Assembly (NCBI RefSeq): GCF_034259325.1
Contig: NZ_JAXIVS010000001.1
Coordinates: forward strand, 1,178,001 to 1,242,000
Length of the DNA: 64,000 nt
Reading direction: 5' to 3'
Source of the DNA: Hyalangium ruber
Lineage (GTDB): Bacteria; Myxococcota; Myxococcia; Myxococcales; Myxococcaceae
Shown: positions 1 through 64,000 of the stretch, one piece after another
How positions within the stretch are numbered: the stretch's first letter is position 1
How the letters are laid out: the number at the start of each line of letters is the position of its first letter
Notes under the pieces: generated by a model
The model's database searches: none
Told to the model about the DNA's origin: nothing
What the model saw: only the letters and a program-made list of their open reading frames with translations
Translations under genes and position numbers: made by a program

Positions 1-166
1 CAGGAGCAGGACGAGCGGGAGCCATGGCAGGTGGCGCGGCAAAGACATGGGCCCGCAAACACCACGCCCGCCAGAAACTGTCACTTCCCTCGTAGACGAA
101 AGAGCACCACAGCCCGTACAGCGCCGGCACGGGAGAGGATATGGTTCCCTCTCCTACCTAACGTCC

Positions 167-616
167 ATGGCCCGCTTCCGTCTGGAGACCTTCATCGCCG
201 CACCGCCGGAGCGGGTCTTCGACCTCTCCCGGGACCTGGACTTCCACCAGCACTCCCTGGCCGACACCGGCGAGAAGATCGTCGGTGGGCGACAGGGAGG
301 CCTCATCGAGCTGGGCGAAGAGGTGGAGTGGCAGGCCCGGCACCTGGGCTGGGTCTGGCGACTGCGCAGCCGCATCACCTCCCTGGAACGTCCCCACCGC
401 TTCACCGATGTCCAGGTGCGAGGTCCGTTCTCCGCCTTCGAGCACCGGCACATCTTCGAGCCCACGGAGGGCGGCACGCGCATGGTGGACGAGTGGGAAC
501 ACCGCGCGCCCCTGGGGCCGCTGGGCTGGCTCGCGGATCGCCTCTTCCTGGCGCGCCACATGAAGCGCCTGCTGGAGACACGCAACGCGGCGCTGAAGCT
601 CGAGGCCGAGAAGTAG
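167..616 (+). CDS. SRPBCC-family (START/polyketide-cyclase-like) protein
   Basis: A 149-residue protein with the small helix-grip layout. An opening strand (FRLETFIAAPPERVFDLSRD) is followed by alternating strands and a long C-terminal helix ending RLLETRNAALKLEAEK. These folds bind hydrophobic ligands or modify polyketides, and many bacterial copies are uncharacterised. The ATG at 167 is chosen because the fold begins there; an upstream in-frame start at 47 would add about 40 residues of low-complexity sequence. The gene ends 3 bp from the convergent kup stop. The family is likely; the ligand and role are unknown. Confidence 0.75.
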   Translation: MARFRLETFIAAPPERVFDLSRDLDFHQHSLADTGEKIVGGRQGGLIELGEEVEWQARHLGWVWRLRSRITSLERPHRFTDVQVRGPFSAFEHRHIFEPTEGGTRMVDEWEHRAPLGPLGWLADRLFLARHMKRLLETRNAALKLEAEK

Positions 617-619
617 CCG

Positions 620-2542
620 CTACAGCTCCACCTGCGCGCCCAGTTCCACCACGCGGTTGGGCGGAATCCGGAAGAACGCCGTGGCGCTGCGCGCGTTGCG
701 GCTCATCCACGAGAACAGCGCCTCGCGCCACATCGCCATCCCCGGCTTCTTCGACGGAATCAACGTCTCCCGCCCCAGGAAGAACGAGGTACGCATCAGC
801 TGGAACTGCAACCCCCTCTCCCGGCATCGCTGGAGGATGTTCGGGACGCTGGGGTTGTCCATGAAGCCGTAGCGGGCAATCACCCGTACGAAGCCCTGCT
901 CCAGCGTCTCCACCTCCAACTGCTCCTCCGGTGGCACGTGCGGCACGTCCTCCGAGAGAATCGTCAGCAGCACCACCTGCTCGTGCAGCACCTTGTTGTG
1001 CTTGAGGTTGTGCAGCAGCGCGGGCGGTGTCCCCAACGGACTGCCCGTCATGAACACCGCCGTGCCCGGCACTCGCATCGGTGCGTGGACACCGTCGAGG
1101 CTCTTCAGCAGGTCCCCCAGGTCCATGCTGCCGACGCGCATCTTGCCCCCGAGGATCTCCCTCCCGCGCTTCCACGTCGTCAGCAGCGTGAAGATGACCA
1201 CCGCCAGCAGCAGCGGGAACCACCCCCCGTGGACGATCTTCACCGCGTTGGAGCCGAAGAAGGCCAGATCCACCGCCAGGAACACCCCCGCCACGGGCAG
1301 GGCCACCGCCCGGCTCGCCCCCCAGCGCTCGCGCGCCACCACATACGCCAGCACCGTGGTGATGGCCATGGTGGCGGTCACCGCGATGCCGTACGCCGCG
1401 GCCAGCGCGGTGGAGCTGCGGAAGCCCAGCACCACGATGAAGACACCGATCAACAACATCCGGTTGAGGGTCGGCAGGTAGATCTGCCCCATCTCCTCCG
1501 CCGAGGTATGCACCACCTCCATGCGCGGGCAGTAGCCCAGCTGCATGGCCTGGCGGGTGAGCGAGAAGGCCCCCGAGATGAGCGCCTGCGAGGCGATCAC
1601 CGTGGCCACCGTGGCCAGCACCACCAGCGGGTAGAGCGCCCAGCTCGGGGCCAACAGATAGAAGGGATTATGCGCGGCCTCCGGCGCACGCAGCAGCAGC
1701 GCTCCCTGGCCCAGGTAGTTGAGCATCAGCCCCGGCAGCACCATGCAGAACCACGCCCAGCGGATGGGACGGCGCCCGAAGTGGCCCATGTCCGCGTAGA
1801 GCGCCTCGCCCCCCGTCACCACCAGGAAGACGGCCCCCAGCACCAGGAAGCCCTGCTTCCCATTCTCCAGAAAGAAGCGCACGCCCTGCACCGGCGACAG
1901 CGCGCCCAGCACGGCCGGGTTGTGTACCAGTTCCTTCCCCCCCAGCACCGCCAGGGTGACGAACCACAGGCACATGACGGGTCCAAACACGGTGCCGATG
2001 CCGCCCGTGCCATGCCGCTGCACCAAGAAGAGCGCCAGCAGGATGACCAGCGTGATGGGAACGATGTAGGGCTTGAAGATGGGCGTGGCCACGCTCAGGC
2101 CCTCAACGGCGCTCAGCACCGAGACGGCTGGCGTGATGATGCCATCCCCGTACAGGAGCGCCGCGCCGAACAGCCCCAACATCACCAGCAGCGGTCGTCC
2201 CGGACGCGACGCCTGGCTGCCCTTGGGCCGCTGCATCACCAACGCCAACAGCGCCAGGATGCCCCCCTCTCCCCGGTTGTCCGCCCGCAGGACGAAGAGC
2301 AGGTACTTCACCGAGATGATGATGAACAGCGCCCAGAAGATGAGCGACAGCACGCCCATGACGTTGGCGGGCGTCGGGGTAATGCCATGCGGCCCGCTGA
2401 AGCACTCCCGCAGCGAGTACAGCGGGCTGGTGCCGATGTCCCCATAGACGACACCCAGGGCCCCTAGGGCCAGCGCCGCTGTGCGGCGGGAGATGTCGGG
2501 CTCCACCGGAGGCGCACCCGGTGCCGGCAGGGTCGTGCTCAC
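620..2542 (-). CDS. kup: Kup/TrkD low-affinity potassium transporter
   Basis: A 640-residue inner-membrane K+ uptake protein of the KUP/HAK/KT family. The family signature GVVYGDIGTSPLYSLRECF lies near residue 31, followed by about 12 hydrophobic segments and a soluble C-terminal domain of about 170 residues. This is the usual family length. The start is GTG at 2542, preceded by GGGAG. It lies 64 bp downstream of the porin gene on the same strand, so the two may be co-transcribed. Family assignment is firm; transport of K+ rather than a related cation is inferred from the family. Confidence 0.95.
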   Translation of the reverse strand: MSTTLPAPGAPPVEPDISRRTAALALGALGVVYGDIGTSPLYSLRECFSGPHGITPTPANVMGVLSLIFWALFIIISVKYLLFVLRADNRGEGGILALLALVMQRPKGSQASRPGRPLLVMLGLFGAALLYGDGIITPAVSVLSAVEGLSVATPIFKPYIVPITLVILLALFLVQRHGTGGIGTVFGPVMCLWFVTLAVLGGKELVHNPAVLGALSPVQGVRFFLENGKQGFLVLGAVFLVVTGGEALYADMGHFGRRPIRWAWFCMVLPGLMLNYLGQGALLLRAPEAAHNPFYLLAPSWALYPLVVLATVATVIASQALISGAFSLTRQAMQLGYCPRMEVVHTSAEEMGQIYLPTLNRMLLIGVFIVVLGFRSSTALAAAYGIAVTATMAITTVLAYVVARERWGASRAVALPVAGVFLAVDLAFFGSNAVKIVHGGWFPLLLAVVIFTLLTTWKRGREILGGKMRVGSMDLGDLLKSLDGVHAPMRVPGTAVFMTGSPLGTPPALLHNLKHNKVLHEQVVLLTILSEDVPHVPPEEQLEVETLEQGFVRVIARYGFMDNPSVPNILQRCRERGLQFQLMRTSFFLGRETLIPSKKPGMAMWREALFSWMSRNARSATAFFRIPPNRVVELGAQVEL

Positions 2543-2606
2543 GGCTCCCGCTTAGGCGGAACCCGTGGCCGGGTGCAACGGAGCCCCAGCGAAGTGCTCA
2601 GAAGTG

Positions 2607-3911
2607 TCAGAAGCTGGCGTCGAGCTGCACACGGGCCAACTGACGCGAGCCGTCCACGGAGCCGAAGATGTGGAAGTAGTCGGCCTGCACCTTGAAGGCG
2701 TGGCCATTCAGGTAGACGTTGAACCCGGCTCCGAGCTGCTTGCCCTGGGTCTGCACGAGCTGCACCAGCTGCGGGTCCGTCGCTCCCCGCGCGAAGAGCT
2801 TGTCCCAGCGCGCCGTCACCTCGACCTGCGAGTTCACCATCATGCCCGCCTGCACGAAGTAGCCATGCCCCGAGCGGGTCTGCTCGCGGGTGAGGGTGCC
2901 GTTGATGACGCGCTCCAGGACATCCTCCCGCGCATCCCTCCACAGGCCCTCGGCGAGCAGCGAGAAGCCCCGGTATTTGACGACCAGGTCCGCGGCGAGA
3001 TGCGTGTACGTGGCCGTCCCGGCGGTGAAGGCCGTGCCGTGCGTGCTGTTGCGGCGCGAGGTCTGGAAGTTGTAGGCGCCCGCCACACCCAGGGCCAACC
3101 GGGGCTTCGCCGAGCGCGTCAGGTCCGCCTCCTGGTCATCATCGAAGGCGCCGAACGGACGCACGGTGAGCCGCAGGGTGGAGAGCACTCCGGGGGCATA
3201 CGCCGTGAAGCGGTTGCGCCCGTCGCCTCCGCCCAGGAAGAACTGGTAGCCGAGCAGCTCCTTCAAGCCGAAGAGGTTGTTGGACGAGAGCATCACGCCC
3301 ACGTCGCGGTCCAGGTTCAGCTCGCGCACGGCGATCTGCCGATCGACCATCTGCAGCGCGAACTCGCGGATGGTGCGCGCGCGATCGAAGGGCACGAAGA
3401 ACTGCCCGACGCGGATGTTCAGGTCCCGGAAGCGGGTGTAGTCCACATACGCGTCGAAGATCGGCGAGCTGCTGCCCGTGTCGAAGTCATTGCCGCCGAA
3501 GGCGAGCTGCACGGTGTAGCGGAGGTCCGGCGACAGCACGTTGCCGGAGAGGATGAGGCGGACCGTCCGGATCTGGATCTCGTTGGTGTTGCTCTCCTCG
3601 AAGTGCTGGAACGTGTCCCGGAACTGGAGCCGCGCCCGGACTCCGAACGAGTAGCGATTGTCGGGCGTCTTCACCACGATGCCGCGCCCGGGCTCGACGG
3701 TGATGATGGGCTGAGGGTTGGCGGGGGCCTCCGCTGGCGGAGGTGCTGGAGGAGGAGGAGGCGGCGGTGCCGGCTCGGGGGCCGGCGCGGCGCCAGGCTC
3801 GCTCGCGGGGGCAGGCACCTCCTGGCTCCAGGCGGAGGTTCCGATTCCAAGCCACAGCACGAGAAAGAGAGGGACGGCGCCAAAGAGGCGCAGGGAGACG
3901 TTCGAAGACAT
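2607..3911 (-). CDS. Outer-membrane porin, phosphate-selective porin O/P-like, with polyproline linker
   Basis: A 434-residue exported beta-barrel. A Sec signal peptide (hydrophobic run then TSAWSQ) leads to an Ala/Pro/Glu-rich linker with a run of eight prolines, then amphipathic strands resembling the OprP/OprO porin family (VRARLQFRDTF, YTVQLAFGGNDF, NIRVGQFFVPFDRARTI) and a C-terminal Phe typical of outer-membrane proteins. The start at 3911 is preferred because the signal peptide begins there; an in-frame start at 3947 adds 12 residues. Two copies of the palindrome found before the sulfate operon lie about 140-190 bp upstream, so an anion, possibly sulfate, is a plausible substrate. That is inference. 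Confidence 0.8.
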   Translation of the reverse strand: MSSNVSLRLFGAVPLFLVLWLGIGTSAWSQEVPAPASEPGAAPAPEPAPPPPPPPAPPPAEAPANPQPIITVEPGRGIVVKTPDNRYSFGVRARLQFRDTFQHFEESNTNEIQIRTVRLILSGNVLSPDLRYTVQLAFGGNDFDTGSSSPIFDAYVDYTRFRDLNIRVGQFFVPFDRARTIREFALQMVDRQIAVRELNLDRDVGVMLSSNNLFGLKELLGYQFFLGGGDGRNRFTAYAPGVLSTLRLTVRPFGAFDDDQEADLTRSAKPRLALGVAGAYNFQTSRRNSTHGTAFTAGTATYTHLAADLVVKYRGFSLLAEGLWRDAREDVLERVINGTLTREQTRSGHGYFVQAGMMVNSQVEVTARWDKLFARGATDPQLVQLVQTQGKQLGAGFNVYLNGHAFKVQADYFHIFGSVDGSRQLARVQLDASF

Positions 3912-4045
3912 AGAGGCTTTCGAGGGGTTACCGCGGGTGTGCAACATGGACTTCGAGCCGCTCCGACACGGAGTTCGTGTCCAGGCGGCGAGTCACTGCT
4001 GACAAGGTGTGAGGCAACAACAGCGTCCGGCTTTCACCATGTGCG

Positions 4046-4063
4046 CCTCCAATATAACGGATG
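4046..4063. promoter_or_regulatory. Candidate operator 1, upstream of the porin gene
   Basis: An 18-bp site matching the palindrome CATCCGTTATAACGGATG at 15 of 18 positions; the right half is perfect and the left half has three changes. Its centre is 40 bp from the better-conserved site at 4086-4103, close to four helical turns, which suits two dimers on one DNA face. The regulator is not identifiable here. Confidence 0.5.
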
Positions 4064-4080
4064 CCGCTCCTGAACAAGCC

Positions 4081-5067
4081 TCAGCCATCCGTTATGACGG
4101 ATGAAGCCACCTCGAAGGGACCGCGCAGTCCCGAGCGGAAGAGCCACAGGAAGAATCCCGTGGGGACGAGCGAGACGATCACCAGCCCCGCCTTCTCGCC
4201 CTGGCTCAGGGGAGTTCCCGAGGTGTCGAGGAAGAGCGCGGCGGCCACGGCCAGCCACCAGAGGCCACAGGCCGACAGGCCCAGGCCTCCCATGCCCAGC
4301 TTGCACCAGGAGCCGAAGGTCCGCAGGGGCCGGCTTCGGCGCGGGGCGTCCACCGTCATCGCCACGGGTACGCTCCCGGCCACCGCCACCGGCTGGAGCG
4401 CCACCTGCTCGACCTGGAGCGCTTTGTAGAGCTGCCGTCCCCAGTGGATCTCCAGGAACAGCACCGCGAAGGCCAGGAAGGCATAGCTGGAGTGGGTGAA
4501 GAGGAAGGCGTCGTAGGCGCCGTGCAGCAGGATGGCCGAGCCCAGCCCGGTCAGCAGCAGCGGCAGGCGCTGCTCCGGCGGGGCGAAGCGCGCACGGCCC
4601 ACGAAGGCGCCCATCACCACGCCCGTGAAGGCATGGCCCGGCACGGCGCTGATCGCGCGCACCACGGCGGTGCCCAGGCCGTACTTGTTCACATAGAGGA
4701 TGTTCTCCAGCGTGGCGAAGCCGAGCGAGGCCGTGGCGCCGTAGACGACGCCATCCAGCGGCTCATCGAAGTGGTGCTTGCGCCACACGTACCCGCGCAG
4801 CACCAGGTACTTGAAGAGCTCCTCGGGGATGGCGGCGCCGAGAAAGGCCTGCACCAGGGCCGCGCCCCACATGCCCACCGCCAGCCCCTGCCCCATCGAC
4901 TCCAGGCCGATCGCCAAGGGGATGACCGGAGCGCAGATGAGCGCGCCCAGCAGGAATGTCTTCAGCAACATTCCATGGGGCTCGGGGTTCTTGTCCCGCG
5001 CGCGGATGTACCAAAACAGCAGCAGCGACGGGACGACCGCCGAGCCCCCCAGGAGAAACACTTCCAT
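4081..5067 (-). CDS. PrsW-family intramembrane metalloprotease
   Basis: A 328-residue multi-pass membrane protein with the PrsW/CAAX-protease-like core: PEELFKYLVLRG near residue 82 (paired acidic residues), GFATLENILY near 117, and HAFTGVVMG and LHGAYDAFLF carrying the conserved histidines. Members act as intramembrane proteases, for example on anti-sigma factors. About eight hydrophobic segments are visible, and a soluble loop (residues ~220-245) separates the core from two last membrane helices. The final codons (SSVITDG) are written by the palindrome at 4086-4103, so coding and putative operator DNA overlap. The substrate is unknown. Confidence 0.85.
   Translation of the reverse strand: MEVFLLGGSAVVPSLLLFWYIRARDKNPEPHGMLLKTFLLGALICAPVIPLAIGLESMGQGLAVGMWGAALVQAFLGAAIPEELFKYLVLRGYVWRKHHFDEPLDGVVYGATASLGFATLENILYVNKYGLGTAVVRAISAVPGHAFTGVVMGAFVGRARFAPPEQRLPLLLTGLGSAILLHGAYDAFLFTHSSYAFLAFAVLFLEIHWGRQLYKALQVEQVALQPVAVAGSVPVAMTVDAPRRSRPLRTFGSWCKLGMGGLGLSACGLWWLAVAAALFLDTSGTPLSQGEKAGLVIVSLVPTGFFLWLFRSGLRGPFEVASSVITDG
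4086..4103. promoter_or_regulatory. Candidate operator 2, inside the 3' end of the PrsW gene
   Basis: CATCCGTTATGACGGATG, an 18-bp inverted repeat with one mismatched pair at its centre. It shares the CCGTTATNACGG core with the perfect palindrome upstream of cysH (5174-5191). It lies about 175 bp upstream of the porin start and within the last codons of the PrsW gene, so it more likely serves the porin promoter. Confidence 0.55.
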
Positions 5068-5173
5068 GGGTACACGCTAACAGCCCCTCACCTCTCAACG
5101 CCTCCTCCCCTGGCCCCCGGCCCTTCTGCCGCTCCAACGGGCTGGACCGTGCTGTCGTTGACGGACAGATACC

Positions 5174-5191
5174 CGTCCGTTATAACGGACG
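5174..5191. promoter_or_regulatory. Candidate operator for the sulfate assimilation operon
   Basis: CGTCCGTTATAACGGACG is a perfect 18-bp palindrome in the 290-bp gap between the divergent PrsW gene and cysH. A weaker related half-site (ACGGACA) lies just to its left near 5161. The position 167 bp before cysH suits a transcription-factor site over or near a promoter. The factor is not encoded nearby in a recognisable form. Confidence 0.6.
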
Positions 5192-5357
5192 ACGTCAATG
5201 CTGCTCCTCTCTCCGACCACCGCCGCCGTCTCGCACCGCTGCGGTGACCGGGGGAGCAGCCCGCTCCGCTCCGAGGCGTAGCGCCGACGAATCTTCCCGC
5301 ACGGTCCGTCCTCTCTCCCTCGAGGGGAGCGGCCTCGCTTTGCCTTTGGAGTCCCGG

Positions 5358-6098
5358 ATGTCCCTGGCGCGCCCCATCCCTGAAACCCCGTCCCAGGTGG
5401 AGTTCCTGGCCGCTACGGAGTCGCTGAAGAACGCCTCCGCCGAGCAGATCCTCGCCTGGGCCGAGCAGCGATTCGGAGCGCAGGCGGCCATCGCCTCGAG
5501 CTTCGGCGCCGAGGACGTGGTCCTCATCGATCTGGCGAGCAAGCACGCGCCCAGCCTGCGCCTGTTCACGCTCGATACCGGCCGACTGCCCTCGGAGACG
5601 TATGAGCTCATCGAGGTGCTCCGCAACCGCTACGGGCTCACCGTGGAGACGTTCTTCCCGGAGCGCGAGCGCGTGGAGGCGCTCGAGTCGAGCAAGGGCT
5701 ACTTCTCCTTTCGCAAGAGCATCGAGGCGCGCAAGGAGTGTTGCGGCATCCGCAAGGTGGAGCCGCTCAACCGCGCGTTGGCCGGCCGCCAGGCGTGGGT
5801 GACGGGGCTGCGCCGGGAACAGTCCGTCACGCGCACCTCGGTGGCCGCCGTGGAGTTCGATGCGGACCACGGCGGTCTGCTCAAGCTCAACCCCCTGGTC
5901 TCCTGGAGCTCCAAGGACGTGTGGGCGTACATCCAGGAGAACAGCCTGCCGTACAACACGCTCCACGATCGCGGCTACCCGTCCATCGGCTGCGCGCCCT
6001 GCACACGCGCGGTGAAGCCCTACGAGGACGAGCGCGCTGGCCGCTGGTGGTGGGAGTCCGCCGAGAACCGTGAGTGCGGCCTGCACGTCCGGGGCTGA
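5358..6098 (+). CDS. cysH: Phosphoadenylyl/adenylyl-sulfate reductase (APS-reductase type)
   Basis: A 246-residue cytoplasmic enzyme reducing activated sulfate to sulfite. It has SFGAEDVVLIDL near residue 48, the nucleotide-binding LDTGRLPSETY, Cys128-Cys129 (KECCGIRK), Cys212-x2-Cys215 (IGCAPCTR) and the catalytic C-terminal ECGLH (Cys240). The two Cys pairs ligate a [4Fe-4S] cluster in enzymes that use APS directly; classical PAPS reductases lack them. The start at 5358 is preferred because upstream sequence is not protein-like. First gene of an 11-gene operon, with the palindrome at 5174-5191 upstream. Confidence 0.95.
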   Translation: MSLARPIPETPSQVEFLAATESLKNASAEQILAWAEQRFGAQAAIASSFGAEDVVLIDLASKHAPSLRLFTLDTGRLPSETYELIEVLRNRYGLTVETFFPERERVEALESSKGYFSFRKSIEARKECCGIRKVEPLNRALAGRQAWVTGLRREQSVTRTSVAAVEFDADHGGLLKLNPLVSWSSKDVWAYIQENSLPYNTLHDRGYPSIGCAPCTRAVKPYEDERAGRWWWESAENRECGLHVRG

Positions 6099-6117
6099 GC
6101 CACGAGCGCACCGAGTC

Positions 6118-6768
6118 ATGTCTTCCGCCGTTACCGCCATCGACTACCCCGTCTGCTTGCGCCTGCAGGGCAAGCGCGTGCTGCTCATCGGGGCTGGGAG
6201 CATCGCCGAGGGCCGGGCGCTCCAGCTCCTCGAGGCCGGCGTGCGGCTGCGGGTGATCGCCCCCGCCGCCACCGACACGCTCCGGCACCTGGCCACCGAG
6301 GGGCGCCTGGAGCTGGTGGAGCGCGCCTATGTCCCCGGTGACGTCGCCGGACATGCCGTGGTCTTCGTGGCCACGGATGATCGGCGCGTGAGCCTGGCGG
6401 TGGCGGAGGAGACCCGGGCGCTGGGCATCTGGCTGAACGCCGCGGATGAGCCGGACCTGTGCGACTTCACCCTGCCCTCGGTGGGACGGCGTGGCCCCAT
6501 CACCGTGGCGGTCTCCACGGCGGGCCTGGCACCGGCCCTGGCGCGCACCCTGCGCCGGCAGCTCGTGGAGCAGGTGTCGCGCCACCACGTGCGGCTCGCG
6601 CGCTTGAGCGGATGGCTGCGCGAGCGGCTGCCCCGGACTCCCGGTCGGAGCCGGGTGCTGCGCCTGCTGGTGGAAGACGAGTTTGGCGGACGGCTGGCCC
6701 GAGGCCAGCGCCGGGATGCGTGGGCCCGGCTCCGCACGGAGATCGAGACGTTGGGAGAGACGCGATGA
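6118..6768 (+). CDS. Precorrin-2 dehydrogenase / sirohydrochlorin ferrochelatase (siroheme synthase N-domain)
   Basis: A 216-residue protein like Met8p or the N-terminal half of CysG. It has an NAD-binding Rossmann motif VLLIGAGSIAEGRALQLLEAG near residue 17, ATDDRRVS, and LPSVGRRGPITVAVSTAGLAPALARTLR, the typical siroheme synthase segment. It converts precorrin-2 to sirohydrochlorin and probably inserts iron, giving the siroheme needed by CysI. The ATG at 6118 is the first credible start. Its stop overlaps the cobA start by 4 bp, so translation is probably coupled. Confidence 0.92.
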   Translation: MSSAVTAIDYPVCLRLQGKRVLLIGAGSIAEGRALQLLEAGVRLRVIAPAATDTLRHLATEGRLELVERAYVPGDVAGHAVVFVATDDRRVSLAVAEETRALGIWLNAADEPDLCDFTLPSVGRRGPITVAVSTAGLAPALARTLRRQLVEQVSRHHVRLARLSGWLRERLPRTPGRSRVLRLLVEDEFGGRLARGQRRDAWARLRTEIETLGETR

Positions 6769-7559
6769 GCAGACGCGGTAGAGGTTGTGTGTACCTGGTG
6801 GGCGCGGGTCCAGGAGACCCGGGGCTGCTGACGCTGCGGGCGGCCCAGCTGCTCGCGCGCGCGGACACGGTGGTGCATGACCGCCTCGTCCACCCCGGGG
6901 TGCTGGAGCACGCGCGCCCCCACGCCCGCATCCTCTATGTGGGCAAGGAGGGCGGCGGAGAGTCGGTCCGGCAGGAGGACATCCACACCCTGCTCATCAC
7001 CCAGGCCCGGCTGGGCCGCACCGTGGTGCGCCTCAAGGGCGGGGACCCCTTCGTCTTCGGTCGCGGCGGCGAGGAGGCCCTCGCGCTGGAGGCGGCGGAC
7101 ATTCCCTACGAGGTGGTGCCGGGCGTCTCCAGCGTGGCGGCGGTGCCGGCGGCGGCGGCCATCCCCATCACCCACCGGGGCCTCGCGGGCTCGGTGACGT
7201 TCGCCACCGCGCACCGCGCCGAGGGCGCTCCGAACTGGGTACACCTGGCCGGCGCGGAGACCCTGGTGCTCTTCATGGCGGGCGGCAGGTTGGAGGAGAC
7301 GACGCGCGCGCTGCTCTCCGCAGGGCGCTCGCCCACCACGCCCGCCGCCGTCGTGGAGGCTGGCACCTGGGAACACCAGCGCGTGCTTGAAGGCACGCTC
7401 ACCGACATCGCCACGCGGGCCCAGGAGGCCGAGGTGGCCTCGCCCGCGCTGCTCGTGGTGGGCGAGGTCGTCTCCCTGCGCTCGCAGCTGCGCTCGCTGG
7501 CCGCCCGCCCCGTGGCGGAGCCGGCATTGCCCCTGACCGCGGAGGCGGCTCATGAGTAA
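6765..7559 (+). CDS. cobA: Uroporphyrinogen-III C-methyltransferase
   Basis: A 264-residue SAM-dependent methyltransferase making precorrin-2. It has the signature [20 protein letters not shown] near the N-terminus, the family motif [41 protein letters not shown], and a C-terminal substrate region ([21 protein letters not shown]). With the preceding gene it forms a split siroheme synthase equivalent to CysG. It starts within the previous stop codon (4-bp overlap) and overlaps cysD by 8 bp. Confidence 0.95.
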
Positions 7560-8463
7560 CTCCCCGAAGCTCTCCCACCTGGCGGTGCTCGAGGCGGAGA
7601 GCATCCAGATCCTCCGCGAGACAGTGGCGGAGTTCGCCAACCCGGTGATGCTCTACAGCATCGGCAAGGACTCGCAGGTGCTGCTGCACCTGGCGCGCAA
7701 GGCCTTCCACCCGGCGCCCCTGCCCTTCCCGCTGCTGCACGTGGACACCACGTGGAAGTTCCGGGACATGTACGCCTTCCGCGACCGGTTCGTCGCCCAG
7801 CATGGCTTCCGGCTCCTGGTTCACCAGAACCGCCGGGCACTCGCCGAGGGCATGAACCCGTTCGACCACACCAGCCAGAAGTACACCCACGCCATGAAGA
7901 CGCAGGCGCTGCTGGAGGCGCTGGCGGAGCATGGCTTCGACGCGGCCTTCGGCGGCGCGCGGCGCGACGAGGAGAAGTCCCGCGCCAAGGAGCGGGTGTT
8001 CTCCTTCCGAGACAGACACGGGCAGTGGGAGCCGCGCCGGCAGCGGCCCGAGCTGTGGAACCTCTACAACGGCCGCGTGGACAAGGGCGAGAGCATGCGC
8101 GTCTTCCCGCTCTCCAACTGGACCGAGCTGGACGTGTGGCACTACGTCCTCCGGGAGCGCATCCCGGTCGTCCCGCTGTACTTCGCCGCCGAGCGCCCCG
8201 TCATCGATCGCAACGGCACGTGGCTGATGGTGGATGACGAGCGCATGCGGCTGCGGCCGGGGGAGCGCCCGGTGATGAAGCGGGTGCGGTTCCGCACGCT
8301 GGGGTGCTACCCGCTGAGCGGCGCCATCGAGTCGTCCGCCACCACGGTCGAAGCGGTCATCGACGAGATGGTGAATGCCCGCCAGTCCGAGCGGCAGGGC
8401 CGGCTCATCGACCACGACGAAGAGGGCTCGATGGAGTCCAAGAAGCGCGAGGGCTACTTCTGA
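7552..8463 (+). CDS. cysD: Sulfate adenylyltransferase subunit 2
   Basis: A 303-residue ATP-pyrophosphatase-fold subunit that forms APS from ATP and sulfate with CysN. Visible motifs are the P-loop-like [18 protein letters not shown] near residue 36, [39 protein letters not shown], and the family C-terminus [24 protein letters not shown]. Length is typical. It overlaps cobA by 8 bp and shares one base of its stop with the cysN start. Confidence 0.97.
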
Positions 8464-10196
8464 TGGAAACCGCACTGCAACCCGCGAACGACATCCAGCG
8501 TTTCCTCAGCGAGCACGCGGACAAGGAATTGCTGCGACTGGTGGTGGTGGGCTCGGTGGACGACGGCAAGTCCACGCTGCTGGGCCGGCTGCTCTACGAG
8601 TGCGACAGCCTGTTCGAGGATCAGATCTCCGCGGTCCGGCGCGCCACCGCCAAACGCGCGGCGGCGGCCCGCGAGGGCGTACCCACGGAGGCGCTGGCCC
8701 AGGGGCTCAAGGCCGCGGCGGGCGCCGAGGTGGAGGAGATCGACTTCTCGCTCTTCACCGACGGCCTGAAGGCCGAGCGTGAGCAGGGCATCACCATCGA
8801 CGTGGCGTACCGCTACTTCTCCACGCCGCGCCGCAAGGTCATTGCCGCCGACACGCCGGGACACATCCAGTACACGCGCAACATGGCCACCGGCGCCTCC
8901 ACGGCGGACGCGGCGGTCATCCTCGTGGACGCGCGCCTGGGCGTGCTGCCGCAGACGCGGCGCCACGCGTACATCGCCTCGCTGCTGGGCATCCCCTACC
9001 TGGCGGTGGCGGTGAACAAGATGGACATCGTGGACTTCGATCGCGAGGTCTTCGAGCGCATCGGCGCCGAGTTCACCACGTTCACGAAGGAGCTCGGCTT
9101 CACCCAGGTCCGGCTCTTCCCCGTGAGCGCCCGCGCGGGCGACAACATCACCCGCCCGAGCACGCGCACGCCCTGGAACGAGAACGGCACGCTCCTGTCG
9201 TGGCTGGAGTCCCTGCCCCACCAGCGCCGGCTGGACGAGGCGCCCTTCCGCTTCCCCGTGCAGTACGTGCTCCGCCCGCACCTGGACTACCGGGGGTTCG
9301 CGGGACAGATCGCCTCGGGCACCGTGAAGCTGGGAGACGAGGTGGTGGTGCTGCCCTCCCTGCGCCGGAGCCGGGTGGCGGCCATCGACACCTTCTCGGG
9401 CTCGCACGCGGAGGAGAGCGCGCCCTCCTCCATCACCCTGCTGCTGGCCGACGAGGTCGACATCAGCCGGGGTGACGTGATTGCCCACCCCGAGCACCTG
9501 CCGCAGGTGCTGCACCGGCTGGAGGCGATGCTGGTGTGGTTCGGCGAGCAGCCCCTGGACCACACGCGCCGCTACCTGGTGAAGCACTCCACGCGCACGG
9601 TGCCGGCCCACGTCGAGCAGATCCTCTGGCGCAAGGACCTGGAGAACCTGACCGAGGTTTCCGCGGAGGCCCTGGGCCTCAATGACATCGGCAAGGTGCG
9701 CCTGGTGTGCAAGCGGCCCCTGGTCTGCGACCCGTACCAGGCCAACCGGAACACCGGCGCCTTCATCGTCATCGACGCGCTCACCAACGACACGGTGGCG
9801 GCGGGGATGATCCTCGGGCCGGCGGGCTCGGAGGCGGAGCAGGCCTCGGCGGGCTCCCTCGTCACGACGAAGGAGCGGCGCGAGCGGCTCGGCCAGACCG
9901 GCGGCGTCATCGTCCTGCCGGACGCTCCGAATGCCGAGCAGCAGGCGTTCGCCCTGGAGCGCCGCCTGTTCGACCTGGGCCGGCACGTGTCGGTCGTCCG
10001 GGGTGACACCGACGTGGCGCTGGCGCTGGCGGAGGCGGGACTGCTGGCCATCGTCCACGCGCCCTCGCTCCAGGCCCGGCGGGCCCTTCACGCGCAGCTT
10101 CGCGACGGAGACCTCAGCTGGGTCGAGCTCGACGCCTCCGCGAACCTGGAGGGCTGGCTCGGTCAGATCGCGGCGGCGCAGGAGAAGACGTCATGA
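8463..10196 (+). CDS. cysN: Sulfate adenylyltransferase subunit 1 with decayed APS-kinase (CysC) domain
   Basis: A 577-residue GTPase subunit that drives APS synthesis with CysD. It has GSVDDGKS (residues 30-37), the switch sequence EREQGITIDVAYRYF, DTPGH and NKMD, then EF-Tu-like beta-barrels. From about residue 477 a ~100-residue tail aligns by eye with APS kinase: LERRLFDLGRHVSVVRGDTD matches the helix and strand after a CysC P-loop. The P-loop itself is gone (VLPDAPNAEQQ where GLSGSGKST is expected), and the catalytic middle is deleted. The tail is probably enzymatically dead. ATG at 8463 overlaps the cysD stop. Confidence 0.93.
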   Translation: METALQPANDIQRFLSEHADKELLRLVVVGSVDDGKSTLLGRLLYECDSLFEDQISAVRRATAKRAAAAREGVPTEALAQGLKAAAGAEVEEIDFSLFTDGLKAEREQGITIDVAYRYFSTPRRKVIAADTPGHIQYTRNMATGASTADAAVILVDARLGVLPQTRRHAYIASLLGIPYLAVAVNKMDIVDFDREVFERIGAEFTTFTKELGFTQVRLFPVSARAGDNITRPSTRTPWNENGTLLSWLESLPHQRRLDEAPFRFPVQYVLRPHLDYRGFAGQIASGTVKLGDEVVVLPSLRRSRVAAIDTFSGSHAEESAPSSITLLLADEVDISRGDVIAHPEHLPQVLHRLEAMLVWFGEQPLDHTRRYLVKHSTRTVPAHVEQILWRKDLENLTEVSAEALGLNDIGKVRLVCKRPLVCDPYQANRNTGAFIVIDALTNDTVAAGMILGPAGSEAEQASAGSLVTTKERRERLGQTGGVIVLPDAPNAEQQAFALERRLFDLGRHVSVVRGDTDVALALAEAGLLAIVHAPSLQARRALHAQLRDGDLSWVELDASANLEGWLGQIAAAQEKTS

Positions 10197-12031
10197 CGTC
10201 CCTGCCTGCCTCGAACACGGCGCCGTCGCCACAGACCTCGCCCTTCGTGAAGGCCCTGCTGGGCGAGGAGCGCAGCGCCCTGCTGTCCCGCCTGGTGGAG
10301 GGCCTCGACTCGACCACCTTGCACTGGCTGAGCGGCTACCTCGCGGGCGTCGCCGCCCAGGCGCCGCTCCAGGCCTCCGCGCCCACTCCGGTGCCTCAGG
10401 CGGTGCCGGATGCGCGGCTCACCATCGTCTACGGCACCCAGACGGGGAACAGCCGGCTGCTGGCCGAGCGTCTCAAGCGCCATGCGGAGTCCTCGGGGCT
10501 CACGGTGCGCACCCTGCGCGCCGGGGAGTACCCGGTGAAGGAGCTGCGCGAGGAGCGCCTGCTCTACGTGGTCATCAGCACCCAGGGCGACGGGGATCCG
10601 CCGGATGACGCGCGCGGCTTCTGCGAGTTCATCCTGGGCAAGCGCGCTCCCAAGCTCGAGCAGCTGCGCTTCGCGGTGCTGGGGCTGGGTGACTCGAGCT
10701 ATCCCAAGTACTGCGAGGTCTCCCGCGTGCTCGATGCGCGCCTCGCGGAGCTCGGCGCCACGCGGCTGCTCGACCGGGCGGACTGCGACGTGGACTTCGA
10801 GCCGGTGGCGAAGGGCTGGATCGACCAGGCGGTGAACCACGCGACCGAGACGCTCAAGGCCCGCGCCACGACCAACGTGGTGACGCTGCCTCGGAGCGCC
10901 CCTCCCGCTCCGACCTTCAGCCGCGAGGCGCCCTACGCGGCCGAGCTGCTCGCCAACCAGCGCATCACCGGACGTGGGGCGCTCAAGGACGTGCGCCACA
11001 TCGAGGTGTCCCTGGGGGACTCCGGCCTGAGCTACGAGCCGGGAGACTCCCTGGGCGTGTGGCCCCACAACCCGCCTGAGCTGGTCGCCGAGTTCCTGGC
11101 CGAGCTGAAGCTCCAGGGCGAGGCCGAGGTCTCCCGAGATGGGCGCACCCTGCCGCTGCGCCTGTGGCTCTCGGAGGAGCTGGAGCTGACCAAGCTCAGC
11201 CGCCCGTTCCTGGAGCGCCACGCGGCGCTGGCTCGCAGCACGGAACTCCAGCGCCTGCTCACGCCAGAGGGCTCCGAGGCGTTCCGTGCGCTGCTCAAGA
11301 GCCACCAGGTCATCGATCTGCTGCGCCAGTGGTCGGCGCCGTGGAGCGCGGAGGAACTGGTGCGCGCGCTGCGCCGCCTCACGCCGCGCATGTACTCGCT
11401 GGCCTCCAGCCAGAAGCGCGTGGGCGCCGAGGCACACCTGACCGTGGCGGTGGTGGACTACCAGGCCTTCGGTACCCGCCACCTGGGCGCTGCCTCGAGC
11501 TACTTGTCCACCCGGAACGGGGACACGGACAAGGTGCGCGTCTTCGTCGAGCACAACGAGCGCTTCCGCCTGCCCCGGGAGTCCGAGCGCGACATCCTCA
11601 TGATCGGCCCTGGTACGGGCGTGGCGCCCTTCCGGGCCTTCGTGCAGGAGCGCGCGGAGTCAGGGGCGAAGGGCCGCAACTGGCTCTTCTTCGGCGAGCA
11701 GCACTTCCGCACGCAGTTCCTCTACCAGACGGAGTGGCAGGAGGCCCTCAAGCAGGGAAGCCTGAACCGGCTCTCGCTCGCCTTCTCGCGGGACCAGGAG
11801 AAGAAGATCTACGTGCAGGACCGCCTGCGCGAGGCGGGGCGTGACGTGTACGCGTGGCTGGAGGGCGGCGCCTCCCTCTACGTGTGCGGCGAGGCCCAGA
11901 AGATGGCGCCGGACGTCCACGCGGCGCTCATCGACATCATCTCCACCCACGGGGGCCGGAGCCGCGAGGACGCGGCGGCCTGGCTCGACACGCTGCGCGA
12001 GCAGCAGCGCTACCAGCGCGACATCTACTGA
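10193..12031 (+). CDS. cysJ: Sulfite reductase (NADPH) flavoprotein alpha subunit
   Basis: A 612-residue electron-transfer subunit that passes electrons from NADPH through FAD and FMN to CysI. Order: an N-terminal helical region, a flavodoxin domain ([18 protein letters not shown] near residue 81; [27 protein letters not shown]), an FAD-binding domain ([16 protein letters not shown]), then the NADPH domain ([40 protein letters not shown]) and C-terminal RYQRDIY. All cofactor motifs are intact. It overlaps cysN by 4 bp and precedes cysI by 14 bp. Confidence 0.97.
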
Positions 12032-12045
12032 GACGAGCACGCACC

Positions 12046-13734
12046 ATGAGCACGCCCAAGTCCCCCACTCTCACCGAGGTGGAGCGCATCAAGGCGAAGA
12101 GCCACCTGCTGCGCGGCACGCTGACCGAGAGCCTCGTGGACCCGGTGACCGGGAGCATCGCCCCTGACGACACGAGCCTCATCAAGTTCCACGGCAGCTA
12201 CCAGCAGGACGATCGGGATCTGCGCGAGGAGCGCCGGCAGCAGAAGCTCGAGCCGGACTACAGCTTCATGATCCGCACGCGCCTGCCGGGAGGCGTGGCC
12301 ACTCCCACCCAGTGGCTCGCGCTGGACGCGCTGGCGAGCAAGTACGCCAACGGCACGCTGCGGCTCACCACGCGCCAGGCCTTCCAGCTCCATGGGGTCA
12401 TCAAGAACCACCTCAAGAGCACCATGGCCGGCATCAACACGGCGCTGCTCGACACGCTGGCGGCGTGCGGTGACGTGAACCGCAACGTGATGTGCAACCC
12501 CAACCCAGTGGAGACGCGGGTCCACGAGGAGGTGTACCGCTGGTCGGCGCGCCTGTCCGAGCACCTGCTGCCCAAGACGCGCGCCTACTACGAGGTGTGG
12601 TTGGACGGGGAGAAGGTGTCCGGCGGCGAGGAGGAGCCCATCTACGGGCCCACCTACCTGCCTCGGAAGTTCAAGGCCGCCATCGTGGTGCCGCCGATCA
12701 ATGACGTGGACGTCTTCTCGCAGGACCTGGGCTTCATCGCCATCCTCGAGCAGGGCCAGCTGACGGGCTTCAATGTCACGGTGGGCGGAGGCATGGGCGC
12801 CACGCACGGAGACGCCGCCACCTTCCCGCGCCTGGCGGACGTCATCGGCTTCATTGCTCCCGAGCAGCTCCTGGCCGTCGCGGAGAACGTGGTGAAGGTC
12901 CAGCGCGACTACGGGGACCGCACCAGCCGCAAGCACGCGCGCCTGAAGTACACCATCGAGGACCGAGGCATCGCCTGGTTCGTCTCAGAGCTGGAGAAGC
13001 GGCTGGGCTTCTCACTGCAGCCGGCGCGGCCCTTCCAGTTCGAGCACAACGGGGACCTGTTCGGCTGGCGCCAGGGCCATGACGGCAAGTGGCACCTGAC
13101 GCTGCGCATCGAGAGCGGCCGCGTGGCGGACCGGCCAGGCGCGACGATGCTGACGGGGCTGAGGGAGATCGCTCGCATCCACCAGGGCGACTTCCGGCTC
13201 ACGCCCAACCAGAACCTCATCATCGCCGGGGTGACTCCCGAAGCGCGGCCGGCGATCGAGGCCCTCGTGGAGGCTCACGGCCTCGCGGGCTTCCGCACCG
13301 CCAGCCCCTTGCGCCTCAACGCGCTGGCCTGCGTGGCGCTGCCCACGTGCGGCCTGGCCATGGCCGATGCCGAGCGCTACCTGCCCCGCGTGGTGGGGCT
13401 GCTGGAGGAGCGCCTGAAGGCGCACAGGCTCCAGGACGAGAAGATCTTCCTGCGCATCACCGGCTGCCCGAACGGCTGCGCCCGGCCGTACGTGGCGGAG
13501 ATCGCCCTCGTGGGCAAGGCGCCTGGCCGCTACAACCTCCACCTGGGCGGAGACGTGCGCGGCCAGCGCCTCAACCGCCTCTACCGCGAGAACATCGACG
13601 AGGCCGGCATCCTGGAGGCGCTCGAGCCGCTGTTCGCCTCCTACGCCCGCGAGCGTCGCCCCGGCGAGGGCTTCGGTGACTTCACCGTGCGCGCCGGCCA
13701 CGTCCCTTCCCCCGCTGCCTCCGCTTCGAGGTAA
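12046..13734 (+). CDS. cysI: Sulfite reductase hemoprotein beta subunit
   Basis: A 562-residue siroheme/[4Fe-4S] enzyme for the six-electron reduction of sulfite to sulfide. The coupled cofactor is bound by Cys429 and Cys435 (C-x5-C in [16 protein letters not shown]) and Cys474 and Cys478 ([11 protein letters not shown]). The substrate-side arginine/lysine motifs ([26 protein letters not shown]) are present. ATG at 12046 is the natural start, 14 bp after cysJ. The upstream siroheme genes supply its cofactor. Confidence 0.97.
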
Positions 13735-13737
13735 CCC

Positions 13738-14772
13738 ATGTCCCCCCTGCGCTTCACGCTCCTGCTGCTGACAGCAACCCTGCTCCCCCTCCTGGGAGGC
13801 TGCTCGAAGCCGGATGGCGCGTCGACCGAGAGCGTCACCCTGCTCAACGTCTCCTATGACCCGACCCGGGAGCTCTACGAGGAGTTCAACGCCGCCTTCG
13901 TGAAGCACTGGGAGGCGACGAAGGGCACGAAGCTCACCCTCAAGCAGTCCCACGGCGGCTCCGGCAAGCAGGCGCGCGCCGTCATCGACGGACTGGAGGC
14001 GGACATCGTCACGCTGGCGCTGGCCTACGACGTGGACATGCTCCACGACAAGGCAGGCCTCATCCCCAAGGACTGGCAGGCGCGGCTGCCCAACAACAGC
14101 TCGCCCTACACCTCCACCATCGTCTTCGTGGTGCGCAAGGGCAACCCCAAGGGCATCCGCGACTGGGAGGACCTCATCAAGCCCGGCATCTCGGTCATCA
14201 CCCCCAACCCGAAGACCTCGGGCGGCGCACGCTGGAACTACCTGGCGGCCTGGGGCTACGCGCTGCACAAGGCGGGCGGTGACGAGAGCAAGGCCCGCGA
14301 GTTCGTCACGAGCCTGTTCCGCAACGTGCCCGTGCTGGACTCGGGCGCCCGGGGCTCCACCACCACCTTCGCCGAGCGCGGCCTGGGCGATGTGCTCATC
14401 GCCTGGGAGAACGAGGCGTTCCTGCTGACGGAGGAGGTCGGAAAGGACCGCTTCGAGATCATCGTCCCGTCCGAGAGCATCCTCGCCGAGCCGCCCGTCA
14501 CCGTGGTGGACAAGAACGTGGACAAGCGGGGTAGCCGCGCCGTGGCCGAGGCCTATCTCCAGTACCTCTACAGCGAGGCGGGCCAGGAGATCGCCGCCAA
14601 GCACCACTACCGCCCGCGCTCTCCGGCCGTGGCCGCGAAGTACGCGAGCCGCTTCCCCTCCGTGCGCCTGTTCACCATCGATGAGGTGTTCGGCGGCTGG
14701 CGCCTGGCGCAGCGCACGCACTTCGATGACAGCGGCGTGTTCGATCTCATCTACACGCCCAGCGCGAAGTGA
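13738..14772 (+). CDS. sbp: Sulfate-binding lipoprotein of ABC transporter (Sbp/CysP family)
   Basis: A 344-residue solute-binding protein. The signal peptide ends in a lipobox (LLGGC, Cys22), so it is probably lipid-anchored. Conserved Sbp features include [44 protein letters not shown], and [21 protein letters not shown], which carry the sulfate-binding backbone loops. It begins 3 bp after cysI and precedes the two permeases. Sulfate versus thiosulfate specificity is not decided by sequence alone. Confidence 0.95.
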
Positions 14773-14786
14773 GCCGGAGTCCCACC

Positions 14787-15626
14787 ATGGCCAGGCGCGC
14801 ACAACGCCGCATCCTCCCGGGCTACGGGCTGTCGCTGGGGATGACCTGGCTCTACCTGGGCCTGCTCGTCCTCATCCCGCTCTGTGGGCTGTTCCTCAAG
14901 ACGTTCACCCTGACGTGGGAGCAGTTCTGGGCCACGGTGGCGGCGCCTCGCGCGCTCGCCGCGTACCGGCTCACCTTCGGCGCCTCCTTCGTGGCGGCGT
15001 CGGTCAATGCCGTCTTCGGCCTCCTGGTGGCCTGGGTGCTGGTGCGCTACCGCTTCCCGGGCAAGGGCCTGGTGGACGCCCTGGTGGACCTGCCCTTCGC
15101 CCTGCCCACCGCCGTGGCGGGGCTCACGCTGACGAGCCTGTACTCCAGCAATGGCTGGTATGGGCGCTATCTGGAGGCGGCTGGAATCAAGGTGGCCTTC
15201 AGCTCCCTGGGCGTGGCCGTCGCGCTCACCTTTATCGGACTGCCCTTCGTGGTGCGCACCGTGCAACCGGTGCTGGAGGACATCGACGCGGACGTGGAGG
15301 AGGCCGCCGCCACCCTGGGTGCCACCCCGTGGCAGACGTTCACCCGCGTCATCTTCCCCAGCATCCTGCCCGCGCTGCTGAGCGGGTTCGCCCTGGCGCT
15401 CGCGCGGGCCATCGGGGAGTACGGCTCGGTCGTCTTCATCTCCGGCAACATGCCCATGCGCACGGAGATCGCCCCGCTGCTCATCATCACCCGGCTGGAG
15501 CAGTACGACTACGCGGGCGCCACCGCCATCGCGATCGTCATGCTCGTCGCCTCGTTCGTGATGCTGCTCGCCATCAACCTGCTCCAGCGCTGGAGCTATC
15601 GCCGGCTGGAAACCCGGCCGGGATAG
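14787..15626 (+). CDS. cysT: Sulfate ABC transporter permease CysT
   Basis: A 279-residue inner-membrane permease with six or so hydrophobic segments. The cytoplasmic EAA loop that contacts CysA is visible (DVEEAAATLGATPWQTFTRVIFPSILPALLSGFALALARAIGEYGSVVFISGN). The ATG at 14787 is preferred, 14 bp after the sbp stop; a GTG at 14769 overlapping that stop is a possible alternative. It forms a heterodimer with CysW. Confidence 0.95.
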   Translation: MARRAQRRILPGYGLSLGMTWLYLGLLVLIPLCGLFLKTFTLTWEQFWATVAAPRALAAYRLTFGASFVAASVNAVFGLLVAWVLVRYRFPGKGLVDALVDLPFALPTAVAGLTLTSLYSSNGWYGRYLEAAGIKVAFSSLGVAVALTFIGLPFVVRTVQPVLEDIDADVEEAAATLGATPWQTFTRVIFPSILPALLSGFALALARAIGEYGSVVFISGNMPMRTEIAPLLIITRLEQYDYAGATAIAIVMLVASFVMLLAINLLQRWSYRRLETRPG

Positions 15627-15635
15627 CACGCCGCC

Positions 15636-16484
15636 ATGCACGTCTCCTCGCTCCAGCTCCGCCGACGCAAGCACGCCCACGCCAGCACCCCGCTGGTGCG
15701 CTGGCTGCTCATCGGCACCGCCCTGCTCTTCCTGGGCCTGTTCCTCGTCGTGCCGCTGGTGGCCGTCTTCAACCACGCCTTCGCCAAGGGCGTGGGGCCC
15801 TACCTCGACGCGCTCCTGGAGCCCGAGGCCTGGGCCGCCATCCGCCTGACGCTGCTCGCCGCCGCCATCGCCGTACCTCTCAACCTCGTCTTCGGCCTCG
15901 CGGCGGCCTGGCTCATCGCCCGCTTCCGCTTCCCGGGGCGGAGCCTGCTGCTCACCCTCATCGACCTGCCCTTCAGCGTCTCGCCCGTTATCGCGGGGCT
16001 CATCTTCGTGCTGCTCTTCGGACGCCAGGGCTGGCTGGGCCCGTGGCTGGCCGAGCGGGACTTGCAGATCATCTTCGCGGTGCCGGGGATCGTCCTGGCC
16101 ACGCTCTTCGTCACGTTCCCTTTCGTGGCCCGTGAGGTGCTGCCGGTGATGCAGGCCCAAGGCAGCGACGAGGAGCAGGCGGCTCTCACGCTGGGCGCCA
16201 GCGGCCTGCGCACCTTCCTGCAGATCACCCTGCCCAAGGTGAAGTGGGGCGTGCTCTACGGCGTCATCCTCTGCAACGCGCGGGCGATGGGCGAGTTCGG
16301 CGCCGTGTCGGTGGTCTCCGGGCACGTGCGCGGCGTCACCACGACGCTGCCGCTGCACGCGGAGATCCTCTACAACGAATACGACTACGTCGGAGCCTTC
16401 GCCGTCGCCTCACTGCTGACGGTGCTGGCCCTCATCACCCTGGCCATCAAGAAGTACGTCGAGTGGAGGGCGCAGGAATCATGA
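15636..16484 (+). CDS. cysW: Sulfate ABC transporter permease CysW
   Basis: A 282-residue inner-membrane permease, partner of CysT. It has an Arg-rich N-terminal cytoplasmic tail, about six membrane segments, and an EAA-type loop (DEEQAALTLGASGLRTFLQITLPKVKWGVLYGVILCNARAMGEFGAVSVVSGH). The last motif is typical of CysW. It starts 9 bp after cysT and overlaps the cysA start by 4 bp. Confidence 0.95.
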   Translation: MHVSSLQLRRRKHAHASTPLVRWLLIGTALLFLGLFLVVPLVAVFNHAFAKGVGPYLDALLEPEAWAAIRLTLLAAAIAVPLNLVFGLAAAWLIARFRFPGRSLLLTLIDLPFSVSPVIAGLIFVLLFGRQGWLGPWLAERDLQIIFAVPGIVLATLFVTFPFVAREVLPVMQAQGSDEEQAALTLGASGLRTFLQITLPKVKWGVLYGVILCNARAMGEFGAVSVVSGHVRGVTTTLPLHAEILYNEYDYVGAFAVASLLTVLALITLAIKKYVEWRAQES

Positions 16485-17548
16485 GCGTCATCGTCGAGAA
16501 GCTGACCAAGCGTTTCACCGCCGGAGGCTCGCCCGCGGTGGCGGACGTTTCCTTCGAGGCCCCCACAGGCGCCATCACCACCCTGCTGGGCCCCTCGGGC
16601 GCCGGCAAGTCCACCATCCTGAGGCTCATCGCCGGGCTGGAGACATCCGACACGGGGCGGGTACTCATCGATGGCACCGACTGCACGGAGCTGCCGGTGC
16701 AGCAGCGTGGCATCGGCGTGGTGTTCCAGAGCTACGCCCTCTTCCGGCACATGACGGTGCGGGAGAACATCGCCTTCGGCCTGAGCGTGCGCCGGCAGTC
16801 TAAGGCCGAGGTGGAGGCGCGCGTCGACGAGATGCTGCGCCTGGTGCAGCTCGAGGAGCTGGGGCAGCGCACCCCGGCGCAACTCTCGGGCGGGCAGCGG
16901 CAGCGCGTGGCGTTCGCCCGGGCGCTGGCCATCCGTCCCCGGCTGCTCCTGCTGGACGAGCCCTTCGGCGCGCTGGACACGCGGGTGCGCGTGGAGCTGC
17001 GCGAGTGGCTGCACGAGCTCCACACCCTCACGGGGGTGACCACGCTGCTGGTGACGCACGATCAGGAGGAGGCGCTGGAGATCTCCCAGCACGTCGTCAT
17101 CATGTCCGAAGGGCGCGTCGCCCAGGCGGGCGCACCCGCGGACATCTATGACCGGCCGGCCACGCCGTTCGTCGCCTCGTTCGTGGGCGGCAACAGCATG
17201 CTCAAGGGCCAGGTCCGCGAGGGCCGGGCCGAGATGGGCGCGCTCATCGTCGCGGCGCCGCAGAGCGCGCGGGAGGGCCAGGCCGTCCAGGCGTTCGTCC
17301 GGCCGCACGACATCAAGCTGGCGAAGAAGCCCGCGGGCAACGGCCTCAACGGCAACGCGGCGGTGCGGGTGGAGCGGCTCAAGTCCGTGGGCGGCTACGT
17401 GAAGGTGCTGCTCAAGCTGCCCAACGGGGACACCGTCGCCGTCGAGGTGCCTCGCGGCGAGTTCGAGGAGCTCGGCGTGGTGGAGGGCGACTCGGTCCAC
17501 GCCGACGTGCGCTCGGCCCGCGTCTTCGTGGGGGACTTCTCCATCTAG
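16481..17548 (+). CDS. cysA: Sulfate ABC transporter ATP-binding protein
   Basis: A 355-residue ATPase. It has Walker A GPSGAGKST near residue 36, a Q-loop in VVFQSYALFRHMTVREN, the signature LSGGQRQRVAFARALA, Walker B LLLLDEPFGALD, and the H-loop LVTHDQEEALE. A C-terminal TOBE-like regulatory domain (residues ~245-355) includes FVRPHDIKL. It shares a 4-bp overlap with cysW and closes the operon; the next gene begins 114 bp later. Confidence 0.96.
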   Translation: MSVIVEKLTKRFTAGGSPAVADVSFEAPTGAITTLLGPSGAGKSTILRLIAGLETSDTGRVLIDGTDCTELPVQQRGIGVVFQSYALFRHMTVRENIAFGLSVRRQSKAEVEARVDEMLRLVQLEELGQRTPAQLSGGQRQRVAFARALAIRPRLLLLDEPFGALDTRVRVELREWLHELHTLTGVTTLLVTHDQEEALEISQHVVIMSEGRVAQAGAPADIYDRPATPFVASFVGGNSMLKGQVREGRAEMGALIVAAPQSAREGQAVQAFVRPHDIKLAKKPAGNGLNGNAAVRVERLKSVGGYVKVLLKLPNGDTVAVEVPRGEFEELGVVEGDSVHADVRSARVFVGDFSI

Positions 17549-17662
17549 GCGCCCCTAGCCCTCCGCGTCATCGTCCGTCTGCGAACAGCCCAGGCAGGGC
17601 GGCCAACACTCTCCCGAAAAGGAGGTTGGAGGGCCCCTCGCGCCACGCTAGAGACGCAGGCA

Positions 17663-19945
17663 ATGACCGGGCGCGCACGGATCGCCGGAGCGCTAGCGGT
17701 AGGCGTGTTGGGCTACGGCCTCAACCGGCTGCCGGTGGAAGTCCTGCCCGGCATGCACATCTTGCTGGGCTTCTTCATCGTCATCCCCGCCTCCCTGCTG
17801 TTGGGGCCCTGGGCGGCGGCGCTGGCGGCTGGACTCGCTGGGGCGTTCACCCTGGAGCTGTGGGGCCATCCCTGGGGCTGGATCACCACCATGGTGGAGG
17901 CGGCGGTGCTGGGGGCGCTCACCCGGCGCTACTGGCCCCTGCAGGCCGATGCCCTCTTCTGGCTGGCGGGCATCCCCGCCGTCGCCCTCACCTACTGGCT
18001 GGGCCTGGACGTCTCCCTGGAGAACGCGCTCGGCATCGCCCTCAAATATGCCCTCAACAGCCTGCTGCCCGCGTTGCTGACCCAGGTGGCGCTGATGACG
18101 CCGGCGGGGCGCGCCCGGCTCGGGCCACTGCTGCCCGCGTCGCTGCGCTCCTTCTCGCTCACCTCGGCGGTGGGCTCGGCGCTGGTGCTCGTGCTGGCGC
18201 TGCCGCTGCTGGTGGTGGGCGTCTCCGAGGGCCGAGCGCGCTATGCCGCCGAGCGCCAGCGGATGGACTCCCAGGGCATGTTCACCGCCCACTTGCTGTC
18301 CGAGACGGTGTCGGCCGAGCTGAACTCCACGGTCGCCGATACCGAGCTGCTGGCGGACGTGCTCCGCGCGCGCTGGGAGCAGCAAGGCGCGCGGCCCTCC
18401 CCGGAAGAGATGGAGGTGCTGGTGAAGGACTGGGTGCGCCGCTCGCCCTCCGCGTTCACCGGCTCCGTGGGGGACGCCCAGGGCCAGGTGCTGGCCTCCT
18501 GGCCCCCCTTGGGACTGGAAGGACTTCCCGTCGCGGGCAGGAACTTCTCCGATCGAGAGTACTTCCAAGAAGTGCGCCGCACGCACCAACCCCTGGTGAG
18601 CAACCTCTTCTCCGGCCGGGGTGCGGTGAGCGGGCCCGTGGCGGTGGCCGTCTCTCCCCTGCTCCGCCGGGGCACGTTCGAGGGTTACACGGTGCTGGCC
18701 TTCGACCTGGCCCGAATGCGAGCCCTGGCGCGGCAACAGCTCGAGCCGGGGGAGCGTGCGTTGCTGCTGGACCCCTCGGATCAGGTGGCCTTCGACACCG
18801 CCGCTCCTCCCTCGCTGGAGGTGGAATCGCTGCGGGGCACGCCCCTGGGCGTGGCCCTGGAAGCACACCCCGGAAGGGGCTCGGGCACCTACGAGTTGGA
18901 GCCGAAGGCGGCCATGATGAAGCGGGTGCAGGGCAGGCGCCACATCGCCGTGGCCCCCCTTCTCCAGCCGGGCTGGCGCATGGTGGTGGAGCAGCCCTTG
19001 AGCAACCTGGACCGGGGCGTCGTCAGCGCCTACCGCGCGCTGCTGGCCACGCTGGGGCTGGCGCTGGTCCTCACCTTCCCCGCCACTCGGATGCTGGCGA
19101 GATTGCTGTCCCGCCCCGTGGCCGCCGTCTCCCAGGCCGCGGGGCGATTGGCCTCGGGTGAGCGCCACGTACACGCCTCCATCGGCCCCCACCTCACGGG
19201 CGCGATGGAGCTGGAGCAATTGGGCGCGGCCTTCGACCAGATGGCCGAGCGGCTCGTGCGACACCTGGAAGAGGTGGAGCGCTCCAACCAGGAGAAGGAC
19301 GCCTTCCTCTCCATCGCCAGCCACGAGCTCAAGACGCCCCTGGCCACCCTCAAGCTCCGGCTGCAGCGGCTGCGCATGGATGGCGTGCGCGCCGAGAGCA
19401 TGGAGGTGCTGGACCGGCAGGTGGATCGGCTGGCGCGGCAGATCAACCAGATGCTGGACGTGTCCGAGCTGGCCGGCGGCAAGCTGGCGCTCACCCCGAT
19501 GCCGCTGGAGCTGTCCGCGCTGGTGCGCCGGGTGGCGGAGGCCCGCGCGAACTCCGCCCCGGAGCACCGGCTGGAGCTGGCGCTGGAGCCGGTGGAGGGC
19601 TGCTGGGACGGAACGCGCCTGGAGCAGGTCGTCTACAACCTGATGGACAACGCCATCCGCTACAGCCCCGAGGGCGGTCCCCTGGAGGTGCGGCTGCGGC
19701 GCGAGCAAGGCGCGGCGGTGCTGGAGGTGCGCGATCGCGGCGTGGGACTGGGGCCCGGGGGAAGCGAGGAGCTCTTCGGTCGCTTCAGCCGAGGCAACCT
19801 GATCAGCATCAGCCGCGTGGAGGGGCTGGGCGTGGGGCTCTACCTGAGTCGGGAGATCGTCATCCGACATGGCGGCACCATCCACCTCGCCTCCCGAGAG
19901 GGCGGCGGCGCCGTCGCCACTGTCCGGCTCCCGGCGAATCCCTGA
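17663..19945 (+). CDS. Membrane sensor histidine kinase with periplasmic sensor domain
   Basis: A 760-residue kinase. Residues 1-150 are membrane helices resembling an integral sensor (MASE-like). A further helix near 170 leads to a ~260-residue extracytoplasmic domain that reads like a Cache sensor (LSETVSAELNSTVADTELLADVL, GRNFSDREYFQEVRRT, PLVSNLFSGRG). Then come a membrane helix, a HAMP segment, the phosphoacceptor His554 (SIASHELKTPLATLKLRL), an N-box YNLMDNAIRYSP, and a GLGVGLYLS G-box. No response regulator gene is adjacent. The ligand is unknown; the position after cysA makes a sulfur link possible, but nothing in the sequence shows it. Confidence 0.9.
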   Translation: MTGRARIAGALAVGVLGYGLNRLPVEVLPGMHILLGFFIVIPASLLLGPWAAALAAGLAGAFTLELWGHPWGWITTMVEAAVLGALTRRYWPLQADALFWLAGIPAVALTYWLGLDVSLENALGIALKYALNSLLPALLTQVALMTPAGRARLGPLLPASLRSFSLTSAVGSALVLVLALPLLVVGVSEGRARYAAERQRMDSQGMFTAHLLSETVSAELNSTVADTELLADVLRARWEQQGARPSPEEMEVLVKDWVRRSPSAFTGSVGDAQGQVLASWPPLGLEGLPVAGRNFSDREYFQEVRRTHQPLVSNLFSGRGAVSGPVAVAVSPLLRRGTFEGYTVLAFDLARMRALARQQLEPGERALLLDPSDQVAFDTAAPPSLEVESLRGTPLGVALEAHPGRGSGTYELEPKAAMMKRVQGRRHIAVAPLLQPGWRMVVEQPLSNLDRGVVSAYRALLATLGLALVLTFPATRMLARLLSRPVAAVSQAAGRLASGERHVHASIGPHLTGAMELEQLGAAFDQMAERLVRHLEEVERSNQEKDAFLSIASHELKTPLATLKLRLQRLRMDGVRAESMEVLDRQVDRLARQINQMLDVSELAGGKLALTPMPLELSALVRRVAEARANSAPEHRLELALEPVEGCWDGTRLEQVVYNLMDNAIRYSPEGGPLEVRLRREQGAAVLEVRDRGVGLGPGGSEELFGRFSRGNLISISRVEGLGVGLYLSREIVIRHGGTIHLASREGGGAVATVRLPANP

Positions 19946-19966
19946 CAGCCCCTGTCAGGGACTTTC
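19939..19966 (+). terminator. Intrinsic-terminator-like hairpin after the sensor kinase gene
   Basis: TCCCTGACAG at 19939-19948 pairs perfectly with CTGTCAGGGA at 19952-19961 around a 3-nt loop, followed by CTTTC. The stem contains the kinase stop codon. The U-run is short, so termination may be partial. Confidence 0.55.
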
Positions 19967-19983
19967 TGGCATGGTGGAGGGCG

Positions 19984-20946
19984 ATGCGGTCCAGCCGGCT
20001 CCTTGCCCTCCTCCTCATCCTCCAGCGGCGTGGCCATGCCACGGCGGCGCAGCTCGCCACCGAGCTGGAGGTCTCGGTCCGTACGCTCTACCGCGATGTG
20101 GCGGCGCTGCTGGCCGCTGGGGTGCCGGTGTGGACCGAGCCGGGCCCCCAGGGAGGAATCCGTCTCATGGAGGGCTGGCGCACGCGCCTCGATGGCCTGA
20201 CCGCCGATGAGGCGAGCGCCCTGTTCCTGTCCGGAGCTCCGCAGGCCGTCACGGACCTGGGCCTGGCCACGGTCGCCGTGAGCGCCAGGGCCAAGGTGGA
20301 TGCCACCCTTCCAGCGGAGCTGCGCGGCCGGGCCGGGCGGATCCGCGAGCGCTTCCTGCTCGATGCGCCCGGCTGGTTCAGCCGGCCCGAGCCGCTGAAG
20401 GCGCTGCCCGCCGCCGCCGAGGCGGTCTGGGCGACGCGAAGGCTGGAGTTCCGCTACGGGGAGCCGCCGGGCAGCCGGCGCGTGGATCCGCTCGGCCTCG
20501 TCCTCAAGGCGGGCACCTGGTACCTCGTGGCGCGGCACCGACAGGCCATCAAGACGTACCGGCTCAGCCGGATCCGCCAGGCGGAAGTCCTGGCCGAGAC
20601 GTTCCTCCGCCCCGACGGCTTCGAGCTCGCCACCTGGTGGGCCGAATCCTCCGCCGCGTTCGACAAGTCGCTGCTCATCTATCCCTGTCGCGTCCGTCTC
20701 TCGCCCGAGGCCCAGAGACACCTGCCCCGCCTCCTCCCGCATGAGGCCGTTCACCGGATGCTCGCCGAAGCGGGCCCACCGGACGCCGAGGGCTGGCGCA
20801 CGGTGGAGCTCCAGATGGAGAGCGAGGAGGTAGCCGCCGATCAGCTCACGGGCCTGGGCGCGGGCGTGGTGGTCCTCGACCCCCCAGCCCTGCGCCAGCG
20901 CCTGTTCACGGTGGGCACGCGGATGGCGGCGCTCAACGCGCCGTGA
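19984..20946 (+). CDS. HTH/WYL-domain transcriptional regulator (YafY/PafC-like)
   Basis: A 320-residue regulator. An N-terminal winged helix (RLLALLLILQRRGHATAAQLATELEVSVRTLYRDVAAL) precedes a WYL domain (PLGLVLKAGTWYLVARHRQAIKTYRLSRIRQAEVL near residues 170-205) and a WCX-like C-terminal part. WYL proteins bind nucleic acids or nucleotides and control DNA-damage or defence genes in many bacteria. It begins 38 bp after the kinase stop; its 3' end overlaps the convergent GIY-YIG gene by 14 bp. The target is unknown. Confidence 0.9.
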   Translation: MRSSRLLALLLILQRRGHATAAQLATELEVSVRTLYRDVAALLAAGVPVWTEPGPQGGIRLMEGWRTRLDGLTADEASALFLSGAPQAVTDLGLATVAVSARAKVDATLPAELRGRAGRIRERFLLDAPGWFSRPEPLKALPAAAEAVWATRRLEFRYGEPPGSRRVDPLGLVLKAGTWYLVARHRQAIKTYRLSRIRQAEVLAETFLRPDGFELATWWAESSAAFDKSLLIYPCRVRLSPEAQRHLPRLLPHEAVHRMLAEAGPPDAEGWRTVELQMESEEVAADQLTGLGAGVVVLDPPALRQRLFTVGTRMAALNAP

Positions 20947-21343
20947 CCTCGTCCGGCAAGGTGTTGTAGCCGGCCTCTCCGTAGGGGCGGAGCCGCTCCA
21001 GCCAGAGCGACTCCAGCACCCGCAGCTCCTCCTTCAGGTCCGCGCCCGGCTCCTCCGGGGGAGGCAGCACGTCGAGCACCTCGAAGGAGAACGCATCGGC
21101 GCCGTGGTGCTGCCAGTCCTCCTGCAGCGCCGGGTAGGTGCGGTGCATCCCAGTCGTCAGCTCGAAACGGACGCGGTTGAGTGCGCCCGGCAGGTTGAGG
21201 CTCGAACCCACCATCACCTTGCCGTTGGCCCGGTTGCGGACGACGAACACCCCCATCGGGGGAGGCTTCTCCTTGTAGTTCTGCTTCAGCTCCGCACGGC
21301 GCGTCGAGCTGCCGCGCCGCGCGCCAGGATCATTCGAGGACAT
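20933..21343 (-). CDS. GIY-YIG nuclease-like protein
   Basis: A 136-residue protein with a GIY-YIG-like core in a degenerate form: GVFVVRNRANGKVMVGSSLNLPGALNRVRFEL (V-F-V and V-G-S replace the usual GIY and YIG), then LESLWLERLRPYGEAGYN, where the conserved Glu and Asn of the family would lie. The N-terminal 30 residues are basic and probably disordered. Small stand-alone members of this kind are common in myxobacteria with unknown function. Catalytic activity is uncertain because the Tyr residues are replaced. Confidence 0.7.
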   Translation of the reverse strand: MSSNDPGARRGSSTRRAELKQNYKEKPPPMGVFVVRNRANGKVMVGSSLNLPGALNRVRFELTTGMHRTYPALQEDWQHHGADAFSFEVLDVLPPPEEPGADLKEELRVLESLWLERLRPYGEAGYNTLPDEVTAR

Positions 21344-21384
21344 GGGGACCTTCTCTGTTGGGGAGTGCGGGAAAACCGCGCGCT

Positions 21385-21951
21385 TCAGCTCACGTAGCCG
21401 AGCGCGATGAGCTTCTGTTCGAGCCGTTCACGGGCGGCCGGATCGCTCGGCTCCACCCAGTTGAACCCCATCCGTGCCCAGTCGGGATCGGCGAGGTCCA
21501 CCCCGAGTGAGACAAGGAAGCCAGGCTCGGCGATGAAGAACTGCTCGCGGAAGGGGAAGAGGTAGCCCCCTTCCTCCCGGAGCGAGGCGAGGGCCTGCGC
21601 GTAGGTGGAGAACCAGCGGTTGAGGAAGACGCTCGTCCCCGGGACGAAGAAGGCCTCCGCGTCGAAGCGGGGCCGCTCCTCCTCGCCCAGCACCTGCTTG
21701 AGCTCCGCCCAGGAGGCATGCCCCTGCTCCTGGGCAATGACAGCCAGTGCGTGCTTGCGGCGCACCGAGTCCTTACGGCTGAGCAGCTCGCCAGGAGACA
21801 GACGCGCGAAGGCGGGCAAGACGCGCAGCCGCTCAGCGGCCCGCGTCGCGCGCGACGGATCCGAGGACAACAGGTCCTTGAGCAGGAACGACGCTCGGAC
21901 CTTGCATTCGCGGAGGCTGCGGGGTGTGGCGGCGCCAGGAGCTGTTCCCAT
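21385..21951 (-). CDS. Conserved hypothetical protein
   Basis: A 188-residue soluble protein, not confidently recognised. An N-terminal half with a helical SRKDSVRRKHALAVIAQEQGHASWAELKQVLG motif resembles a segment often seen in ankyrin-associated or uncharacterised proteins. The C-terminal half is aromatic-rich (FFVPGTSVFLNRWFSTYAQAL, YLFPFREQFFIAEPGFLVSLG). The ATG at 21951 is chosen over 21978 because protein-like sequence starts there. It lies 41 bp upstream of the GIY-YIG gene on the same strand, perhaps in one unit. Confidence 0.65.
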   Translation of the reverse strand: MGTAPGAATPRSLRECKVRASFLLKDLLSSDPSRATRAAERLRVLPAFARLSPGELLSRKDSVRRKHALAVIAQEQGHASWAELKQVLGEEERPRFDAEAFFVPGTSVFLNRWFSTYAQALASLREEGGYLFPFREQFFIAEPGFLVSLGVDLADPDWARMGFNWVEPSDPAARERLEQKLIALGYVS

Positions 21952-22240
21952 GAATAGTCCCTCGTTGCCGGCCCTCACCCGATTGTGGGCCGTGGAAGGA
22001 ACTCATCGAGAACACCATGTCGGGCTACCGAGTGAAGCGAGGGTGACGTCGTCTTTTTCGGGTACAGGCGCCCCTCGGCACCTGCCCTAGAGCTAACGAA
22101 GGACGCGGGAAGCTGGCAAGCCTTTTCCATGGAGGCTCCCGGTGTATGGACTTTCACCCCGTACTCGGGCAAACACCCGGGCCAGCTTCCCTGTACGTCC
22201 CGCCTCAGCACGCCTGGCCGGAGAGCGTGCTCCCAAGCAC

Positions 22241-23392
22241 ATGAACTCCAAACAACCGCTTCCCCCAGCACTCAATCTGCTGAAGAGCGTTGTCCCGCGC
22301 TTCGTCATCGACCGCATTCCCCCTGCTGTGAAGGATGCCGTTCCGCGCAACCTGGGAGAGGCCCTCCCGCTGGTGAAGGGCATGGTCCCCAGTGCCCTCC
22401 GGGAGCGGATTCCTCCTGCCATCAAGGAGCGCCTCCGGAGCATGATCGGCGCCCCCGGTCCCGTGGTGGAGGATGACTCCACCCCCGTCACCGACATCCT
22501 CGCGGCCCGGGGCATCCAGCTCCGGCAGCTCCAGTCATTCCGGCGGGAGAACTTCCCCCACGACGGGCCGAAGATGTGGCTCGACGCGCCGGACGCCGCT
22601 CAGCGCATCGAAGACAAGCTGCGCGCGGGCCTCATCACCGCCGACGAGGCCGAGCTGTGCCGCAAGTTCGCGCGCGATGGCTACGTCGTCGTGGAGAAGC
22701 TCTTCGATGACGCGTTCCTGGATCGTCTCTGGGACGCGTTCCTGCGCGACATCAAGTCGGGCCGCGTTCCGCTGGAGCCGGAGAAGCCGGGTGAGGACCG
22801 CTCCGAGTGGGGGCGCGTGCTCAACATCCACAACTACGTGCCGGAGATGGCGGAGCTGCTCTTCCACGAGCGCTTGAAGCAGCGCATCTCCCTGCTGGTG
22901 GGGCGCGAGGCCATCCCCTTCCAGACGATCCCCTCGTTCCGGGGCTCGGAGCAGCCGCCGCACTCGGACGCCATCCACATGACAACCTACCCGCTGGGCT
23001 TCCTGTCCGCGGCCTGGGTCGCCTTCGAGGACATCCACCCGGACTCGGGGCCGCTGGTCTACTACCCGGGGAGCCACCGGCTGCCCTACTTCCTCTCGAG
23101 GGACGCGGGCATCGGGCCCACGGAGTTCAAGGAGAAGGGCCGCAACCCGTACACCGCCAAGTACGAGCCCTTCATCCAGAAGAAGATCGACGAGCTGGGC
23201 CTGAAGCCCGCCTACTTCACGCCGAAGAAGGGCGACGTCCTCATCTGGCACCACAACCTGCTCCACGGCGGCTCGCCGCGGCGCGATCGCCAGCACTCGC
23301 GCAAGTCGGTGGTGTGCCACTTCTACGCCAGCAACGTCATCTGCTACCACGACCTCTCGGGCGATCCGGCGGGCGTCGGCGTGAAGGCCTGA
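22241..23392 (+). CDS. Phytanoyl-CoA dioxygenase (PhyH) family protein
   Basis: A 383-residue Fe(II)/2-oxoglutarate oxygenase candidate. After an N-terminal helical extension (~100 residues) comes the double-stranded beta-helix core. The iron ligands fit PPHSDAIHM (His-x-Asp) and NLLHGGSPRRDRQHSR (distal His plus an Arg for 2-oxoglutarate). PDSGPLVYYPGSHRLPY is a typical PhyH segment. The start at 22241 is the first ATG before the conserved part. It is convergent with the downstream hydrolase (1-bp gap). The substrate is unknown. Confidence 0.85.
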   Translation: MNSKQPLPPALNLLKSVVPRFVIDRIPPAVKDAVPRNLGEALPLVKGMVPSALRERIPPAIKERLRSMIGAPGPVVEDDSTPVTDILAARGIQLRQLQSFRRENFPHDGPKMWLDAPDAAQRIEDKLRAGLITADEAELCRKFARDGYVVVEKLFDDAFLDRLWDAFLRDIKSGRVPLEPEKPGEDRSEWGRVLNIHNYVPEMAELLFHERLKQRISLLVGREAIPFQTIPSFRGSEQPPHSDAIHMTTYPLGFLSAAWVAFEDIHPDSGPLVYYPGSHRLPYFLSRDAGIGPTEFKEKGRNPYTAKYEPFIQKKIDELGLKPAYFTPKKGDVLIWHHNLLHGGSPRRDRQHSRKSVVCHFYASNVICYHDLSGDPAGVGVKA

Positions 23393-23393
23393 C

Positions 23394-24458
23394 CTACCCT
23401 GGCAGGAAGCCGAGGAGGAGCGCCCGGAAGGCCTCGGACGCTTCGAGGTGGGGCGAGTGGCCGACGCTGGGGAGGACCTCTTCGCGGACCTTGCCTCCCC
23501 GCGCCTGGTAGCGCTCGAGCATCGCCCGCGTCTGGCTGACCATGGGTTGAGGCGGGTACACCGCCTCCCCCGGCCAGCCCGGCACCGCCCCCAGCTTGCC
23601 GAGCATCCCGAAGTCGAAGAGGGACGCGTCGGAGACGATCTGATCGTCCGCGCCGCGAATCCAGAGCACAGGCGGACGCGTGGGGAGCTCCGAGAACGCG
23701 GTGAGGTCGCAGTGGCGAGGAGAGAGGGCGTTGTTCATCCCCCCGCGCCCCGGAGCCACTCCCGGCCAGTGCGGCGAGGGCACTCCTCCTCCGGGATAGG
23801 CGTCTTCCCCCACCGCCATCTGGAGCATCTCCGCGACGAGCACATCCTCGCGCGCGCGGTCCAACCGAAAGGGAGGCTTGAAATAGAACTGCCGCATCAC
23901 CTTGCGCGGCGAGAAGTCGCTCTCTTGGGAGGCGTCCCCCGCGGCGAGGCGCCTGACGAACTCCGGGTTGGCCGATCCGCCGCCCGAGCCCGCGAAGTCG
24001 GGGAAGCAGGGCGTCCCTTCCAGGCCTCGGGTTCCGCCGAAGCCGTGGGGAGACACCGGAGCGATGAGGACCAGCGAGGCCACGAGCTCCGGGTGGTCGA
24101 TGGCGAACTGCATCGCCACGCCACCGCCCGCGGACCAGCCGAGGAGGTGGACCTTCCGAGGCGACGGCAGGGCCTTCGGGTGGCGCAGGAGCGAGAGCAG
24201 GTCGTCGGAGAAGTCCCGCAGGCCCCGGGTCGCGTCGATGGGCGCCCGAGCCGAACCGCCGTAGCTCCTGAAGTCCGGCGCAAGGCACCGGTAGCGCGAG
24301 GGCATCGCGGCCAGGGTCTCCTCGTAGAAGCGACAGGACGAGACGTTGCCGTGCAGGAAGACCACGGGCTCACCGTCGAGCGGGCCGCTCACGAGCAAGT
24401 GGGTCTCGAGGCGATCCGTCGTGAGCTTCAGGGACGCGATGCCGGGCAGGAGGTTCAT
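23394..24458 (-). CDS. Alpha/beta-hydrolase fold protein
   Basis: A 354-residue hydrolase. It has the oxyanion motif VVFLHGNVSSCRFYEETLAAM, the nucleophile elbow LLGWSAGGGVAMQFA (Gly-Trp-Ser-Ala-Gly), a catalytic Asp candidate in LWIRGADDQIVSD, and a catalytic His in LPSVGHSPHLE. It is similar to epoxide-hydrolase or haloperoxidase-like esterases, but Ser is the nucleophile. Its start overlaps the stop of the upstream epoxide hydrolase gene by 4 bp, so the two form an operon. Confidence 0.88.
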   Translation of the reverse strand: MNLLPGIASLKLTTDRLETHLLVSGPLDGEPVVFLHGNVSSCRFYEETLAAMPSRYRCLAPDFRSYGGSARAPIDATRGLRDFSDDLLSLLRHPKALPSPRKVHLLGWSAGGGVAMQFAIDHPELVASLVLIAPVSPHGFGGTRGLEGTPCFPDFAGSGGGSANPEFVRRLAAGDASQESDFSPRKVMRQFYFKPPFRLDRAREDVLVAEMLQMAVGEDAYPGGGVPSPHWPGVAPGRGGMNNALSPRHCDLTAFSELPTRPPVLWIRGADDQIVSDASLFDFGMLGKLGAVPGWPGEAVYPPQPMVSQTRAMLERYQARGGKVREEVLPSVGHSPHLEASEAFRALLLGFLPG

Positions 24459-25636
24459 CGTGGCGACTCCTCGCCTCGCAGCGGACGGAAGAAGGCCCGC
24501 AGGTCCTCGACGAGGCGCTCGGGCTGCTCCATGGGCGCGAAGTGTCCGCCCTCCGGGAAGGGCGTCCAGCGCTGGAGGTTGAAGTAGCGCTCCGCCCAGC
24601 GCTTCGGCATCTGGATGATCTCCTTGGGCAGCGCCGCCACGGCGGTGGGCACCTCGACGACCGGCGTGCGCGAGTGCGAGGGCTTCCAGGGATTGTGCGC
24701 CGCCTCGTAGTAGTAGCGCGCCGCCGTCCCGAAGCTCTGCGTGGCCCAGTAGAGCGTCATCGTGGTGAGCAGCTCGTCCTTGGAGAAGACCTTCTCCACA
24801 TTGCCGCCGCTGTCGCTCCAGTCCCGACGCTTCTCCAGGATCCAGGAGCACATGCCCACCGGCGAGTCGTTCATGGCGTAGGTGAGCGTCTGCGGGCGCG
24901 TCATCTGGATGTTCGAGTAGCCGCTGCCCTCCCGCTGGTAGGCCTGGAAGCGCTGGAGGCCCGCCTGCTCCTCGGCGGTGTACTCGGAGGGCGACGGGAA
25001 GCCCTCGGTCAGCACCGCGAGCGGAAGCAGCATGGTGAGGTGGATGCCGATGAGCTGCTCCGGGTACTTGTGACCGAGCTGTGTCGTCACCGCCGAGCCC
25101 CAGTCACCGCCATGGGCACCATAGCGCTCGTAGCCCAGCACCTCGCGCATGAGCCGCGACCACAGGTCCGCCGTGTTCCAGTAGTTCCACCCCGTCTTCG
25201 TCAGGGGCGTGGAGAAGCCGAAGCCCGGCAGCGAGGGGACGACGACATCGAACGCATCCCGGGGGTCTCCGCCGAACGCGGCCGGGTTGGTCAGCGGGCG
25301 GATGACCTTGTTCAGGTCCCAGAACGTCCAGGGCCAGCCGTGCGTGAGGATGAGCGGCAGGGGGTTGGGCCCCTTGCCCTTCTCGTGGATGAAGTGGACG
25401 GGAACGCCCTCCAGCTGGGTGCGGAAGTGGGAGAAGGCGTTGATGGCGCGCTCCTGCACCCTCCAGTCGAAGTGGACCTGCCAGTAGCGCACCAGCTCGG
25501 ACAGGTAGCCCTGCTCGGTGCCATAGGCCCAACCTTCATTGGCAAAATCCCCGGGCCACCGCGTCCGCGCGAGGCGATCGCGCAGGTCGGTGAGGGTCTC
25601 GTCGGGGATGTGGATCTCGAAGCGTTCCTTGTGCAT
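24455..25636 (-). CDS. Epoxide hydrolase (microsomal EH-like N-terminal lid family)
   Basis: A 393-residue enzyme with the epoxide-hydrolase N-terminal domain (FEIHIPDETLTDLRDRLARTRWPGDF) and an alpha/beta core. It has the oxyanion motif HGWPWTFWDL, the Asp nucleophile in AHGGDWGSAVTTQLGH, lid tyrosines, and the catalytic His in EGGHFAPMEQPERL. It opens epoxides to diols. The ATG at 25636 is preferred over an upstream in-frame start because the family N-terminus begins there. Co-directional and overlapping with the next hydrolase gene. Confidence 0.92.
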   Translation of the reverse strand: MHKERFEIHIPDETLTDLRDRLARTRWPGDFANEGWAYGTEQGYLSELVRYWQVHFDWRVQERAINAFSHFRTQLEGVPVHFIHEKGKGPNPLPLILTHGWPWTFWDLNKVIRPLTNPAAFGGDPRDAFDVVVPSLPGFGFSTPLTKTGWNYWNTADLWSRLMREVLGYERYGAHGGDWGSAVTTQLGHKYPEQLIGIHLTMLLPLAVLTEGFPSPSEYTAEEQAGLQRFQAYQREGSGYSNIQMTRPQTLTYAMNDSPVGMCSWILEKRRDWSDSGGNVEKVFSKDELLTTMTLYWATQSFGTAARYYYEAAHNPWKPSHSRTPVVEVPTAVAALPKEIIQMPKRWAERYFNLQRWTPFPEGGHFAPMEQPERLVEDLRAFFRPLRGEESPR

Positions 25637-25723
25637 GACTCCCCCTGATGGACAGGAAAGCACGTTATCCCGGTTAGCGTGTGGGAGACGATGCACTCCG
25701 TGCGCTTCGTGCGCTCACGGGCC

Positions 25724-27403
25724 TCAGAACGGCGCGGGGCGCTCGAAGGAGAGCCGCTGGCCCGTGGCTGGGTGGCTGAAGGAGAGCGCCTCCGCGTGCA
25801 GGAGCAGGCGCCCCTCCGGGTGCCCATAGAGGCGGTCTCCGACGATGGGCGTGCCCAGGCCCAGGGGGTGTGCCGCGTGGACCCGGAGCTGGTGCGTTCT
25901 GCCGGTGCGGGGAAAGAGGGCCACGCGCGTGCGGGCTCCGCGACGCTCGAGGACCTGCCACTCCGTGACCGCGGCCTTCCCATGTACGGGGTCGTGGATC
26001 TGCCGGGGCCGGTCCTGGAGGTCCACGCGCATCGGCAGCTCGATGGTCCCCCGCTCTCCGCGCACCGGACCGTCGAGCCAGGCCACATAGCGCTTGTGGA
26101 CCTCGCGCTGGAGGAACTGCCGCTGCAGAGAGGCGTGCGTCCGCGGATCGAGCGCCGCGACGAGCAGCCCCGAGGTGTCCAGGTCGAGGCGGTGTACCAG
26201 GAGCGGGCCCGTGGCGTGCGGATACCGGGCGCGCAGCCGGGCGAGCACCGAGTCTGTCACCGAGGCGTCGCGCCCGGGCACGGAGAGCAGGCCACAGGGC
26301 TTGTCGACGACTACCATCCACGCATCCTCGAAGAGGACGGGCAGCGTGTCGTCCACGAGGCTCGGCGGCGCGAAGGCCCTGGAGGGAGCGACCCGCAGGC
26401 CCTCCAGCATGAACGACAGCAGGGGCCCGCACTTGTCCTTGCAGGCGGGATAGAACGCGCCGGAGACGCGGCCGCCCGAGGACGGGGGAGCACCCCACCA
26501 GAACTCGGCCAGCGCGAGCGGGCGCAGGCCGTGGGTGAAGGCATGGGCGAGCAGCTTCGGGCCCGCGCAGTCCGCCGTCCCCGAGGGCGGCGCTCCGGAC
26601 GTGAACAGGGCCCGCAGGGGACGGCGCTCGCCCCGAGCATTGGGGACGACATAGGTGTCGTGGATGCGCCGCATGAGCGCGCGGCAGACGATCCGCCGCA
26701 GACGATCGAGGGCTTGCAGACGCCGCTCGAGCCGTGCCCTCCCCTGCTCCACCGCATGCAGTTCCTGCTCTTGGGCCGCCTCCATTCGGCGCCGCTCCGC
26801 CTTGTCTCCTCGGCTCTCCTGATCGAGCGCATGGAGCGCCTCGCGCCTGCCGGCTTCCGTGAGCGCAGGCGCGGACGCGAGGGCCTCCCGTCGGGCGTGC
26901 CGAGCGCGCCGGTTCGCTTCATGGCGAGCCCGTAGCTCCGCGCGTTGTTCGGTGTGGCGAGCCTCCAGTGCCGCATGCGCGGCGCGGCTCTCACGAAGCT
27001 CCGCCGAGGATTGGAATGCCTCCGAGCGGGCGATCAGCCCCTTCACTGTCAGCTCGCCCGGAGGCTCCACCTGAGCACGCGCCTCGCGGTCGAAGAGTGG
27101 CGGGACGAAGCCCTCCACCTCCCACCGTCCGCCGAGCATGCCGGAGAAGGAGCGCAGGTAGCCGATGCGTCCGTCCGGCGCCTGCACGACCAGGACGCCG
27201 AACATCTTGCCGCCCTCGGGGCCCTCGAGCGTGGCGGTGGGGAGGCCGGGGGCAATGAAGCCCTTCCGAAGGTGCGCCTGCATCTCCTCCGCGGCCCGAC
27301 GCGCCAGCCCCTGCGGACCATGCTCGTCCCAGGGGCTCGGGAAGGCCTCGTCCCGCTCGTGCGGGGCCGGCCGCGGCTCGAAGAAGGTGACCCACGTCTC
27401 CAC
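25724..27403 (-). CDS. RluA-family pseudouridine synthase with long N-terminal extension
   Basis: A 559-residue protein. The C-terminal ~215 residues are a pseudouridine synthase: VVVDKPCGLLSVPGR, catalytic Asp in LLVHRLDLDTSGLLV, RTGRTHQLRVHAAH, IVGDRLYG. The N-terminal ~300 residues include a charged, Arg/Glu-rich coiled-coil stretch (~140-250) and a Cys-containing segment (YPACKDKCGPLL). This long RluA variant occurs in some proteobacteria. The target RNA is not evident. GTG at 27403 is chosen with a GAAGAG upstream; TTG at 27445 is an alternative. Confidence 0.88.
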   Translation of the reverse strand: METWVTFFEPRPAPHERDEAFPSPWDEHGPQGLARRAAEEMQAHLRKGFIAPGLPTATLEGPEGGKMFGVLVVQAPDGRIGYLRSFSGMLGGRWEVEGFVPPLFDREARAQVEPPGELTVKGLIARSEAFQSSAELRESRAAHAALEARHTEQRAELRARHEANRRARHARREALASAPALTEAGRREALHALDQESRGDKAERRRMEAAQEQELHAVEQGRARLERRLQALDRLRRIVCRALMRRIHDTYVVPNARGERRPLRALFTSGAPPSGTADCAGPKLLAHAFTHGLRPLALAEFWWGAPPSSGGRVSGAFYPACKDKCGPLLSFMLEGLRVAPSRAFAPPSLVDDTLPVLFEDAWMVVVDKPCGLLSVPGRDASVTDSVLARLRARYPHATGPLLVHRLDLDTSGLLVAALDPRTHASLQRQFLQREVHKRYVAWLDGPVRGERGTIELPMRVDLQDRPRQIHDPVHGKAAVTEWQVLERRGARTRVALFPRTGRTHQLRVHAAHPLGLGTPIVGDRLYGHPEGRLLLHAEALSFSHPATGQRLSFERPAPF

Positions 27404-27449
27404 GGGCTCTTCGTTACCACGAAACCCGGGCCACCCTTCCTTCAAGCGC

Positions 27450-28166
27450 TCAGCGCAAGGGCAATTCGCGGAAGAGGATGTCCTGCTCGTAGCCCAGGCG
27501 GCGCACGGCCTCCACGAAGCGCTCGGTGGCGATGATCATCGTCACGAGGTCTTCCATTCTGAACAGGTCCAGGTGGCTGGGCAGGGTGGCCGTGTCCAGG
27601 ATGGGCTCGTCCGGCCGCTTCACCCCGAACCGCCCGCATTTCGTGCAGGGGGGAAGACGATCCGCAGGCAGACAGTCCGGATGAAGGCGTCCGCGTGGCA
27701 GCAGTTCCAACTCCAGGAGCGCTGGCGGGTTCTTCCCGCGGAAGCGCATCTCCGTGCGGCAGCCCTTCAAGCCCTGGAGTCCCTCGATTGTCAGGCGCGC
27801 CAGCGGCTCGGGCCTGATGAGCAGCATCCAGGAAATCTGAAGGCAAAGCGGACCGAACTCTCCCCGAGCAGCACCTACGAGAGGACCGAACTTGATTCCC
27901 GGCTGGAGCTGGACGCCAGAGGGCGCCAGGGGGCGTACTTGCTCGCGGAGCCGCTCGAACTCCGAGTAGTCCTCTTCCAATCGGGCGGAGTACTTCTCCT
28001 GCTCCGGGACATGCGACAAATCCACGGAGGGGAAGGCAAGCCCTGCCGTGGACCAGATGGCCTGGCACAAGGGACAGTGAATGCCAGGCAAGCCCCATTT
28101 GTGCTCGTCGTCATAGCCACCCGAATAGCGGGGATGCTCGACACGACGCAGCCAGTAGAAGCGCAT
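27450..28166 (-). CDS. SitI6-type double-CXXCG immunity protein
   Basis: A 238-residue protein of the Myxococcus paralogous double-CXXCG family, in which Sit immunity proteins are known. The two Cys pairs are HCPLCQAIW near residue 30 (the second CXXC lacks the Gly) and PCTKCGRFG near residue 175. Immunity proteins of this family protect against the cognate SitA lipoprotein toxin passed between kin by TraAB outer-membrane exchange. It begins 6 bp after the toxin gene, the usual order. The assignment rests on motif spacing and neighbourhood. Confidence 0.85.
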   Translation of the reverse strand: MRFYWLRRVEHPRYSGGYDDEHKWGLPGIHCPLCQAIWSTAGLAFPSVDLSHVPEQEKYSARLEEDYSEFERLREQVRPLAPSGVQLQPGIKFGPLVGAARGEFGPLCLQISWMLLIRPEPLARLTIEGLQGLKGCRTEMRFRGKNPPALLELELLPRGRLHPDCLPADRLPPCTKCGRFGVKRPDEPILDTATLPSHLDLFRMEDLVTMIIATERFVEAVRRLGYEQDILFRELPLR

Positions 28167-28172
28167 GGAGTC

Positions 28173-28943
28173 TCAGGGGTTCCGGAATGGCGGTGGGTGC
28201 AGGGTCCAAAGCTTGTACGGGAGGATGACGCCGAACAGGCCGAACTCGTAGATGAGCTGTCCTGCATGCCGGTGTATCTCCTCTTTTGGGGCCCCGGGAT
28301 TTTCGTTGATGAACTTGTCCCACGCCGCATTCCACGGGCCACCATTCGCGCCTCGGTGGATGCGCCGGTGCTCTGGCACCTCCAGCGGAAGGATGTACGC
28401 ATCAATATCGATGCCCTTCTCGGTGAACCACTGCCTGAAGGCCTGCGGGTAGATATGGTGCCCCTCGTGGGGCTTCTTGCGGTAGGCCTCGGCTTCGGCC
28501 AGCAGTTGTTTCTGGCTGGGCAGCAGCTCGGACTTGGGTTGAGGTCCCCAGTGGATGATGAACACCGGCCGGGTATCACCGGACACTTCCTGGGCACTGC
28601 CCCGGTAGCGCTCGATTCCCGGCCCCGGACTGGGCAGCGGGGGAAGCCTGGTACTCGTTCCCCCTTGTCCCGGGCTGGTGGGCAATGGGGGCCGTAGATG
28701 GCGGGCGAGCACCCTCTGCCCCGCCGTCAGGCGCTCCACGACCTCACGGCAGCGGTACGCGCCACACTGGCTCTCATCGCACAACACCCCCAGGGTGCCG
28801 TCTTCGGAACAGAGCTGCTCGAACGAGGCTGCTTCCGAAGCCACCTCGCAGCCCTCGTCGGTGCCCTCGATGGGCCGGGTGGCTACACAGGCCGCCAGCA
28901 GGCAGCACGCCAAGAACAGGCACCACTCCTTGAAGCCGCGCAT
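28173..28943 (-). CDS. SitA6-type polymorphic toxin lipoprotein with HNH/HHH-like domain
   Basis: A 256-residue lipoprotein. The signal peptide ends LLAACVATRP (lipobox Cys at about 19). A Cys-rich segment (CEVASEAASFEQLCSEDG..CDESQCGAYRCREVVERL) and a Pro-rich linker follow. The C-terminal domain (EGHHIYPQAFRQWFTEKGIDIDAYILPLEVPEHRRIHRG) is a predicted His-rich nuclease of the Myxococcus paralogous lipoprotein family. In Myxococcus such lipoproteins are exchanged between cells and kill recipients lacking immunity. The start at 28943 is chosen for the signal peptide. SitI6-type immunity gene directly downstream. Confidence 0.85.
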   Translation of the reverse strand: MRGFKEWCLFLACCLLAACVATRPIEGTDEGCEVASEAASFEQLCSEDGTLGVLCDESQCGAYRCREVVERLTAGQRVLARHLRPPLPTSPGQGGTSTRLPPLPSPGPGIERYRGSAQEVSGDTRPVFIIHWGPQPKSELLPSQKQLLAEAEAYRKKPHEGHHIYPQAFRQWFTEKGIDIDAYILPLEVPEHRRIHRGANGGPWNAAWDKFINENPGAPKEEIHRHAGQLIYEFGLFGVILPYKLWTLHPPPFRNP

Positions 28944-29051
28944 GAGGTTTCCGCTCCCTGGGTGGGAATCTACTGATACCGCAGGGATTGAGGTACAGAG
29001 GGTGGCCATGCACTCTCACCCCTGCCCCCTCCTGAAGAGAGAAGGTGAGGC

Positions 29052-29180
29052 TCAGCGCCAGACGTGCGAGAGAACGCAGGCGTTGAGGCCGCCCACGCCC
29101 ATTGACAGCTTGCCCGCCACATCCCTGGGCGTCGGCACCTCGCGGTCGTAGGCGAAGAGGCTGTGCGCCTTGCCGATCTT
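29052..29180 (-). pseudogene. Possible 3' remnant of a beta-ketoacyl synthase gene
   Basis: The frame ending at 29052 reads KAHSLFAYDREVPTPRD then GVGGLNACVLSH, resembling the C-terminal region of ketosynthases, where a GFGG(x)N motif lies near the end. No upstream catalytic part is present on this strand. It could be chance; it sits in a zone of gene fragments between the toxin gene and the reductase cluster. Confidence 0.3.
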
Positions 29181-29183
29181 CAG

Positions 29184-29212
29184 CTCAAAGCGGCGGGTTG
29201 CTCCGCTTTGAG
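29184..29212. other. Strong inverted repeat
   Basis: CTCAAAGCGG (29184-29193) pairs perfectly with CCGCTTTGAG (29203-29212) around a 9-nt loop. There is no U-run on either side. It abuts the tRNA-like remnant at 29206-29287 and could be a decayed terminator or a recombination scar. Confidence 0.5.
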
Positions 29213-29287
29213 GCGGCGGGAATCGACCCCGCATCAGAGCGGAAGCAAAACCCCAAGCAGGTCGCGCTGTTACCGGCTAACGCCTTG
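29206..29287 (-). other. Degenerate tRNA-like remnant
   Basis: On the minus strand a T-arm-like hairpin (GCGGG, GTCGATT, CCCGC) is followed by an acceptor-like CGCCTC. Upstream is an AGGCG that could pair with CGCCT, and a GGTAACAG run reminiscent of a D-loop. The invariant TTC of the T-loop is GTC, and no clean anticodon stem was found. The T-arm and acceptor nearly match the intact att core at 62247-62271. I read it as a decayed tRNA or an old att site, not a working tRNA. Confidence 0.35.
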
Positions 29288-29442
29288 ATCTCACATCAGA
29301 TCGTTCCCCTGCTCTGTCCCGCCTCGTCCCGTCTCGTCCCGTTCAATTCCGCGCTGGTGGGTCACACTGGGGCACATGCAGCCCAACAGGGGCCCAAGAG
29401 GGCTCCTGTCCTTCCTCTGCTCCGAGCGGAATCCCACGTTCC

Positions 29443-29562
29443 TCAACGATCGTTTCCAGCGACGGCGATGCCCTCCTTCACGAACGCCCGCGCGATGCCA
29501 AGCCCCGTGCCTTTGCTTCCGCCGGTGATGAGCACGACTTTGCCTTTGAGAGGTGAATGCAT
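29443..29562 (-). pseudogene. N-terminal remnant of a short-chain dehydrogenase
   Basis: A 39-codon frame from ATG 29562 reads MHSPLKGKVVLITGGSKGTGLGIARAFVKEG and stops soon after. TGGSKGTGLG is the cofactor-binding TGxxxGxG of SDR enzymes, and the rest of the ~250-residue enzyme is missing. It lies just downstream of the aldo/keto reductase gene, on the same strand. It may be the truncated last gene of that cluster. Confidence 0.65.
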
Positions 29563-29667
29563 GTCTGTTCCTTTCGGTGCGGCGGATGGTGCGGCGGTGA
29601 AAATTGGAGTCGTCGTCGCGACAGGGCGTCGCGTCGCGGTGCTCTCGTCTGGGGACCGGTTGACGGA

Positions 29668-31867
<2,200 letters not shown>

Positions 31868-31871
<4 letters not shown>

Positions 31872-32611
31872 GGGTTGCTCCTCTGCGGGTTGGTGAAGCG
31901 TGAACTGCTGGTTGGGTCGCTGGCGCTGTCGCGCGCTCGCGATGAGCTGCGGCGCCGCTCCGCGAGGTGGGCCAACAGGGCGATGGAGATAGACGCCGCG
32001 AGCAGGCCCGCCATGATGGGCCACGCGCCTGGCTGGAGGTTCCCGGAGGCGTCGAAGAGCTCGGCGCCGAGGTAGCTCACGACAAGCAGCGGCGGCGCGT
32101 AGCCGATTATCGAGCCCCAGAAGTGGGTCCAGAAGCCGACCCGCGACACCCCGAAGAACCAGTGCAGAGGCTGCGGCATCCAGAGCATGAGCCGGAGGAG
32201 GACGACCATCCGGAAGGCGCTTCGCTCCAGGGACGCCTCGTACTTGCGGAGCCGAGAGGGGATGCGCGACGCGACCCAGTCCCTCGCCACAAAGCGGGCG
32301 AAGGCGAACCCCACCACGCTCGCGGCCATCGTTCCGACCATCGACAGCGCGAACGCCGTGGGCCACGGCCAGATGAGCGGCGCCGCGACGATGAAGACCG
32401 TCCCCGGGACCCCGAAGGGCTGCAGCACGGCGTACGCGAGGACGAAGACGAGGTAGCCCAGCGGCCCCATCGCGACGAGCGCGTCGGCGAGGGCCTTCGG
32501 CTCATCAACCCGAGCCAGAAGCCCGAAGTGGTAGGCGCTGGCGAGCATGAGCAGCACCACTAGGACGGCGGCGATGCGTGCGCTTCGGAGCGAGCGAGGC
32601 GCCGGGGTCAT
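31868..32611 (-). CDS. TVP38/TMEM64 (VTT/DedA-like) membrane protein
   Basis: A 247-residue membrane protein with the VTT/SNARE-associated core: LQPFGVPGTVFIVAAPLIWPWPTAFALSMVGTMAASVVGFAFARFVARDWV, and RMVVLLRLMLWMPQPLHWFFGVSRVGFWTHFWGSIIGYAPPLLVVSYLGAEL. DedA-superfamily proteins act in lipid translocation or membrane homeostasis. The C-terminal 30 residues are Arg/Ser-rich and cytoplasmic. It overlaps both neighbours by 4 bp. Confidence 0.88.
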
Positions 32612-33270
32612 GCGCCGACCCGGTTGATGTCGGCGGACTCCAGGATGAACCGGTCCGCTCGTCCCTCGACAACGCCGAGCATGGCGCGGCCCAGCCGCTC
32701 TGACGTGGTGAAGAGGAACGGCATCGCGCGCACCAGCAGCGGCGTCATCAGGAACAGCGGCTTCAACAATATGACGCCGAGCTGATAGCCCCACGTCTTG
32801 CTCCGGATGCCGGGGCCCGGCCTGATGAAGCCGGGGCGGACCGCGCCCGCGTGCCGGAACGGCATCGCGAGCAGGGCGCCCTCGACGCGTTGGCGAACGC
32901 GCGCCCACATCCCGGGACCGCCCGCGCCGCCGGCGGAGCAGTAGCAGAACGACAGGCCGGGGTTGAGCCGCAGGAGCGTCCGCGCCCAAGCGAGCGTCAG
33001 CTCCTCGGTCACCCGGGCGTAGGCCGCCTCATCGAGGCCGACCGCGCTGATTCCGATCGCCCAGATGCACGCGTCGTAGCCAATGAGCTGGGGCTCGAGC
33101 GGCGCGATGTCGAACAGGTCCTGGACGAGGAACTCGCGCAGCTTCGGATGCACGACCCCTGTCGCGCTCCGGCTGATGCTGAGCACCGCCTCGACGTTGG
33201 GCGACACCAGGGCTTCGCGGAGGGCGCCGGTGCCCACCATGCCGGTCGCTCCGAAGACGATGAGTTTCAC
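32608..33270 (-). CDS. NAD(P)-binding (NmrA/epimerase-like) protein
   Basis: A 220-residue Rossmann protein with the N-terminal VKLIVFGATGMVGTGALREAL, CIWAIGISAVG, and a FCYCSAGGAGGPG strand. The SDR-type Tyr-Lys pair is not evident, so it is closer to the atypical SDR/NmrA group. The GTG start at 33270 overlaps the TetR stop by 4 bp. Cytoplasmic; the ligand is unknown. Confidence 0.8.
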   Translation of the reverse strand: MKLIVFGATGMVGTGALREALVSPNVEAVLSISRSATGVVHPKLREFLVQDLFDIAPLEPQLIGYDACIWAIGISAVGLDEAAYARVTEELTLAWARTLLRLNPGLSFCYCSAGGAGGPGMWARVRQRVEGALLAMPFRHAGAVRPGFIRPGPGIRSKTWGYQLGVILLKPLFLMTPLLVRAMPFLFTTSERLGRAMLGVVEGRADRFILESADINRVGA

Positions 33271-33833
33271 TGTTGTTTCTCCGTTTCCTTGATGGCCGCG
33301 ACGAAACGGGCTGCCAGCAGGCGCGTCCGCTTCTCGAGGGTTTTCGGTGTTGGGGCGTCCGCGAGCAGGCCGTCGAGGGCGAGGAGAAAGACCTCGGCGC
33401 TCGCGTCGTCGCGCAGAATGGTCGCGACGCACTCGTGCGCGACCTTCCGATGCCGAGCGTCGAGCTTCGGATCAATGCGGTCACACGCCTCGAAGAATTC
33501 TCGGCCCATCGGCGCGCTGACCATCTCGGCCCATGGATCGAGTGCGATCAGGCGGCAGACCTCGAGCAACCGCTCGAGAGAGGTGCCGGGCCCAGCGGCT
33601 GCCGCTTTCGCCGCTGGGTGCCGCGAAACGAGCCAGTCCTCAAAGACCGCCTTGAAGATGTCCTCTTTGTCCTTGAAGACTTTGTACAAAAGCGTCCGAG
33701 AGAGCTTGGAGCGCTTCGCGATGTCTTCGAAGGCGGTCTTCGAAAAGCCGAAGTTGAGGAAGCACCACTGCGCGGCGGCCACAATCTTTTCGCGCCGCGC
33801 TGCTGCTTCGTCGTCTTTCAATGGACTTGGCAC
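33267..33833 (-). CDS. TetR-family transcriptional regulator
   Basis: A 188-residue regulator. N-terminal HTH: ARREKIVAAAQWCFLNFGFSKTAFEDIAKRSKLSRTLLYKVFKDKEDIFKAVFEDWL. The ligand-binding C-terminal domain is unrelated to well-known members by eye. A GTG start at 33833 is the best fit. It is internal to a tight minus-strand gene set and probably controls it; an inverted repeat fitting an operator lies at the cluster promoter (35060-35083). Confidence 0.92.
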   Translation of the reverse strand: MPSPLKDDEAAARREKIVAAAQWCFLNFGFSKTAFEDIAKRSKLSRTLLYKVFKDKEDIFKAVFEDWLVSRHPAAKAAAAGPGTSLERLLEVCRLIALDPWAEMVSAPMGREFFEACDRIDPKLDARHRKVAHECVATILRDDASAEVFLLALDGLLADAPTPKTLEKRTRLLAARFVAAIKETEKQQ

Positions 33834-33913
33834 GTGGACCTCGTGACGTCTGGTTGGGGAAACGCGGGCGGGGCACTGCTGAACGGTGTTCAGGGAGAGC
33901 GCGAGCGCTGGAG

Positions 33914-35002
33914 TCAGTCGATCGCCTGGGTGAAGGCCGCGGTCGGGACGGGCGCGGCGATGGCCGTCTGCTCCACCTCGCGCCACCATGCGTCGACGGA
34001 CTCCACCCTGGCCGGTTCGATGGGCTGACCGAGCCTCGGCATCACGAGGGGCGCGCCCGCCGACGCAGCCTTGACGAGCGTCTCGGCGGGCTCGTCCCAG
34101 GAATGAATCGCGAGATTGAAAGTGCCCCAGTGGACGGGGAGCAGCGCGCCTCCACCCAACAGCGCGTGCGCGCGGAGCGCGTTTTCGGCTCCCAGGTGAA
34201 TGTGGCTGAAACCCGGGTGCCATGCGCCGACCTCGAGCATCACGAGGTCGAAGGCGCCGAGCCGCTCGCGAATCTCCGCGTACTCCGGGGTGAGCCCCGT
34301 GTCGCCGCTGAAGAAGACGGAGTGCCGAGGTCCTCGGACGACGAGAGACGACCACAGGGTTCGATTGCGTGAGACCAGGCCCCGTCCCGAGAAGTGCCGC
34401 GAGGGCGCCGCCGTGATGGAGAGGTCGCCGAGCTGAACGGACTCCCACCAGTCCAACTCGAAGATCCGCTCCGTCGGCACGCCCCACGCCTCCAGATGGG
34501 CGCCGACGCCCAGAGAGGTGACGAACGGGGCGCCGGTCGAGAGCAGGCGCTGAATGCTCGGGTAGTCGAGATGGTCGTAGTGGTCGTGAGAGACGAGGAT
34601 GGCGTCGAGCGCGGGCAGTTGCTCAATCTCCACCGGAGCGGGGTGGAACCGCTTCGGGCCTGCGAAGGACAGCGGCGAGACGCGCTGCCCCCAGACCGGG
34701 TCCGTGAGCACGCGCGTCCCGTCAATCTCGAGCAGCACCGTCGAGTGTCCGAGCCAAGTCGCCCTCAGCCCGGTGTCCGGCGGGCGCCGCCACCCGTCCA
34801 GCGGATTGACCATGGGAAGCGGCGCCGACGGGACTCGTCGATCGCCCCCGAACAGGTACTCCGCGAGCATCGGGAGCATCGCCGCTCCCTCCTCCCCCGG
34901 CCCCGGGACCGGGGTGTTCTGGAAGGTGCCGTTCACATAGCGGGGGGACGACTGGATGCGCTCGAGGCGAGTGCCGCGGGCTTTGCTGCCAAAGACCTTC
35001 AT
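33914..35002 (-). CDS. MBL-fold metallo-hydrolase (NAPE-PLD/UlaG-like)
   Basis: A 362-residue metallo-beta-lactamase-fold hydrolase. Metal ligands: SHDHYDHLDYPS (HxHxDH, in the form H-D-H-Y-D-H), SRHFSGRG, FSGDTGLTPEY, and PVHWGTFNLAIH. WLGHSTVLLEIDGTRVLTDPVWG is the opening of the NAPE-PLD-like group. The start at 35002 is chosen because upstream residues are not conserved in character. First gene of the minus-strand cluster, 80 bp before the TetR gene. Confidence 0.9.
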   Translation of the reverse strand: MKVFGSKARGTRLERIQSSPRYVNGTFQNTPVPGPGEEGAAMLPMLAEYLFGGDRRVPSAPLPMVNPLDGWRRPPDTGLRATWLGHSTVLLEIDGTRVLTDPVWGQRVSPLSFAGPKRFHPAPVEIEQLPALDAILVSHDHYDHLDYPSIQRLLSTGAPFVTSLGVGAHLEAWGVPTERIFELDWWESVQLGDLSITAAPSRHFSGRGLVSRNRTLWSSLVVRGPRHSVFFSGDTGLTPEYAEIRERLGAFDLVMLEVGAWHPGFSHIHLGAENALRAHALLGGGALLPVHWGTFNLAIHSWDEPAETLVKAASAGAPLVMPRLGQPIEPARVESVDAWWREVEQTAIAAPVPTAAFTQAID

Positions 35003-35059
35003 GACGTTCTCCTGAGCGGCGAGCGGTGGCGACCACCCGCTCACGACATGGAGACGTTA

Positions 35060-35084
35060 TGACAATAAGCGCATTTTTTGTCAA
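35060..35084 (-). promoter_or_regulatory. Promoter with overlapping inverted repeat for the TetR cluster
   Basis: On the minus strand TTGACA (35084-35079) is followed after 17 bp by CATAAC, a fair sigma-70-type promoter about 55-80 bp upstream of the metallo-hydrolase start. An inverted repeat TGACAA (35060-35065) / TTGTCA (35078-35083) spans it, a suitable TetR operator. AT-richness here stands out from the GC-rich surroundings. Confidence 0.6.
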
Positions 35085-35099
35085 AATGCCCCAAGGATC

Positions 35100-35420
35100 G
35101 CGCCGAGTTCGTTTGCCGAGCGGCCGAGCGTGCATCGCTGATAGCCCGCTCCCTCAAGCAGGGGCGGAGCCGAGGCTGGAGGAGGAGAGCCCCGCCTTTG
35201 CCGCGACGGTGGAGGAGCCGAGGAAGGAGCGCACACCCCGTTCGGATTGGGCCGGGCTGCTGCGCGGGACGTTCGCCCTGGATGTGTTCGCGTGCTTGAG
35301 GTGTGGAGGCAGGCTTAAGGGTAGTGGCGTACGTGAAGGGAGCAGGAGGGGTGAGAGCGATTCTGGAGCAGTTGGGGTTGCCCACGGCGAGTGCGCACCT
35401 GGCCCCTGCGCGAGGGCCAC
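35100..35420 (+). mobile_element. IS91-like transposase remnant, copy 1 (frameshifted)
   Basis: The plus strand reads RSDWAGLLRGTFALDVFACLRCGG, then after a frameshift VVAYVKGAGGVRAILEQLGLPT and LAPARGPPQSAAG. This is the C-terminal zinc-finger region of Y2_Tnp (IS91/IS801-like) transposases. About 100 codons remain. The same block occurs three more times in the window (near 40620 plus, 49000 minus and 58300 minus). Confidence 0.7.
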
Positions 35421-35715
35421 CCCAGAGCGCGGCTGGGTAATGGCGGAGGATGTCACCGGCCGAGTAGTACGGATTACACCCTACTTATCGCATCAAACGG
35501 CCGGGGTGCCGCTTGCCTGCTTGCCCGCAAGATGAGGGGATGCCTCAGTTCCTGCAGCTACACAGAGCCGGGCGGCACCAGACCATCTGGTCCATCAACT
35601 GCGCGATCACCCGTGCGGAAAATATAGGTACATGGATAGGGTTCATACCAGTCGGGCCGGAGCGGATTACGTCATCTCTCTTGCCCGCTTGCGCCTTGGC
35701 CTGGGCCCCGGCGTG
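35421..35715. other. Non-coding stretch after IS remnant
   Basis: No protein-like frame, RNA gene or repeat was recognised here. It separates the transposase remnant from the 3' end of a small gene and may be further element debris. Confidence 0.4.
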
Positions 35716-35898
35716 CTACTTCTTCACGATGGTCTTCCCGCTGATGCGCTTGAGTGTCTCGAGGATTTCCTTCGGCCACTCCTCCAGCGGGGGCATGGGA
35801 GGAATCTCGATACGGGTGCCCGGCTTCCGCGACCTGATCCACCACCAAGCCCATATCCCCATCAGGCTTACGTCCTCCGGATTCACCTCCTCCTTCAT
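35716..35898 (-). CDS. Small hypothetical protein (60 aa)
   Basis: A 60-residue protein with an acidic start (MKEEVNPEDVS), a Trp-rich segment (GIWAWWWIRSRKPG) that is too short to be a normal membrane span, and a basic C-terminus (ISGKTIVKK). It starts at 35898 in a 4-bp ATGA overlap with the upstream lipoprotein stop, so translation is coupled. A longer start at 35940 would overlap that gene by 46 bp. No family recognised; the pairing suggests a partner or immunity role, which is inference. Confidence 0.55.
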   Translation of the reverse strand: MKEEVNPEDVSLMGIWAWWWIRSRKPGTRIEIPPMPPLEEWPKEILETLKRISGKTIVKK

Positions 35899-36536
35899 TG
35901 GGACCTCCACCACCTCTGCGTGTTGGGCGCAAACGACCATTGCGGCGCGATGCCGTCAAACGCCTTCTTCAGCGCACCCTTGCCGTACGCCACCCCCATA
36001 CACGCTTCTGTCTCGGCGCGCGAGGTAGCGTCGACGAGGCCGTTCAATGCCTCGCGCTGAGCCCTTGGGAGTTCACTGCGCACCGTGACGAGGCAGAGCA
36101 CCTGTAACTGTAGCGCGAGGCAGGTCTTCTGCTGACGTGACAGCCCCGCTACAAGGCTCACCTTCCCGGCCTGCTGCGTCGCATCCTCCAGGGAGCGAGC
36201 GCACATCGCGGCATGGAAGCGGGCAGCCGCGTCCATCTCGTCCGGTGCAGGCATCTCTATGCCGTAGAGCACTGGCGCTCCCTCGGTAGCCCCGCTCGCC
36301 CTTGGAGTGTCAGCGCTCCACAGGCCCGGCTCGTTGCTGGGCGGCAGCACCCGCGTGTTGGGCGAACGAGGAAAGGGAACGGTGGCGGCGCCAGGCTGCC
36401 CAACAACCGGGGCCCCAACACCGGGACGAACAGGTGCTGGTGGAGGTCGGGCCGTCGTTGTGCCCCTGTGGTACTCGGAGCCTGCGGGCGAGGCGCAGGC
36501 GAGGAACAGGAGGGGTAACAGCCGACAGAGGTTCAT
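35895..36536 (-). CDS. Putative lipoprotein of unknown function
   Basis: A 213-residue protein. The signal peptide MNLCRLLPLLFLACASPAGSEY has a lipobox-like LLFLAC. A Pro/Arg-rich linker (~25-80) precedes a helical C-terminal domain with an even spread of Cys (AAMCARSLEDATQQAG, KTCLALQLQVLCLVTV, TEACMGVAYGKGALKKAFDG). I do not recognise the domain. It is translationally coupled to the 60-residue gene downstream. Confidence 0.65.
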   Translation of the reverse strand: MNLCRLLPLLFLACASPAGSEYHRGTTTARPPPAPVRPGVGAPVVGQPGAATVPFPRSPNTRVLPPSNEPGLWSADTPRASGATEGAPVLYGIEMPAPDEMDAAARFHAAMCARSLEDATQQAGKVSLVAGLSRQQKTCLALQLQVLCLVTVRSELPRAQREALNGLVDATSRAETEACMGVAYGKGALKKAFDGIAPQWSFAPNTQRWWRSQ

Positions 36537-36644
36537 GCGGCAACGGTACCAGCGTCAGCGGCAGAGTGGGCTTGGCGAAGTTCCGTGGGAGTACCGGCGC
36601 AGGCGGCCGGAGGGGACGGTTCGGAGCCCTCTCTTTCATCCAGT

Positions 36645-36725
36645 CAGTCGGCTCCTGTCCCCGGCCCTCCTCGGCCCCTCCTCTCCAGTCCTCGCACTCA
36701 ACTTGCCCTCTATTCCGCCGATGCA
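36645..36725 (+). repeat. IS91-like element 3' end, copy A
   Basis: About 81 bp nearly identical to 41143-41223, differing at a few bases. The shared block runs from CAGTCGGCTCCTG to CTCTATTCCGCC. The matching 3' end at 41143 follows a transposase remnant, so this is taken as a stranded element terminus. It sits 49 bp beyond the DUF1552 gene stop. Confidence 0.7.
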
Positions 36726-36773
36726 TGCCCTGTCTCGTTCACATTGACAGGTTCCGCGGCCCGCTCTCGCGGC

Positions 36774-38171
36774 TCAGCCATACAGCTCGCCCAGCGGTCC
36801 CGGCGCGATGCGCGTGCTGCCCTCCTGCCCGAAGGTGTTGAAGTCCGCGTCTCCGAACGCGTGGCCGAGCGTGTTGAAGAGGTTGGAGACCTGCCGGTTC
36901 CGGGCCGCGTCGTACTTCGGGTACACGACCGTGCGCCCGTCGGTCTTCAGACCCAGCGCGTTGCCGCCCACCACGAGCTTCGGCCACTCACGCGAGGTGG
37001 AGTGGTGCTGCTCGCCGTTGTCGGACATGAAGACGATCGCCGTGTGATCCAGCATCGAGCCGCTCGCGCCGACCTCGGGCGTGGCGGCCAGCGTCCTCGC
37101 CAGGTTCGCCACCAACTGCACGTGGCGGCGGGTGACCTCGGCGACGCGATCCCAGTTCTGCCCCGCATCCAGGCCGTGCTGCAAGCTGTGTCGCGGGATG
37201 TCGCTCACGTCCGGGCCGTAGGCCACGTCGAAGCCCGAGGTGCCCGTCGCCAGCACGACCGTGTTCGTCAGCCCGCCCAGGAGGGCCGCCGTGGCGATCT
37301 GGAACTGCGCCTCGAACCACTTCAGCGAGTCGGGCGGTGAGCCCGCGCCGGTGAGGAGCGGGTTGTCCTTCGGCGCCAGCGGCAGGTAGGGCCGCACGCG
37401 GTCCGCCATGCCCGCGAGCTGATCCTCCCGCGTGCGCAGCGACTCGAGCGAGGAGAGGTAGCGCTCCAGTTTCAGCCGCTCGTTGGAGTTGCCCCTGAAC
37501 TCCGCCAGCGCCTTGCGCGAGTCGGCCAGCGCGAAGTCGAAGAGCATCTTGCGATCGCGCCCATTCGTCGAGCCGCCGAGCAGCGAGCCGAAGGTGCTGT
37601 CGAACGCGAGCGACGGGTTGACGATGATGCCCGCGGGCTTGCGGGGTCCGAGCGCGCAGGTTTCGTACACGATCGACACGCGCGCGGAGCTGGTGCCCAG
37701 GCGCAGCACGTCGAACGGTGCCCCCCGGCGCAGGCGAGGTGCGATCACCGCGTCGAAGGTCCCGCCCGCGCCGTTCACCGCGCAGCTCAGCCCGCCCGTC
37801 CCGCTGGAGTGCCCGCCGCCCGCGATGAGGTTCGAGAGCCCCAGCAGCACGGCGGAGCGGTTCACCAGGTCGATGTTGCCGGAAGACGCCGCCAGCGGCC
37901 CGAGACTGATCGCGCTGGCGAGATTGTCCCCCTCACGCACCAGCGGCGTGTCCTTGTACGCGTCCCAGAAGAGGCGGTCGGAGGTGTTGGCGCGTCCCCC
38001 CAGCGCCGCGCGGGTGCCCGTGCTCAGGAGCGCGCGGGGGTAGACGCCATTGCACTCGAGGACCAGCACCAGGCGCGCCGGCAACGCTGACGACTGGGCG
38101 TAGACGTCGTGGAAGTAGGGCGCGAAGAGGCCGGCGGCCATGCCCTTCAGGACGGTTCGTCGCGAGAACAT
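36774..38171 (-). CDS. DUF1552 protein, Tat-exported
   Basis: A 465-residue protein with a twin-arginine signal (SRRTVLKGMAAGLFAPYFHDVYAQ) and the alkaline-phosphatase-like DUF1552 body (GGGHSSGTGGLSC, DHTAIVFMSDNGEQHHSTSREWP). The ATG at 38171 has GGAG 10 bp upstream; a GTG at 38180 overlapping the preceding stop is an alternative. DUF1552 proteins pair with DUF1592 proteins in myxobacteria and planctomycetes. Function unknown; exported partner of the next gene is inferred. Confidence 0.88.
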   Translation of the reverse strand: MFSRRTVLKGMAAGLFAPYFHDVYAQSSALPARLVLVLECNGVYPRALLSTGTRAALGGRANTSDRLFWDAYKDTPLVREGDNLASAISLGPLAASSGNIDLVNRSAVLLGLSNLIAGGGHSSGTGGLSCAVNGAGGTFDAVIAPRLRRGAPFDVLRLGTSSARVSIVYETCALGPRKPAGIIVNPSLAFDSTFGSLLGGSTNGRDRKMLFDFALADSRKALAEFRGNSNERLKLERYLSSLESLRTREDQLAGMADRVRPYLPLAPKDNPLLTGAGSPPDSLKWFEAQFQIATAALLGGLTNTVVLATGTSGFDVAYGPDVSDIPRHSLQHGLDAGQNWDRVAEVTRRHVQLVANLARTLAATPEVGASGSMLDHTAIVFMSDNGEQHHSTSREWPKLVVGGNALGLKTDGRTVVYPKYDAARNRQVSNLFNTLGHAFGDADFNTFGQEGSTRIAPGPLGELYG

Positions 38172-38176
38172 GGCAG

Positions 38177-40522
38177 TCACTCTCCAGCCTGCGGCACACG
38201 CCGCGTCTTCCAGGTGTCGCTTGTCATCAGCGTGGTCAGCATCTTGGAGAACGAGCCGTTGTTCTGATCATAGGCCTGCTCCATCTGCGTCAGCGTGCAG
38301 GCGTCGCTCAGGTTCTCCGGGCGTCCCATGAAGTAGCGGAAGGCCTGTCGCACGAAGCAGCGCTTCACGTGCCGCGAGGTCGCCAGGCGCTGGCTCAACT
38401 CCACCGCGTCGCGCACCGGACCGTCCAGCGCGGGGTCCGGCATCGACGTGAGCGTCGAGCTTCCGTCCGGCGCGGTCCAGCCTCCGCTGGGCGAGTGATC
38501 CCGCGCGCGCAGGAAGCCCGCGTGGTTGTAGATCTCGAAGGGCAGGCCGAGCGGTTCCATCAGCCGGTGACAGCCCTGACACTGCGATCCGGCGGTCGCC
38601 TCCTGCAGGCGGCGGCGCGCGTTCTTGTCGGCGGCGTGAGCGCCGACCTGGGCTGCCACCTGCACGCTGCTGAGCGGCGGGACGAAGCCACACAGGAGGT
38701 TCTCGCGCACCCACTTGCCGCGGTGGACGATGGACGGATCGTCCTCGAAGTTGCCGCCGTGCGCGGCCAGCCACACCGGGTGGGTCAGCACCCCCGCGCG
38801 CTCCGTGGCAGGCAGCGTCTTCCAGCGGCCCGCGACGGTCGCCGGGAGGATCTCGCTGACGTTGTAGGGGTGCGAGAGGCCCTTATGCGAGTCGTATGCC
38901 GCGTTCTGCATGGAGGGCACGTAGAAGGTGCGCGTGGTGAGCAGGTTCGCCAGCACGTCCTGATCCTCTACCACCACCCGCGCGATCAGATCGTCGAACT
39001 GCTGGATGAAGGTCGGCTCCAGCGGATGGAAGTTGGTGAGCAGGTTGTCATACGAGACCGAGCTGATGTAGCCGAGCCCCTCGAGTTCGAAACGCGAGGT
39101 CGCCGCCGGGGACTCCTTGAACACCGCGGACACGTGCCCGTAGCCGAGCCACTCGCGGAAGAAGCCCGCGACGCCGTCACCCAGCCAGTACTGCCCGCGC
39201 TTGGAGCGCTGCTCCTCGTTGTAGTCCTGCACCAGATCGAAGCGCGGTGTCCCGTTCTGGTTGGCGTCGACGCCGCCCAGGTGCTTCTTGATCAGGGCGG
39301 TGGTCGTCGCATCCTGCGTGAGCGAGCCATCCTTCGCGGCAATGGCCACGTCCGCCAGATGCCCCTCGAGGGGCGCGGAGTAGTACGGCCACACGAAGCT
39401 CGGCGTGGCCGAGGGCGCGCGCCCTGCCAGCGCGTAGGCCAGCTGCGAGCCCAACTCGAGGCTGGTCAATCCCACGCGACCGTCGGCCGGATCGCCGCCC
39501 ATCTCGCGGCGGAACATGGCGCCGGTCATCATCCACGCAGCGTTGGAGATCCGCGTGATGGAGTCCGCGCGGTTTCGTGGGGAGTAGCTCGGTTCCTGCG
39601 CGATGACCGCGGTCGCGAAGGCGGTGAGGTGGGTGAGCTCATCCTCGGTGGGCGGGCGGAAGAAGACGCCGAACTCGAGCATCTGGCCGAGGTGGAAGCG
39701 CTTGCAGGTGTCGCTCGGGTTCGCGTCGTTGAACATGCAGCTGAAGCGGCTGTTGGTGAAGACACGCTCCATCCGGTTGCCGTCCGGGTAGTTCATCGTC
39801 CACGGCGCGGCAGCCTCGCTGACCACCGGCAGGAAGAGCTCCACCGTGGCCTCGTCCAGCGTCTCGTCCGTGGCCCAGGAGCTGTACTGCTCGATGGCGC
39901 TGGGATCGAGCGGGTTGTCGTAGAAGCTGAACCCGGTCCAGCTGCGCTCGACCGAGCCACCGACGTTGCGGGTGAACTCGCGCCGGTTCATGCGGCGGAT
40001 GCGCGTCGGCGCATCCGAGCGCACGCCTTCGGTGCAGGTGAAGAGCGCGGACTGATCGAGCAGGTTGGGCTCGGGCACTGCGGTCACGGGCGGCCCGCCC
40101 GTGCCACTGCAGAGGGGCATCCCCTCCTGGATCCAGGTCTCGAGCGCGGTGCGCTCGGCCGCGCTCGCGCGCTCATGCGGGGCTGGCGGCATCGGAGACG
40201 CGTCATCGCGCATGCGGATGAGCGCGCGCTGGGCGTTGCTGAGCTTCCCATCCATCGCCGAGCTCACCCGCATGTCGTGCAGGGTGCGCAGCGGCATCGT
40301 CGCCCCCTGGGTCGGCAGCGCGCCGTGACAGCTGGCGCAGCGATTGGCGAGCACCGACTGCACCACGCACGCGGCGCCCACGTTCCCCCCGGGCCCACCG
40401 GGCTCCCCGGGCCCACCAGGATCCTCTGGGTTGTTGGGGCCTCCGTCGTTGGGGTCTGGCTCGATGGAGCCCTTGCACGCAACGAGGCTCAACAGTCCGG
40501 CGAGCAGGAGGACGCGGTTCAT
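38177..40522 (-). CDS. DUF1592/DUF1588 cytochrome-c-like lipoprotein
   Basis: A 781-residue protein. Lipobox LLSLVACKG then a Gly/Pro/Asn linker. CASCHG near residue 62 is a c-type heme site (planctomycete-type cytochrome). The body has the DUF1587/1592/1588/1585 order: RRMNRREFTRNVG, EFGVFFRPPTEDE, VLTHPVWLAAHGG and RENLLCGFVPP, then a second CxxCH (CQGCHRLMEPLGLPFEIYNHAGFLR), and RCFVRQAFRYFMGR. Probably an exported redox protein acting with the DUF1552 protein, whose start it nearly overlaps. The start at 40522 is chosen for the lipobox signal. Confidence 0.9.
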   Translation of the reverse strand: MNRVLLLAGLLSLVACKGSIEPDPNDGGPNNPEDPGGPGEPGGPGGNVGAACVVQSVLANRCASCHGALPTQGATMPLRTLHDMRVSSAMDGKLSNAQRALIRMRDDASPMPPAPHERASAAERTALETWIQEGMPLCSGTGGPPVTAVPEPNLLDQSALFTCTEGVRSDAPTRIRRMNRREFTRNVGGSVERSWTGFSFYDNPLDPSAIEQYSSWATDETLDEATVELFLPVVSEAAAPWTMNYPDGNRMERVFTNSRFSCMFNDANPSDTCKRFHLGQMLEFGVFFRPPTEDELTHLTAFATAVIAQEPSYSPRNRADSITRISNAAWMMTGAMFRREMGGDPADGRVGLTSLELGSQLAYALAGRAPSATPSFVWPYYSAPLEGHLADVAIAAKDGSLTQDATTTALIKKHLGGVDANQNGTPRFDLVQDYNEEQRSKRGQYWLGDGVAGFFREWLGYGHVSAVFKESPAATSRFELEGLGYISSVSYDNLLTNFHPLEPTFIQQFDDLIARVVVEDQDVLANLLTTRTFYVPSMQNAAYDSHKGLSHPYNVSEILPATVAGRWKTLPATERAGVLTHPVWLAAHGGNFEDDPSIVHRGKWVRENLLCGFVPPLSSVQVAAQVGAHAADKNARRRLQEATAGSQCQGCHRLMEPLGLPFEIYNHAGFLRARDHSPSGGWTAPDGSSTLTSMPDPALDGPVRDAVELSQRLATSRHVKRCFVRQAFRYFMGRPENLSDACTLTQMEQAYDQNNGSFSKMLTTLMTSDTWKTRRVPQAGE

Positions 40523-40619
40523 CCGGCCAGTCTGGCACGGACCGCGGGTGAAATCGCAAGCGGGTTCTGCCAAACGGGCTCAGCCGGGACTGGCTCCCAT
40601 CCTGATCAGGCGGCTGCCT

Positions 40620-41020
40620 GAATGCGGCGTTGCAGAGGGCGAGCGTGAGACCCACGCAAGGGGAGGTGGAGCGGTTGCTGAGGGTGGTGAGCCATCGGGT
40701 GCTGCGAAGCTCCGGCCATTTCTGCTCCCCATTGCGGAGGCCGAGCCGAAAGAACAAGAGGCGAGCGCACCGCCCGAGGCAGCGGCGAAGGCGGAAACGA
40801 AGAAGGAGCCAACGCCCCGACTGGATTGGGCAGGGCTGCTGCGCAAGAGCTTCGCGCTCCACATGTTCGTGTGCGGCAGATCTGGAGGCTGGCGCCAGGT
40901 GCTGGCGTATCTGATGGCTCCCTGTGGGGTACGCTCCATTCTGGAGCACCGGGGATTGCCCTCGCGGCCTGCGAAGCGGGCCCCGGCGCAGGGGCCAACC
41001 CAGCGGGCGGGGTGTTGCGG
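40620..41020 (+). mobile_element. IS91-like transposase remnant, copy 2
   Basis: The longest coding remnant of the four. One frame reads TPRLDWAGLLRKSFALHMFVCGRSGG (the second Cys of the finger is Ser), VLAYLMAPCGVRSILEHRGLPS and PAQGPTQRAG. Missing upstream parts include the catalytic Tyr/His region. It is followed by an element end at 41143-41224. Confidence 0.75.
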
Positions 41021-41142
41021 TACTCAACTCAGCCAACAGGCCCAAGCCCCCCAACCCACCGCGCCCCCCTTGCAACGGCGGCCTGGGCTGGCGTGTACCT
41101 CGAGGGGCTGCGCGGCCTCCCCTCACCACCGGGTTCACTGCT

Positions 41143-41224
41143 CAGTCGGCTCCTGTCCCCGGCCCTCCTCGGCCCCTCCTCTCCTGTCCTCGCCCTCAAC
41201 TTGCCCTCTATTCCGCCTATGCGT
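41143..41224 (+). repeat. IS91-like element 3' end, copy B
   Basis: The end of the element that carries remnant 2. Its last 32 bp (41193-41224) are identical to 45861-45892, and the longer block matches 36645-36725. The border at 41224 falls in the middle of a glycosyltransferase gene. A related end lies at 58069-58099. Confidence 0.75.
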
Positions 41225-42094
41225 CCGAAGCCCTCCTGGTTGCTCGGGGCCAGGAAGATGGCGCTCTGGCGCATCAGGTCCGCCGTCTGCTGTGGAGTGC
41301 GGTTCTTGATGATGACCAGTTCCCACCCCGCAAGGCTGCCGCGCGCCCGGAGCAGTTGCACCACCTGCACCGTGTCGCGGGCGTAGTTCCGGGTCATCAG
41401 CGCGATGCGGCGCCCGGCGGGCTGTGCTGGAGGGTGGAACACCGTGGGGTCCAGCCCCTGGTGTACCCGCGCGATGCGCAGGTGCGGGAAGCCGAAGCGC
41501 AGGTACTCGGCGTTGTCCTCGGACATGACGAGCACGGCCTCGAGGTCCGGGTTGTCCTGGTAGGGCGCACGCTCCCCCCGAGGACTCCAGCGTCGCCCGG
41601 GAGAAGGTGAGGTACGCGTTCTGGTTGAAGATGACTTGGCGGAGGCCCCGGGGGAGGCTGCGCAGGCTGGCGCCGTACACCTCGGGGAGCACCAGCACGT
41701 CCGAGGCCTTCAGCGTGACCTGGGCGGCGTAGGCGATGCGGGTGTCATGGGGAAACCAGGTGCAGCGGAACCCCTCGCGCGTGTGCAGGATGGCGGCGGA
41801 GACTCCGGCCGCATTGAGCAGATCCACGTGGCGATAGAGCGTGCGGATGCCTCCGATCGCCTCGTCGAAGTCCGGGCTCAGGTAGTAGACCGTGGGTGCT
41901 CCGGCCCGGCGAGAGGCGTCCACCTTCAGTGGTGGCACCACCGGGCCGCCATCCAGCCCCCGCGCCGCGCGCAGCCGGCGCAGCGCCTCGCGCGCCACCT
42001 TCCGGAGGAACTCCCGCCGCTTCCCCCTCACTGGCACTGCCTCTGGCTGGACCTCCCCCGGGCTCGCATGGCTGGGGTGCTTATCCGAGCCCAC
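41225..42094 (-). pseudogene. Truncated and frameshifted glycosyltransferase (GT4-like)
   Basis: Residues from 42094 read as a glycosyltransferase N-domain (VYYLSPDFDEAIGGIRTLYRHVDLLNAAGVSAAILH, VLPEVYGASLRSLPRGLRQVIFNQNAYLTF). Near 41574-41579, a run of six C (plus strand), the frame shifts; the other frame continues VMSEDNAEYLRFGFPHLRIARVHQGLDPTVFHP and IFLAPSNQEGFG. There it stops being protein-like, at the IS91-like border. Loss of the donor-binding end should inactivate it. The frameshift could be real decay or an assembly error. Confidence 0.8.
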
Positions 42095-42117
42095 GCCCCG
42101 CCTTCAAGCAGGGTCAT

Positions 42118-44565
42118 CTACGAGAGTACAGCAAGCACGTCCGTATCAGGTTCATCCGCCAAGATCGCCCCCGTGTCCGTGAGGTTGAATCCATAGGGCC
42201 ACTGCGTGCTCTTGTCGTAGATCGCGCCTTTCAGGTTGGCGCCATGGAGCAAGGCCTCCGAGAGATTTGCACCGTGGAGCAAAGCGCCCTCCAGCGAAGC
42301 GCCGTCCAGCACAGCGCCTTTAAGTGAAGCGTTCAACAGGTTTGCGGATCTGAGTTTTGCATCCCTGAGATCAGCGCCGTCCAGCTTAGCGAACGTCAGC
42401 ACGGCGTCGGTCAAATCTGCCTCGTGGAGAACGGCTCTTCTAAGGTTGGCTCTCTCCAAAGAAGCGTTACGAAGGCAAGCAGATGAAAACTGTGCGAACT
42501 CGAAATCTCCCCTGTCAAGGAGAGCATTCTTGAGGGAGGCGCCCACGAAAAGGCTCCCTGTGCACATCGCTCCGAACAGGCGGGCTCGATCGAGCTGAGC
42601 CTTGGTAAAATCGCACGGTTCAGCACTGCCGACACGACGGCGCATGAGATTGGCGCCCGTGAATAGAACTCCCCGCAAGTCCGCCTCCCGGAAGTTGGCT
42701 CCTCGCAAGCTCAGTTCCGACAGTACGGAGCCCTCCCACCGGGCCTTGGGCGCAATGAGGATGGGACCGACTCGCATCAGCCAGAACCACGCGAGCATCG
42801 CGCGAACCGTGAGGCTGTCCTTGACCTGCATGCCAGGACTTCCGTGGAGGCAACTCCCAATGGCCAGCGCGCCCTCCCGCAGCCAAGGCATCCGGTCCTC
42901 TCGCAGCGCCTCGGGACGGCGCGCAGGGTATCGGTGTTCCTCTGACTCGAAGCGGTCTTGAGCCCACGCCAGCAGTTCCCGCTGATATTCCTTGGCCAGC
43001 CCAAAGGGTGCATTCGGGTGCTGAGTCAGAGGCTCGCCGTTCAACATCTCCATCAGGAACTCGAAGGTCCGGTCCTCACGACTGAGCAGTCGTCCGTCGA
43101 GGAGCGGCTCCTCGATCTTCTTCCACTCCTTCTCTCTCGCCTGAGCGAGCGCCTTCAAGCGGTCCGCCCAGTAGCGGGCTGCCAGGTACTCCCGAAAGGT
43201 CTTGTGGCCAAACAGGAGTCGGCTGGCCCTCCCTGCTCTCAAGTGGGCCTGCATGCTCAGCAGCAGCCCCCCCTGGATCGCCTTGAGGGTATCCGGAGCC
43301 GACCGGAGTCCCAGCTCATCTTCGATGAGGTTTTCGATCTCGCGCTCGGTCAGCTCCTCGAGAGCTTCCTGATCGAAGTACTTGCTGCGCTGCTGGCGCT
43401 TCGTGGCTTCCCATGCCACCCGGCCCATCAGCCAGAGCATGGCATCGGGCTCGCTGGCGGACTCATCGAGCAGTTTCTGCTTCGTCAGCTGCTTGAGCAG
43501 CTTCTCGGACGACTCGGCGATGTTTTGATGGTGCTCTCGCGCGTCGTCGTGCTTCCCCTTGGCGATCTGCCAGAAGAATTCCTCGTACAGCGCAGCCTGG
43601 CTCGTGCCCTCTCCCTGGGTATGGCGGCTCCACGTCTGGGCGATCATGAACAGGAGGATAGGCGTGCCCGCAAGACTGTCCAGCCCGCGAGCCTTCACTT
43701 CCTGGAAACTCAGCCCTTGTCCTTCATGGGCCTGACGCCAGTTCCTGAGCCACTTGTCGATCTGCTCCTCACGCCAGGGCAGAATCTCGACCACGGGGAT
43801 GTTCTTCAGGTCCTGCTCAGAGGGAAGTGCGCCGGGACGCGAGAGGAGAATGAAGCGATGGTTGGGGGTGGCTTGATCACGAATGTGCTCGAAGAAAACC
43901 TTCAAGCGCCGCTCATCGAGGATGACCTCATCCAGTCCATCGATCAGGAAGACCGTCCGCTGGTCCTTCTCGGGAAGAGCCAATGACGTGTCACTCGTCT
44001 TCAGTCCCACGTCCAGATCGCCTGCCTGCCGCTTCCATGCCCTGCGCACAGCCTTCTCAAGATCGAAGTCGTCACTGGGCAGGTCCTCGGCGCAGCGGAT
44101 GAAGACGGGCAGGATGTGCTCGGAGGAAGTCTCCCTCCCCGTCAGGAACTGCTGAGCCCAGCGCTGCGCCAGACTTCGAGCGGTAAGGGACTTGCCCATT
44201 CCAAAGTCCGCCTTGACGACGACGACATGTTTCTTCGGCTCCTTCAGCAGGGATTCGATGAGCTTGATCACCGGCTCCCCGTCCTCAGAGCTGGCACTGG
44301 TGGTCCAGGCGTTCGGCTCGACGTACAGCTGCGTCAGGGACAGGAAGGGGATTCCCGAGTCGGCCCGCCAGTTGCGCCGCTCCACATTGCCGAAGATGTG
44401 GCGCTCTCCCCAGGTGGCCATGTCCTTGAGGAGCAGTTCTCTCAACAGGCGCCCCAGGTAGTCGCTGGACAGGCGCTGCAGGTACTCCTGGAGCGGCTGC
44501 CCTTCCGAGGTGCTCAGGGCTGAGCCTGCCCCGATTTTGTGGACACCCCTGATGAGTCGAAACAC
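42118..44565 (-). CDS. NACHT-domain NTPase with C-terminal pentapeptide repeats (5' end split by an IS)
   Basis: An 815-residue STAND-type protein as written. Walker A-like VKADFGMGKSLTARSLA near residue 118, Walker B VFLIDGLDE near 205-213, FILLSRPGAL as sensor I, and a helical middle; an extended pentapeptide-repeat tail (about 640-790: repeated A(D/N)L, for example EADL, GANL, DADL-like blocks). Such NTPases act as signal-sensing switches, and bacterial NACHT proteins include antiphage proteins. The visible start (GTG 44565) lies inside an IS3-family element. The original start was probably ATG at 45808, reached by removing the element and one target copy. Confidence 0.8.
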   Translation of the reverse strand: MFRLIRGVHKIGAGSALSTSEGQPLQEYLQRLSSDYLGRLLRELLLKDMATWGERHIFGNVERRNWRADSGIPFLSLTQLYVEPNAWTTSASSEDGEPVIKLIESLLKEPKKHVVVVKADFGMGKSLTARSLAQRWAQQFLTGRETSSEHILPVFIRCAEDLPSDDFDLEKAVRRAWKRQAGDLDVGLKTSDTSLALPEKDQRTVFLIDGLDEVILDERRLKVFFEHIRDQATPNHRFILLSRPGALPSEQDLKNIPVVEILPWREEQIDKWLRNWRQAHEGQGLSFQEVKARGLDSLAGTPILLFMIAQTWSRHTQGEGTSQAALYEEFFWQIAKGKHDDAREHHQNIAESSEKLLKQLTKQKLLDESASEPDAMLWLMGRVAWEATKRQQRSKYFDQEALEELTEREIENLIEDELGLRSAPDTLKAIQGGLLLSMQAHLRAGRASRLLFGHKTFREYLAARYWADRLKALAQAREKEWKKIEEPLLDGRLLSREDRTFEFLMEMLNGEPLTQHPNAPFGLAKEYQRELLAWAQDRFESEEHRYPARRPEALREDRMPWLREGALAIGSCLHGSPGMQVKDSLTVRAMLAWFWLMRVGPILIAPKARWEGSVLSELSLRGANFREADLRGVLFTGANLMRRRVGSAEPCDFTKAQLDRARLFGAMCTGSLFVGASLKNALLDRGDFEFAQFSSACLRNASLERANLRRAVLHEADLTDAVLTFAKLDGADLRDAKLRSANLLNASLKGAVLDGASLEGALLHGANLSEALLHGANLKGAIYDKSTQWPYGFNLTDTGAILADEPDTDVLAVLS

Positions 44566-44580
44566 GAGAGGATGTGTCCC

Positions 44581-44877
44581 ATGGGACGAAGGAAGAGGCG
44601 GAGTTTCACGCCCGAGTTCAGGGCGGAGGCAGTCCGGCTGGTGAGAGAGGGGACGAAGTCGCTGCCCCAGGTAGCCAAGGACCTGGATCTGACCGAGTCA
44701 GCCCTGAGGCTCTGGGTGAAGCAGGCAGAGGAGGCGGAGGGCAAGGGCACTGCTGGAGCGCTGAGCCAGGCCGAGCGGGAGGAGTTGCTGAAGCTGAGGC
44801 GAGAGAACCGGCAACTGCTGATGGAGCGTGACTTCCTAAAAAAAGCAGCGGCCTTCTTCGCGAAGGACTCGAAGTGA
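44581..44877 (+). CDS. IS3-family transposase OrfA
   Basis: A 98-residue DNA-binding protein with the transposase HTH (RSFTPEFRAEAVRLVREGTKSLPQVAKDLDLTESALRLWVKQAEE) and a leucine-rich coiled coil (LSQAEREELLKLRRENRQLLMERDFLKKAAAFFAK). ATG 44581 is the likely start; 44572 is in frame and possible. Seven A followed by G (from 44838) is a standard slippery site for -1 frameshifting into orfB. Confidence 0.92.
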   Translation: MGRRKRRSFTPEFRAEAVRLVREGTKSLPQVAKDLDLTESALRLWVKQAEEAEGKGTAGALSQAEREELLKLRRENRQLLMERDFLKKAAAFFAKDSK

Positions 44878-45749
44878 GGTTCGAGTTCATCGACGCGCAG
44901 AAGGCCCACTTCCCCATCGAGTTCATGTGCGAGCAGCTGGAGGTGTCGCGCTCGGGCTTCTACGCGTGGAAGCAGCGTCCGGAGTCTGCGCGCCAGCAGC
45001 AGGAGAAGCAGCTGGCCGAGGAGGTGGCCAAGGTGCACCAGGAGAGCCGTGGTACCTACGGCAGCCCTCGGGTGCATGCGGAGATGCGAGCACGGGGACG
45101 CAAGGTGAGCCGAAAGCGGGTGGCCCGACTGATGAAGAAGCAGAAGCTGGCGGCCCGCAAGAAGCGCCGCTCGGTGCGCACCACCGACTCCAACCATTCC
45201 AACCCGGTGGCCCCCAACGTGCTGCAGCGCGACTTTTCCCCCGACAAGCCCAACAGCACCTGGGCCACGGACATCACCTACGTGTGGACAGGCGAAGGCT
45301 GGTTGTACCTGGCCGTGGTGCTCGACTTGTTCTCACGCATGGTGGTGGGCTGGTCCATGAGCGAGCACATCGACACGAAGCTGGTGCTTGGAGCGCTGGA
45401 GATGGCCTTGGAAGGGCGACAGCCGCCCCAGGGGCTTATCCACCATTCCGACCGCGGCAGCCAGTACGCCAGCGCCGAGTACCGGCAAGCTCTGGCCTCC
45501 CGGGGTATCCAATGCAGCATGTCCCGCAAGGGCAACTGCTGGGACAACGCCGTGGTGGAGAGCTTCTTCAGCAGCCTGAAGCAGGAACTCGTCTACCCCA
45601 CCGACTTCGCCACCCGGCACCAAGCTCGTTCCGAACTCTTCGAGTACATCGAGGTCTTCTACAACCGCAAGCGCCGACACTCGAGCCTCGGCTACCTGAG
45701 CCCGAGGGACTATGAACGGGCCGCACTACCTGATAGGTTGGCAGCATAA
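44874..45749 (+). CDS. IS3-family transposase OrfB (DDE integrase)
   Basis: A 291-residue catalytic protein in the -1 frame. It has an HTH-like start (YGSPRVHAEMRARG), and the rve core with Asp in WATDITYVWTG, Asp in HHSDRGSQYAS and Glu in NAVVESFFSSLKQEL, then HSSLGYLSPRDYE. All catalytic residues are present, no stop or frameshift. It overlaps orfA by 4 bp; the OrfAB fusion arises by frameshifting. Confidence 0.95.
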   Translation: MRFEFIDAQKAHFPIEFMCEQLEVSRSGFYAWKQRPESARQQQEKQLAEEVAKVHQESRGTYGSPRVHAEMRARGRKVSRKRVARLMKKQKLAARKKRRSVRTTDSNHSNPVAPNVLQRDFSPDKPNSTWATDITYVWTGEGWLYLAVVLDLFSRMVVGWSMSEHIDTKLVLGALEMALEGRQPPQGLIHHSDRGSQYASAEYRQALASRGIQCSMSRKGNCWDNAVVESFFSSLKQELVYPTDFATRHQARSELFEYIEVFYNRKRRHSSLGYLSPRDYERAALPDRLAA

Positions 45750-45774
45750 CTCCCGTGTCCACTAAACCGGGGCA

Positions 45775-45808
45775 AGCCCATCTTCAGCTTCTCTTCGTTC
45801 TCGGACAT
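45775..45808 (-). other. Detached 5' end of the NACHT gene (candidate)
   Basis: On the minus strand ATG at 45808 with AAGGAG 7 bp before it begins MSENEEKLKMG, interrupted by the IS3 element. Joining the two sides at the AGCC duplication gives MSENEEKLKMG directly in frame with SALSTSEGQPLQ, the NACHT reading frame. A second IS-like end (45835-45854) lies 26 bp upstream, so this ATG might instead be the start of another element's orfA. Confidence 0.5.
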
Positions 45809-45834
45809 TCCCGGGCTCCTTCACCACATCTCGG

Positions 45835-45854
45835 GTGTCCACGGAACTGGGACA
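45835..45854 (-). repeat. Solo IS3-like terminal inverted repeat
   Basis: On the minus strand TGTCCCAGTTCCGTGGACAC, related to the ends of the intact IS3 element (GTGGACAC and the CCC block are shared). It has no partner element in the window. Its distance to the ATG at 45808 equals that from the intact left IR to its orfA start, consistent with a remnant of a related element. Confidence 0.55.
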
Positions 45855-45860
45855 GTCTCA

Positions 45861-45892
45861 CCCTCAACTTGCCCTCTATTCCGCCTATGCGT
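45861..45892 (+). repeat. IS91-like element terminus, copy C
   Basis: 32 bp identical to 41193-41224, with only this tip of the element remaining. It directly precedes a gene fragment that lacks its own 5' part (45893-46157), so the element border defined that truncation. Confidence 0.75.
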
Positions 45893-46157
45893 ATGCGTCG
45901 TGGCGAGGCTGCTCTACACCCAGGATCTGCAGATGTCCTCGCCCGCCGTGGTGGGGCAGTTCAACACCGCGGGCCAGCAGAGCCTGACGATGTACGCGGT
46001 GGGCTTCGGCATCAACAGCAACCTCTTGAAGAACACGGCGGCGGTGACTGGCTGGCTCTACTACTCGACCGACAGCGGGGAGGCGCTCACCCAAGCGCTG
46101 CAGAGCATCCTCGCCACCGTGCAGCTGCGCGCCGCCACGTGCATGGCCTCCCAGTAG
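45893..46157 (+). pseudogene. C-terminal remnant of a PilY1/VWA-type gene
   Basis: The frame reads RLLYTQDLQMSSPAVVGQFNTAGQQSLTMYAVGFGIN SNLLKNTAAVTGWLYYSTDSGEALTQALQSILATVQ in about 85 codons. The TMYAVGFGI block, the LLKNTA motif and the sample-set tail recall the von Willebrand-like domain of PilY1 pilus proteins. The start was lost at the IS91-like border (45892). A short reading frame from 45900 exists, but no signal peptide or ligand site remains. Confidence 0.55.
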
Positions 46158-46339
46158 GAGGCTCACGGCTGTGTGCGGGTTCGATCGCCCCGCATCCACG
46201 CAGAGTAACCCGCCGCTCTCAAGTCTCGACACCTGCTTGGGGGAGCGCCTGACACAAACAGGGGCCCTTGGCCATGTCCACGCGAACATATTGCTTCAAG
46301 TCTGATGATTGGAGACGCTCATCCTTTCAGGAGAATCCC

Positions 46340-48835
46340 TTGCATCGTTCTCGCGTGCTTCATCGACTTGCCGCCGTCACGCTCGCCGCCCTGGCCGGAT
46401 GCGCGCGGGCGCCACTGGCTCCTTCAAGCCCTGCCGAGCATCAGGCGGTCTTGGTGGCCTCTGGGACTCAGACGGAGTTGGAGGACCCCGCGCTGGAATG
46501 CCGTCTCCATAAAGGACAGTTCCGGCAGTACGCGCACAGCCCTCCCCAGCAGCTCGTCGGTGCCTGGGAGACGGTCATCCCCAGGCAGGATGGGGCCGCC
46601 ATCGGCAACATCCTCGGGATGCAGACGATGCACTCCGTCATGCTCCCCTCCGGGAAGATCCTCCTGGTCAGCGGGAGCAGTTGGCGCAACTTCTGGAGTG
46701 AAAAGGACCCCATCCAGTACTACCCGAAGTACGCAAACCCCGAGCCCCCGAGCGGCTGCTTCGCGTACGACGACCCCTTCAACAAGAGCAAGCTCGCGGC
46801 GTACTACGAGGTCGTCAACAACGCCGCCATCTATGATCCGGCCAACAACACGTTCTATCGCATCCCTCACCCCGTGCCAGTGGATGATCCCCAGAGCAAG
46901 GATCACTTCGCACCCAACGATCTGTTCTGCACGGGCCATCAGCACCTGCCGGATGGCAACGTCCTGTTCACCGGGGGCACGCAGTATTACTCGCCGTTCC
47001 GCACGGGGAATCGCTCGACTTATATCTTCGACTGGCGCAAGGAAGTGGAGATCTCCTGGCCGAAGGTCGACTGGCGGCAACTGCCTCAGCCGAAGAACGA
47101 TCCGTGGACCTTCGCGGGCTTCATGGAGCGGGGGCGCTGGTACCCGACGCTCGTCCCGCTCCTGGATGGCCGGCTGGCGCTCTTCAGCGGCTTCGTCGAT
47201 CTCGACCTGAAGAAGTGGCAGGAGAAGAAGTCCGACAAGGAACGGATGTACATGTTCGAGATCAACTCCTTCGTCGAGTTCTTCGATCCCTCCCGCTTCA
47301 ACCCTGCGCAGCCCCAGGCGGCCTGGAGGTCCGTGGACGTCAGCAAGACCCAGAACAGCCCCTTCACGGTGGAGATCAACCCCGACTTCAAGCCGACCCC
47401 CGGCGTCAATAAACGCGGCCAATCAGAAGCTTGCGGTGATCGCTGCCAGCAGGAGAACAAGTTCGACGCCTTCAAGCTCTATCCGGTGAACTACCTGATG
47501 CCGGACGGTCGCATCTTCTTCACCGGGGAAGGCGACTGGGTGAGCTTGCGCACCTGTGACACCGCGTTCATGCGCCGCACGAAACACACGTACTGGGGGA
47601 CCATCGGAGGCACGCCGGACGCCCCCACGATGTCGTTCGCCGCTGGGCCTGAGCGGGCCCATGACGTCACGTCCTACGGCACGTCATTCCTTGACCCCAA
47701 CAACGGCGAGATGCACATCCTGGGCGGTCAGCCGACCTCCGCAGGGACGCTGCTGCCCATCAACTCGGTCAAGCACAACCACTTCGCGGGGGGACGCGGC
47801 AGCCGGCAGCTCGAGTCGTTCCAGATCTCCTCGGCGGCACCCGATGGAAAGTGGATGCCTATCGACAAGGACTTCCTCGGGGACGAGCCGCAAGACGACC
47901 GCACGATGCACTACGCCATCATCCTTCCGACGCGGCAGGTGCTGATGATCAACGGCGGGAACTATGACTTCTACGGGCCCGTCCACTACCCGCTGCTGTT
48001 GACGCCCAGGTTCCGAAAAGGGCGGGGCGCCGGAGAGCCGGAGAAGGTCCTCCTCGGCTATGAAAGGACGCGGATGGCGGACGCGGTGGAGCCCAGGCTC
48101 TATCACAACGTGGCGATGCTCCTCCCGGACGGACGCATTTTCGTGTCCGGCGGCAACACGTCGCGCGCGACGGTCCACCTCTCCACCAGCCAGGCTCCCC
48201 AGCCGGCCGACTCACAACCCAAACCTGACCTGAGCCTCGTCGAGACCGACGTCTATTTCTTCGACGACGGCCCGATGGCCAAGGGCCAGCAGGGGATGAT
48301 GGTCGTGCCCACCGAGAACTGGACGGCGGAGATCTTCTCTCCCCCCTACATGTTCAGCGGCAATGACGCCCCTCAGGTCCGCATCGCGCGGATGGCTCCT
48401 GCCCAGAAGGTGGACTACACGTTCAGCAAGCAGATCGGCGGCAAGCCCTACTTCCTGCTCCGGGGCAACCGGGGCTACGACCTCGAGCTCGACAAGCAGC
48501 CGCCTCGCTGCGCGCGGCAGTGGGTCTGCAAGAACAACCAGGCCTGCGGGGATGGACAGGCGTGTACGGACGGCTCGATGTGCATGGAGGGGAAGGCCTC
48601 GCTCTCACTCATCAAGCTGCCTTCCGCGACACATGGCTGGGAGAACGGCCAGAAGTTCGTCGAGTTGCCATTCACGGAGCGCGACGGCGATCCCCAACGG
48701 CTCCGCTTCCAGACGCCGGAGCTGAAGAGCGCCAACGCTCCGCCGGGCTATTACATGCTGTTCTACGTGGACTGTCAGGGCAAGCCTTCGATCGCACAGA
48801 TGGTGCGCTTCGACGACACCGCAAAGGAGCCTTGA
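46340..48835 (+). CDS. Secreted kelch/galactose-oxidase-like (DUF1929) lipoprotein
   Basis: An 831-residue protein. A TTG start at 46340 with AGGAG upstream gives a lipoprotein signal (LAAVTLAALAGCARAP). The body is a beta-propeller with kelch-like blades (HQHLPDGNVLFTGG, RWYPTLVPLLDGRLALFSG, RLYHNVAMLLPDGRIFVSGGN) and a C-terminal galactose-oxidase early-set domain (EIFSPPYMF, LPSATHGWENGQKFVELPF, NAPPGYYMLFYVD). A Cys-rich insert (~710-735) is unusual. Relatives are copper radical oxidases making H2O2, but the Cys-Tyr radical site was not confirmed. An ATG at 46268 or 46274 is an alternative start. Confidence 0.8.
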   Translation: MHRSRVLHRLAAVTLAALAGCARAPLAPSSPAEHQAVLVASGTQTELEDPALECRLHKGQFRQYAHSPPQQLVGAWETVIPRQDGAAIGNILGMQTMHSVMLPSGKILLVSGSSWRNFWSEKDPIQYYPKYANPEPPSGCFAYDDPFNKSKLAAYYEVVNNAAIYDPANNTFYRIPHPVPVDDPQSKDHFAPNDLFCTGHQHLPDGNVLFTGGTQYYSPFRTGNRSTYIFDWRKEVEISWPKVDWRQLPQPKNDPWTFAGFMERGRWYPTLVPLLDGRLALFSGFVDLDLKKWQEKKSDKERMYMFEINSFVEFFDPSRFNPAQPQAAWRSVDVSKTQNSPFTVEINPDFKPTPGVNKRGQSEACGDRCQQENKFDAFKLYPVNYLMPDGRIFFTGEGDWVSLRTCDTAFMRRTKHTYWGTIGGTPDAPTMSFAAGPERAHDVTSYGTSFLDPNNGEMHILGGQPTSAGTLLPINSVKHNHFAGGRGSRQLESFQISSAAPDGKWMPIDKDFLGDEPQDDRTMHYAIILPTRQVLMINGGNYDFYGPVHYPLLLTPRFRKGRGAGEPEKVLLGYERTRMADAVEPRLYHNVAMLLPDGRIFVSGGNTSRATVHLSTSQAPQPADSQPKPDLSLVETDVYFFDDGPMAKGQQGMMVVPTENWTAEIFSPPYMFSGNDAPQVRIARMAPAQKVDYTFSKQIGGKPYFLLRGNRGYDLELDKQPPRCARQWVCKNNQACGDGQACTDGSMCMEGKASLSLIKLPSATHGWENGQKFVELPFTERDGDPQRLRFQTPELKSANAPPGYYMLFYVDCQGKPSIAQMVRFDDTAKEP

Positions 48836-48984
48836 AAGGTGAGGAGTGCGCCGCGAGCCTCTCCTCCTCAACTTGCGGCGCTCGCCATAAGGCCAGGGAT
48901 TTCAAGCACTTAGCAGCCCTGAAAAAGAAAAAAATGCCGTGTCGCTCTCGTGCTCGCCCGTTCGACGCATCAGTAGAAGCCGGG
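48836..48984. other. Non-coding stretch after the kelch protein
   Basis: No gene or RNA was recognised. A short CTCAACTTG block (near 48870) echoes the IS91-like termini but is too short to assign. Confidence 0.3.
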
Positions 48985-49235
48985 TTCACGAGCTTGGCTC
49001 ACACCCCTGCCGTGGGCAAGCCCAACTGCTCCAGTATCGCTCGCACTCCCCTGCCTGCCTTCACGTACGCCTACATCCGCCCCCTGCCTCCACACCTCGC
49101 GCAGGCCCACACGTCGAACTCGAACGTCCTCTTCAGCAACCCTGCCCCATCCACTCGCGGCCTCCTCTGCTTCATCCGCTCCTTCCTCGCCGCTGCCTCA
49201 CTCCCCGCTCTCGCCTCCTCTGCTTGGGGGACCCA
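48985..49235 (-). mobile_element. IS91-like transposase remnant, copy 3
   Basis: On the minus strand the remnant reads RKERMKQRRPRVDGAGLLKRTFEFDVWACARCGG, MYAYVKAGRGVRAILEQLGLPT and AG. It is nearly the same block as copy 4 at 58272-58577. It separates the kelch oxidase gene from the DUF4331 operon end. Confidence 0.7.
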
Positions 49236-49282
49236 GCGCATCACCGCTGTCGGCTCGACCGGCGACCTGGCGAAGCATGGGA

Positions 49283-49320
49283 AGGATGGAGTTGGTGGCG
49301 GTAGCTCGCAACTCCATCCT
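49283..49320. terminator. Long hairpin downstream of the LodA operon
   Basis: AGGATGGAGTTG (49283-49294) pairs perfectly over 12 bp with CAACTCCATCCT (49309-49320), with a 14-nt loop. It lies 19 bp beyond the DUF4331 stop on the minus strand, the end of a four-gene operon. No U-run, so it may stabilise the 3' end rather than terminate. Confidence 0.5.
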
Positions 49321-49338
49321 CGCCGAAGAAGAGCGGCC

Positions 49339-50604
49339 TCACTCGAACGGCGGCGGCACGAAGGGGAATTCGTCCACGGTCAGCCGCGCCGGCGCCGGAA
49401 CGCCCACGCCTCGAAGGGGCGTCGGACGCGCAAGGCCGTTGATGAACACGGTCAGCGTCCTCTCGATGACATCTTCATTGGGGAGCCGTCCCCCGACTCC
49501 CCCACCGGCCACCCTGGTTAAACGAGCGATCTCGATGCCGAGATAGCCCACCTGCGTGCTGGAGGGTTTCGTCGGTTGAGCCAGATCGAAGATGAGAAAG
49601 TCGTCCATCAGGAGATCAACCCAGGGATGGGGCACGGGCCAATCGAGAACGGAGGTCTCCGGCGAGCCTTCCTCGAGCATCTCGAACCCATCCAGCCGCT
49701 TCAGCCCTCTGCGCAAGGCCTCCCGGTACTTCTCGACGTTCTTGGGATCGAGCGCAAAGGCATCCTCCGCATTCCAGAGGTCCCTCACCTCGTCTTCACG
49801 CACCATGAACACGGTGATCTCCACCCTTCCCATCCGATCAATCCGGCGCATAGCCCCAGCGCCAGGATTCGAGAGGTCCAGTTCCGCCACTTCACCGACC
49901 GCCGCGAAATACTGCGCTTCGCCTTTGGCACCCGTCGTCTGGTGGGTGGCCCTCAAATACCTGTCGACACTCAGGTCCACGACGATGCTGAGGACGTTCT
50001 TGCCGTTGAAGGTGTTCACGCCCGGCCAGTCAGTCCCACTGCTCAGCTCCGTGTTGCGCCAGACCGGCATCCTCACCCGTGCTCGGTCGGTAAACAGCTG
50101 ATCAGCCCTGGGCCCCGCGAAGACCTTGAAGTCAGGATTGCCACCCCCGCTCAGATCCCGGGTGTTCACGCTGATCTCCTGCAGAAGCGAGGGCGGCCCT
50201 TTTCCGCTCGAACGCGTGAACTTGCAGTTCATGGTCTGCGGCTCACGCCCCTTCGCCCTGCAGTCGATCCTGAACTCCTCGTTCGACACGCTTGCCCTGA
50301 ACGGGGCGCTCGTGAAGCCCGTCACGGGGCGGAACCTGAGGCTGTAGTTCAAAGCCGTATCAAAGACCTCGTTGGGCGCCGCGGATGGACGAGAGCTCAG
50401 GATGAGCGAGAGCCTCTTCTTGTTCTGCTGATCCAGCCTTGGGAAGACGAAGACGTCCGTGACATCCGCCGACGGACGGTTCGTCACGATGGACCCATCT
50501 TTATGATCGGCGGCGAGGGCGCTCACCCCCACCAACAAGACAAGGGCCAAGCTGAGTGCGCGAAGCCCGCTTCGGCGCAGGGAACGTCTCAAGACCTTCT
50601 TCAT
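49339..50604 (-). CDS. DUF4331 exported protein
   Basis: A 421-residue protein with a Sec signal (LALVLLVGVSALAADHKDG). After it the family block VTNRPSADVTDVFVFPRLD, NGKNVLSIVVDLSV and a C-terminal FINGLARPTPLRGVGVPAP. DUF4331 proteins often begin ADHxDSP, and some occur near oxidases or porins. The role is unknown. Last gene of the LodA operon, 21 bp after the DUF4198 gene. Confidence 0.85.
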   Translation of the reverse strand: MKKVLRRSLRRSGLRALSLALVLLVGVSALAADHKDGSIVTNRPSADVTDVFVFPRLDQQNKKRLSLILSSRPSAAPNEVFDTALNYSLRFRPVTGFTSAPFRASVSNEEFRIDCRAKGREPQTMNCKFTRSSGKGPPSLLQEISVNTRDLSGGGNPDFKVFAGPRADQLFTDRARVRMPVWRNTELSSGTDWPGVNTFNGKNVLSIVVDLSVDRYLRATHQTTGAKGEAQYFAAVGEVAELDLSNPGAGAMRRIDRMGRVEITVFMVREDEVRDLWNAEDAFALDPKNVEKYREALRRGLKRLDGFEMLEEGSPETSVLDWPVPHPWVDLLMDDFLIFDLAQPTKPSSTQVGYLGIEIARLTRVAGGGVGGRLPNEDVIERTLTVFINGLARPTPLRGVGVPAPARLTVDEFPFVPPPFE

Positions 50605-50625
50605 GTTGCTTCTCCAGGAGTGAGG

Positions 50626-51456
50626 CTACTGTTTCCCAACGTCCGGCCCGGCGGGCGCCGCGAGCTCAAAGGTGAGCGAGGCCCAGAGGCTCTCCCAGTC
50701 CATGCTCAGCTCCTCCGGCGCCGCGACCATGTGGGTGCATTTGACGAGCCATGCGCCCGCATGCTGGAGCCTCAGCCGCACGCGGCCCTCCGCGTTGGTG
50801 CGAGCGGCGACGAACTGCTTCGGCTCGGCGCGGCTACGCGCGATGACGAGGCCATTCTCCAGCGGCTTGCCCTCAAACAGGACACGGAACGTCAGCTCCG
50901 AGCCCGCGGCCACGAGGTAAGGGTTGGTCTCCGGGACGATCTCCAGGCGCAGCCCGGCAATGCGGTCATGGCCCTCTGTCGCGCCCCTCCCCGCCTCGAG
51001 CAGCGTCTTGGCGCAGCGCGAGTAGACCTCGGAGACGCCCCTGCCGGTCTCGTTCCGCTCGGCACGAAGCCTCGAGACGTGCTCCAGTCCCTCGGCCTTC
51101 AGGTAGGCCTCGAACTGCGCGGCCTCCAGCCTGATGGGCCGACGCTTACCGCGGTAGGCGACCAGGTAGAGGCCATCCTTCGCGGGTGTCACACGGCCAG
51201 CCAGCTCCTGCTTGTCCTCGCCAGGCACAGGCTGCGTCCCTTCGGGACCCATCACCACGAACTTCTCGATGAAGAAATTGTCACGCGGGGCGACGGTTGC
51301 CTCGTACTCCTCCCCGTAGTGTAACGACAGCCCGACGGTCTCCCCCCTGGCCACGCGGAAGCTGCCCGGCTCGAGCCAGAAGTCATGGGCCTGGGCTGCG
51401 CCTGCGGACAGCAGTGCCGCCAGGCAGGCCGTTGCGAGACAGAGGGTCCTCTTCAT
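50626..51456 (-). CDS. DUF4198 exported protein
   Basis: A 276-residue protein with a signal peptide (CLAALLSAGAAQAHDFWLEPGSF). The HDFWLEP opening and LHYGEEYEATV are typical of DUF4198, which includes periplasmic components near nickel/cobalt transporters. The metal link is from family context, not shown here. It lies 15 bp after lodB and shares the operon. Confidence 0.85.
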   Translation of the reverse strand: MKRTLCLATACLAALLSAGAAQAHDFWLEPGSFRVARGETVGLSLHYGEEYEATVAPRDNFFIEKFVVMGPEGTQPVPGEDKQELAGRVTPAKDGLYLVAYRGKRRPIRLEAAQFEAYLKAEGLEHVSRLRAERNETGRGVSEVYSRCAKTLLEAGRGATEGHDRIAGLRLEIVPETNPYLVAAGSELTFRVLFEGKPLENGLVIARSRAEPKQFVAARTNAEGRVRLRLQHAGAWLVKCTHMVAAPEELSMDWESLWASLTFELAAPAGPDVGKQ

Positions 51457-51471
51457 CGTGCACATCTCCTG

Positions 51472-52560
51472 TCATGGAGGGGCCGCGCGGCGCTTCCAGA
51501 AGAGCTGCCCTCGAAAGCGACGCTCCTGGGAGTAGACCGCTTGCCGTTGTACGACGAAGTTCCGCACCGCGCTCTCGAGCGTCGCTGCGTAGCGGCGCAG
51601 GGGGCCGGGATCGCCACCGAGCGAGGCCAGGGCCGCCAGGGCTGCTTGCCTCCCCCCCCACAAGGCGGAGGTCAGCCCATGAGAGGAGAGCGGATCGAAG
51701 GCCGCCGCCGCATCGCCCGCCGCGGCCCAGCCCGGCCCGGTGGCTGGATCGAGCCACGCCGTGCCCGCACTGGTGAGCCGCGCGGGCTCGCGGATGGCGT
51801 ACCCCGCACTGTCCAGCCAGCGCTGGATGAAGTGTGTCTCGGCCGCCAGGGTCCGCCACGCGCCCGCCTCACGCGTCACCTCGCGCGGCATCAAGTCGGG
51901 ATCCGTGAAGAACGCGAGGCTCAGCCGTCGATCCGGCAGCAGGGTGGCGTACCACCAGCCCCCCGCCACCCCCTCGATGAGGGTCGCGGGCGTCGGCTCC
52001 ACCGTCTCGTCGTGCTGTGTCACGAAGTCATAGGCCGCCACCAACCGGTCCGCACGCCGCCGCCGGGCGACACGCCGGGCGAAGACCGCCGCCCGGCCGC
52101 TGCAATCCAATACGAACCCTGCCTCCACCCGCGCTCCACCGGACAGCGTCAGCGACCAGCCGTCCCCGGCGCGGGTTGCGTCGGCGAGCGTGTCCGGCAC
52201 CGTCTCCATCCCCTGAGCAGAGACGGCCTCGCCCAGCATCCGCTCGAACGCTCGACGGTCGATGACATGGCCCGGCCCCTCGGTGTGAATGATGGAGTTG
52301 CGCTGGGCGAGCAGCGCCATCCCCCAGGCCGCATAGGTGGCGTGAGACGGGCGATGCGGCCCGGCCTGGAACGCCTCGGTGAGCCCCAGGTCCCGAAGCA
52401 GCCCATGGGCCGCTGGGGACAAGGACTCTCCCGTCCGGGGGCTCTCTTTCGAGGCAGGTGCCACCATGATCACCGAGCGGCCCCGGCCAGCGAGCGTCAA
52501 TGCCGCAGCGGCCCCGGCGATCCCCGCCCCGATGATCGCGATATCGACCCTCGTCGGCAC
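51472..52560 (-). CDS. LodB/GoxB-type FAD-dependent maturation protein
   Basis: A 362-residue flavoprotein with the N-terminal FAD motif VDIAIIGAGIAGAAAALTLAGRGRSVIMV, a GxS-type region PRTGESLSPAAHGLLRDLGL, and GPGWAAAGDAAAAFDPLSSHGLTSAL. This pattern matches the LodB/GoxB group, flavin enzymes needed to form the CTQ cofactor of the neighbouring oxidase. GTG at 52560 is 2 bp from the LodA stop; a start at 52572 is possible. Cytoplasmic, consistent with action before Tat export of LodA. Confidence 0.85.
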   Translation of the reverse strand: MPTRVDIAIIGAGIAGAAAALTLAGRGRSVIMVAPASKESPRTGESLSPAAHGLLRDLGLTEAFQAGPHRPSHATYAAWGMALLAQRNSIIHTEGPGHVIDRRAFERMLGEAVSAQGMETVPDTLADATRAGDGWSLTLSGGARVEAGFVLDCSGRAAVFARRVARRRRADRLVAAYDFVTQHDETVEPTPATLIEGVAGGWWYATLLPDRRLSLAFFTDPDLMPREVTREAGAWRTLAAETHFIQRWLDSAGYAIREPARLTSAGTAWLDPATGPGWAAAGDAAAAFDPLSSHGLTSALWGGRQAALAALASLGGDPGPLRRYAATLESAVRNFVVQRQAVYSQERRFRGQLFWKRRAAPP

Positions 52561-52562
52561 GA

Positions 52563-54644
52563 TTATTGGCACGCCGACTTCTTGGGGGCTGGGGTGGGGG
52601 TAGAGGGATCCTTGGGTGGCTCCTTCGAGAGGGCGGACAGATCCATGGAGCCGCGATCCACCTCGACATACAGGACCTTGGGTATCTCCTCGGGCCAGCT
52701 TGGATCGGGCGCGGCGACCTTCTTCACCACGAAGCCCATGCGATCCCACAAGTAGACCATCCGGTTGAGCCCGTCGGTGTAGCTCGCATTGGCGTGGTAG
52801 CCAATCCCTGCCACTCCACGCGACCATGAGACGCGGTTCTGGAAGAACTTGATCCGCTCGGCCGCAGACAGCTCGGTCCTGAGGACCGAGGCATAGAAGT
52901 CCTGCGGCAGGACATCAATGGGCAAGAGCGCGGGCCACCAGGTGGCGACGGGGAAGTCGTCGGCAATGTCGAGGGAGGAGTCGTCGTTGGCGCTGTTGGC
53001 GAAGTTTACCTGCTGGCAGCTGAAGGCATCGCACTGCCAGGGCAGCCCCATCCAGCGCGTGAGGTCACCCGGCATCTGCGGGGCGATGGCCGATGCTGTG
53101 CCACAGTGTCCGCCAAACGCCTTCTCGGGGGTCAGGAGCAGGCCCAGGTTCTGGATCAGATCGGGGCTTCGGCCGGTCGCGAGCGCGATCCGGAACGGCC
53201 CCCGGTACAGTTCCTTGTGACGCAGCGGCCAGGTCAGCTCCACACCGGGGTGGAATGCGCCGCCCGAGCAGGGCTCCAGCGCGGCGCGGGTCAGCGCCTC
53301 GGGCTGTTCGGCGAGGGGGACCTGATTCAGGCGGGTGATGTCGTTACCCGGGTTGGAGTTGAAATCGTTGATGAACTGTCCGGCCGCCCAGCACTGGAGA
53401 AGCGCGTACTGCTGCTTGGGGATGTGGAACCATCTGAGGGGCGAATTGTTGTAGTTGATGCCATCGCCCAGCATGTAGGGGAGCGCGTACTGCTGCAGCT
53501 CCTTCGAATGGGGGTTGCGAAACTTCTTGAACACCTCCTGCCGGCACGCCTCGTTCTCGGGGCTCGGGTCGGCCAACCTGACGATATAGGCCGGGTCGGA
53601 GAAATCACCGGTCTTGATCCAGCCCTGCTGCAGGTTGGCGGCGGAGGCCACCCATTCCATCAGGGCCATGCGCTGGAAGAACGGGTAGATGTACTTGGTG
53701 AACGACAACGGCAGTGCGGGAGGCATTGACCAGTTGGCCTCGATGTTGACATCGCACATGACGTCATAGAGCGAGATGAAGGGCGGGATGTCCGGCGCGA
53801 AATCAGGGCCGCAGCACGCCACCCAGCCGTTCTCCGCATCCATCGTGCTGCCGCCCTTCAGATGCACCTTCGCCTGCACGACACCATCGCACCAGTCGTC
53901 ATGCCAGCCATCGTTGTCGGAGAAGTTGCTGATGGGGTTGTTCGGCAAGGCCGATGCGGAGACACCATCGCCAGGGAACACCAGCAGGCGGCCCGCGTCG
54001 TCGGTTTGGAGGTGGCCCAACTTGACCGGCATCTTTTCCCAGAAGCAGCCGGTCATGTCGAAGTCCGGTGTATTGCCCTTGGAATTGATATTGGTTCCAG
54101 AGATCTTCTTCGCCCCCGGGTTGATAACCAGCATCCTGGCACGCCTGGCATCGTCCGTGATGGACTGGTTGCGCAACTGGCCTGGGAGACCCGGGGCCCG
54201 CTCGCCGTTGTCGAGCGGATTGTTGAAGCCATACCAGGCCGCCTTGGTGTTGGCGACGTGGACTGTCCACTCGATGCGATGGCCATCGGCCACGGAGATC
54301 TCTCGAATGACCTCGCCTGCCTTGTTGAAGGCATAGACGCGAAAGCGCTGGACCTGCTTCTTGATCTTCTGCGAGCCGTCTTTGTAGCGGCCATCGGGCA
54401 CCGGAGAGATCCCTGGGACTTCGGGTGCCAGGAAGTACTCCTTGCTGTTGCCCACGCGGCTGATCCCCAGGGGCGGGTAGACCGCCAGGCGGGCGATCTG
54501 GGTGTCGGCCGGCGCCGCGGTGCGAGTGCGGTCCACTGCCGCCTGCGCGATCCTCGGCAGCACCAGCGGGGAGAGAAGCGCACCCGCCAGGAAGTCGCGC
54601 CGTTTGATGTTGGAAGCACCCGACTTCGGATCGTTCTCACTCAT
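52563..54644 (-). CDS. LodA/GoxA-type CTQ-dependent amino-acid oxidase with Tat signal
   Basis: A 693-residue quinoprotein. Twin-arginine motif IKRRDFLAGALLSPLVLPRIAQA at residues 13-36 points to Tat export after folding. Family landmarks: LAVYPPLGISRVGNSKEYFLAPE, GGAFHPGVELTWP (His465 region), and LPWQCDAFSCQQVNFA, where Asp539-x3-Cys543 matches the Asp/Cys of LodA. Trp607 (NRVSWSRG, 64 residues after the Cys) is the likely partner in cysteine tryptophylquinone. LodA makes H2O2 from lysine, GoxA from glycine; the substrate here is open. First gene of a minus-strand operon. Confidence 0.92.
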   Translation of the reverse strand: MSENDPKSGASNIKRRDFLAGALLSPLVLPRIAQAAVDRTRTAAPADTQIARLAVYPPLGISRVGNSKEYFLAPEVPGISPVPDGRYKDGSQKIKKQVQRFRVYAFNKAGEVIREISVADGHRIEWTVHVANTKAAWYGFNNPLDNGERAPGLPGQLRNQSITDDARRARMLVINPGAKKISGTNINSKGNTPDFDMTGCFWEKMPVKLGHLQTDDAGRLLVFPGDGVSASALPNNPISNFSDNDGWHDDWCDGVVQAKVHLKGGSTMDAENGWVACCGPDFAPDIPPFISLYDVMCDVNIEANWSMPPALPLSFTKYIYPFFQRMALMEWVASAANLQQGWIKTGDFSDPAYIVRLADPSPENEACRQEVFKKFRNPHSKELQQYALPYMLGDGINYNNSPLRWFHIPKQQYALLQCWAAGQFINDFNSNPGNDITRLNQVPLAEQPEALTRAALEPCSGGAFHPGVELTWPLRHKELYRGPFRIALATGRSPDLIQNLGLLLTPEKAFGGHCGTASAIAPQMPGDLTRWMGLPWQCDAFSCQQVNFANSANDDSSLDIADDFPVATWWPALLPIDVLPQDFYASVLRTELSAAERIKFFQNRVSWSRGVAGIGYHANASYTDGLNRMVYLWDRMGFVVKKVAAPDPSWPEEIPKVLYVEVDRGSMDLSALSKEPPKDPSTPTPAPKKSACQ

Positions 54645-54780
54645 CGCGTTGTCTCCATCGATGCCCGAAAGAATGGCTCCCTGTTTAGGCGAGCCGCCGG
54701 GTGCACGGAAGGAATCATCGACCATTTTTGGTACGCTCTGGCGACAGGAGGCAGGGCTGAGCACGCCACAGGAGCACAGG

Positions 54781-55203
54781 ATGGACACAGGGCACTCGAG
54801 CGCCGGGCACCCTGCCCTGCTCCCGATGGGCATCGAGGTGGGGCACTGGCGCGTGGTGGGCTGGGCTGGCTGTGGTGTCTACGGGGCCGTCTTCCGCGCC
54901 GTGCCTCTCTCTGAGCCTCACACTCCTGCCATCGCCCTCAAGCTGGCCCTGTACCCGGCGGATCCGCGCTTCGCTCGCGAGGTGAAGCTGCTGTCCGGCC
55001 TGGCGCACCCCCACATTCCACGCTTCGTGGGCAGTGGCGAGTGGAGGCACCCGGCCGGCTCGCTCCATCCGTACATTGCCATGCAGTGGGTGGAGGGCGT
55101 GCCGCTCTACGACTGGGCGCAAAAGCAGCAGCCGGGCCCCGCCCAGGTGCTGCGGGTGCTGGCCGGGCTGGCGCGGGCCCTGGAGGCCTTGCATGCCCAG
55201 GGT
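54781..55203 (+). pseudogene. Ser/Thr protein kinase gene truncated by an IS21-family element
   Basis: The frame from ATG 54781 reads MGIEVGHWRVVGWAGCGVYGAVFRAV (a P-loop-like glycine loop), ALKLALYP (Lys), VKLLSGLAHPHIPRFVGSGEW and LARALEALHAQG. It stops being kinase-like exactly at the IS21 left end, before the HRD catalytic loop, DFG and the substrate lobe. A residual ORF continues into the element. Not a working kinase. Confidence 0.85.
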
Positions 55204-55217
55204 GCGTATTCCGGCGA

Positions 55218-55295
55218 AGCCGGACACCCGTTCCGGAGCAAGCCGATCACCGATTCCGGCAAGCCGATCACCGATTCCGGGCAAGCCGATCACCT
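55218..55295 (+). repeat. IS21 left subterminal repeats
   Basis: Three near-copies of AGCCGATCACCGATTCCGG (with spacers) in 78 bp. The same motif in inverted orientation fills 57866-57975. These repeated end sites are the probable IstA binding sites. Confidence 0.7.
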
Positions 55296-55316
55296 GCGTG
55301 ACGACGCTGGAGTTCT

Positions 55317-56070
55317 CTACTTCGCCGCCTTCTTGGCCGTGGTCAAACTCTCGGCCTTTCGAATGGACTCACCGCCGAGCTTGAGGCGGTGGGCGTTGTG
55401 GACGAGCCTGTCGCAGATGGCGTCAGCCAAGGTGGCGTCGCCGATGATGGCATGCCAGTCCTTGGGCTCCAGTTGGCTGGTGAGGACGGTGGAGCCGAGC
55501 TGGTAGCGGTCGTCGAGCACTTCGAGCAGTTCCTTGCGCTGCGCGGCGCCCAGGGGCTCCAGACCGAAGTCGTCGAGGATGAGGACCTGAGCCTTGGCGA
55601 GCCGGTAGCAGGTGGGGGTAGGTGCCGTCGGCGCGAGCCTGAGCCAGCTCGTCGAAGAGCCGGGAGGTGCGGCGGTAGAGGACGGAGTAGCCCTCGCGGC
55701 AGGCCTTCTGCCCCAGCGCACAGGCCAGGTAACTCTTGCCCACGCCGGTGGGCCCGGTGATCAGGACGTTCTGGTGGCTGTGCACCCAGCGGCAGGAGGC
55801 CAGGTCCAGCACTACGGTCTTGGACAGGCCTCGGGCGTGCGAGTAGTCGATGTCCTCGATGCAGGCCTGCTGCTTGAGCTTGGCGTTCTTGAGCCGCTGC
55901 TGCAGTTGGCGGTTGTCCCGGTGCAGGTGCTCGGCGTCCACCAGCAGGCCAAGCAGATCCGCTGGTGCCAGCTCCTTCTCCTGGGGCTGCTCCAGCCAGC
56001 GCCGCATGGCCTTGGCCATTCCGTTCAGCTTCATCGCCTCGAGCTTCTCGAGGGTCTGCTCTACAAGCAT
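55317..56070 (-). pseudogene. istB: istB-type helper ATPase (frameshifted)
   Basis: From ATG 56070 the frame reads MLVEQTLEKLEAMKLNGMAKAM, then the P-loop [16 protein letters not shown]. Near 55607, after ADGTYPHLL, one extra base shifts the frame; [18 protein letters not shown] (Walker B) and [16 protein letters not shown] continue in another. Function is lost unless the frame is an assembly error. Confidence 0.8.
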
Positions 56071-56202
56071 GGGGGTCTCCGTGGCAGCCTTCAGGGGCTG
56101 CGGGTGTGCGGCCTCGTTGTCGTCGCGGGCGGCCGGCGCGCACGCTGCGCGACGGCCGCCCCCTGAGCACCGTGAGGCCACCAGCGGTGCTCAGTCAGCA
56201 CT

Positions 56203-57799
56203 TCAGTGGTAGTAGTCCGAGCCGCGGACGTTGCCGTGCGCAGGCAGGGCCATCAGTTGCGGCTGCTCCGGGGTCGGCTCTCGGTCCAGGTTGTTCTTCA
56301 GGATGGCGGCCACGCTCTTGTAGCTGCATGCCCGCAGCCCCAGCGCCCGCGCGCACGCCGCTTCAATCCGGGCCGTCTCGTACTTGCGGCTCAGGTGCAG
56401 CACTCCCAGGCAGGCGCGGAAGCCATGCTGGGCATGCACCCGGCGCCGCATTATTTCCTCCACCAGCGCGGCGGTGGCAGGGCCCGTCTTCTTGGCCCAC
56501 TCGATGAGCCGCGTGGGTGTCCACTCCGCCTGAGCTTGGTGCGCCTTGGGCATGTGCTCGGGCTGGGTGGTGTGCTTGCCCTTCTCGGTGCTGCGAGGGT
56601 GCGAGGTGACGCGGCGTCCGCTCAGGAAGAGCTCGACGACGGTGGCGGTGGCGCGTAGGTCCATCTGCTTGCCCACCAGCTGGTAGGGCACGCTGTAGAA
56701 GTGCTCGTCGAACTCCACGTGGTAGTCGATGTGCACCCGAGGCCGCGCCCACTGGGCGAACTCGTAGCGCCGAGCGGGCAGAGGCCGCAGCGCCGCGCGC
56801 TCCAGCTCCTCGAAGACTTGCCAGCGCGACTTCTTCAGCTTCTTCATCGGCCGCTGGTTCAGCTTGTCCACCAGTGGCTTCACCGCCTGGCGCAGCTCCT
56901 CCAGCGAGAAGAACGTGCGGTGGCGCAGGGCGGCCAGAATCCACCGCTCTGCCAGCAGCACGCCTTGCTCCACCTTGGCCTTGTCCCGGGGCTTGCGCAC
57001 CCGCGCCGGTACCACCGCCGCGCCGTAGTGCCGCGCCAGCTCCGCGTAACTGGGGTTGATGTCCGGCTCGTACAGGTCCGGGCTCTTCACCCCGCTCTTC
57101 AAGTTGTCGGGCACCCACACCTCGGCCACTCCGCCCATGAACTCCAGCGCCCGGACGTGGCAGCCCACCCACGTCGGCAAGTCCTCGCTCAGCACCGGCT
57201 CGGCGTAGGTGAGGTTGCTGGCTCCCAGCACCGCCAGGAACAGCTTGGTCTTCGTACATTGCCCGCTGGTCGGATCGACCAGGTCCACTCCATCCCCGCT
57301 GAAGTCCAGGAACAGCTTCTCGCCTGCGCGGTGCGTCTGCCGCATCGTCACATTCAGTGTGCTCGCCCACTGGGCGTACCGCTCGCAGAACTGCGAGTAC
57401 TGGTAGCACCCCCGGCTGCTCCGTCTTGTACTCCTCCCACAGCAGCTGCTTGGTGACGTGCTTCTTGCGCAGCTCCAGGTGCACCCGCGCCCAGTCCGGC
57501 TCCGGCCGGTTGCGCGTCGGGTGCCCCTCCGTGGAGAACAGTAGCCGCGTGAGCGCCCCGTCCTCGTCCAACTCCGCCGGCAGCGGCCAGCTCAGCTTCG
57601 CTACCTTCACCCGGCCCAGGTACCCGCTCACCGTGCTCGGCGAGAGCGAACAACTGCGCGCGATCGCCCGCGCGCTCATCCCCAGTTCCAGGTGCAGCCT
57701 CAGTATCTCTCTCAGCTTCCGCATGGACAGCCTCTCTGCCGCCACAGCCCCTCCTTGTTCGGGAGGCGGTGTGCTCGGCTCTCTGTCCAGCGTCGTCAA
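56203..57799 (-). pseudogene. istA: istA-type transposase (frameshifted)
   Basis: N-terminal HTH (MRKLREILRLHLELGMSARAIARSCSLSPSTVSGYL) is read from a TTG/ATG start near 57799-57724. After LLWEEYKTEQPG a G5 run (near 57404) shifts the frame. The remainder carries the rve-like catalytic core (LFLDFSGDGVDL, AVLGASNLTYAEPVLSEDLPTWVGCHVRALEFMGG) and RWQVFEELERAALRPLP, the typical IstA end. Single-base frameshift in an otherwise normal-length gene. Confidence 0.82.
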
Positions 57800-57865
57800 C
57801 GCTCCGGCTCTACCTTCACCCTGAGCTTGCTACAGCCCTGTTCCGGCCTGGGTCACCCTCCAAGC

Positions 57866-57975
57866 GGGTGATCGGCATGGTCGGAATCGGTGATCGGCTT
57901 GCTCCGGAACAGGTGATCGGCTTGCTCCGGAATCGGTGTTCGGCTTGGCCCGGAATCGGTGATCAACATGGCCCG
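57866..57975 (-). repeat. IS21 right subterminal repeats
   Basis: Several inverted copies of the GATCGGCTTGCTCCGGAA motif (spaced about 20-30 bp), mirror of 55218-55295. They end at the right border of the element, near 57985. Confidence 0.7.
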
Positions 57976-58068
57976 GAGCACGCATTCTGGCCGAGAGCAG
58001 CCCTCGGTCTGTCCAGCGCGAATGGAACGGCGCTGTCGGTCGCATTCGCCAGCCGTCGCCTGCTCGGT

Positions 58069-58577
58069 GCGTATAGGCGGATAGAGGCCATGTTGCGGGT
58101 GGGGGTGGGAGCGCAGGTGCCGAGGAGAACCGCTGCCAGGGGCCGCCCGAGCCGTGCGCCAAGCGTGTGGACAGGCCGCGCAGCCCCTTGAGGTACACGA
58201 CTGCCCAGGCCGCCCTCCCATGGGATGCACGGTAGGGGACTGGGCCTTCTGGCTTTGGGGAGGCGTCAGCCTCAACACCCCGCGGCCTGGATTGACTCTT
58301 GCGCCGGGGCCAGGCTCTCACCTGCCGTGGGCAAGCCCAGGTGCTCCAGTATTGCTCGCACTGCCCTGCCTGCCTTCACGTACGCCAACACCCACCGACT
58401 GCCCCCACACCTCACGCAGGCGAACACGTCGAAGTCGAACGTCCTCTTCAGCAACTCTGCCCCATCCACTCGCGGCGTCCTCTCCTTCATCCGCTCCTTC
58501 CTCGCCGCTGCCTCACGCCCCGCTCTCGCCTCCTCTGCTTGGGGGAACTCCCGTCCGCGGATCATCCGCGACTTCAT
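58069..58577 (-). mobile_element. IS91-like transposase remnant, copy 4, with 3' end
   Basis: On the minus strand a 101-codon frame (58577-58272) reads KERMKERTPRVDGAELLKRTFDFDVFACVRCGG, WVLAYVKAGRAVRAILEHLGLPT and LAPAQESIQAAG. The element end is near 58069-58099 (GCGTATAGGCGG, related to the termini at 41224 and 45892). This is the clearest copy that joins transposase end and terminus. It abuts the phosphorylase gene stop. Confidence 0.75.
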
Positions 58578-60091
58578 CGGACCAGTTCAGGGAATGCGAG
58601 GTTCCGAAGCTCGGGCTCGGGGGTGTCTTTGTATCGCTCGAAGACTTCCTTGGATTGCTTCGCGATGTTTCCCAGCTTGCCCTTTCCCGCGAGCGCCTTG
58701 AAGTTGCTGATCCGCATCCTCATGCTGCCCGGCTTGATTCCCCGCCGCTCCGCGATGGTGTCCAGGTCGAACGGGAGCAACGCCGCACCGAATCTGTACA
58801 GGTAGAAGGCGACGAGATCGTCAGCCTCGCTCCAGGAGTGTCGCTCCTCTCCTGACTCGAAGATGGAGAGTAGGTCCGTGATGATGCTGGTGGGGGGCTG
58901 CTGCACCGCCGGTCCGTTGGCGGGCGGGGGCTCCGCGCGCGGCTCACGTTCCACGTCATCCACGATGAGAGGAGCCAGCACGTCCTTCTTGTTCAGGACG
59001 TGCTCGACAAGCGAGACGGCGGCCTGGGCGGCAAAAGCCTGCACCCTGTCCGTCTTGCTTCCGTCGCCCCAGTCACAGAGCGCCTTGACCAGGAGGACCT
59101 CAACGCTCTGGCGAGCTGTCGCGGCGTAGAGCCCAGCGCCCTCCATCTCCCCGGCGACCGCTTGAGGAAAAGCCTCGATGAGGCGCCCAAGGAACTCCTT
59201 GCTGTCGACAAGCTTCTCGCCCGAGAGCATCACTCCTTGGAAGACATTCACGAACTCTTCGCCGCGGGCGAACCTCCAGTCCGCCCTGCGCGTCCGGAAT
59301 CGCTCGGACAGCAGCGAGCCACAAAGGATGGGCTGCGCGCGGTGAGTCACCTTCATGTCCACCCGCTGCAGTTCGTAGGGGGTGACGGATTCGGCGATGA
59401 TCACATCTCCGAGCCGCTGCTTCTTGGGGTCGAGACCGAAGGCGATCCCGACGGATAGGACGACCTTGGGCTCCAATTCGTTGAGGGCATCGTGGATCGT
59501 GAGCGCGGCCCCATGACGAGCCTGGCTCCCCGCCGTGCTCTCCACATGGGCGACCGGGTAGCGGCCGAGCCGGCCGAGGCGGTAGGTGACGCGGTGAATG
59601 GCTCCTTCGACCAGTCCTTTCCGTCCAGCGAGAGGAGCCATCCTCAGGTGAAGCGCCTTCCGTTCCGTGTCCGTCGACGTCAGCAAGAGCACCTGGACCT
59701 TGTGCCGCTGCAGAAGCGTCTTCAACTCAGCCGTGGAGACGTCCTCGTAGGGAGGCTGGGGTTCCAGAACCGCGGTGGGGACATGGTTGTAGACACACTC
59801 ACTCCCCAGGCAAATCTCCTGGACGAACCGAGCACCGAGCATCGCCACCATTGCGTCGAGCTGCCCCCGCTCCGCATCCTTCAAGAGCCGTAGGAGCGAA
59901 TACTGCGGGATGTCGAGAACGAGCGAATAGCTCCTGAGACCTGCGCGGCTCGGAACCGTGAAGTGTGCACCGTAAGTCACGCTCAGTGCGTTCGACAGTC
60001 CCGGCCAGTTCTCGAACGATTCCGGAACAGCGAGTAACAGCCTCGGTAGAACCGTGCCCAATAAGGAAGGATCATCAGGAGCTTGATTCAC
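58574..60091 (-). CDS. Nucleoside-phosphorylase (PNP/MTAN-like) domain protein with flanking domains
   Basis: A 505-residue three-part protein. Residues 1-125 are unrecognised. Residues ~130-370 are a phosphorylase-superfamily domain: VQVLLLTSTDTERKALH, VLSVGIAFGLDPKKQRLGDVIIAESV, the substrate motif AGEMEGAG (Glu316, Glu318) and a catalytic-type Asp340 in CDWGDGSK. A Pro-rich linker (~380-402) leads to a helical C-terminal domain (DLVAFYLYRFGAALLPFDLDTIAERRGIKPGSMRMRISNFKAL). PNP-like domains occur in bacterial NLR-like and defence proteins; nucleotide cleavage is a fair guess. GTG at 60091 is the start. Confidence 0.8.
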   Translation of the reverse strand: MNQAPDDPSLLGTVLPRLLLAVPESFENWPGLSNALSVTYGAHFTVPSRAGLRSYSLVLDIPQYSLLRLLKDAERGQLDAMVAMLGARFVQEICLGSECVYNHVPTAVLEPQPPYEDVSTAELKTLLQRHKVQVLLLTSTDTERKALHLRMAPLAGRKGLVEGAIHRVTYRLGRLGRYPVAHVESTAGSQARHGAALTIHDALNELEPKVVLSVGIAFGLDPKKQRLGDVIIAESVTPYELQRVDMKVTHRAQPILCGSLLSERFRTRRADWRFARGEEFVNVFQGVMLSGEKLVDSKEFLGRLIEAFPQAVAGEMEGAGLYAATARQSVEVLLVKALCDWGDGSKTDRVQAFAAQAAVSLVEHVLNKKDVLAPLIVDDVEREPRAEPPPANGPAVQQPPTSIITDLLSIFESGEERHSWSEADDLVAFYLYRFGAALLPFDLDTIAERRGIKPGSMRMRISNFKALAGKGKLGNIAKQSKEVFERYKDTPEPELRNLAFPELVR

Positions 60092-60736
60092 GGGGCCACT
60101 CTACCTGTACTCAAGAGAACGAGCACTCGTGCAAGCCTTCCGAGAGCCCTGGGTGCCGACTGGGACGAGAGGCGCTCGTCGTCCAGCCTCGAAGCTTCAC
60201 GGCAGCGAGCATGACGCCGCAGCTCTGTGAGGGGCACAGCGCTCCTGGGGTCGCCGCCACCTGCACGGCAGATGCAGAGACAAGTTCGAAAAGCCCGCAG
60301 GCGGAACTCGTCCTCCGTCGTTCTTCAATGGGTATCGCTAGCAGCCGCGACGTGACATCGCAGACGGAAGACTGGCTGCACGCGACTCCAGGAGCACTGT
60401 CCACTCCAGCACGTTCCGCACGGGCTGTGAAAACTCCTGCAGGTAGGTTGCTCTGGCCCGCGCTTCACGGTGCGGGCTTCGGCGCCGGCGGTGGGGGCGG
60501 CCTGCGGCCCGTGGGCGTCGCGGTGGCGGGGCTCGACGTGGAGCATAGGAAGGACAGGAGCCCTCTTGGACGTAGCGGGCGGGAGCAGAGCGGGAGGTGA
60601 GGGACGCTGACGGGGAGCCCATGAGCCGCACTCCGGGCCGGCGCACAAGCCTTTCATCTCCAGCAGACACACGCCTGCCCAGCCCAGCCGCCTTCCCAGG
60701 AGGAGCGCGGCAGGGGCCTGGTTCTCTTGGCTGGCT
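60092..60736. other. Non-coding stretch with a 23-bp repeat
   Basis: No credible gene was seen. 60547-60569 is identical to 29394-29416 (opposite strand), 23 bp. AGGAGG at 60698-60703 sits where a ribosome binding site would be for the toxin gene, but no start codon follows it in the toxin frame until GTG 60737. Confidence 0.45.
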
Positions 60737-61456
60737 GTGGCGGCTTGTGCTTCAACTTTCTCTCCGGCCACCACCCCGCGCATTGCCCGGACGATGCTCG
60801 AGGTGCGCAAGCATCTGAGTGAGACGACCCAGCGGGAGCTGGAGGTGCTGTTGCTGAACCTGACGGGGACCCGGATCCTCCAGGGAATCTTCTCGCGAGT
60901 GGTGCGGGTGGGCCCGGAGCCAGCGGCGCGTCCCCTCGCGAGAGGGGAAATGCACCGGGGGGAGGCTCCAGCCTCGCGACAGCCCGGGCCGCGCCCCGCT
61001 GCCCCCGCCCCTGAGTCGCTGGCGCCTGCTCCCGCAGCGGGTGCATTGACGCCATCGCCAGGCCTGGTCCAGGCGCTGACAGGTAACAACCCAACGCGGC
61101 CCGTGACAGCAGGTCCACGCCTGCCTCAGGATGTCGCTGTCAGCCCGAATGTGCCCAAGCTGAAACCCGCAACCCGTCCTATCGGTCCCAGTCCCAACCA
61201 GAACGCGCAGCTTCAGGTGGACATCCAATACCTGGATAGCATGGGCGCCAAGAACATCCGGGTGAACCAACAGCAGGTGACGGTGCGCGACGGCCAGCGC
61301 GTTGGAATCAATCGGCCGGACATGCAGTTCGACTATAACGGCCGCCGCTACCATGTGGAGTACGACACCCCTATGTCAGGCCGTGCCTCCGCCCATCAGT
61401 CGCGCCTCAGGTCCAATGACCCGAACGCGGAGATCATCCTCTTGATCGTGCCCTGA
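60737..61456 (+). CDS. Putative polymorphic toxin with C-terminal PD-(D/E)XK-like nuclease domain
   Basis: A 239-residue protein as written from GTG 60737. The upstream open frame (AWFSWLAVAACAST) looks like a lipoprotein signal, so the true start may be earlier and has no ATG, GTG or TTG. A helical part (ARTMLEVRKHLSETTQRELEVLLLNLTGTRILQGIF) and a Pro/Ala linker lead to a C-terminal domain (GINRPDMQFDYNGRRYHVEYDTPMSGRASAHQSRLRSNDPNAEIILLIVP) like nuclease toxins at the end of RHS or lipoprotein carriers. The immunity candidate follows 17 bp later. Confidence 0.65.
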   Translation: MAACASTFSPATTPRIARTMLEVRKHLSETTQRELEVLLLNLTGTRILQGIFSRVVRVGPEPAARPLARGEMHRGEAPASRQPGPRPAAPAPESLAPAPAAGALTPSPGLVQALTGNNPTRPVTAGPRLPQDVAVSPNVPKLKPATRPIGPSPNQNAQLQVDIQYLDSMGAKNIRVNQQQVTVRDGQRVGINRPDMQFDYNGRRYHVEYDTPMSGRASAHQSRLRSNDPNAEIILLIVP

Positions 61457-61473
61457 GGGGCAAGGCACAGCGA

Positions 61474-62202
61474 ATGACCGAGCACCTGAAGGGCCTGCTG
61501 CTGGATGACCGTTGGGCGCCCGTCACCTCGGAGATGGGCTTTCTGGAGGCCCGCGCGGAGTATGCCGCCCGCGCCTTCGCGGCCTGGCACACAGAGCTGA
61601 TGACGCCACGTGGCATCTCTGTGGGGATGCGCCCGATTCACGGCAGCTTGGAGCAGGCGCTCTCCGCCTTGTTGCCGCTGACCCGTCCGGAGACGCGGCG
61701 GGATCTTTTCATTCCGACGCGCAGTTCCTGGACGGCGTACGTCGAGAACGGGTGGGGCGGGACCGATGCGGCGAGCGTCATGCGGCACATGGCGCGGACG
61801 CTCGGTTGCCGTGGGCTGCGAGTCGTGGCCGTGCCTGACACTTACCGTCAGGCCAAAGGCCGCTATGGTGCCGTGATGCTCGAGGTGTACGGCCCGCACC
61901 AGACAACCTGGCTCAACTACGTGCGGGCTGTGAGCGCGTCCAATGATGGGGGCCGCTGGGTCTTCGAGCAATTCGGCGAGCCCTTCTCCTTCGAGAAGGT
62001 GGAGCAGTACCAGGCGCGCCGGGTGAGGGACCGGTTCACCTTCGACATGCTTAAGCAGTACCTGCATCACCTGGGGCTGGCACCCTTCGAGGAGGATTTC
62101 TTCCTGCCAGAGGGCGCCCCCGCCTGGCTGGTGGAGAAGTCAGGTCCGGTAGCACCCACGCATGAGGAACTCACCCTGGCCCAGGCCCGGGAGAACTTCT
62201 GA
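61474..62202 (+). CDS. Putative immunity protein for the adjacent toxin
   Basis: A 242-residue cytoplasmic protein without a signal or known catalytic motif. It starts 17 bp after the toxin gene and is alone in being co-directional, the usual toxin-immunity layout. Segments: MTEHLKGLLLDDRWAPVTSEMGFLE, FIPTRSSWTAYVENGWGGTDAASVMRHMARTLGCRGLRVVAVPD, and MLEVYGPHQTTWLNYVRAVSASNDGGRWVFEQFGEPFSFE. These have the acidic, aromatic character of immunity proteins. No family was named. Confidence 0.6.
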   Translation: MTEHLKGLLLDDRWAPVTSEMGFLEARAEYAARAFAAWHTELMTPRGISVGMRPIHGSLEQALSALLPLTRPETRRDLFIPTRSSWTAYVENGWGGTDAASVMRHMARTLGCRGLRVVAVPDTYRQAKGRYGAVMLEVYGPHQTTWLNYVRAVSASNDGGRWVFEQFGEPFSFEKVEQYQARRVRDRFTFDMLKQYLHHLGLAPFEEDFFLPEGAPAWLVEKSGPVAPTHEELTLAQARENF

Positions 62203-62246
62203 CGCAGGGGCCTACCCGACGCAGTGAACGCCTCTGCGCAGCGGTG

Positions 62247-62271
62247 GCGGGTTCGATTCCCGCCGCCTCCA
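62247..62271 (+). other. tRNA 3'-end att core
   Basis: GCGGG TTCGATT CCCGC (T-arm) then CGCCTCC and A form the 3' end of a tRNA, without its 5' half (a matching GGAGGCG was not found upstream). It is followed by a terminator and by an integrase gene 90 bp away, so it is a probable attachment site at an element edge. The similar sequence at 29206-29287 is degenerate. Confidence 0.7.
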
Positions 62272-62279
62272 TCCCGAGA

Positions 62280-62313
62280 AGCCCAGCAATCTTAACGGGT
62301 TGCTGGGTTTTTC
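62280..62313 (+). terminator. Intrinsic terminator after the att core
   Basis: CCCAGCAA (62282-62289) pairs with TTGCTGGG (62300-62307), followed by TTTTTC. A strong stem and U-run, in the position of a tRNA terminator. Confidence 0.8.
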
Positions 62314-62361
62314 TTTGTCCTCGTTTTCTTCATGTGACCTCAGTGTGCCCCTCTGGCGTCT

Positions 62362-63549
62362 CTAGCCCAGAGCGGCGCGCGGCTGGGGGATGGGACGATC
62401 CAGTTCCTGCACCGCGCTCTCGCGCGCCTCGGGCGACAGGTGCGCGTACCTCATGGTCATCTCGATGGTCGCGTGGCCCATCAACTCCTGGATGACCTTG
62501 AGAGCAACGCCCCGCATCGCGAGGTGGCTGCCGTAGGTGTGCCGCAGGTCGTGCCAGCCGATGGAACCCTCCGGGCGGCTGACTCCTGCCCTACGCAGCG
62601 CTCGCAAGAGCGGGTGCTTGGTCATCCCAGCGGTGAGCGGGCGACCGTCCGTCTGGCAGAACACGTAAGGGCCGCACAGGTGGCGGTGTGCCTTGAGTGC
62701 TTCCACCGCCGACGTGGGCAGGTCCACGGTCCTTTCCCGTCCACCCTTGGGCAGTCCCACCACGCCGCGCCAGATCGTTCGGCGCACGTTGAGCTTGCCG
62801 CGCTGCAAGTCCAGGTCTGCCCACTGGAGCCCGATCAACTCGCCAAGCCGCAGCCCCGTCTTGAGCGCCACGAGGATCAACGTCCGCCACTCCGGCTCAG
62901 CGGCATTGCTCATGCGCTCGGCTTCCTCGAAGGAGAGGAAGTCAAAGGCGGGCTTGTCCGTCTTGAACAACTTGACGCGCGGGACGTGTTGGAGCACGCC
63001 CTGTTCTTGAGCCAGTGCCAGCAACTTGTGCAGGACCGTCAGAACGTTGTTGATCGACTTGAGGGAGAGCAGCTTCACCGCACCGGAGCCCTTGCGCTTG
63101 AGGAGGGCCGCCCGCGTGGGAGCTTCCTTCCGTGCGCGCGCCCCCGAGGGCTTCTTACGCATGGCCGCCTTGAAGTCTTCGATCTCCGCTGGACCGATGG
63201 CATCAAGGGTCATGTTGCCGAACGCGGGGATCAGATGATCATCCAGGATCTGCCGCTTGGTGACGACGCTTGAGTGCTTATTGTTGTTCTCGCTGTACGT
63301 CAGGAAGCGCGGGACGAACTCCCCGAGGGTGAGAACCCGACCCGCGCCGTTCTCCTTTCCGAAGGTTCCGGTCAGGAGTGCATGGCGGATCTGGCGCTCG
63401 TACTCTTCAGCCCCACGGCGGGTGTTGATGGGCGAAGCCTTGCGGATGCGCTCCACCCTGCCGCTGGGGTGCTGGTACTTGACGTCCACCCACCACGCCT
63501 CTTGCACCTTGCCCTCCTGGGTCTTCCACTGCCGCAGTCTGACGCTCAT
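62362..63549 (-). CDS. Tyrosine recombinase (phage-type integrase)
   Basis: A 395-residue integrase. N-terminal arm-binding and SAM-like core domains (LGEFVPRFLTYSENNNKHSSVVTKRQILDDHLIPAFG), then the catalytic domain: Arg in KTGLRLGELIGLQWADLD, His-x-x-Arg in GWHDLRHTYGSHLA, Gly-His in LMGHATIEMTMRYAHLSPEAR, with the Tyr nucleophile. All key residues are present. Its 3' end faces the att core at 62247-62271. It overlaps the excisionase gene by 4 bp. Confidence 0.95.
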   Translation of the reverse strand: MSVRLRQWKTQEGKVQEAWWVDVKYQHPSGRVERIRKASPINTRRGAEEYERQIRHALLTGTFGKENGAGRVLTLGEFVPRFLTYSENNNKHSSVVTKRQILDDHLIPAFGNMTLDAIGPAEIEDFKAAMRKKPSGARARKEAPTRAALLKRKGSGAVKLLSLKSINNVLTVLHKLLALAQEQGVLQHVPRVKLFKTDKPAFDFLSFEEAERMSNAAEPEWRTLILVALKTGLRLGELIGLQWADLDLQRGKLNVRRTIWRGVVGLPKGGRERTVDLPTSAVEALKAHRHLCGPYVFCQTDGRPLTAGMTKHPLLRALRRAGVSRPEGSIGWHDLRHTYGSHLAMRGVALKVIQELMGHATIEMTMRYAHLSPEARESAVQELDRPIPQPRAALG

Positions 63550-63770
63550 GGCTTCTTGTCTCCGAGCGCAGGCCTGCTGTTACCGGGGCGCCATGTTAGC
63601 AGCGTGTCCCGATGGATGCGGAGGATTCGACCGAGGCGAGCAACACCGGGCACCTGATCGAGCCGGATCGCCTCATAGAGAGTCTTCCGGTTCACGCGCA
63701 GCAATTCGGCGGCTTCCTCCACGGTGAGAAAGGCGGGCGCGTTGCTCGCGGTCAGAGGGGGCGCGCTCAT
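63546..63770 (-). CDS. Excisionase-like HTH protein
   Basis: A 74-residue DNA-binding protein with the MerR-like excisionase fold: AFLTVEEAAELLRVNRKTLYEAIRLDQVPGVARLGRILRIHRDTLLTW. It overlaps the integrase start by 4 bp and would act with it as directionality factor. Start at 63770; longer upstream starts give non-conserved sequence. Confidence 0.88.
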   Translation of the reverse strand: MSAPPLTASNAPAFLTVEEAAELLRVNRKTLYEAIRLDQVPGVARLGRILRIHRDTLLTWRPGNSRPALGDKKP

Positions 63771-64000
63771 AGCTGATCCCCCGCCAGCATCGACGCGGCG
63801 GATCGCGTCGCTCTGTTTCGTTGATGGTTCTGTGTCTCGTGTTGCCCCTGCATGGGTGAAACGCTCCCGACTGCCGAGTGTCCGACGCTGCGGGCCTGTC
63901 TCCAGGACGCGCGGCGCCATGCCGTGAGACGAGGGGAGCCGCGAAGCTGGAAGCCATGCGGCGACCCGAGCGCATCCGGGGGGCGGAGGGGGAACGCTGC
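63771..64000. other. Non-coding end of window, inside the integrative element
   Basis: No gene, RNA or repeat was recognised in the last 230 bp. The element probably continues beyond the window. Confidence 0.4.

Follow-up and report, generated by a model that had tools for sequence, protein, structure and literature searches.

We find that a four-gene operon of the myxobacterium Hyalangium ruber joins genes for a GoxA-type oxidase and its maturase, GoxB, to genes for two exported proteins of families DUF4198 and DUF4331, and on balance we favour reading it as a goxAB operon into which genes for two periplasmic metal-binding proteins were recruited. The window analysed is a stretch of 64,000 nucleotides, and its positions are used throughout. 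Computation establishes the identities of the genes, their catalytic residues, the conservation of the cassette and of the N-terminal histidines of the DUF proteins, and the linkage of these families to HupE. The four genes are separated by intergenic gaps of 2, 15 and 21 bp in the order goxA, goxB, DUF4198, DUF4331 (Table 1). An earlier note on this DNA had described four minus-strand genes at 49339-54644 with these gaps, two of them for additional exported proteins; coordinates, strand and order are exact, and signal peptides are predicted on both DUF products. The host genome measures 10.8 Mb, relatives in the collection being of similar size, and its owner appears to be a Myxococcaceae-like bacterium.

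Table 1. Features of the four-gene operon (window positions) and of related operons elsewhere (locus positions).
Feature	Position	Strand	Description
goxA	52563..54644	minus	CTQ-dependent glycine oxidase, 693 aa
Tat signal peptide, GoxA residues 1-35	54540..54644	minus	KRRDFLAGALL...AQA then A; read from sequence
Asp539-x3-Cys543, CTQ site	53016..53030	minus	Aligned to PlGoxA D678/C682; invariant 84/84
Trp570, CTQ tryptophan	52935..52937	minus	Aligned to PlGoxA W697; invariant 84/84
goxB	51472..52560	minus	Flavoprotein maturase, 362 aa, GTG start, without signal peptide
DUF4198 gene (PF10670)	50626..51456	minus	276 aa, signal peptide
His24 codon, predicted mature residue 1 of DUF4198 protein	51385..51387	minus	Predicted mature start His-Asp-Phe-Trp
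DUF4331 gene (PF14224), divergent member	49339..50604	minus	421 aa, signal peptide
X-X-His (ADH), predicted mature N-terminus of DUF4331 protein	50503..50511	minus	Ala-Asp-His; same placement 35/35
DUF4331-DUF4198-HupE/UreJ operons, three unrelated proteobacterial replicons	L156:8526-11661; L216:3379-6322; L217:16618-19926		

The oxidase matches the NCBIfam equivalog for GoxA, NF038173, with 1040 bits (cut-off 750), contains the Pfam domains LodA_N and LodA_C, and has PlGoxA (6byw, E=5.8e-70) and LodA (2ymw) as its nearest solved structures. Identity as LodA itself (NF038172) was rejected at 213.7 bits against an equivalog cut-off of 600. The "LodA/GoxA" oxidase of the earlier note stands as a predicted exported CTQ oxidase, but the alternative it left open closes specifically on GoxA/GoxB (NF038173/NF038174). 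Alignment to PlGoxA bears out the Asp-x3-Cys and Trp that it had assigned to CTQ (D539, C543 and W570, unvarying in 84 GoxA proteins), and the twin-arginine signal it had proposed is likewise borne out: the N-terminus, MSENDPKSGASNIKRRDFLAGALLSPLVLPRIAQA followed by A, is compatible with a Tat signal (KRRDFL plus A-x-A), 82/84 GoxA homologues share the motif RRx[FLIVM][LIVMF], and a tatC gene was found in the host genome. Active-site position 248 is variable across the family (H, Y, Q, C or F; 84 aligned). GoxA of Marinomonas mediterranea, present in supernatants, is a CTQ oxidase that is specific for glycine and carries a Tat signal (PMC3948610); for group II LodA-like proteins, a Tat motif is named as one of the features (PMC4417212). 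Oxidase and maturase are of an already known kind: that GoxA is exported by Tat and acts against bacteria through H2O2 has been on record since 2013-2015. Phylogenetic analysis of 83 GoxA proteins put the two from myxobacteria in a single clade, set among sequences from Alphaproteobacteria, Eremiobacterota and Chloroflexota, a placement that suggests an older horizontal origin. The host carries a second LodA-family gene (G000:C3:786574-788010, locus L048) with its own lodB-like neighbour and no Tat signal.

GoxB scores 477 bits against equivalog NF038174 (cut-off 400) and bears an FAD-binding GxGxxG at its extreme N-terminus. It lacks a signal peptide, from which we may fairly infer that CTQ would mature in the cytoplasm before Tat export, much as had been proposed earlier for a LodB-type enzyme. 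The gene immediately follows goxA in 79 of the 80 retrieved loci; in the remaining one the contig breaks off within goxA. At some proteobacterial loci (L066, L068, L093, L094, L102, L103 and L107) a ridA-like gene comes directly after goxAB, an arrangement that fits clearance of an imine product. A RidA partner of this kind, as in some alphaproteobacteria, was sought and rejected here: neither the four-gene cassette of the window nor that of locus L039 contains a ridA-like ORF.

The third product matches DUF4198 (PF10670) with 136 bits, and its His24, which becomes His1 of the predicted mature protein, is invariant in 25/25 relatives. IsDUF4198, a secreted DUF4198 protein that opens in the same way (HDAWVEPG), binds nickel through His1 (PMC12537917; structure 9GCB). 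Both proteins belong to PF10670 and present HDxWxEPG past the signal peptide, whereas overall identity is low and the window protein has no His at mature position 18, the site of the second ligand of IsDUF4198 (His18). The nearest His to that site, by sequence alignment only, is mature position 23, which is Arg in the orthologue. This missing counterpart counts against the favoured reading, as does the placing of the cleavage sites of both DUF proteins by the A-x-A rule only.

The fourth product is a member of DUF4331 (59.7 bits against PF14224, cut-off 27), a family for which a search of our literature library returned no paper. A single-sequence AlphaFold2 model of it (mean pLDDT 32.5) was too poor for use. 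Directly after the predicted cleavage site, 35/35 DUF4331 proteins carry X-X-His, in the form SSH, SDH, ADH, ASH or SHH; the set was drawn from the window gene (49339-50604) and loci L056, L149-L161, L216-L233 and L240-L242. Forms that are signal-less, fused to an SRPBCC domain or borne on plasmids start MSDH or MADH, so that they too would present X-X-His once Met is removed. When its amino terminus is free, X-X-His is the ATCUN motif, which binds copper and nickel. On this pattern DUF4331 is a candidate ATCUN metal-binding family, in its secreted and cytosolic forms alike. One report (PMC7232333) describes ATCUN-Cu peptides as producing radicals.

Where these families occur elsewhere, the neighbouring genes point to metal. 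A HupE/UreJ gene lies within about 2 kb of 17 of the 20 alphaproteobacterial relatives of the window DUF4198 and within 5 kb of 10 of the 16 myxobacterial DUF4331 loci; beside LodA-family loci it was found in 0/101, the window and L039 included. For this linkage of DUF loci against LodA-family loci we obtained Fisher p values of 5e-18 and 9e-11, which are indicative only, the loci not being phylogenetically independent. The host's own HupE gene adjoins its second DUF4331 gene on contig C5. Whole modules recur on other replicons: a Rhodopseudomonas metagenome-assembled genome (G197) has a DUF4331 - DUF4198 - HupE/UreJ operon separate from its goxA, which is on another contig, and its DUF4198 is 36% identical to that of the window over nearly the whole length; a Pseudomonas aeruginosa plasmid carries DUF4331 - cytochrome c - DUF4198 - HupE/UreJ; and a Mesorhizobium plasmid carries DUF4331-like - DUF4198 - HupE/UreJ (the DUF4331 match, at 24.6 bits, being slightly below the Pfam cut-off), lying some 16 kb from a LodA/GoxA-family gene. 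HupE/UreJ proteins are nickel permeases, in some of which a His domain at the N-terminus has been proposed to capture metal (PMC12537917). Descent of the DUF pair from metal-handling modules is well supported; the absence of a HupE gene from the cassette counts against the favoured reading.

Among 145 genomes of the order, a close orthologue (85%) was found only in G048, a member of another genus, in which the four genes are all present and identically ordered. The conserved DNA extends from window position 49337 to 54647 (84% over 5.4 kb), its ends lie no more than 3 bp from the outer ORFs, and neither flank shows relatedness between the two genomes. All four reading frames are conserved with dN/dS of 0.26, 0.23, 0.28 and 0.28, and so are not chance ORFs. 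Their dS of 0.26-0.45 resembles the 0.22-0.35 of gyrB, a gyrB/parE-like paralogue and rpoB in the same genome pair; the linkage therefore dates back to the divergence of the two lineages, and recent transfer of the cassette between host and G048 is not supported. These comparisons are most simply explained if the common ancestor already had the cassette, which then stayed intact as rearrangement altered its surroundings. Selection for the linkage nevertheless rests on one comparison of two genomes, which counts against the favoured reading.

Divergent from goxA, a protein-kinase-like gene (54833-55300) stops short after about 140 codons next to an istA/istB pair of IS21 type (55343-57799), an insertion that looks like the interrupter. 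Beyond the other end lies a convergent galactose-oxidase-like or GlxA-like gene (46268-48835; 100 bits against a GlxA cut-off of 800), possibly a further H2O2 producer; it falls outside the conserved block and was rejected as a fifth member. An IS3-type transposase pair (44539-45749) adjoins a NACHT-pentapeptide-repeat gene (42118-44565).

Searching 101 LodA/GoxA-family loci by tblastn with several queries gave DUF4198 and DUF4331 genes only in the window and G048 and none nearby in the other 99, which rules them out as a usual component of such loci. A profile search of 40 goxA-bearing genomes recovered DUF4198 from 17 of them and DUF4331 from 7, and none of these hits fell at the goxA coordinates. 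The earlier note had suggested that the four genes may form one system: they do occur together in both genomes, but in only 2/145 of the order, and as a general combination the claim is not supported, the position of the DUF genes away from other LodA loci being an outcome that the note itself had named as refuting it. The four-gene form is a rare, lineage-specific variant of a known oxidase operon. This rarity, together with the occurrence of the DUF pair away from gox, even in the goxA-bearing G197, lends weight to the strongest alternative, an accidentally shared promoter. Here goxAB would be followed by an uncoupled remnant of metal acquisition, the DUF4198-DUF4331 pair, which a rearrangement in the common ancestor of the two genera had brought in downstream. 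We regard this as somewhat unlikely: the four genes have been held in order since the genera split, with both flanks wholly changed, and purifying constraint is of similar strength on each of them.

Under the favoured reading, recruitment of the metal-binding pair by goxAB, cytoplasmic GoxB would complete the CTQ cofactor in GoxA, and the folded oxidase would exit by the Tat route; outside the inner membrane it would convert glycine by oxidation to glyoxylate, ammonium and H2O2. Both DUF proteins would be exported separately, each exposing an N-terminal chelator: His1 in DUF4198 and an ATCUN-type X-X-His in DUF4331. That the pair binds metal is likely from its N-terminal histidines and the genes that customarily adjoin such proteins, and the metal would be a transition metal of the Ni/Cu class, held in the same compartment as GoxA. 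The pair would derive from DUF4331-DUF4198-HupE/UreJ modules, the permease having been lost from, or never present in, the window operon. Its coupling to peroxide chemistry is suggested by one conserved cassette; in the simplest form, the pair may keep redox-active metal away from local H2O2 production or manage metal during it. Its role could be to protect the cell, to supply metal or to turn peroxide into radicals. A bolder version, which we consider a long shot, takes DUF4331 as an ATCUN Cu/Ni family that works with His1 DUF4198 and HupE/UreJ and is here joined to a peroxide-making oxidase, chelators and H2O2 acting together, for example in copper-driven radical attack on competitors or in its prevention.

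The oxidase might instead serve nutrition, deaminating periplasmic glycine as a source of nitrogen or carbon and releasing H2O2 incidentally, as the order goxAB then ridA (of the imine/enamine deaminase family) with adjoining amino-acid transport genes in several alphaproteobacteria would suggest; we think this improbable for the window operon, which has neither ridA nor transporter, and published GoxA occurs in supernatants with antibacterial activity. Marinomonas GoxA supernatants, which inhibit E. coli in a catalase-sensitive manner (PMC3948610), make a role in killing or predation possible by analogy, and the host probably stands among Myxococcaceae-like predatory bacteria, but the secreted H2O2-producing system for killing or predation raised in the earlier note, taken with the DUF proteins as effectors or targeting parts, is quite unlikely, the DUFs elsewhere being parts of metal-permease modules and goxA relatives residing mostly in non-predatory alphaproteobacteria.

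The oxidase itself is ordinary; what the operon offers is a tie between DUF4331 and metal handling, and its main by-product is an argument that DUF4331 proteins form a metal-binding family with an N-terminal X-X-His and with links to DUF4198 and HupE/UreJ. Were the coupling true, the operon would be a rare example of a quinoprotein H2O2 producer that comes with periplasmic proteins devoted to metal binding, which would bear on how bacteria survive or exploit peroxide of their own making.

Compared with known systems, the Hyalangium operon shares with GoxA/GoxB of M. mediterranea and the group II LodA-like proteins a common family, the Tat signal, the CTQ residues and a goxB directly downstream, and differs in adding the DUF4198 and DUF4331 genes and in its myxobacterial host, relatives being mostly alphaproteobacterial. 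With the lysine-epsilon-oxidase LodA it has superfamily and cofactor in common, although its score is far below the LodA equivalog cut-off. Relative to the DUF4331-DUF4198-HupE/UreJ operons (L156, L216 and L217), it keeps both DUF families adjacent, with a DUF4198 36% identical to the L156 protein, but it lacks the permease, places goxAB ahead of the pair and reverses the order of the two DUF genes.

Follow-up and report, generated by a model that had tools for sequence, protein, structure and literature searches.

A three-part phosphorylase-domain protein of Hyalangium ruber as a candidate nucleotide-depleting immune effector

A gene on the minus strand (58574 to 60091) of the 64,000-nucleotide stretch of Hyalangium ruber DNA analysed here, hereafter the window, encodes a 505-aa protein built around a domain of the nucleoside phosphorylase family. 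Such domains occur both in metabolic enzymes and in bacterial conflict systems, which raises the question of what this one does. A preliminary description of the locus had proposed a three-part protein that depletes nucleotides in defence.

Gene layout and catalytic domain

The open reading frame started with GTG and was open throughout its 505 codons, without internal stop. Codon-position composition and substitution rates mark it as a real gene under purifying selection: GC reached 0.78 at third codon positions against 0.43 at second positions (0.68 at first positions), and dN/dS between the three-part gene and its homologues was about 0.15 to 0.33. One copy was present in the 10.8 Mb genome. 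The proposed three-part layout held, with an N-terminal module (aa ~12-110, 59762 to 60058), a PNP/MTAN-fold enzyme (aa ~131-375, 58967 to 59701) and a helical C-terminal domain (aa ~416-505, 58577 to 58846), all on the minus strand.

The catalytic domain matched Pfam PNP_UDP_1 (PF01048) over aa 160-360 (E 3.9e-14), and the protein matched the PADLOC effector model PDLC00759 ('PN-superfamily', E 9.6e-20). Its predicted core resembled MTA/SAH nucleosidase (MTAN) structures across about 220 residues with Z of about 22 to 25 (best 24.9), in a low-depth AlphaFold model with a mean pLDDT of 59 (mostly 78-92 for residues 111-180 and about 50-85 in the remainder of the core). The Glu-Met-Glu and Asp residues highlighted in the preliminary description corresponded to the active site: in the alignment, the ribose-binding motif E315-M316-E317 (59141 to 59149) matched E. 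coli MTAN E172-M173-E174, and D340 (59072 to 59074) matched the general acid D197. With E143 (59663 to 59665), equivalent to E. coli MTAN E12 and invariant in the alignment of PNP relatives, the full MTAN catalytic set was intact.

While sharing this fold and the catalytic Glu/Glu/Asp with MTA/SAH nucleosidases (MtnN/Pfs), the protein was only about 20% identical to them, carried extra domains and scored under the equivalog cut-offs (PRK05584, 53.9 bits against 169; TIGR01704, 32.8 against 73.8). The loop forming the 5'-alkylthio pocket, HDADVTAF in E. coli MTAN, was replaced by TPYELQRV, within a segment running from Y239-E240 to R251 (59339 to 59377). The same genome also encodes a separate MTA phosphorylase (L055; 455 bits, cut-off 437). 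A plain MTA/SAH nucleosidase, which the preliminary description had named as the finding that would count against a defence role, was ruled out on these grounds. A purine nucleoside phosphorylase (L054) scored above its NCBIfam cut-off elsewhere in the genome, where PF01048 genes numbered seven: the window gene, L054, L055, two more small enzymes, and two genes for large proteins (L058 and L060, below).

The residues of the substituted loop recurred in defence-type proteins. Y239-E240 was kept in nearly all of the effector-type PNP domains that were compared. Most of them also had R251 and K293, neither of which is conserved in MTAN; a basic residue close to the 5' end would fit a substrate that carries phosphate. 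The PNP-effector motifs SG[ED], YE and EME were all conserved in the window protein.

Homologues and flanking modules

Homologues of the PNP part were patchily distributed, occurring in only a handful of 96 family genomes, and viral contigs contained no relatives. One homologue (L018) was arranged as CHAT-[N module]-PNP-SIR2_2-like and was 56% identical across aa 12-377, so that the N module and PNP domain were common to both proteins, while the CHAT domain, the SIR2-like domain and a WD40-repeat partner gene were found in L018 only and the C-terminal cassette in the window protein only. This partner, the next gene after L018, encodes a protein of 1270 aa that consists mostly of WD40 repeats and has a P-loop-like motif close to its start. 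Another homologue (L020, 49% identity) displayed the order TIR-WD40-Roc/Ras-cyclase-like-[N module]-PNP. In a third (L019, 59% identity across aa 111-394), PNP was fused to retron DUF3800_VII / DUF626_VIII; unlike the window protein, it had no N module and possessed a DUF3800-type C-terminal domain adjoining a retron reverse transcriptase (RT). At positions 9184-14124 of that locus, a type VIII-like retron RT (RT_VIII, E 1.2e-92) and a SIR2_2 protein were encoded convergently to the PNP-DUF3800 protein, and the locus is likely a retron with a PNP effector. PADLOC gave no DUF3800-type match in the window protein, and inspection by eye of the 52-64 kb part of the window, around its gene, revealed no RT-like ORF. 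A truncated relative (L021), also retron-like, was likewise without the N module.

More distant homologues included a calcineurin-PNP-NB-ARC-TPR protein (L017), a PNP-NACHT protein (L010), a PNP effector from a Klebsiella plasmid, where it adjoins a CBASS cyclase (L029), and, in Agrobacterium, a response regulator followed by a receiver-like and PNP protein, Detocs-like as judged by layout (L027). The window's own genome encoded at least three conflict-type PNP proteins, the other two being a large PNP-NB-ARC protein (L058, G000:C1:735683-736402) and a large PNP protein with TPR repeats (L060, G000:C4:249031-249720). Identifiable homologue contexts were thus bacterial immune or conflict architectures, and not the housekeeping contexts that the preliminary description had weighed against its own proposal. 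As sensor or signalling modules, these homologues have CHAT, TIR-Roc, retron RT or NB-ARC; the window protein has N- and C-terminal domains that were not recognised as any known family.

The tree placed the window PNP domain in a clade (support 99/99) that also comprised L018-L020 and proteins of planctomycete, Eubacteriaceae and Rhizobium origin. The CBASS and Detocs-like rows, long branches among them, lay outside this clade. As the clade was separate from these representatives, the substrate could differ. We know of no assayed member of this clade.

The N module stood directly before PNP in two homologues, following CHAT in L018 and the cyclase-like domain in L020. Judged from these sequences, it is a separable module without known family match: none was obtained in Pfam, NCBIfam, PADLOC or PDB sequence families. 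Both end domains were modelled from the window sequence without homologues. The N module was predicted as alpha+beta at pLDDT below 50, and in this low-confidence model its predicted secondary structure loosely resembled TRADD-N (PF20694). PF20694 had no match in the genome at E <= 10 and the N module itself none in Pfam; a remote version is possible.

The C-terminal domain was predicted to be helical, as described earlier, with five helices (pLDDT 69, pTM 0.60). The HTH-like layout also attributed to it found little backing, the best PDB structure match being homeodomain-like at Z 4.5, a score that carries little weight where the fold is helical. No sequence-family match was obtained in Pfam, NCBIfam, PADLOC or PDB, PDB profile search included. 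A suspected likeness to the N-terminal domain found in certain HNH endonucleases gained no backing: matches were at chance level in plasmids and phages and absent from PADLOC and NCBIfam. The domain did not occur in viral contigs, nor beyond chance in plasmids and phages.

At the DNA level, homology of this domain spanned about 58567-58847 and delimited a separate cassette, also found as stand-alone genes of 90-100 aa (L022, L023), inside a longer ORF (L024) and as a frameshifted copy (L025). The longer ORF probably reflects read-through after loss of a stop codon and was not taken for a true fusion. Copies were about 70% identical where intact, with dN/dS of 0.2-0.7, mostly 0.2-0.4. The domain was present in 5 of the 189 phylum genomes, the window's own included, all within the same family; among the genomes searched, its fusion to PNP was seen in the window gene only, where it retained its conserved residues. 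The copies in L022-L025 lay in unrelated places, some with a common short upstream flank (..CACTGGAGCACA..), and this helical domain of about 90 codons is possibly a tiny mobile or domesticated gene.

Proposed role and alternatives

A defence effector depleting nucleotides, as put forward in the preliminary description, was the best-supported reading, given that the closest homologues were conflict-system proteins, that a PADLOC effector model matched and that a plain MTAN was ruled out. Because of this homology and architecture, a probability of about two in three is assigned to the protein acting as an effector in bacterial immunity, with a PNP/MTAN-fold domain that would hydrolyse a nucleotide (ATP and/or dATP most likely) upon phage sensing. 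In CBASS, Detocs, pAgo, DRT8 and NLR-like systems, effectors with a PNP (PF01048) domain are described as degrading (d)ATP (Rousset et al. 2023, as cited in PMC10952713), and the best-described Detocs PNP effector splits ATP into adenine and ribose-5'-triphosphate (PMC11249213). Kaur and colleagues also counted PNPase domains among conflict-system effectors or signal generators (PMC7159879, PMC8195603). Nucleotide hydrolysis by the window protein would follow the example of the characterised ATP-cleaving effectors of CBASS and Detocs.

The window protein resembled these ATP-cleaving effectors ('Cap17': CBASS, Detocs, pAgo, DRT8, NLR-like) in PF01048, catalytic residues and the three motifs, as well as in its PADLOC effector match, a Cap17-like example (L029) adjoining a CBASS cyclase. 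It differed in its separate tree clade, its other N-terminal module, its extra C-terminal cassette and its lack of a linked sensor gene. Among the flanking ORFs in the window, no linked sensor or operon partner was recognised, so that this copy is either an orphan effector or self-contained, perhaps as a single-gene variant.

In the proposed mechanism, sensing of phage infection would lead the PNP/MTAN-fold domain to cleave a nucleotide at its N-glycosidic bond, with ATP and/or dATP as the most likely substrate; the loss of nucleotide would then leave the cell unable to support phage growth (abortive infection). Activation may occur by partner contact through the N module, which in homologues follows other signalling or protease-like modules and precedes PNP, and the C-terminal cassette could play a regulatory or targeting role, possibly by binding nucleic acid. 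A more specific proposal, speculative at this stage, is that a mobile 90-residue HTH-like nucleic-acid-binding cassette was recruited to trigger an ATP/nucleotide-cleaving PNP enzyme in a self-contained single-gene effector, with the N module as an undescribed effector-coupling domain common to CHAT, TIR-Roc and stand-alone systems. If the cassette were the trigger, it would represent a compact new control of ATP-depleting immunity. The catalytic module itself is known from several bacterial immune systems, and its attachment to the small mobile C-terminal domain was seen nowhere else. In one bacterial family, one PNP effector module (~50-60% identical) was displayed on three immune platforms (CHAT-type, TIR-Roc-cyclase and retron type VIII-like), which makes effector swapping directly testable.

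Three other explanations were weighed against depletion. A metabolic role, as an MTA/SAH or other nucleosidase with regulatory domains and no part in defence, would account for the MTAN fold (Z ~22-25) and MTAN-type catalytic residues, but is improbable in view of the score far under the 169-bit equivalog cut-off, the replaced substrate loop, the supply of MTA phosphorylase and PNP by other genes (L055, L054), the patchy distribution and the immune architectures of homologues. Rather less remote, and still unlikely, is that the domain generates a signal instead of depleting a pool, the PNP freeing a base from a nucleotide to yield a second messenger that activates another effector. Such a role was proposed for conflict-system PNPase domains by Kaur, Aravind and colleagues (PMC7159879), and PNP adjoins cyclase-like and TIR domains in L020 and a SIR2-like domain in L018; against it, no dedicated receptor gene was recognised adjoining the window gene, and the characterised PNP effectors work by bulk (d)ATP cleavage (PMC10952713, PMC11249213).

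About as unlikely, or marginally less so, is a remnant: a former effector severed from its operon by IS21 and IS91/ISCR elements, rearranged onto the mobile 90-codon cassette and now inactive or unregulated. Transposase debris does abut the 3' end of the gene, in the form of the C-terminal fragment of an IS91/ISCR-type transposase (58272 to 58577, minus strand; NF052416, E 7e-8), with IS21 another 0.6 kb on; the fused C-terminal domain is a stand-alone gene elsewhere, and the relative L021 is truncated. Yet all 505 codons were open, the catalytic residues were intact and the fused domain kept its conserved residues, and an active nucleotide hydrolase without regulation should disappear fast.

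Genomic neighbourhood

The IS21-type insertion (55213 to 57977, minus strand) carried istA/istB-like genes (Mu-transpos_C_2, rve) and inverted terminal repeats, arranged as arrays of 21-23 bp units, and may separate the gene from its former downstream content. The insertion directly follows the initial portion of a serine/threonine-kinase-like ORF (~54900-55215), the remainder of which was not seen across the IS21. IS91/ISCR-type fragments gave 24 matches genome-wide, several on the same contig (among them ~48996-49231, 40750-41126 and 35200-35432), and with its scattered fragments the region is recombination-rich.

The neighbours named in the preliminary description were partly borne out. A toxin-like C-terminal fragment (60737-61456, plus strand) and an immunity-like protein (61474-62202, plus strand) do adjoin the gene, as a pair without Pfam or NCBIfam family match, but the NACHT gene said to be adjacent lies 14 kb off (42118-44565). 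Further to the right, a tyrosine integrase and an excisionase-like HTH gene (62362-63920, minus strand) are probably the end of an integrated element extending rightward past the window. Its att sites were not found, and a role of the gene inside this element was unsupported, as the element probably extends away from it. About 8-16 kb past the right edge of the window (L062, G000:C1 ~1249.8-1257.7 kb), a UvrD-like helicase, a Cas4-like nuclease gene and an OLD/GajA-like ATPase were encoded, possibly further defence genes.
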